Assembly (NCBI GenBank): GCA_041623475.1
Contig: JBFJWU010000030.1
Span: forward strand, 1 to 16,412
Source of the DNA: JBFJWU01 sp041623475 [NCBI: bacterium]
Lineage (GTDB): Bacteria > J088
Direction of reading: 5' to 3'
Length of the DNA: 16,412 bases
A program made the translations under genes and the position numbers. The notes under the pieces were generated by a model, which worked only from the letters and a program-made list of their open reading frames with translations, made no database searches and was not told the DNA's origin. Each line of letters begins with the position of its first letter. Within the stretch, counting starts at the first letter, position 1. Below are positions 1 to 16,412 of this stretch, in pieces.

Positions 1-3000
1 AGGGTATCGATGACACCCGGGTCCTGGTATTCATCAAAATCGCGGATACAGACACGGACATCATCACCCAGGGCAAAATTGGTCTTTGGCTGGCCGAACG
101 GGTCACAGAAAAAGACATCCACGCCCTCGTCGTTGCGGATTGTGATGGTATCCTCGGCAAACGCATTACCGGGATCCGCCAGGTTCCAGAATCGCGCCCT
201 GACCCGTTCGCCCTCGCGGGCCCGGATTGTTGAGTCCGGCACACCGATGGTCGCGTTGGTCGCACCAAATACAAACCCGTGGGCATTGGTCACGGGCGTC
301 TGCGGCGTCAACTGCAGGCCGACTTCGATATCACCGTTATCCAGATTTTCAATATTGAACGTGACGTCGACGGGGAATTTGGGAAAGTCCGGGATCGATG
401 CCGACTTGGCAAATATATACATTGGCTGGTTCTCGGCATAGAAGTCCACCGACTTTTCGTATGTCGGGTCGCGGAAATCGACCTGGGGCGCAAAAAACAG
501 CGTCACCGATGCCACCTGGTAGCGACCGGCGCTATTAAAATACGACCGGGTATTGCTGGAATACTGGCCATCGTTGGTCGTGTCGTTGTCCCAGGAATAA
601 GTCCCCTGGGTCACGTTGGTCCCGAACTCCACCCGGAAATCCCGCGGATCCGCGGGCGGCAACACCGTTCCGCTGGCCGTCATCCGCAGTTCTTCAACGA
701 TTTTCCATGTCGCAGCATAGTCCGGATCGGCGGTTGCCGGGCACAAACCGCCGCTGTTGGACGTGTCCTGGGTGACCTGGTCCAGCACACCGGTGTTGCC
801 GCTGGTCGGTGCCCAGTAACAGGTGGCGTTGTTGACCGGATCACCGTTGTTGTCCAGCACCTCGATCATCCCGTACCAGCCCATGACCAGGGCCGGGTCG
901 GTATCAAAATTGTTACCGCCGTTGCCGACACCCTCGACCGCTGCCTGGTTCAACAACCGTCCCTCGATCATCAGGACACCGCCGGCACCGTTGCCCTGGA
1001 ATCCGTTATCCGTCAGGGTCAGGTCAGGCAGGACATCGTCGAACGTCATCCCGGCCTGTGACGAGATCCCCTCGTCAACCGTCAACACAATGCCCCATTC
1101 GCCGCTGTCGGCAAAGCAGTTGTCCGCTACGGTCCAGTCGCCCCCTTCGGCAGAGATCGCGCTGCGGACCTGGTCGCGAAAACCCCTGGCGCCGACGCAA
1201 TTGGTATCCCCGTTGTCGTTGACCTGGCCAACCACATGCGGCTCGTCCGAGTAGATTCCATACTGGTTGCTGTCGATCAGGTTGTCGGTGACGATCAAGG
1301 TCGAACTGGTTCCGACGTAGTCGTTATCCAGCATGATCGCGGCAAAATTATGGTTGCTGATTGTGTTGTCGTCGACTTCAATCTGATTGGCGGTCATCGC
1401 CGAAATCTGGATCCCGTAACGGTCATTGCTGTCGATCAACGGATTGGAACGGATCAACACATCGGCACCCGACGCGGTCCGTTCGATCAGGATTCCCGCA
1501 GCATTAATCGAATTGACAATCGTATTGCCGGGGCCAATGTTGATATCCCCGGTATTGTCCCGGACCCAGACACCGGCGACGATATTACCGTCGATCGTAT
1601 TCTCGCGGATCGAGATACTGTCAACGTTGCCCTCGACGTAAATGCCACTGTCGCCCTTGACGTTGTCGGCAGTCGACCCGTTGCCATCCAGCGTATTGCC
1701 CAGGATTGTGAACCCGTCACCGGTTGTATCCAGATGGATCGCGTTGTAGTTGTTGTTCTGGATCGTGTTGCCGTTGGCTGATGCTCCGATCCGATGGTCA
1801 GCCGAATCCCCGTAGACGTACAGGCCATCCCGGCTGTTACCGTCAATGGTGTTGCGGTAGTAGTCGATGTCATCCGAATCTTCGAACTTCAGCCCCGCAC
1901 CCGAGTTTGAGTTGACCGTATTGTCACCAAAGGTCGCGTTGTCGGACTGGTAGAAATAAACACCGCCCTGGGAATTGGAGTTGATCGTATTGCCGGTGAC
2001 GGACAATTGGCTCGAGTCGATGGCAAGAACCCCACCCACCTCGTCGCCCCCGACGACTCCGATTGACCCGTTATTCGAAACCGTATTACCCCGGCCGGAA
2101 CGACCGATCTCAATCCCCGATGAAAACGACTGGACGATGATTCCGCCATCGGAGTTGAAACTGATGGTGTTTTCAAGCACGAGCGAGTTGTCGACAGCGA
2201 ATAACTCAACACCCGAGTCATCGTTGGACTGGATGCCATTGTTCACGATTGTCAGGTCGGTAGATGAAAAGGCGTAGATTCCGTCATTGACGTTGTCGTC
2301 GATATTCGTGTTTGCCTCGATCAGGTTTCCTGCAGCAACCTGGCGAATCTCGATCCCAAAGGTTCCGTTGTTTGAAATTGAGCTGTTCCCATAGACCGAG
2401 TTGTCAAATGTCAGGTCGTTAAGCTGGACACCAATTCGATTCTGGTCGATCGACGTATTGTCGGTCACACTGTTGCGCCCGGTCCCGCTGCCGGACAGCT
2501 TCACACCTGCTTCGTCGTTACTGTCCAGGACATTTCCCGGCCCGATGACATTGTCAATCGCACCGCTGGACAAGAGCGCCCCGGCTTGCGTATTGTCGTT
2601 CAAGGTCGAGTTTCTGACTGTAATGTTTGCGGACGTCTTGGAAATTTTGATCCCGTTCGTGTCGTTTCCCGACAGCGACGTGTTGTCCACCAGATGCCCG
2701 GACGTGCCATCCAGCGCGGTAAACCCGTCGTCGGCGTTGAAATCAAGGACGGAATTCTGGATCGTCAGCGACTGGACACCGGTTCCAGTCGCGATCACTC
2801 CGGATCGGGAGTTACCTGTCGAAGATATGTTGTCCAGGGTTCCACTGCTGATCTGTCCGGCAAAGGAAATGCCACTGCCTTCAAATGACTGCAGGTCGAT
2901 GTCCTCGATCGTGACGACCCCGGCACCAAGAATCCGTAAACCGTTTTCATCGTCCAGGTTGGGCGACGACTCTACCCTGGCCCTTGGATTGAAGCCCGAA

Positions 3001-3257
3001 TAGGTCAACGTAAAGTTTTCCTGGTTGGGCTTGTTAATCGTCGGCAACGGATTGCCGCTGTCGCCGACGACGATGATCCCGTCCACCTGGATATCGATGG
3101 TCGAATCCTCGGCCTCGGTGGCGGCGCGCTCCATGGCGTAACGCAATGTCCCAGGGGTACTGGTATCGTCGGTGCTGGTTACTGCATAAGTCGCGGCGTT
3201 GGCCCGCGATGCCGCCAGAATGGATACGGCCGCGAAAACGACCGCCAGGCGGGACAC
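1..3257 (-). CDS. Secreted right-handed parallel beta-helix repeat protein (3' end outside window)
   Basis: The frame is open from a GTG at 3257 to the window edge, about 1085 codons, with no stop; the C-terminus is missing. Residues 1-21 form a signal peptide (MSRLAVVFAAVSIL..., likely cleavage ANA|A), so the product should be exported. After the opening TYAVTSTDD...GTLRYAM, typical of this class, residues about 55-740 hold many irregular repeats of the form 'N.I..N...GI.....' with stacked Asn and Gly (SGNDTNGIKIS, NTINSNSQGGVYF, NTIDGNSRDGLYV). This is the NosD/pectate-lyase-like beta-helix pattern. From about residue 770 on the sequence changes to beta-sandwich-like segments with no clear family. 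I see no catalytic motif, so an adhesin, cell-surface or polysaccharide-acting role are all possible. The GTG overlaps the TAG stop of the cyclic-nucleotide-binding gene (TAGTG), implying translational coupling. The beta-helix class is well supported; the function is not known. Confidence 0.85.
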   Translation of the reverse strand, partial: MSRLAVVFAAVSILAASRANAATYAVTSTDDTSTPGTLRYAMERAATEAEDSTIDIQVDGIIVVGDSGNPLPTINKPNQENFTLTYSGFNPRARVESSPNLDDENGLRILGAGVVTIEDIDLQSFEGSGISFAGQISSGTLDNISSTGNSRSGVIATGTGVQSLTIQNSVLDFNADDGFTALDGTSGHLVDNTSLSGNDTNGIKISKTSANITVRNSTLNDNTQAGALLSSGAIDNVIGPGNVLDSNDEAGVKLSGSGTGRNSVTDNTSIDQNRIGVQLNDLTFDNSVYGNSSISNNGTFGIEIRQVAAGNLIEANTNIDDNVNDGIYAFSSTDLTIVNNGIQSNDDSGVELFAVDNSLVLENTISFNSDGGIIVQSFSSGIEIGRSGRGNTVSNNGSIGVVGGDEVGGVLAIDSSQLSVTGNTINSNSQGGVYFYQSDNATFGDNTVNSNSGAGLKFEDSDDIDYYRNTIDGNSRDGLYVYGDSADHRIGASANGNTIQNNNYNAIHLDTTGDGFTILGNTLDGNGSTADNVKGDSGIYVEGNVDSISIRENTIDGNIVAGVWVRDNTGDINIGPGNTIVNSINAAGILIERTASGADVLIRSNPLIDSNDRYGIQISAMTANQIEVDDNTISNHNFAAIMLDNDYVGTSSTLIVTDNLIDSNQYGIYSDEPHVVGQVNDNGDTNCVGARGFRDQVRSAISAEGGDWTVADNCFADSGEWGIVLTVDEGISSQAGMTFDDVLPDLTLTDNGFQGNGAGGVLMIEGRLLNQAAVEGVGNGGNNFDTDPALVMGWYGMIEVLDNNGDPVNNATCYWAPTSGNTGVLDQVTQDTSNSGGLCPATADPDYAATWKIVEELRMTASGTVLPPADPRDFRVEFGTNVTQGTYSWDNDTTNDGQYSSNTRSYFNSAGRYQVASVTLFFAPQVDFRDPTYEKSVDFYAENQPMYIFAKSASIPDFPKFPVDVTFNIENLDNGDIEVGLQLTPQTPVTNAHGFVFGATNATIGVPDSTIRAREGERVRARFWNLADPGNAFAEDTITIRNDEGVDVFFCDPFGQPKTNFALGDDVRVCIRDFDEYQDPGVIDT

Positions 3258-3715
3258 TAGTCGTCCGGCGTTTTTGCTGCTACCAACAGGTTTTCGTTGG
3301 ACGATCGCAATCGTTCACACAGCGACTCCAGGAAATTCTCATAGATCTTCAGCCGAGCTTCGGGAAACTCGTCCAGGATCTTTTCGAACGCCTGGCGCTC
3401 CAGGTAACAGACTGCGCCATCCGTTTCCGCCTCCACACTGGCCGACCGCGGACCGTGGTCGATCAGTCCAATTTCCCCGAAATGCTCCCCGCTGCCAAGC
3501 TGGGCCAGGGTCTCGCGACCGTGGTCCCATTCCTTGGTCACCAGAAACGAACCTTCCAGTACGACATAGAATCGGTCAGGATGCGCCCCTTCCTCGATCA
3601 GGCGATCGCCGGCGGACACGGACTGATGGACCAATACCTTGTTGAACTGAGCCAGTTGGATTTGGCTCAACCCCCTGAAAATAAAGATATTCTTGAGGAT
3701 CTTGGTATTTTCCAC
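3257..3715 (-). CDS. Cyclic-nucleotide-binding domain protein (stand-alone)
   Basis: 152 residues, essentially one cNMP-binding (CRP/PKA regulatory type) domain and nothing else. Residues 1-30 are an N-terminal helical lead (LKNIFIFRGLSQIQLAQF). The beta-roll follows with AGDRLIEEGAHPDRFYVVLEG at 35-55 and the phosphate-binding cassette FGEIGLIDHGPRSA at 79-92. Within the cassette Glu81 and Arg90, the residues that contact ribose and phosphate in the family, are both present, so nucleotide binding is plausible. The C-terminal helix (about 108-145) is not followed by a helix-turn-helix, so this is not a CRP-like transcription factor. The start is GTG, preceded by an AGGGAAGG ribosome-binding site and an extended -10 about 20 bases upstream. 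Its stop overlaps the start of the secreted beta-helix gene, so the two are probably one transcript. Partner and output are unknown. Confidence 0.88.
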   Translation of the reverse strand: MENTKILKNIFIFRGLSQIQLAQFNKVLVHQSVSAGDRLIEEGAHPDRFYVVLEGSFLVTKEWDHGRETLAQLGSGEHFGEIGLIDHGPRSASVEAETDGAVCYLERQAFEKILDEFPEARLKIYENFLESLCERLRSSNENLLVAAKTPDD

Positions 3716-3736
3716 GACTAACCTTCCCTGGCTGTC

Positions 3737-3745
3737 ATTGTAGCA
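3737..3745 (-). promoter_or_regulatory. Extended -10 promoter for the cNMP-binding/beta-helix pair
   Basis: On the minus strand this reads TGCTACAAT: a TACAAT hexamer (5 of 6 to TATAAT) with the TG of an extended -10. A start about 7 bases downstream would give a short leader of roughly 15 bases that still includes the AGGGAAGG ribosome-binding site. No good -35 is seen at 16-18 bases, which is tolerable for an extended -10. Confidence 0.5.
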
Positions 3746-3825
3746 AAGCCCCTGTTGAAAATAAACTTTTTCAAACCGTGTTTGGGATCGGCTATCATCA
3801 GGTTCCGTGCGGCTTTACCGGCGAT

Positions 3826-4245
3826 TTAGAAGTGCCCGCGCGCTTCACCGGGAATTGCGGCCATAACGGCACGCATACACTCGGCTGGCAACTGGGCAAT
3901 AATCTCGTCCATCTGCTCACGATCCAGGACATGCCACAGGGCTTCAAACATATTGCCCAGCAGGTCATCGGCAATCGATGGCGTGACTCCGGTATCTGCA
4001 GCCAACAGGTCGATCATGTCATCGACCGACCGTTCGACCTTGTCGCTGCGGGCCTCCAGCCGGCTGCGCATGTCGCCACCAATCCATTCGGCAAAACGTC
4101 GCGTCCCGCGGCCGCTGAGATTGTCGGCAAATATCTCCAGCGCCCGTTCAACGACGGCACCAGGCTGCTTGATCGTATCCGGCAGATACGCGCGGCTGAT
4201 GGTCTCCTGGACCAGTTTCTCAACATTGCCAGACATCGCTGACAT
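3826..4245 (-). CDS. Small DUF2267-like protein
   Basis: 139 residues, soluble and mainly helical by composition, with no signal peptide or membrane segment. The C-terminal part (DDLLGNMFEALWHVLDREQ then IIAQLPAECMRAVMAAIPG) resembles the repeat seen in DUF2267 proteins, where a helix pair ends in a conserved 'QLP' motif. The assignment rests on recall of that pattern and is moderate. Two starts are possible: ATG at 4245 and ATG at 4236 (MSGNVEK). The AGGAAG sequence is only just upstream of the first but about 9 bases from the second, so 4236 may be the real start. It is separated by 110 bases from the downstream cNMP-binding gene and by 74 bases from the upstream gene, so it may or may not share a transcript. 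Function unknown. Confidence 0.75.
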   Translation of the reverse strand: MSAMSGNVEKLVQETISRAYLPDTIKQPGAVVERALEIFADNLSGRGTRRFAEWIGGDMRSRLEARSDKVERSVDDMIDLLAADTGVTPSIADDLLGNMFEALWHVLDREQMDEIIAQLPAECMRAVMAAIPGEARGHF

Positions 4246-4319
4246 CTTCCTTTCCAGGCTGTTACAGAGTTGCGTTTGAGTTTATCAGGCTGGTCGAAAA
4301 TTCCAAGTCCGGCTGTCGG

Positions 4320-5111
4320 TCAACGGTCCGGGTCAGTCGATGGCTCGTCCGCCAGGGTCGTCTGGCGGACGTCACGGATCTCGGACACCGGGATCAGGTC
4401 TGGATACCGGGCGCCCTCCTCGACAACCTGCACATGTTTCTGCCGCCGGGCCTGTTCGGCCCGTTCCTGCGCCTGGTCCCGTGCGCCGGCAGCCCGGATC
4501 CGTGTAAACCAGCCACCGTGGATGGCGGCCAGTTCCAGCAACGCCTGCGCGTCCGGGCGCTCCAGATCACCGGCCAGGTACTGCAGGACTCGAAAACGGC
4601 GCGCCCACGGCGCGCTGCGGCGCTCCAGATCGTCAGCAGCGCGAGCCTGCTGCATGTGCAGGACCTGCCGCTGGCGATACAACTGCCACCCGTGCCAGGA
4701 ACGAAAGATCCACTGCCCCATGGGCCGCCACGCCGCCAATGGGTCGGAATCCGGCATCACCAGCAGGTGCATCCCGTAGCCGACGACACGGTGGGCAAAC
4801 CCGGGAAACTGTTCGAGGGCCCCGAACACAGTTCGCCGGTCTGTCCCGAACCAGATCGCGGCCGCCAGGTACAGGTCGCGGTCGCTGGCGGTAACCGCCG
4901 TCGCCGCCGAAACGCTGATTTTCAGGTTGGCCAGGACCCCGGCCGGCCCCTCGGCCCTGATGTCTTCCACGGCCTGGCGTGTCAGGCGCAGGCGTCCGTC
5001 AACGACCTCTTTCAGCAGGTGGTACCGCTCATCTGGATCGGCAGGCGACCAGGATTCCAGTGGTTGGCCCGCCTGGGATCGCAGGTTTGGAATTGTCTCG
5101 GTAATTGACAT
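4320..5111 (-). CDS. Hypothetical protein, 263 residues
   Basis: Not recognised. The reading frame stays open further upstream, through the initiator tRNA gene on the other strand, so the true start must be downstream of that. I chose ATG at 5111 (MSITETIPNL). ATG at 5174 is the alternative, but it sits directly beside a candidate -10, and neither has a clear ribosome-binding site. The protein has no signal peptide. It is rich in Arg, Ala and Trp, with a central region containing WFGTDRRTVFGALEQFPGF and GQWIFRSWHGWQLYRQRQ. Near residues 160-180 and 215-240 there are strongly charged Arg/Glu/Gln-rich stretches likely to form long helices or coiled coil (ARDQAQERAEQARRQ). Coding is supported by G/C-rich third positions and by consistent strand with the next genes. 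No function can be stated. Confidence 0.65.
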   Translation of the reverse strand: MSITETIPNLRSQAGQPLESWSPADPDERYHLLKEVVDGRLRLTRQAVEDIRAEGPAGVLANLKISVSAATAVTASDRDLYLAAAIWFGTDRRTVFGALEQFPGFAHRVVGYGMHLLVMPDSDPLAAWRPMGQWIFRSWHGWQLYRQRQVLHMQQARAADDLERRSAPWARRFRVLQYLAGDLERPDAQALLELAAIHGGWFTRIRAAGARDQAQERAEQARRQKHVQVVEEGARYPDLIPVSEIRDVRQTTLADEPSTDPDR

Positions 5112-5154
5112 ACTGTTCAGGGTAACCCGTCGGATGAACCCCGTGCCCACTGGA

Positions 5155-5182
5155 TTGTCGGGGCCCGGATTCATGATATAGT
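5155..5182 (+). promoter_or_regulatory. Probable tRNA-fMet promoter
   Basis: TTGTCG (5155-5160), a 16-base spacer, then TATAGT (5177-5182; 5 of 6 to TATAAT). Transcription would start near 5189, leaving a leader of about 70 bases before the mature tRNA 5' end. The same AT-rich stretch read on the minus strand gives a weaker TATATC preceded at 18 bases by CTGACG, which could drive the divergent gene starting at 5111. Confidence 0.45.
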
Positions 5183-5257
5183 TAAGGACTCGGGTGGCCG
5201 TCAGGTCGCCCGATTTTTTTCGGCCCTGGTTGGCCGACAAAACGACAGAATATTTGG

Positions 5258-5334
<77 letters not shown>

Positions 5335-5449
5335 TCTTTCTTTGCTGCACAGCCAGCACCGATCCACTCACAAAAATTGACCATGACAACCCCGCTGCCG
5401 GGTCTGGACCAGTCGGACTGATGGCACAGCAGGGCGCGGCTCTGCGACG

Positions 5450-5478
5450 TTGCGACCCCTTTGGGAAATCGCTACTAT
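5450..5478 (+). promoter_or_regulatory. Candidate purB promoter
   Basis: TTGCGA (5450-5455), an ideal 17-base spacer, then TACTAT (5473-5478). The start site would be near 5485, about 43 bases before the purB TTG codon. Both hexamers match 4 of 6 consensus positions. The rest of 5335-5527 shows no convincing terminator for the tRNA and no gene. Confidence 0.45.
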
Positions 5479-5527
5479 GAGGGCTTTCCAATGACCCCCG
5501 CAGCCTCCCGGCAGACGAGCTAATCCC

Positions 5528-6823
5528 TTGATTCCACGGTATTCACGGCCCGAAATGACCGCGATCTGGAGCGACGAGGGTCGGTTCGCGGTCTGGCAGG
5601 AGATCGAACTGCTGGCATTGGAAGCCCGTGCCGCCCGCGGCGAGGTACCCGACGATGATGTCCGCGCCTGCCGCGAACGAGCCGCGTTCCAGGTCGACCG
5701 CGTCCTGGAGATCGAAAAAACCACTCATCACGATGTCATCGCCTTTGTCACCAACCTGGTGGAAAACATCGGCGACGAGGGTCGGCACCTGCACTACGGG
5801 ATGACCAGCTCGGATCTGGTTGACACCAGTTTCGCGGTTCAGTTGCAGAAAGCGTCCGAACTGTTGCTTGACGATATGCAGCGTTTGCTGGATGCGATCA
5901 AAACGCGGGCGCTGGAGCACCGGGGAACAATTATGGTTGGCCGGACCCACGGGATCCACGCCGAGCCGACAACGTTCGGCCTGAAACTGGCACTGTGGCA
6001 CGCCGCATTTGCCCGTCGACTGCGCCGACTGAAATCAGCAGTCGAAACGGTCCGGGTCGGCAAAATCAGCGGTGCGGTCGGCACCTACGCCCACTTGCCG
6101 CCCGAGGACGAGGCGTATGTGCTGGAACGGCTGGGATTGCGTCCAGACGACGTTGCCACCCAGGTGATTCCCCGCGACCGGCACGCAGAACTGTTCACGG
6201 CATTTGCCGAAATCGCATCCGTGATCGAACAGGTCGCTGTCGAAATCCGGCACCTGCAGCGAACAGAGTTGCGCGAAGCACAGGAAGCCTTTGCCAAGGG
6301 GCAAAAGGGCTCCAGCGCGATGCCCCACAAGCGCAATCCGATTCTCAGCGAAAACCTGACCGGACTGGCCCGGACGATTCGCGGCTACTGCCTTCCCGCC
6401 CTGGAAAACGTTGCCCTGTGGCACGAACGGGACATCAGCCATTCCAGTGTCGAACGGGTTATTGCACCAGACGCGACGATTGCCCTCGATTTCGCTTTGA
6501 ACCGGTTGACGCGGCTGATCGAAGGCCTGGTTGTATTTCCGGAACGGATGATCGACAACCTTAACCTGACCGGTGGCCTGTTTTTCAGCCAGACGGTTCT
6601 GCTGCGGCTGGTCGATGCCGGCCTGTCCCGCGAAGACGCATACAAACTGGTTCAGGCAAACGCAATGAGGGTCTGGGACGAGGGCGGCGGCTTTGCCGAG
6701 TACCTCAAGGAAGACCCGGCCGTCCTGGAACACCTGTCCGTCGAACAAATTGACGCCTGTTTTGACTTCAAACCACTGCTGGATCGAGTCGATCAGTTAT
6801 TTGAACGTGTCTTCCCGTCCTGA
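5528..6823 (+). CDS. purB: Adenylosuccinate lyase
   Basis: 431 residues, the usual length for the Bacillus-type enzyme. It catalyses two beta-eliminations releasing fumarate in the cytoplasm: SAICAR to AICAR in IMP synthesis, and adenylosuccinate to AMP. The sequence aligns end to end with the family from MIPRYSRPEM on, which fixes the TTG at 5528 as the start; no in-frame ATG gives the conserved N-terminus. Visible motifs are HYGMTSSDLVDT (89-100), GRTHGIHAEPTTFG (138-151) with His141 as the expected general acid, and the lyase signature GSSAMPHKRNP (261-271) with Ser262 in the mobile active-site loop. LWHERDISHSS (297-307) is also intact. Purine genes follow on the same strand after 175 bases. 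The ribosome-binding site is weak (GACGAG, about 7-9 bases upstream). Confidence 0.98.
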   Translation: MIPRYSRPEMTAIWSDEGRFAVWQEIELLALEARAARGEVPDDDVRACRERAAFQVDRVLEIEKTTHHDVIAFVTNLVENIGDEGRHLHYGMTSSDLVDTSFAVQLQKASELLLDDMQRLLDAIKTRALEHRGTIMVGRTHGIHAEPTTFGLKLALWHAAFARRLRRLKSAVETVRVGKISGAVGTYAHLPPEDEAYVLERLGLRPDDVATQVIPRDRHAELFTAFAEIASVIEQVAVEIRHLQRTELREAQEAFAKGQKGSSAMPHKRNPILSENLTGLARTIRGYCLPALENVALWHERDISHSSVERVIAPDATIALDFALNRLTRLIEGLVVFPERMIDNLNLTGGLFFSQTVLLRLVDAGLSREDAYKLVQANAMRVWDEGGGFAEYLKEDPAVLEHLSVEQIDACFDFKPLLDRVDQLFERVFPS

Positions 6824-6998
6824 GGCCCGCTACCGGAACCCGGGACGGCGACAGTTTGCGCGCCGACCAGACCAACCATGTCCAGTCTGCCGGGTTTCCG
6901 GGGCAAGGCAGGCGGACAGCTTGAAACAGGCAAGTATTCGGCATCGGCTTGCCGCCCACGTGCCAACCACGATTGCCCGGGATAAGGACCTCTAGACA
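6824..6998 (+). other. purB-purS intergenic region with two hairpins
   Basis: 175 bases with no supported gene. Two inverted repeats occur. CCGG-GTTT-CCGG lies at 6890-6901, extended by TG/CA outside a two-base bulge. A 6-bp stem GGCAAG/CTTGCC lies at 6929-6953 around a 13-base loop. Neither has a T tract, so they are not obvious intrinsic terminators, and I recognise no known purine riboswitch or PurR site. purS has a clear AAGGA ribosome-binding site 10 bases before its ATG. A leader-based control or processing element is possible but not shown. Confidence 0.3.
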
Positions 6999-7241
6999 AT
7001 GATTTGTACCGTCCACGTAGAACTGCGCGACGACATCCTGGACCCGGAAGGCAAAGCCATCCTGCACGCATTACACAGCCTGGGATATGACGAAGTTTCC
7101 GACGCGCGGGTTGGCAAGGTTATCCAGCTGCAAATCAGTGGCGACAATCGCGACGACCTGGCGCCCCGGGTCGAAGAAATGTGTAAACAGTTGCTGGCCA
7201 ACCCGGTCATCGAAAACTACGAGATTGAATGGCCCGCGTAG
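6999..7241 (+). CDS. purS: Phosphoribosylformylglycinamidine synthase subunit PurS
   Basis: 80 residues, normal for PurS. This small non-catalytic subunit bridges PurL and PurQ in the complex that converts FGAR to FGAM with ATP and glutamine, and is thought to help ammonia transfer. The N-terminal strand and the DPEGKAILHALHSLGY segment (15-30) followed by VSDARVGKVIQLQI (33-46) are the conserved PurS pattern, and the end [10 protein letters not shown] is also typical. The ATG has an AAGGA ribosome-binding site. Its last 13 bases overlap the start of purQ, the usual arrangement for these genes, so the two subunits are probably made in coupled amounts. Confidence 0.96.
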   Translation: MICTVHVELRDDILDPEGKAILHALHSLGYDEVSDARVGKVIQLQISGDNRDDLAPRVEEMCKQLLANPVIENYEIEWPA

Positions 7242-7948
7242 GCATCATTACCTTTCCCGGCACCAACTGCGAACGCGAGACACTGCGTGCGTTCGCGTCG
7301 GTAGCGGGCGTCGAGGCGTTGCCGTTGTGGCATCGTGGCGAACTGGAAGACGGCCTGGACCTGATTGTCCTGCCTGGCGGATTCAGTTATGGCGATTACC
7401 TGCGTGCCGGGTCAGTGGCCCGCTTCAGCCCGTTGATGGAACAGGTCATCCAGTTCGCCCACGAAGGCGGGTACGTCCTGGGAATCTGCAACGGCTTCCA
7501 GATCCTGGCCGAATCCGGCCTGCTGCCCGGGGCATTGATTCGCAACCGGAACCTGCGGTTTATCAGCCGCAACCTGACCGTACGCGTCGAACGCACGGAC
7601 GTCCCCTGGACCTGCGCCTGTACCAAGGGCCAGCTGCTGACGATCCCCGTGGCCCATGGCGACGGAAATTACGTAGACCACGCCGAAGATTTTGCGCAGT
7701 CTGACGAAGCTGGCCAGGTATTACTGCGCTATTGCGACAGTAATGGAGAACTGACGGACGCAGCCAATCCCAACGGATCCATGGGTCATACGGCCGGGAT
7801 CATGAATGCAGCCGGCAACGTCTTTGGCCTGATGCCACATCCGGAACGGGCGATGACTGACCGGGTCGGCGGTGGCGACGGACGAATCCTGCTGCAGGGG
7901 ATTGTCCAATGGGTCGACGACCACAGCGCCGGGGAAGAAAGCGAATGA
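7229..7948 (+). CDS. purQ: Phosphoribosylformylglycinamidine synthase, glutaminase subunit PurQ
   Basis: 239 residues, a class I (triad) glutamine amidotransferase that supplies ammonia to PurL. The N-terminal [15 protein letters not shown] and [14 protein letters not shown] (48-61, the oxyanion region) are characteristic. The nucleophile is Cys87 in [13 protein letters not shown] (81-93). The other triad members are His204 and Glu206 in MPHPERA (202-208). All three are present, so it should be active. The length is slightly above the 225-230 usual for the family because of a short acidic tail (HSAGEESE). It overlaps purS by 13 bases and its TGA overlaps the purL start as ATGA, indicating tight coupling of the three subunits. 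Confidence 0.97.
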
Positions 7949-10134
7949 ATGACATCTGGAGCGAGCACGGCCTGACCCAGGAAGAGTTCAAGCGGATCTG
8001 CGACGAGCTGGGCCGCGAGCCAAACCGGGTCGAACTGGGGATTTGCGGTGCCCTGTGGAGCGAACACTGCAGCTACAAAAGCAGTCGCCGCTGGCTGGCC
8101 ACGTTGCCGACCGAGGGCGAGCACGTGGTCGAGGGCCCGGGCGAAAACGCCGGTATCGTCCGACTTGCCGGCGACTGCTGCATTGCGTTCAAGATCGAAA
8201 GCCACAACCACCCCAGCTTTATCGAACCCTATCATGGGGCTGCAACCGGCGTCGGCGGTATCCTGCGCGATGTCTTTACGATGGGTGCCCGCCCGATTGC
8301 AAACCTGAACTCGCTGCGGTTCGGGCAACCGGATAACGAACGGACACCCTATTTGCTGAACGGCGTTGTTCGCGGCATTGCCGATTACGGCAATTGTATG
8401 GGCGTACCAACTGTCGCTGGCGAAGCCAGTTTTATGCCCTGCTACGACAACAATATCCTGGTCAATGCCATGACCGTCGGGGTCGTCAGCGAGCCCGGGA
8501 TCTTCCGCGGCTACGCCAGTGGTGTTGGCAATCCAGTGTTCTACGTCGGCAGTTCGACCGGGATGGACGGCATCCACGGTGCCACGATGTCCAGTGCCAG
8601 CTTTGACGAGGATGTCGGCGAACAGCGTCCGGCCGTCCAGGTTGGCGACCCGTTTACGGAAAAACTCCTGCTCGAGGCCTGCCTTGAGCTGATGGACAGC
8701 GGTGCCGTTGTCGGCATCCAGGATATGGGAGCCGCCGGCCTGACCAGTTCCAGTTTTGAAATGGCATCCCGGGCCGAGTCTGGCATGAACCTGTACCTGG
8801 ACCGTGTCCCCATGCGCCAGGACGGTATGGGCCCATATGAACTGATGCTCAGCGAATCCCAGGAACGGATGTTGATGGTCCTGGAACGGGGCAAAGAACA
8901 GGTCGCACACGATATTTTCAACAAATGGGACCTGAACGTCGTCGAAATCGGCGAGGTCGCAGAAGGCAATTCAATTCGCTGCTACTGGCACGACGAACTG
9001 GCCGCAGAGCTGCCGGTCCGCCTGTTGGTCGATGATGCGCCAAAGCTGGACCGTCCCCATCAGGCCGCACCGGAACGTCTGGCGCTGTGGGACCAGCCGG
9101 ACGGTGCCGCAGCCGACATCGGCGACCTGGCCGAGCCACTGGGACAGCTGCTCAGCCACCCGTCCCTGGCCGACAAGAGCTGGATTTACAACCAGTACGA
9201 CTCGACTGTCCAGGCCAACACGGTCATCGAATCCGGCAGCGATGCCGCGGTCATCTGGGTACCAGATGCCCAGAAAGCCATCGCCGTCACTGTCGAAGGC
9301 AACAGCCGGATGGTCTATTTATCGCCACGAAACGGTGCCGCCCAGATCGTTGCCGAAGGGATTCGCAACCTGGCTTGTGTCGGCGCGGTGCCGCTGGGCA
9401 CGACCGACTGCCTCAATTTTGGCAATCCGGAACGACCCGAATACTTCTGGGAGTTTGTCGAGGCAATCGGCGGCCTCGCCGAAGGGCTGTCACAAATGGA
9501 TGCACCAATCGTTGGCGGCAACGTCAGCCTGTACAACGAAACCACCGGCGTCGGCATCTGGCCAACGCCGACCGTAGGATTTGTTGGACGGGTCGATGTT
9601 GACCTGGACCGACTGCCCGCCGGGAACTGGACCACAGAAGGGTTGACGGTCGTTCGACTGGGCAACCCACCGCGGACGATTGCCGGCAGCGCCTACCAGG
9701 ACCTGGTTCTGGGCAACGTTTGCGGCAACCTGCCCGTCCCCGACTGGGACGAACTGCGCGCCATCCAGGCATTAATGGTTGACGCGATCCAGGCGGGCCT
9801 GGTCACCGCCTGCCACGATGTGGCCGAAGGCGGACTGGCCGTTGCGCTGGCCGAGATGTGCCTGCCGGGTGGCACGGGCCTGCAAATCGACCAACCCCCG
9901 GCGGACATCGCTGGCTGGTTTGGAGAATGCGGCCAGAGCATTGTCGTTGCAACCGAGCCCGGAAACCTGCAGGCGTTCCTGGCGAAAGCACAGGAACATG
10001 GCGTTGCCGCACAGTCGCTGGGTACCACCGGCGGCGACCGACTGGTTGCCAACGGTATCATGGACATTGGCATTGCAGCCCTGAGGGCTCCCTGGCGAAC
10101 GGCGATCCCGTCTCTGGTCAAAGAAGAAGTGTAA
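7945..10134 (+). CDS. purL: Phosphoribosylformylglycinamidine synthase, synthetase subunit PurL (short form)
   Basis: 729 residues, the short PurL that works with PurS and PurQ, not the fused protein of about 1300 residues found in gammaproteobacteria and eukaryotes. It activates FGAR with ATP and aminates it to FGAM. Motifs seen are [11 protein letters not shown] (37-47) with the active-site His41, ESHNHPS (85-91), [12 protein letters not shown] (98-109), [16 protein letters not shown] (259-274) and [10 protein letters not shown] (523-532) in the second half of the pseudo-duplicated structure. The frame extends 36 bases upstream, but ATG at 7945 is preferred. It gives the conserved [11 protein letters not shown] start, a GGGGAAG ribosome-binding site and a 4-base ATGA overlap with purQ. 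The purF ATG follows 6 bases after its stop. Confidence 0.97.
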
Positions 10135-10140
10135 ACGACG

Positions 10141-11544
10141 ATGGCATACGACAAATTTAATGAAGAGTGCGGCGTCGTTGGTGTCTACGGACACCCCGAA
10201 GCGTCAACGCTGGTGTACCTCGGTCTGCACGCGTTGCAGCATCGGGGCCAGGAAAGTGCCGGCATTGCCACCCTGGACGAGGAGAACCTGCACAGCCACC
10301 GGCAGATGGGCCTGGTGTCTGACATCTTTACGCGGGAAATCCTCGAACGATTGCCTGGCGACCGTGGCATTGGTCACAACCGTTACTCAACGACTGGCCA
10401 GTCGATTGTCAAAAACGCCCAGCCGATCGTCGTCGACTATGCCCGTGGCCCGATTGCCCTGGCCCACAACGGCAACCTGGTCAACGCCCAGGTCCTGCGT
10501 GCCGAACTGGAGGCCGCCGGATCGATCTTTCAGTCCACGATGGACAGCGAAGTTATCGTCCACCTGATTGCCCGCAGTCGCGAAACACGAATCGAAGACC
10601 GGGTGATGGAAGCGGTTCGCCAGATTTCCGGAGCATTTTCCATGGTCATCCTGGCCGAAGGCAAGCTGATTGCCGTCCGCGACAAGTTCGGCCTGCGGCC
10701 GCTGGTCATGGGACGGTTGAATGGTGCCCACATCATCGCCAGCGAAACCACCGCCCTGGACCTGATCGAGGCCCAGTACATCCGTCCGATCAAGGCTGGC
10801 GAAATGCTGGTCATTGATGACGAGGGCACCCACAGCCTGTCCATCGGATCGGTGGAACAAACCCGGCCCTGTGTCTTTGAGTATGTCTACTTTGCCCGGC
10901 CGGATTCGATCATCTATGGCCAGAACGTCTACCCCATCCGCAAGGCGTTCGGCCGCAAGCTGGCCGAAGAAGACCCGTTCGAAGCGGACGTGGTTGTCCC
11001 CGTCCCCGACAGCGGTGTGCCGGCAGCGATTGGCTATGCCGAACAGGCCGGCATTCCGTTCGAAATGGGCCTGATCCGCAGCCATTATGTTGGCCGGACC
11101 TTTATTGAACCCGCCCAGCAGATCCGTCACTTTGGCGTCAAGCTGAAACTGAACGCCGTGCCCGAAGTCATCCACGGCAAACGTGTGGTCGTCATCGACG
11201 ACAGCATTGTCCGGGGGACAACGGCCCGCAAGATCATCCAGATGATCCGTGACGCCGGGGCCAAAGAGATCCACATGCGGATTTCCAGCCCGCCGACGAC
11301 CCATTCCTGTTTTTACGGCATCGACACCCCGGATCGCAGCGAACTGATTGCCTCCAGCCTGTCGGTAGAGGAAACCAGCAGCTTCCTCGGCAGCGACAGC
11401 CTGGCCTACCTCAGCCTGGAAGGCATGCTGGAAGTCGCCGGCCCGGACCGTTCCTTCTGCCACGCCTGTTTTTCCGGCGAGTACCCGATCCCGATCGAGG
11501 ATTCACCGGAAAACTCCAAGCAGATGAGGCTCTTCGAACACTAG
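10141..11544 (+). CDS. purF: Amidophosphoribosyltransferase (iron-sulfur type)
   Basis: 467 residues. It catalyses the committed first step of purine synthesis: PRPP plus glutamine to phosphoribosylamine. The N-terminal domain is a class II (Ntn) glutaminase. Residues 1-9 (MAYDKFNEE) look like a propeptide to be removed so that Cys10 in CGVVGVYG becomes the nucleophile. Other glutaminase motifs are HRGQESAG (34-41), HNRYSTTG (79-86) and AHNGNLVN (108-115). The phosphoribosyltransferase domain carries the PRPP loop [13 protein letters not shown] (349-361). Cys244, Cys390, Cys440 and Cys443 match the four ligands of the [4Fe-4S] cluster in the Bacillus enzyme, so this is the cluster-containing, probably oxygen-sensitive type with feedback control by nucleotides known for the family. 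It is the last gene of the purS-Q-L-F run. Confidence 0.98.
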
Positions 11545-11561
11545 CATCGTTATCCGGATCG

Positions 11562-11585
11562 GTTTTCGTATGGGATACTGAAAAC
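11562..11585 (+). other. AT-rich inverted repeat after purF
   Basis: GTTTTC-GTAT-GGG-ATAC-T-GAAAAC folds into a ten-base-pair hairpin with a 3-base loop and one bulged T. It lies between the purF stop and the lipoprotein start, just before the AGGGA ribosome-binding site. It lacks a G/C stem and a 3' T run, so it is not a standard terminator. It could be a leader structure or a protein site; no function is shown. Confidence 0.3.
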
Positions 11586-11598
11586 AGGGAAAGCCGGG

Positions 11599-11940
11599 AT
11601 GGGAACAATGCCAAAATTGCTGATGATTGTCGCACTTGCGTGCGCACTGGGCGGCTGTGGTGAGGAACCTCCACTGATTGAATCGTTCTGTGTCGAAATA
11701 CCCGACCCATCATTGCCGTCGCCCAATAATACAGAGCTTATTCCCGCAGACCCGCCGTACGACCAGGTCAAGTATTCCTGGAATTGTGTCAATCAGTTTT
11801 TCATTGAGGAGCGGTGGGGGCGCAACGAGGCGGATTGCTGGTTCAAACTGGAGACCTATACCTATCCCAAGGAGGGTTGCGTTGAATCGCTGCCCGAGGA
11901 ACTCCGCGAAGGATCCGTCGTAAAAACGCAGGCCCGCTGA
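11599..11940 (+). CDS. Small cysteine-rich putative lipoprotein
   Basis: 113 residues, not recognised as a known family. The start MGTMPKLLMIVALACALGGC is a lipoprotein signal: one lysine, a hydrophobic core and a lipobox LGG|C with Cys20 as the lipidated residue. The mature protein of about 94 residues begins GEEPP, so it carries no Asp at +2 that would keep it in the inner membrane by the E. coli rule. Besides Cys20 the mature part has Cys31, Cys63, Cys80 and Cys94, enough for two disulfides, plus several Trp/Tyr/Phe (YSWNCVNQFF, DCWFKLETYTY). The start at 11599 has AGGGA about 8 bases upstream; ATG at 11608 (MPKLL) is a possible alternative. It is separated from purF by 54 bases and from the kinase by 73, and may be its own transcript. 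Confidence 0.75.
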   Translation: MGTMPKLLMIVALACALGGCGEEPPLIESFCVEIPDPSLPSPNNTELIPADPPYDQVKYSWNCVNQFFIEERWGRNEADCWFKLETYTYPKEGCVESLPEELREGSVVKTQAR

Positions 11941-12013
11941 CAAACGGTCCTCGCATCAACTATCCAGCTGCATTGTCGCTTGTTGATTATTTGACATCTG
12001 CCGGGATCCTGGC

Positions 12014-13438
12014 GTGATTCCAACTACATTCCCCATGTGGAGCTTCCTGGTCGCGTCCTTTGCGATTGTCGGGATTTATGAATCCGTTCGCTTTATCGGT
12101 CTGTATCGTCGTCGTCCCGATGACCCTCGCCTGCGGCACGCGTGCGAGTTATCGCTGGTTGGCGGCCTCTACGGCCTGTGCATGGCCGTTATCTACGCCC
12201 AGCCCTCCCCCGAAGGCGCGTACCAGTGGGCTCAATGGCGGTTCGGAATTGCCGCGTTCTTCCCCTACGCCCTGGTTGCCTCGGTCGAAAGCCTGGCGGG
12301 ACGCAGCGGTGGCCTGGTCCGGCGACTGTCACTTGTCCTGATCGCGATCCAGGTTGGCGGCCTGCTGCTGGACCCGGCGCTTGTTGTGAAATATCAGTTT
12401 CGGATTCGTGAAGTGGCATTGCTCCACCAGACGTTCTACGATTTCGTTGCCGGGCCCCTGGGATTGATCCAGTCGCTATTTGGCGGCTGGGTTTTCGGCC
12501 ACATTACCTGGATCATCGTCCAGCAGCGGGGGCGCCAGGGTGCACCCTCGATTCCGGCATTGTCACTGCTGGCGTTCGCGATCACCGGTGTCGTCGACCT
12601 GTTTATTGTCCAGGGATTCCTGAACCTGCCTTATATGCTGGAGTTCGGGTGCATCTTTATCGTTATTTTCGTGAACCGTGCCTTGCTTGATGAGTATTTT
12701 GACCTGCTCCAGGAAAAGGAAAAGGTAGAGAAATTTCGCAACCGCCTGCTGACCAACATCAGCCACGAGCTGCGCACGCCGCTGGGCGTCGGGCTGGGCT
12801 ATCTGGAGCTGATCGAACGGCGTGGCGAGGCGCTGCCTGAACAGGAAATGGAATCTGTACGCAAGGCCCGCAGCGCGCTACTCGAAGAGGCCGCGTTGAT
12901 CGATGAATTGATCGACCATTCACGGTTCGCGGCCGAGGACCCGGTGCCGGACATGGTTGAAGTCGAGATCAACGGGATGATCGACCAGATTTTCCAGAAC
13001 CTCGACCTGCTGGCCCGTCGCAAGGGCGTCACATTGTCCGCCGAAATCGCGCCGGAAATCCAGGCCTGCGTCGATCCCCGCTGGTTTCAGCTGGCGGTCA
13101 AGAATCTGGTCCACAATGCCATCAAGTTCAGCAAAGACGGCCAGACGGTCCGTGTCGAAGCCCTGCTGGCGGAAAATGACGAATTGGTTATCCGCGTCCG
13201 CGACCAGGGCCGGGGGATTCCGTTCCAGGAACAGCGGGAGATTTTTGAACGATTCGTCCAGGGCGACGGGGCCGCGCGCAACGACACGGATACCGGCCTG
13301 GGCATTGGCCTGGCACTCGTTCGCGACGTTGTCCTTGGCCACAACGGTACAATCAATGTTTTCAGCCGCCAGGGCAAGGGCTCGACCTTTGAGATCCGGG
13401 TGCCACGAAACCCGGACACTGAAACAGTCGAAGACTGA
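12014..13438 (+). CDS. Membrane sensor histidine kinase with multi-helix N-terminal domain
   Basis: 474 residues. The N-terminal half has about seven hydrophobic segments (near 8-30, 46-62, 77-92, 103-120, 145-168, 178-200, 208-224) and no large periplasmic loop. It resembles the seven-helix sensing regions of some kinases and may sense something in the membrane. A short charged linker (LLQEKEKVEKFRNR) follows, then HisKA with the H box NISHELRTPL and phospho-accepting His251. The ATPase domain has the N box KNLVHNAIKFS (363-373, Asn368), G1 DQGRGIP (397-403), an F box FERFVQ and G2 GLGIGLA (428-434). All catalytic motifs are intact. The start is taken as GTG at 12014 with GGGA upstream; ATG at 12035 is possible. 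No response regulator is adjacent in the window. Its TGA shares a base with a possible ATG of the next gene (TGATG), suggesting cotranscription with the ERG2/sigma-1-like gene. Confidence 0.93.
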   Translation: MIPTTFPMWSFLVASFAIVGIYESVRFIGLYRRRPDDPRLRHACELSLVGGLYGLCMAVIYAQPSPEGAYQWAQWRFGIAAFFPYALVASVESLAGRSGGLVRRLSLVLIAIQVGGLLLDPALVVKYQFRIREVALLHQTFYDFVAGPLGLIQSLFGGWVFGHITWIIVQQRGRQGAPSIPALSLLAFAITGVVDLFIVQGFLNLPYMLEFGCIFIVIFVNRALLDEYFDLLQEKEKVEKFRNRLLTNISHELRTPLGVGLGYLELIERRGEALPEQEMESVRKARSALLEEAALIDELIDHSRFAAEDPVPDMVEVEINGMIDQIFQNLDLLARRKGVTLSAEIAPEIQACVDPRWFQLAVKNLVHNAIKFSKDGQTVRVEALLAENDELVIRVRDQGRGIPFQEQREIFERFVQGDGAARNDTDTGLGIGLALVRDVVLGHNGTINVFSRQGKGSTFEIRVPRNPDTETVED

Positions 13439-14055
13439 TGGCGGCCGCTTGTCAACCGGCTTCGAAAAGTGCAGGCACCATGACCACCTATAAGATCGAC
13501 CCCGAAGTCCTGTCTGAGGTCTGCAACGAAGTCCTGGAGTTTTCTCTGGATGACGGCACCATGTTCCGCGAGATCCGCAGTCGCCTGGCCGAACGGTATC
13601 CCGGCATTGTTGACCCGTCCGAACGCCCCTGGATCGGCAGCCGCGCCGGCGGGGTCCTGGGCAAGTTGACGCTGCTGTACGCCAGCCTGAACGAATACCT
13701 GATTATCTTCGGCACACCGGTGGGCACCCAGGGATTTTCCGGCCGTTACAACCACATGCAGATCTGGGATTTCTTCGTCGCCGGGGAAACGTCGACCTGT
13801 GACCTGGAAACCGACCAGATCGTGCCCGACATCTATGGCCCGGGCGATACCGGATTCCTGGACAAGGGCCACAGCCTGACGTGCGAGATGAAACCGGGCA
13901 GCTGGATGATTGAATACGGTCGCGGACCGAACATTACGGCCCTGCCGTTTGCCCTGATGGATTCACTGCTCAGTTCTGTCGAACTGAAATCCTTTTTCCT
14001 GACCATGTCCGAATACAGCCGCTTTATCCTGCGATCGTTTCGCGGACCCGGCTAA
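13438..14055 (+). CDS. ERG2/sigma-1 receptor family protein
   Basis: 205 residues. The sequence matches the ERG2/sigma-1 receptor family almost from end to end. YKIDPEVLSEVCNEVL (18-33) resembles yeast ERG2 'Y.FDP..L.EICN'. RAGGVLGKLTLLYASLNEYLIIFGTPVGTQG spans 69-99, and WMIEYGRG (156-163) is nearly identical to 'WMVEYGRG' of the human receptor. PFALMDSLLSS (170-180) matches its 'FALADTVFST'. Asp111 and Glu159 align with the receptor's ligand-contacting Asp126 and Glu172, and with the acidic pair needed by ERG2 sterol C8-isomerase. The His of the family's 'GHSG' is Phe100 here. Unlike the eukaryotic proteins it has no N-terminal membrane helix. The ATG at 13438 overlaps the kinase stop (TGATG); ATG at 13480 (MTTYKID, 191 residues, nearer the family start, CAGG upstream) is equally likely. 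Substrate unknown: a sterol, another cyclic terpenoid or a lipid ligand are possible. Confidence 0.88.
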   Translation: MAAACQPASKSAGTMTTYKIDPEVLSEVCNEVLEFSLDDGTMFREIRSRLAERYPGIVDPSERPWIGSRAGGVLGKLTLLYASLNEYLIIFGTPVGTQGFSGRYNHMQIWDFFVAGETSTCDLETDQIVPDIYGPGDTGFLDKGHSLTCEMKPGSWMIEYGRGPNITALPFALMDSLLSSVELKSFFLTMSEYSRFILRSFRGPG

Positions 14056-14074
14056 GCCTGAGGGGGCCGCCGGG
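14047..14074. terminator. Possible bidirectional terminator between convergent genes
   Basis: The inverted repeat CCCGGC...GCCGGG (14047-14052 and 14069-14074) encloses the 19-base gap between the stop of the ERG2-like gene and the stop of the acyl-CoA dehydrogenase. The loop is 16 bases and no T tract follows on either strand, so support is mainly positional. Confidence 0.25.
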
Positions 14075-15334
14075 CTACTTGTTCAGGCCCAGCTCCAGCC
14101 GGGCGGCCGTCAACAGGTTGATGTCCGTGGTCCCGGCACCGATTTCCAGCAGCTTGGCATCACGGCACAGCTTTTCCACGTGGTATTCCTGCATATACCC
14201 GTACCCGCCCAGGATCTGGATCGCTTCGTTGGCAACCTCAAAACTGGCCTTGCTGCAATAGGCCTTGCTGGCACAGATAAAGGCAAAATCCCGGATGCCG
14301 TTGCGGGTCATCCAGGCGGTCCGATAGACGATATTCTCAATGTTCTTCAGGTGGATGTACATGTTGGCCAGCTTCAGCTGCACGGCCTGGAACTCGCCGA
14401 TTGACTTGCCGAACTGCTTGCGCTCCAGCGAGTAATCCCTGGCAATTTCATAGCAGCGCTCGACGATTCCCCAGGCCATGGCCGGCAGGCCACTGCGTTC
14501 ATCACCCAGGCTGTCCTTGGCACTGCCACGGGTTGATTTTTTAACGCCACCCAGCAGATGGTCATCGCTGACCCGGACATCATCGAAAAACAGCTCACCG
14601 GTCGGGCTGTCCTTCATGCCCATCTTGACCATGGCCTCGCCTATGTCAAACCCGTCCATACCGCGCTCCAGTACAAATGTGCCTACGGGCGAGCCGCCGT
14701 CACCGGCATCCAGGGATGGATCATCCAGCCGACAATAAACGACGTAGAAATCTGCATCGGGTCCATTGGTAATGAATGTCTTCTGGCCGTTGATCACCCA
14801 CTGGTCACCATCGCGTTTGGCCGTCGTGCGCATCGACCCGAACGCATCGGAGCCGGCCCCCGGCTCGGTCAGGCACCAGCTGCCCACCTTGTCAAAGGTG
14901 GCCAGGGGCAACCCCCAGCGTTCAATCTGCTCGGCCGTGCCTTTTTTGTTAACGGCACCGCCTGCCAGGCCCAACGATACGCCAAAACTCATGGCAAATC
15001 CGGGACTGATTCGGCTCAGCTCCTTGAACAGAATGAACGGAAACATCATGTCTTCGCCGCCGGCGGCCATCGTGTTTTCACGCTTGGCATCATCGCCCTG
15101 GCTTTTCATCTTTTCGATCTGCTTGCGGACCCCGGCCTCGGCCATCTGGGCAATTCCAAACGTATCGACCAGCTTTTTCATGATCCCGTAGGGTTTCATA
15201 TCGCCCTTTTCCAGCGCCGGAACGTGGGGCAGTAATTCTTTCTCGCAGAACTGCCGCAGCATGTCCTGCATCATCTTCTGCACGTCGTTCAGTTCGAAAT
15301 AGGTCTCTGGCATCTGGTCCTGCAATTGCTGCAT
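14075..15334 (-). CDS. Acyl-CoA dehydrogenase family protein
   Basis: 419 residues, a cytoplasmic FAD enzyme expected to form a C2-C3 double bond in an acyl-CoA and pass electrons to ETF. Signature 1 WCLTEPGAGSDAFGS (153-167) and signature 2 with QILGGYGYMQEY (373-384) are clear, as is RKQFGKSIGEFQAVQ (305-319). At the position of the MCAD catalytic base ('YEGT') it reads IGAGT, so Ala400 replaces Glu. Glu279 in LGDERSGLPA aligns with the catalytic Glu of isovaleryl-CoA and long-chain dehydrogenases, so the base is probably moved to that helix. A charged segment at about 67-95 (RKQIEKMKSQGDDAKRE...) replaces the usual 'EEYGG' region. ATG at 15334 is chosen for its strong AAGGGGAG site 5 bases upstream; the frame is open for 45 bases more. 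A TetR-type operator lies in the leader. Substrate unknown. Confidence 0.93.
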   Translation of the reverse strand: MQQLQDQMPETYFELNDVQKMMQDMLRQFCEKELLPHVPALEKGDMKPYGIMKKLVDTFGIAQMAEAGVRKQIEKMKSQGDDAKRENTMAAGGEDMMFPFILFKELSRISPGFAMSFGVSLGLAGGAVNKKGTAEQIERWGLPLATFDKVGSWCLTEPGAGSDAFGSMRTTAKRDGDQWVINGQKTFITNGPDADFYVVYCRLDDPSLDAGDGGSPVGTFVLERGMDGFDIGEAMVKMGMKDSPTGELFFDDVRVSDDHLLGGVKKSTRGSAKDSLGDERSGLPAMAWGIVERCYEIARDYSLERKQFGKSIGEFQAVQLKLANMYIHLKNIENIVYRTAWMTRNGIRDFAFICASKAYCSKASFEVANEAIQILGGYGYMQEYHVEKLCRDAKLLEIGAGTTDINLLTAARLELGLNK

Positions 15335-15384
15335 TGCGACTCCCCTTGCATTGGATATGGTCCAGCGCGGCGCTGGCAACTTTA

Positions 15385-15404
15385 TTGATTGACATGTCAG
15401 TCAA
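15385..15404. promoter_or_regulatory. TetR-type operator palindrome upstream of the acyl-CoA dehydrogenase
   Basis: TTGATTGACATGTCAGTCAA is a 20-base inverted repeat around ACATGT with only one mismatched pair (positions 5/16). Palindromes of the form TGACnnGTCA with flanking TCA/TGA are typical operators of TetR-family regulators of acyl-CoA metabolism. It lies about 10-30 bases downstream of the predicted transcription start, where binding would block transcription. No TetR gene is in the window. Confidence 0.65.
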
Positions 15405-15421
15405 CTTTTTGGGCAACGTCT

Positions 15422-15450
15422 ATCGTAGCAGATGGGCGGCGGGCGGACAA
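15422..15450 (-). promoter_or_regulatory. Promoter of the acyl-CoA dehydrogenase gene
   Basis: Read on the minus strand: TTGTCC (15450-15445), exactly 17 bases, then TACGAT (15427-15422) preceded by TGC as an extended -10. Transcription would begin near 15415, just upstream of the palindrome at 15385-15404, giving a leader of about 80 bases before the ATG. Confidence 0.5.
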
Positions 15451-15569
15451 AGCTTCCGGAGCACCCCTGTTGAACCATTCCGGGACACATCGGCCGTAAC
15501 GTTTGCCATTGGTGCAGTTACAAACGTCGTTTACCTGGCGCAAACCATCGTCGCTGGCCGACCGTTAGT

Positions 15570-15578
15570 TGCTACAAT
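15570..15578 (+). promoter_or_regulatory. Extended -10 promoter for the terminal lipoprotein gene
   Basis: TGCTACAAT: TACAAT at 15573-15578 with an upstream TG. The expected start is near 15585, about 33 bases before the ATG. No good -35 is seen at the right distance. The surrounding 283-base region between the two divergent genes otherwise holds only the acyl-CoA dehydrogenase promoter and operator. Confidence 0.45.
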
Positions 15579-15617
15579 ATTGTGGTTGCCGTGTAAAGCG
15601 CTGAGGACAAGAGGAAA

Positions 15618-16412
15618 ATGATTCGAACACGTGTTTTATTCATGGCTGGCGCAGCGGCGCTGGCATCCGGCTGCCTGTCTTCGGGCGGGCCCTGTGAAGC
15701 CAGCCTGGCGTTTACGCCTGCCCAGGACGAATCCGGCGTGATTCAGTTACCGTCCAACGCGCTATCGGAAATTTCCGCTACCGTCGAATTTTCGAAATCC
15801 TGCGCCGCCCCTGACAAGATCGAGTACATCCTCAGCTGGGAATACGACGAGGACGCGGACGGTGACCTGTCCGACGCCGAGATCGCCCAGAAAACTGTCG
15901 GTGACGTGTTCACGATCTTCGCGTGCAGTACGCGTCCAGATGTCGGCAAGCACCTGTTGCGCGTTACTGCTGACCCCGCCACGGAAGAAACCGAGCTGGA
16001 ACCGCTGGTTGCCGAGGTTACGGTCGATATTCTGCCCAGCGACACAGCCGCCGGACGACCGGCCTGCGTTGCCGACAAGATTTCCTTTGTCAAAACCGTT
16101 GGCGACGTCGGCGCCGAGGAACTGGAACAGTTCCAGACCGTGGTCGATTGCATTGACCCGTACCTGGATGAAGTCAATATCTGTGATTTTGAAGCCAGCT
16201 ACGCGTCGGCCCTGGCGCAGTTCGCCATCTTCAACGGCAAAACACCCGAACGCTGGGCCGGGCGCAATGACATGACCGTTCAGCAGGTACAGGACATTTT
16301 CAACAATGAAATCCTGCCAATGATTGAGCGCTTTCTGGTCGTCAAGGAAAAAGGACCGGATGACTTCAACTTTGTCATTGACGGGTTATTCAAAGTCAAA
16401 ACATTCGCCAAT
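15618..16412 (+). CDS. Putative lipoprotein with an EF-hand-like calcium loop (3' end outside window)
   Basis: 265 codons are visible and the frame is open at the right edge. MIRTRVLFMAGAAALASGC is a lipoprotein signal with two arginines, a hydrophobic core and a lipobox ASG|C at Cys19; Ala rather than Leu at -3 is acceptable but less canonical. Residues about 28-150 look like an Ig/PKD-type beta-sandwich (ISATVEFSKSC...LSWEYDED...LLRVTADP...EVTVDIL). Within it DEDADGDLSDAE (77-88) fits the EF-hand loop exactly, with Asp77, Asp79, Asp81, Gly82 and Glu88. Residues from about 160 on look helical and are not recognised (TVVDCIDPYLDEVNICDF, ERWAGRNDMTVQQVQDIF). The ATG has AGAGGA just upstream and an extended -10 about 40 bases away. 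It is probably an envelope protein; no partner gene is seen. Confidence 0.82.
   Translation, partial: MIRTRVLFMAGAAALASGCLSSGGPCEASLAFTPAQDESGVIQLPSNALSEISATVEFSKSCAAPDKIEYILSWEYDEDADGDLSDAEIAQKTVGDVFTIFACSTRPDVGKHLLRVTADPATEETELEPLVAEVTVDILPSDTAAGRPACVADKISFVKTVGDVGAEELEQFQTVVDCIDPYLDEVNICDFEASYASALAQFAIFNGKTPERWAGRNDMTVQQVQDIFNNEILPMIERFLVVKEKGPDDFNFVIDGLFKVKTFAN

Follow-up and report, generated by a model that had tools for sequence, protein, structure and literature searches.

The sigma-1 receptor (SIGMAR1; PDB 5HK1 and 7W2B) has been described as "an evolutionary isolate", with yeast ERG2 as the single homologue known (PMC10094450, 2023; like the other papers below, cited from part of its text), and yeast ERG2 is nearly 30% identical to the receptor (PMC12398221). 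In the receptor pocket, E172 contacts the basic nitrogen of the ligand, D126 hydrogen-bonds E172, and both residues are essential for ligand binding; virtual screening on the receptor prefers steroids (PMC10094450). His116 is also listed in the pocket, to whose residues Tyr103 has been added (PMC6017133). The EBP/EXPERA sterol isomerases have an unrelated five-helix membrane fold and are functional analogues of ERG2 in delta8-delta7 isomerization (PMC6549186).

A search of the open-access literature, covering titles and abstract openings among the matches listed and with most subscription papers outside its scope, returned no study of bacterial members of the ERG2/sigma-1 family. Reports of bacterial "EBP" were considered as published members and set aside because, in the part of their text available, they name a different family. 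Here we describe a bacterial gene of the ERG2/sigma-1 family in a 16,412-nucleotide stretch of contig JBFJWU010000030.1, referred to below as the window.

Family membership and start of the gene

The gene, its pocket codons, and its neighbors in the window are as follows:

11599-11940, plus strand: small ORF upstream of the histidine kinase gene, without a Pfam match
12014-13438, plus strand: membrane histidine kinase (HisKA and HATPase_c domains, N-terminal hydrophobic segments), directly upstream of the family gene
13438-13440, plus strand: alternative ATG, overlapping the histidine kinase stop TGA (13436-13438) as TGATG
13438-14055, plus strand: longer form of the ERG2/sigma-1 ORF, intact, 205 aa from the in-frame upstream ATG
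13480-14055, plus strand: ERG2/sigma-1 family CDS, 191 aa from the likelier start
13735-13737, plus strand: codon for Phe86, where the human receptor has His116
13768-13770, plus strand: codon for Asp97 (Asp111 of the 205-aa form), which aligns with Asp126 of the human receptor
13912-13914, plus strand: codon for Glu145 (Glu159 of the 205-aa form), which aligns with Glu172 of the human receptor
14075-15379, minus strand: acyl-CoA dehydrogenase, convergent, ending about 20 nt from the stop of the family gene

The earlier note had read this ORF as an ERG2/sigma-1 receptor homologue, and the profile search bears that reading out. Using hmmscan, the window ORF matched Pfam ERG2_Sigma1R (PF04622) with an E-value of 8.4e-40 and 136.8 bits against a cut-off of 21, covering profile positions 20-203 of 210; the feared lack of a significant match did not occur. 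For the window protein, no other Pfam family, EBP included, matched at E-values up to 0.1, and no NCBIfam family matched at up to 1e-5. The only PDB sequences matched by phmmer at E-values up to 1 were four distinct sigma-1 receptors (best 8.8e-26), and a profile built from five bacterial relatives retrieved the same four, with a best E-value of 1.7e-42. At the level of sequence, chance resemblance to the sigma-1 family is ruled out, and the window protein belongs to the ERG2/sigma-1 superfamily with about as much certainty as sequence data can give.

The ORF contains two in-frame ATGs, at 13438 and 13480. The first overlaps the end of the histidine kinase gene, and the second lies 41 nt beyond that end. 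Translation from ATG 13480 opens with MTTYKIDPE, which in the alignment matches the MAYKIDPE(...) start of a relative from a Desulfobacteraceae metagenome-assembled genome (L001). Because of this conservation, we prefer the start at 13480, which would give a protein of 191 aa with the key residues D97, E145, Y73, and F86. A promoter and terminator scan gave results at or below chance.

Pocket residues, predicted fold, and membrane anchor

To compare the pocket across the family, we used a MAFFT alignment of 36 bacterial sequences and two sigma-1 fragments, with the human numbering checked. The window protein is 35% identical to the sigma-1 receptor over 159 aligned columns, and its segments WMIEYGRG and GRY...D..VAG align with the human receptor as had been claimed. 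Asp111 and Glu159 of the longer form, proposed as the acidic ligand pair, fall on human Asp126 and Glu172, and the family His of the GHSG motif (human H116) is replaced by Phe, again as the earlier note had read it. The window protein keeps the receptor residues at Y103, D126, E172, F107, S117, Y120, T202, and Y206. In contrast, it has Leu at H154 as well as Phe at H116, does not keep W89 and W164, and carries a one-residue insertion before the Asp.

Across the bacterial sequences, Glu at the E172 position (E145 in the window) and Tyr at the Y103 position (Y73) were present in 36 of 36. The D126 position was Asp in eight of 36 (the window protein, L001, and six others) and Lys in the other 28, so an intact acid pair is not general among the bacterial members aligned here. 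At the H116 position, Phe was found in 30 sequences and His in six of the 36, and none had His at the H154 position. The window protein and L001 combine the Phe typical of the actinobacterial sequences grouped around genome G583 with the receptor-type Asp-Glu pair. The G583-group proteins share with the window protein the GxxGFSGRY motif, the missing anchor, and the inserted residue, but differ from it at the D126 position, where all 27 of their rows carry Lys.

An AlphaFold2 model computed from the window protein and four relatives (L001-L004) reached a mean pLDDT of 78.5 and a pTM of 0.78, with low confidence in the C-terminal helices (block means 37-68). For this predicted model, the top Foldseek ranks were sigma-1 receptor chains (TM 0.79-0.84 by query length), and VIA-align against 5HK1 gave a Z-score of 23.9 and an rmsd of 2.3 over 185 aligned residues, whereas the best other cupin scored 11.6. 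The ligand-binding domain of the window protein is therefore predicted to adopt the cupin-like beta barrel of the sigma-1 type; a fold lacking the barrel, the other outcome that had been envisaged, did not appear. The end offset of the superposition (145 + 27 = 172) is consistent with the assignment of E145. By their alignment with the receptor residues, Asp97 and Glu145 would both face the cavity.

Model residues 1-191 superpose on residues 32-218 of the 5HK1 chain, that is, on the part after the receptor's transmembrane helix. The 19-residue Kyte-Doolittle means peaked at 1.33 overall and at 0.39 within the first 60 residues. By the hydropathy scan and by the start of the model at human residue 32, the window protein has no N-terminal transmembrane anchor, in agreement with the earlier note. 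Since the anchor is missing, the name "sigma-1 receptor" should not be applied to this protein. Fungal ERG2, likened to the window protein by family (PF04622) alone, likewise differs from it by the anchor that is absent here. Two C-terminal helices that are membrane-adjacent in the receptor have counterparts in the window model, making a peripheral membrane protein possible, rather than a freely soluble one. With a hydrophobic moment of 0.61 in the last helix of the model (169-188), peripheral membrane binding is plausible.

Distribution and phylogeny of bacterial relatives

Scanning genome contigs with two peptide patterns returned 149 stretches, four of which were relatives, a count that depends on those patterns: L001, with 66-67% identity, and three actinobacterial sequences at 30-34%. 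We also counted PF04622 in whole genomes, with each center genome included in its set. The family was found in one of 395 genomes of the phylum draw around L001's genome and in one of 59 relatives of that genome, in both cases the center itself. Among actinobacteria, it occurred in one of 61 relatives of an Amycolatopsis genome (again the center), in three of 296 genomes of the phylum draw, and in 35 of 248 relatives of G583, whose group we guess to be mycobacterial. None of 14 control genomes contained it. By these sequence matches, the window protein is not unique and has many bacterial relatives.

From the 35 G583-set genomes, five without a locus were left out of the alignment, and L014 is partial. 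The starts of the relatives were chosen by a script seeking an MxxxDP-like start, so the absence of an anchor in them is not independent of that choice. The closest further relatives sit in the actinobacterial set, with 40-43% identity to the window protein (measured for L010, L016, and L021). For ten bacterial members, identity to the human receptor was measured over the aligned domain and ranged from 27 to 43%. One bacterial member, L013 (1501-2058, genome G931), has a much higher Pfam score (221 bits), carries a receptor-like His116, Asp, and Glu, and shares 43% identity with the human receptor across 158 columns. In another genome (G939:C1:4923045-4925291), the family gene lies in two pieces about 1.7 kb apart, perhaps an interrupted copy.

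We constructed a tree of 35 rows (33 bacterial and two sigma-1, with L014, L025, and L039 dropped); its root is arbitrary, long branches meet in it, and it includes no ERG2 sequence. In this tree, the window protein and L001 grouped with the G583-type sequences and L015 (split support 100/99), apart from sigma-1, L013, and other actinobacteria, and the pair of the window protein and L001 was itself supported at 82/60.

The family proteins of the window (13480-14055) and of L001 (2927-3505) are 66% identical, whereas for PurF the identity between the window and L001's genome (G001) is only 52%. In the phylum draw around G001, where 198 of 198 genomes matched, the window PurF reached at most 63% among the matches listed. 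The gap between 66% and 52% suggests that the gene was probably transferred horizontally or that the 4.2-kb contig L001 was misbinned. Phage, plasmid, and viral origins were considered and rejected: plasmids contained no match for the window protein or for one actinobacterial relative, and 50 and 38 pattern-matching stretches in viral contigs encoded no relative.

The same disparity in identity, together with the sporadic distribution seen in the phylum draw around L001's genome, could also fit a horizontally acquired gene that is drifting under relaxed function. We consider this highly improbable, as the frame is intact, the GC3 of the gene is host-like (0.76 vs. 0.70-0.75 in the pur genes of the window), and the residues at the E172, Y103, and D126 positions are kept.

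Gene neighborhoods and proposed function

We then analyzed the genes around the relatives. Neighboring ORFs in high-GC loci came from a simple gene caller and were trusted only with Pfam or tblastn support. In 17 of 27 G583-group loci, the end of a P450 gene lies just before the family gene; 16 of these P450s are close orthologues of the second P450 of the operon set out below (at least 79.9% identity over at least 383 residues), and the other, in L035, is a different P450 directly upstream. Among the remaining loci, L028 has a VOC gene upstream and L031 a P450 piece more than 1.2 kb upstream, while eight of the 27 have neither a P450 nor a VOC gene within 1.5 kb upstream.

In L011 (2637-9680) and homologous loci, the operon order is a CbbQ-type AAA protein, two proteins without a Pfam match, a P450, two DAP_DH-like dehydrogenases, a VOC protein, a P450, and the ERG2-like protein. 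The two Pfam-less proteins are membrane proteins by our reading of their sequences. The wider context covers 21 of the 35 genomes, three of them from other branches; of the resulting 18 G583-group loci, 12 share the upstream CbbQ-type AAA gene, the two proteins, the P450, and one or two DAP_DH genes. The nearest PDB relatives on the P450 side are diverse (P450s without a name, a CYP125 ancestor, P450cin, and others), and what they say about the P450 substrate is suggestive only.

Outside this arrangement, P450, SDR, and enoyl-CoA hydratase genes lie near L049, an FMO-like gene lies near L050, and L004 is accompanied by 3-beta-HSD-like and Steroid_dh genes on the facing strand; no steroid- or P450-type neighbors were among the genes named for L002, L003, and L012. 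The neighborhoods of part of the relatives point to oxidation of hydrophobic polycyclic compounds, a context that the window itself does not have, and the P450 adjacency in relatives is a hint that the family may help to transform molecules of a steroid- or terpene-like kind.

Based on these data, we propose that the window protein is a cupin-barrel protein, either soluble or peripheral, that probably isomerizes a double bond in a hydrophobic polycyclic substrate; we give this reading a probability of roughly one half. By analogy with ERG2, it may act by acid-base migration of a double bond. A steroid- or terpenoid-like hydrophobic polycyclic molecule would enter the barrel from the membrane side, by the C-terminal helices; Glu145, sharing a hydrogen bond with a protonated Asp97, would act as the acid-base, and the double bond would be moved through a carbocation, as with an ERG2-type isomerase. 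Several observations weigh against this reading: Lys replaces Asp at the D126 position in most of the bacterial sequences aligned, the receptor's His116 and His154 are not kept in the window protein, the P450 context is missing both in the window and in L001, and eight of the 27 actinobacterial loci show no P450 or VOC gene within 1.5 kb upstream. Moreover, the sigma-1 receptor keeps the acid-pair site but is not known to be an isomerase, so conservation of the site is no proof of catalysis.

The receptor shares this pocket although no enzyme activity is known for it, which also fits a non-catalytic ligand-binding protein. In that case, the barrel would capture a hydrophobic or cationic amphiphilic molecule and either pass it on to a partner or report its presence there, the adjacent histidine kinase being one candidate. 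The kinase gene is immediately upstream, with a TGATG overlap if translation begins at 13438 or a 41-nt gap if at 13480, and its product carries hydrophobic segments at the N-terminus but no sensor domain known to Pfam. However, this kinase pairing occurs in the window only: L001 has an FAD/NAD(P) oxidoreductase gene upstream instead, with a rhodanese-rubrerythrin gene also adjoining, and P450s or other genes take its place in the actinobacterial relatives examined. We therefore regard a ligand-binding role as possible but doubtful. Its most specific form, a bacterial sigma-receptor signaling pair in which the anchorless barrel is translationally coupled to the sensor-less kinase and senses steroid-like or cationic amphiphilic molecules, seems very unlikely. 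Elsewhere in the window, the small ORF upstream of the kinase (11599-11940) is a lipoprotein by our reading of its N-terminus, and positions 3-3314 on the minus strand, open at the edge, encode a large right-handed beta-helix/NosD-like repeat protein.

If the window protein is an isomerase, the identity of its substrate comes into question. The earlier note had suggested a sterol or hopanoid-like compound, and a protein of the same family with the same acid pair as the sigma-1 receptor could be a genuine delta8-delta7 sterol isomerase serving de novo synthesis of sterols (or hopanoids) in a bacterium, given that some bacteria make sterols (PMC12004948). The genomes of the relatives did not bear this out. 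Squalene epoxidase (PF08491) had no match in six of six relatives' genomes. Among 35 relatives' genomes, G583 being shared with the six, eight gave weak, partial matches, the best with 25.3 bits over about 95 of 276 positions (curated cut-off 20.1). Because the same model matched two of 14 control genomes (Escherichia coli and Caulobacter vibrioides), we read these eight as generic flavoprotein similarity. Strong cyclase matches in three of the six genomes do not show sterols, and no sterol gene was recognized in the window.

The relatives searched yielded no squalene epoxidase match of full length, which leaves a connection with de novo sterol synthesis unsupported, and we consider the delta8-delta7 isomerase unlikely. 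For the double-bond isomerase that we prefer, an exogenous compound or an oxidized intermediate is a more likely substrate than a de novo sterol product.

The bacterial members may also be of use for understanding the family as a whole. Anchorless bacterial relatives could give crystallizable proteins without a membrane anchor, and could offer both Asp-Glu and Lys-Glu as naturally occurring versions of the acid pair. Through the P450 operons, the chemistry of the family in bacteria becomes approachable, which bears on the evolutionary origin of the receptor.
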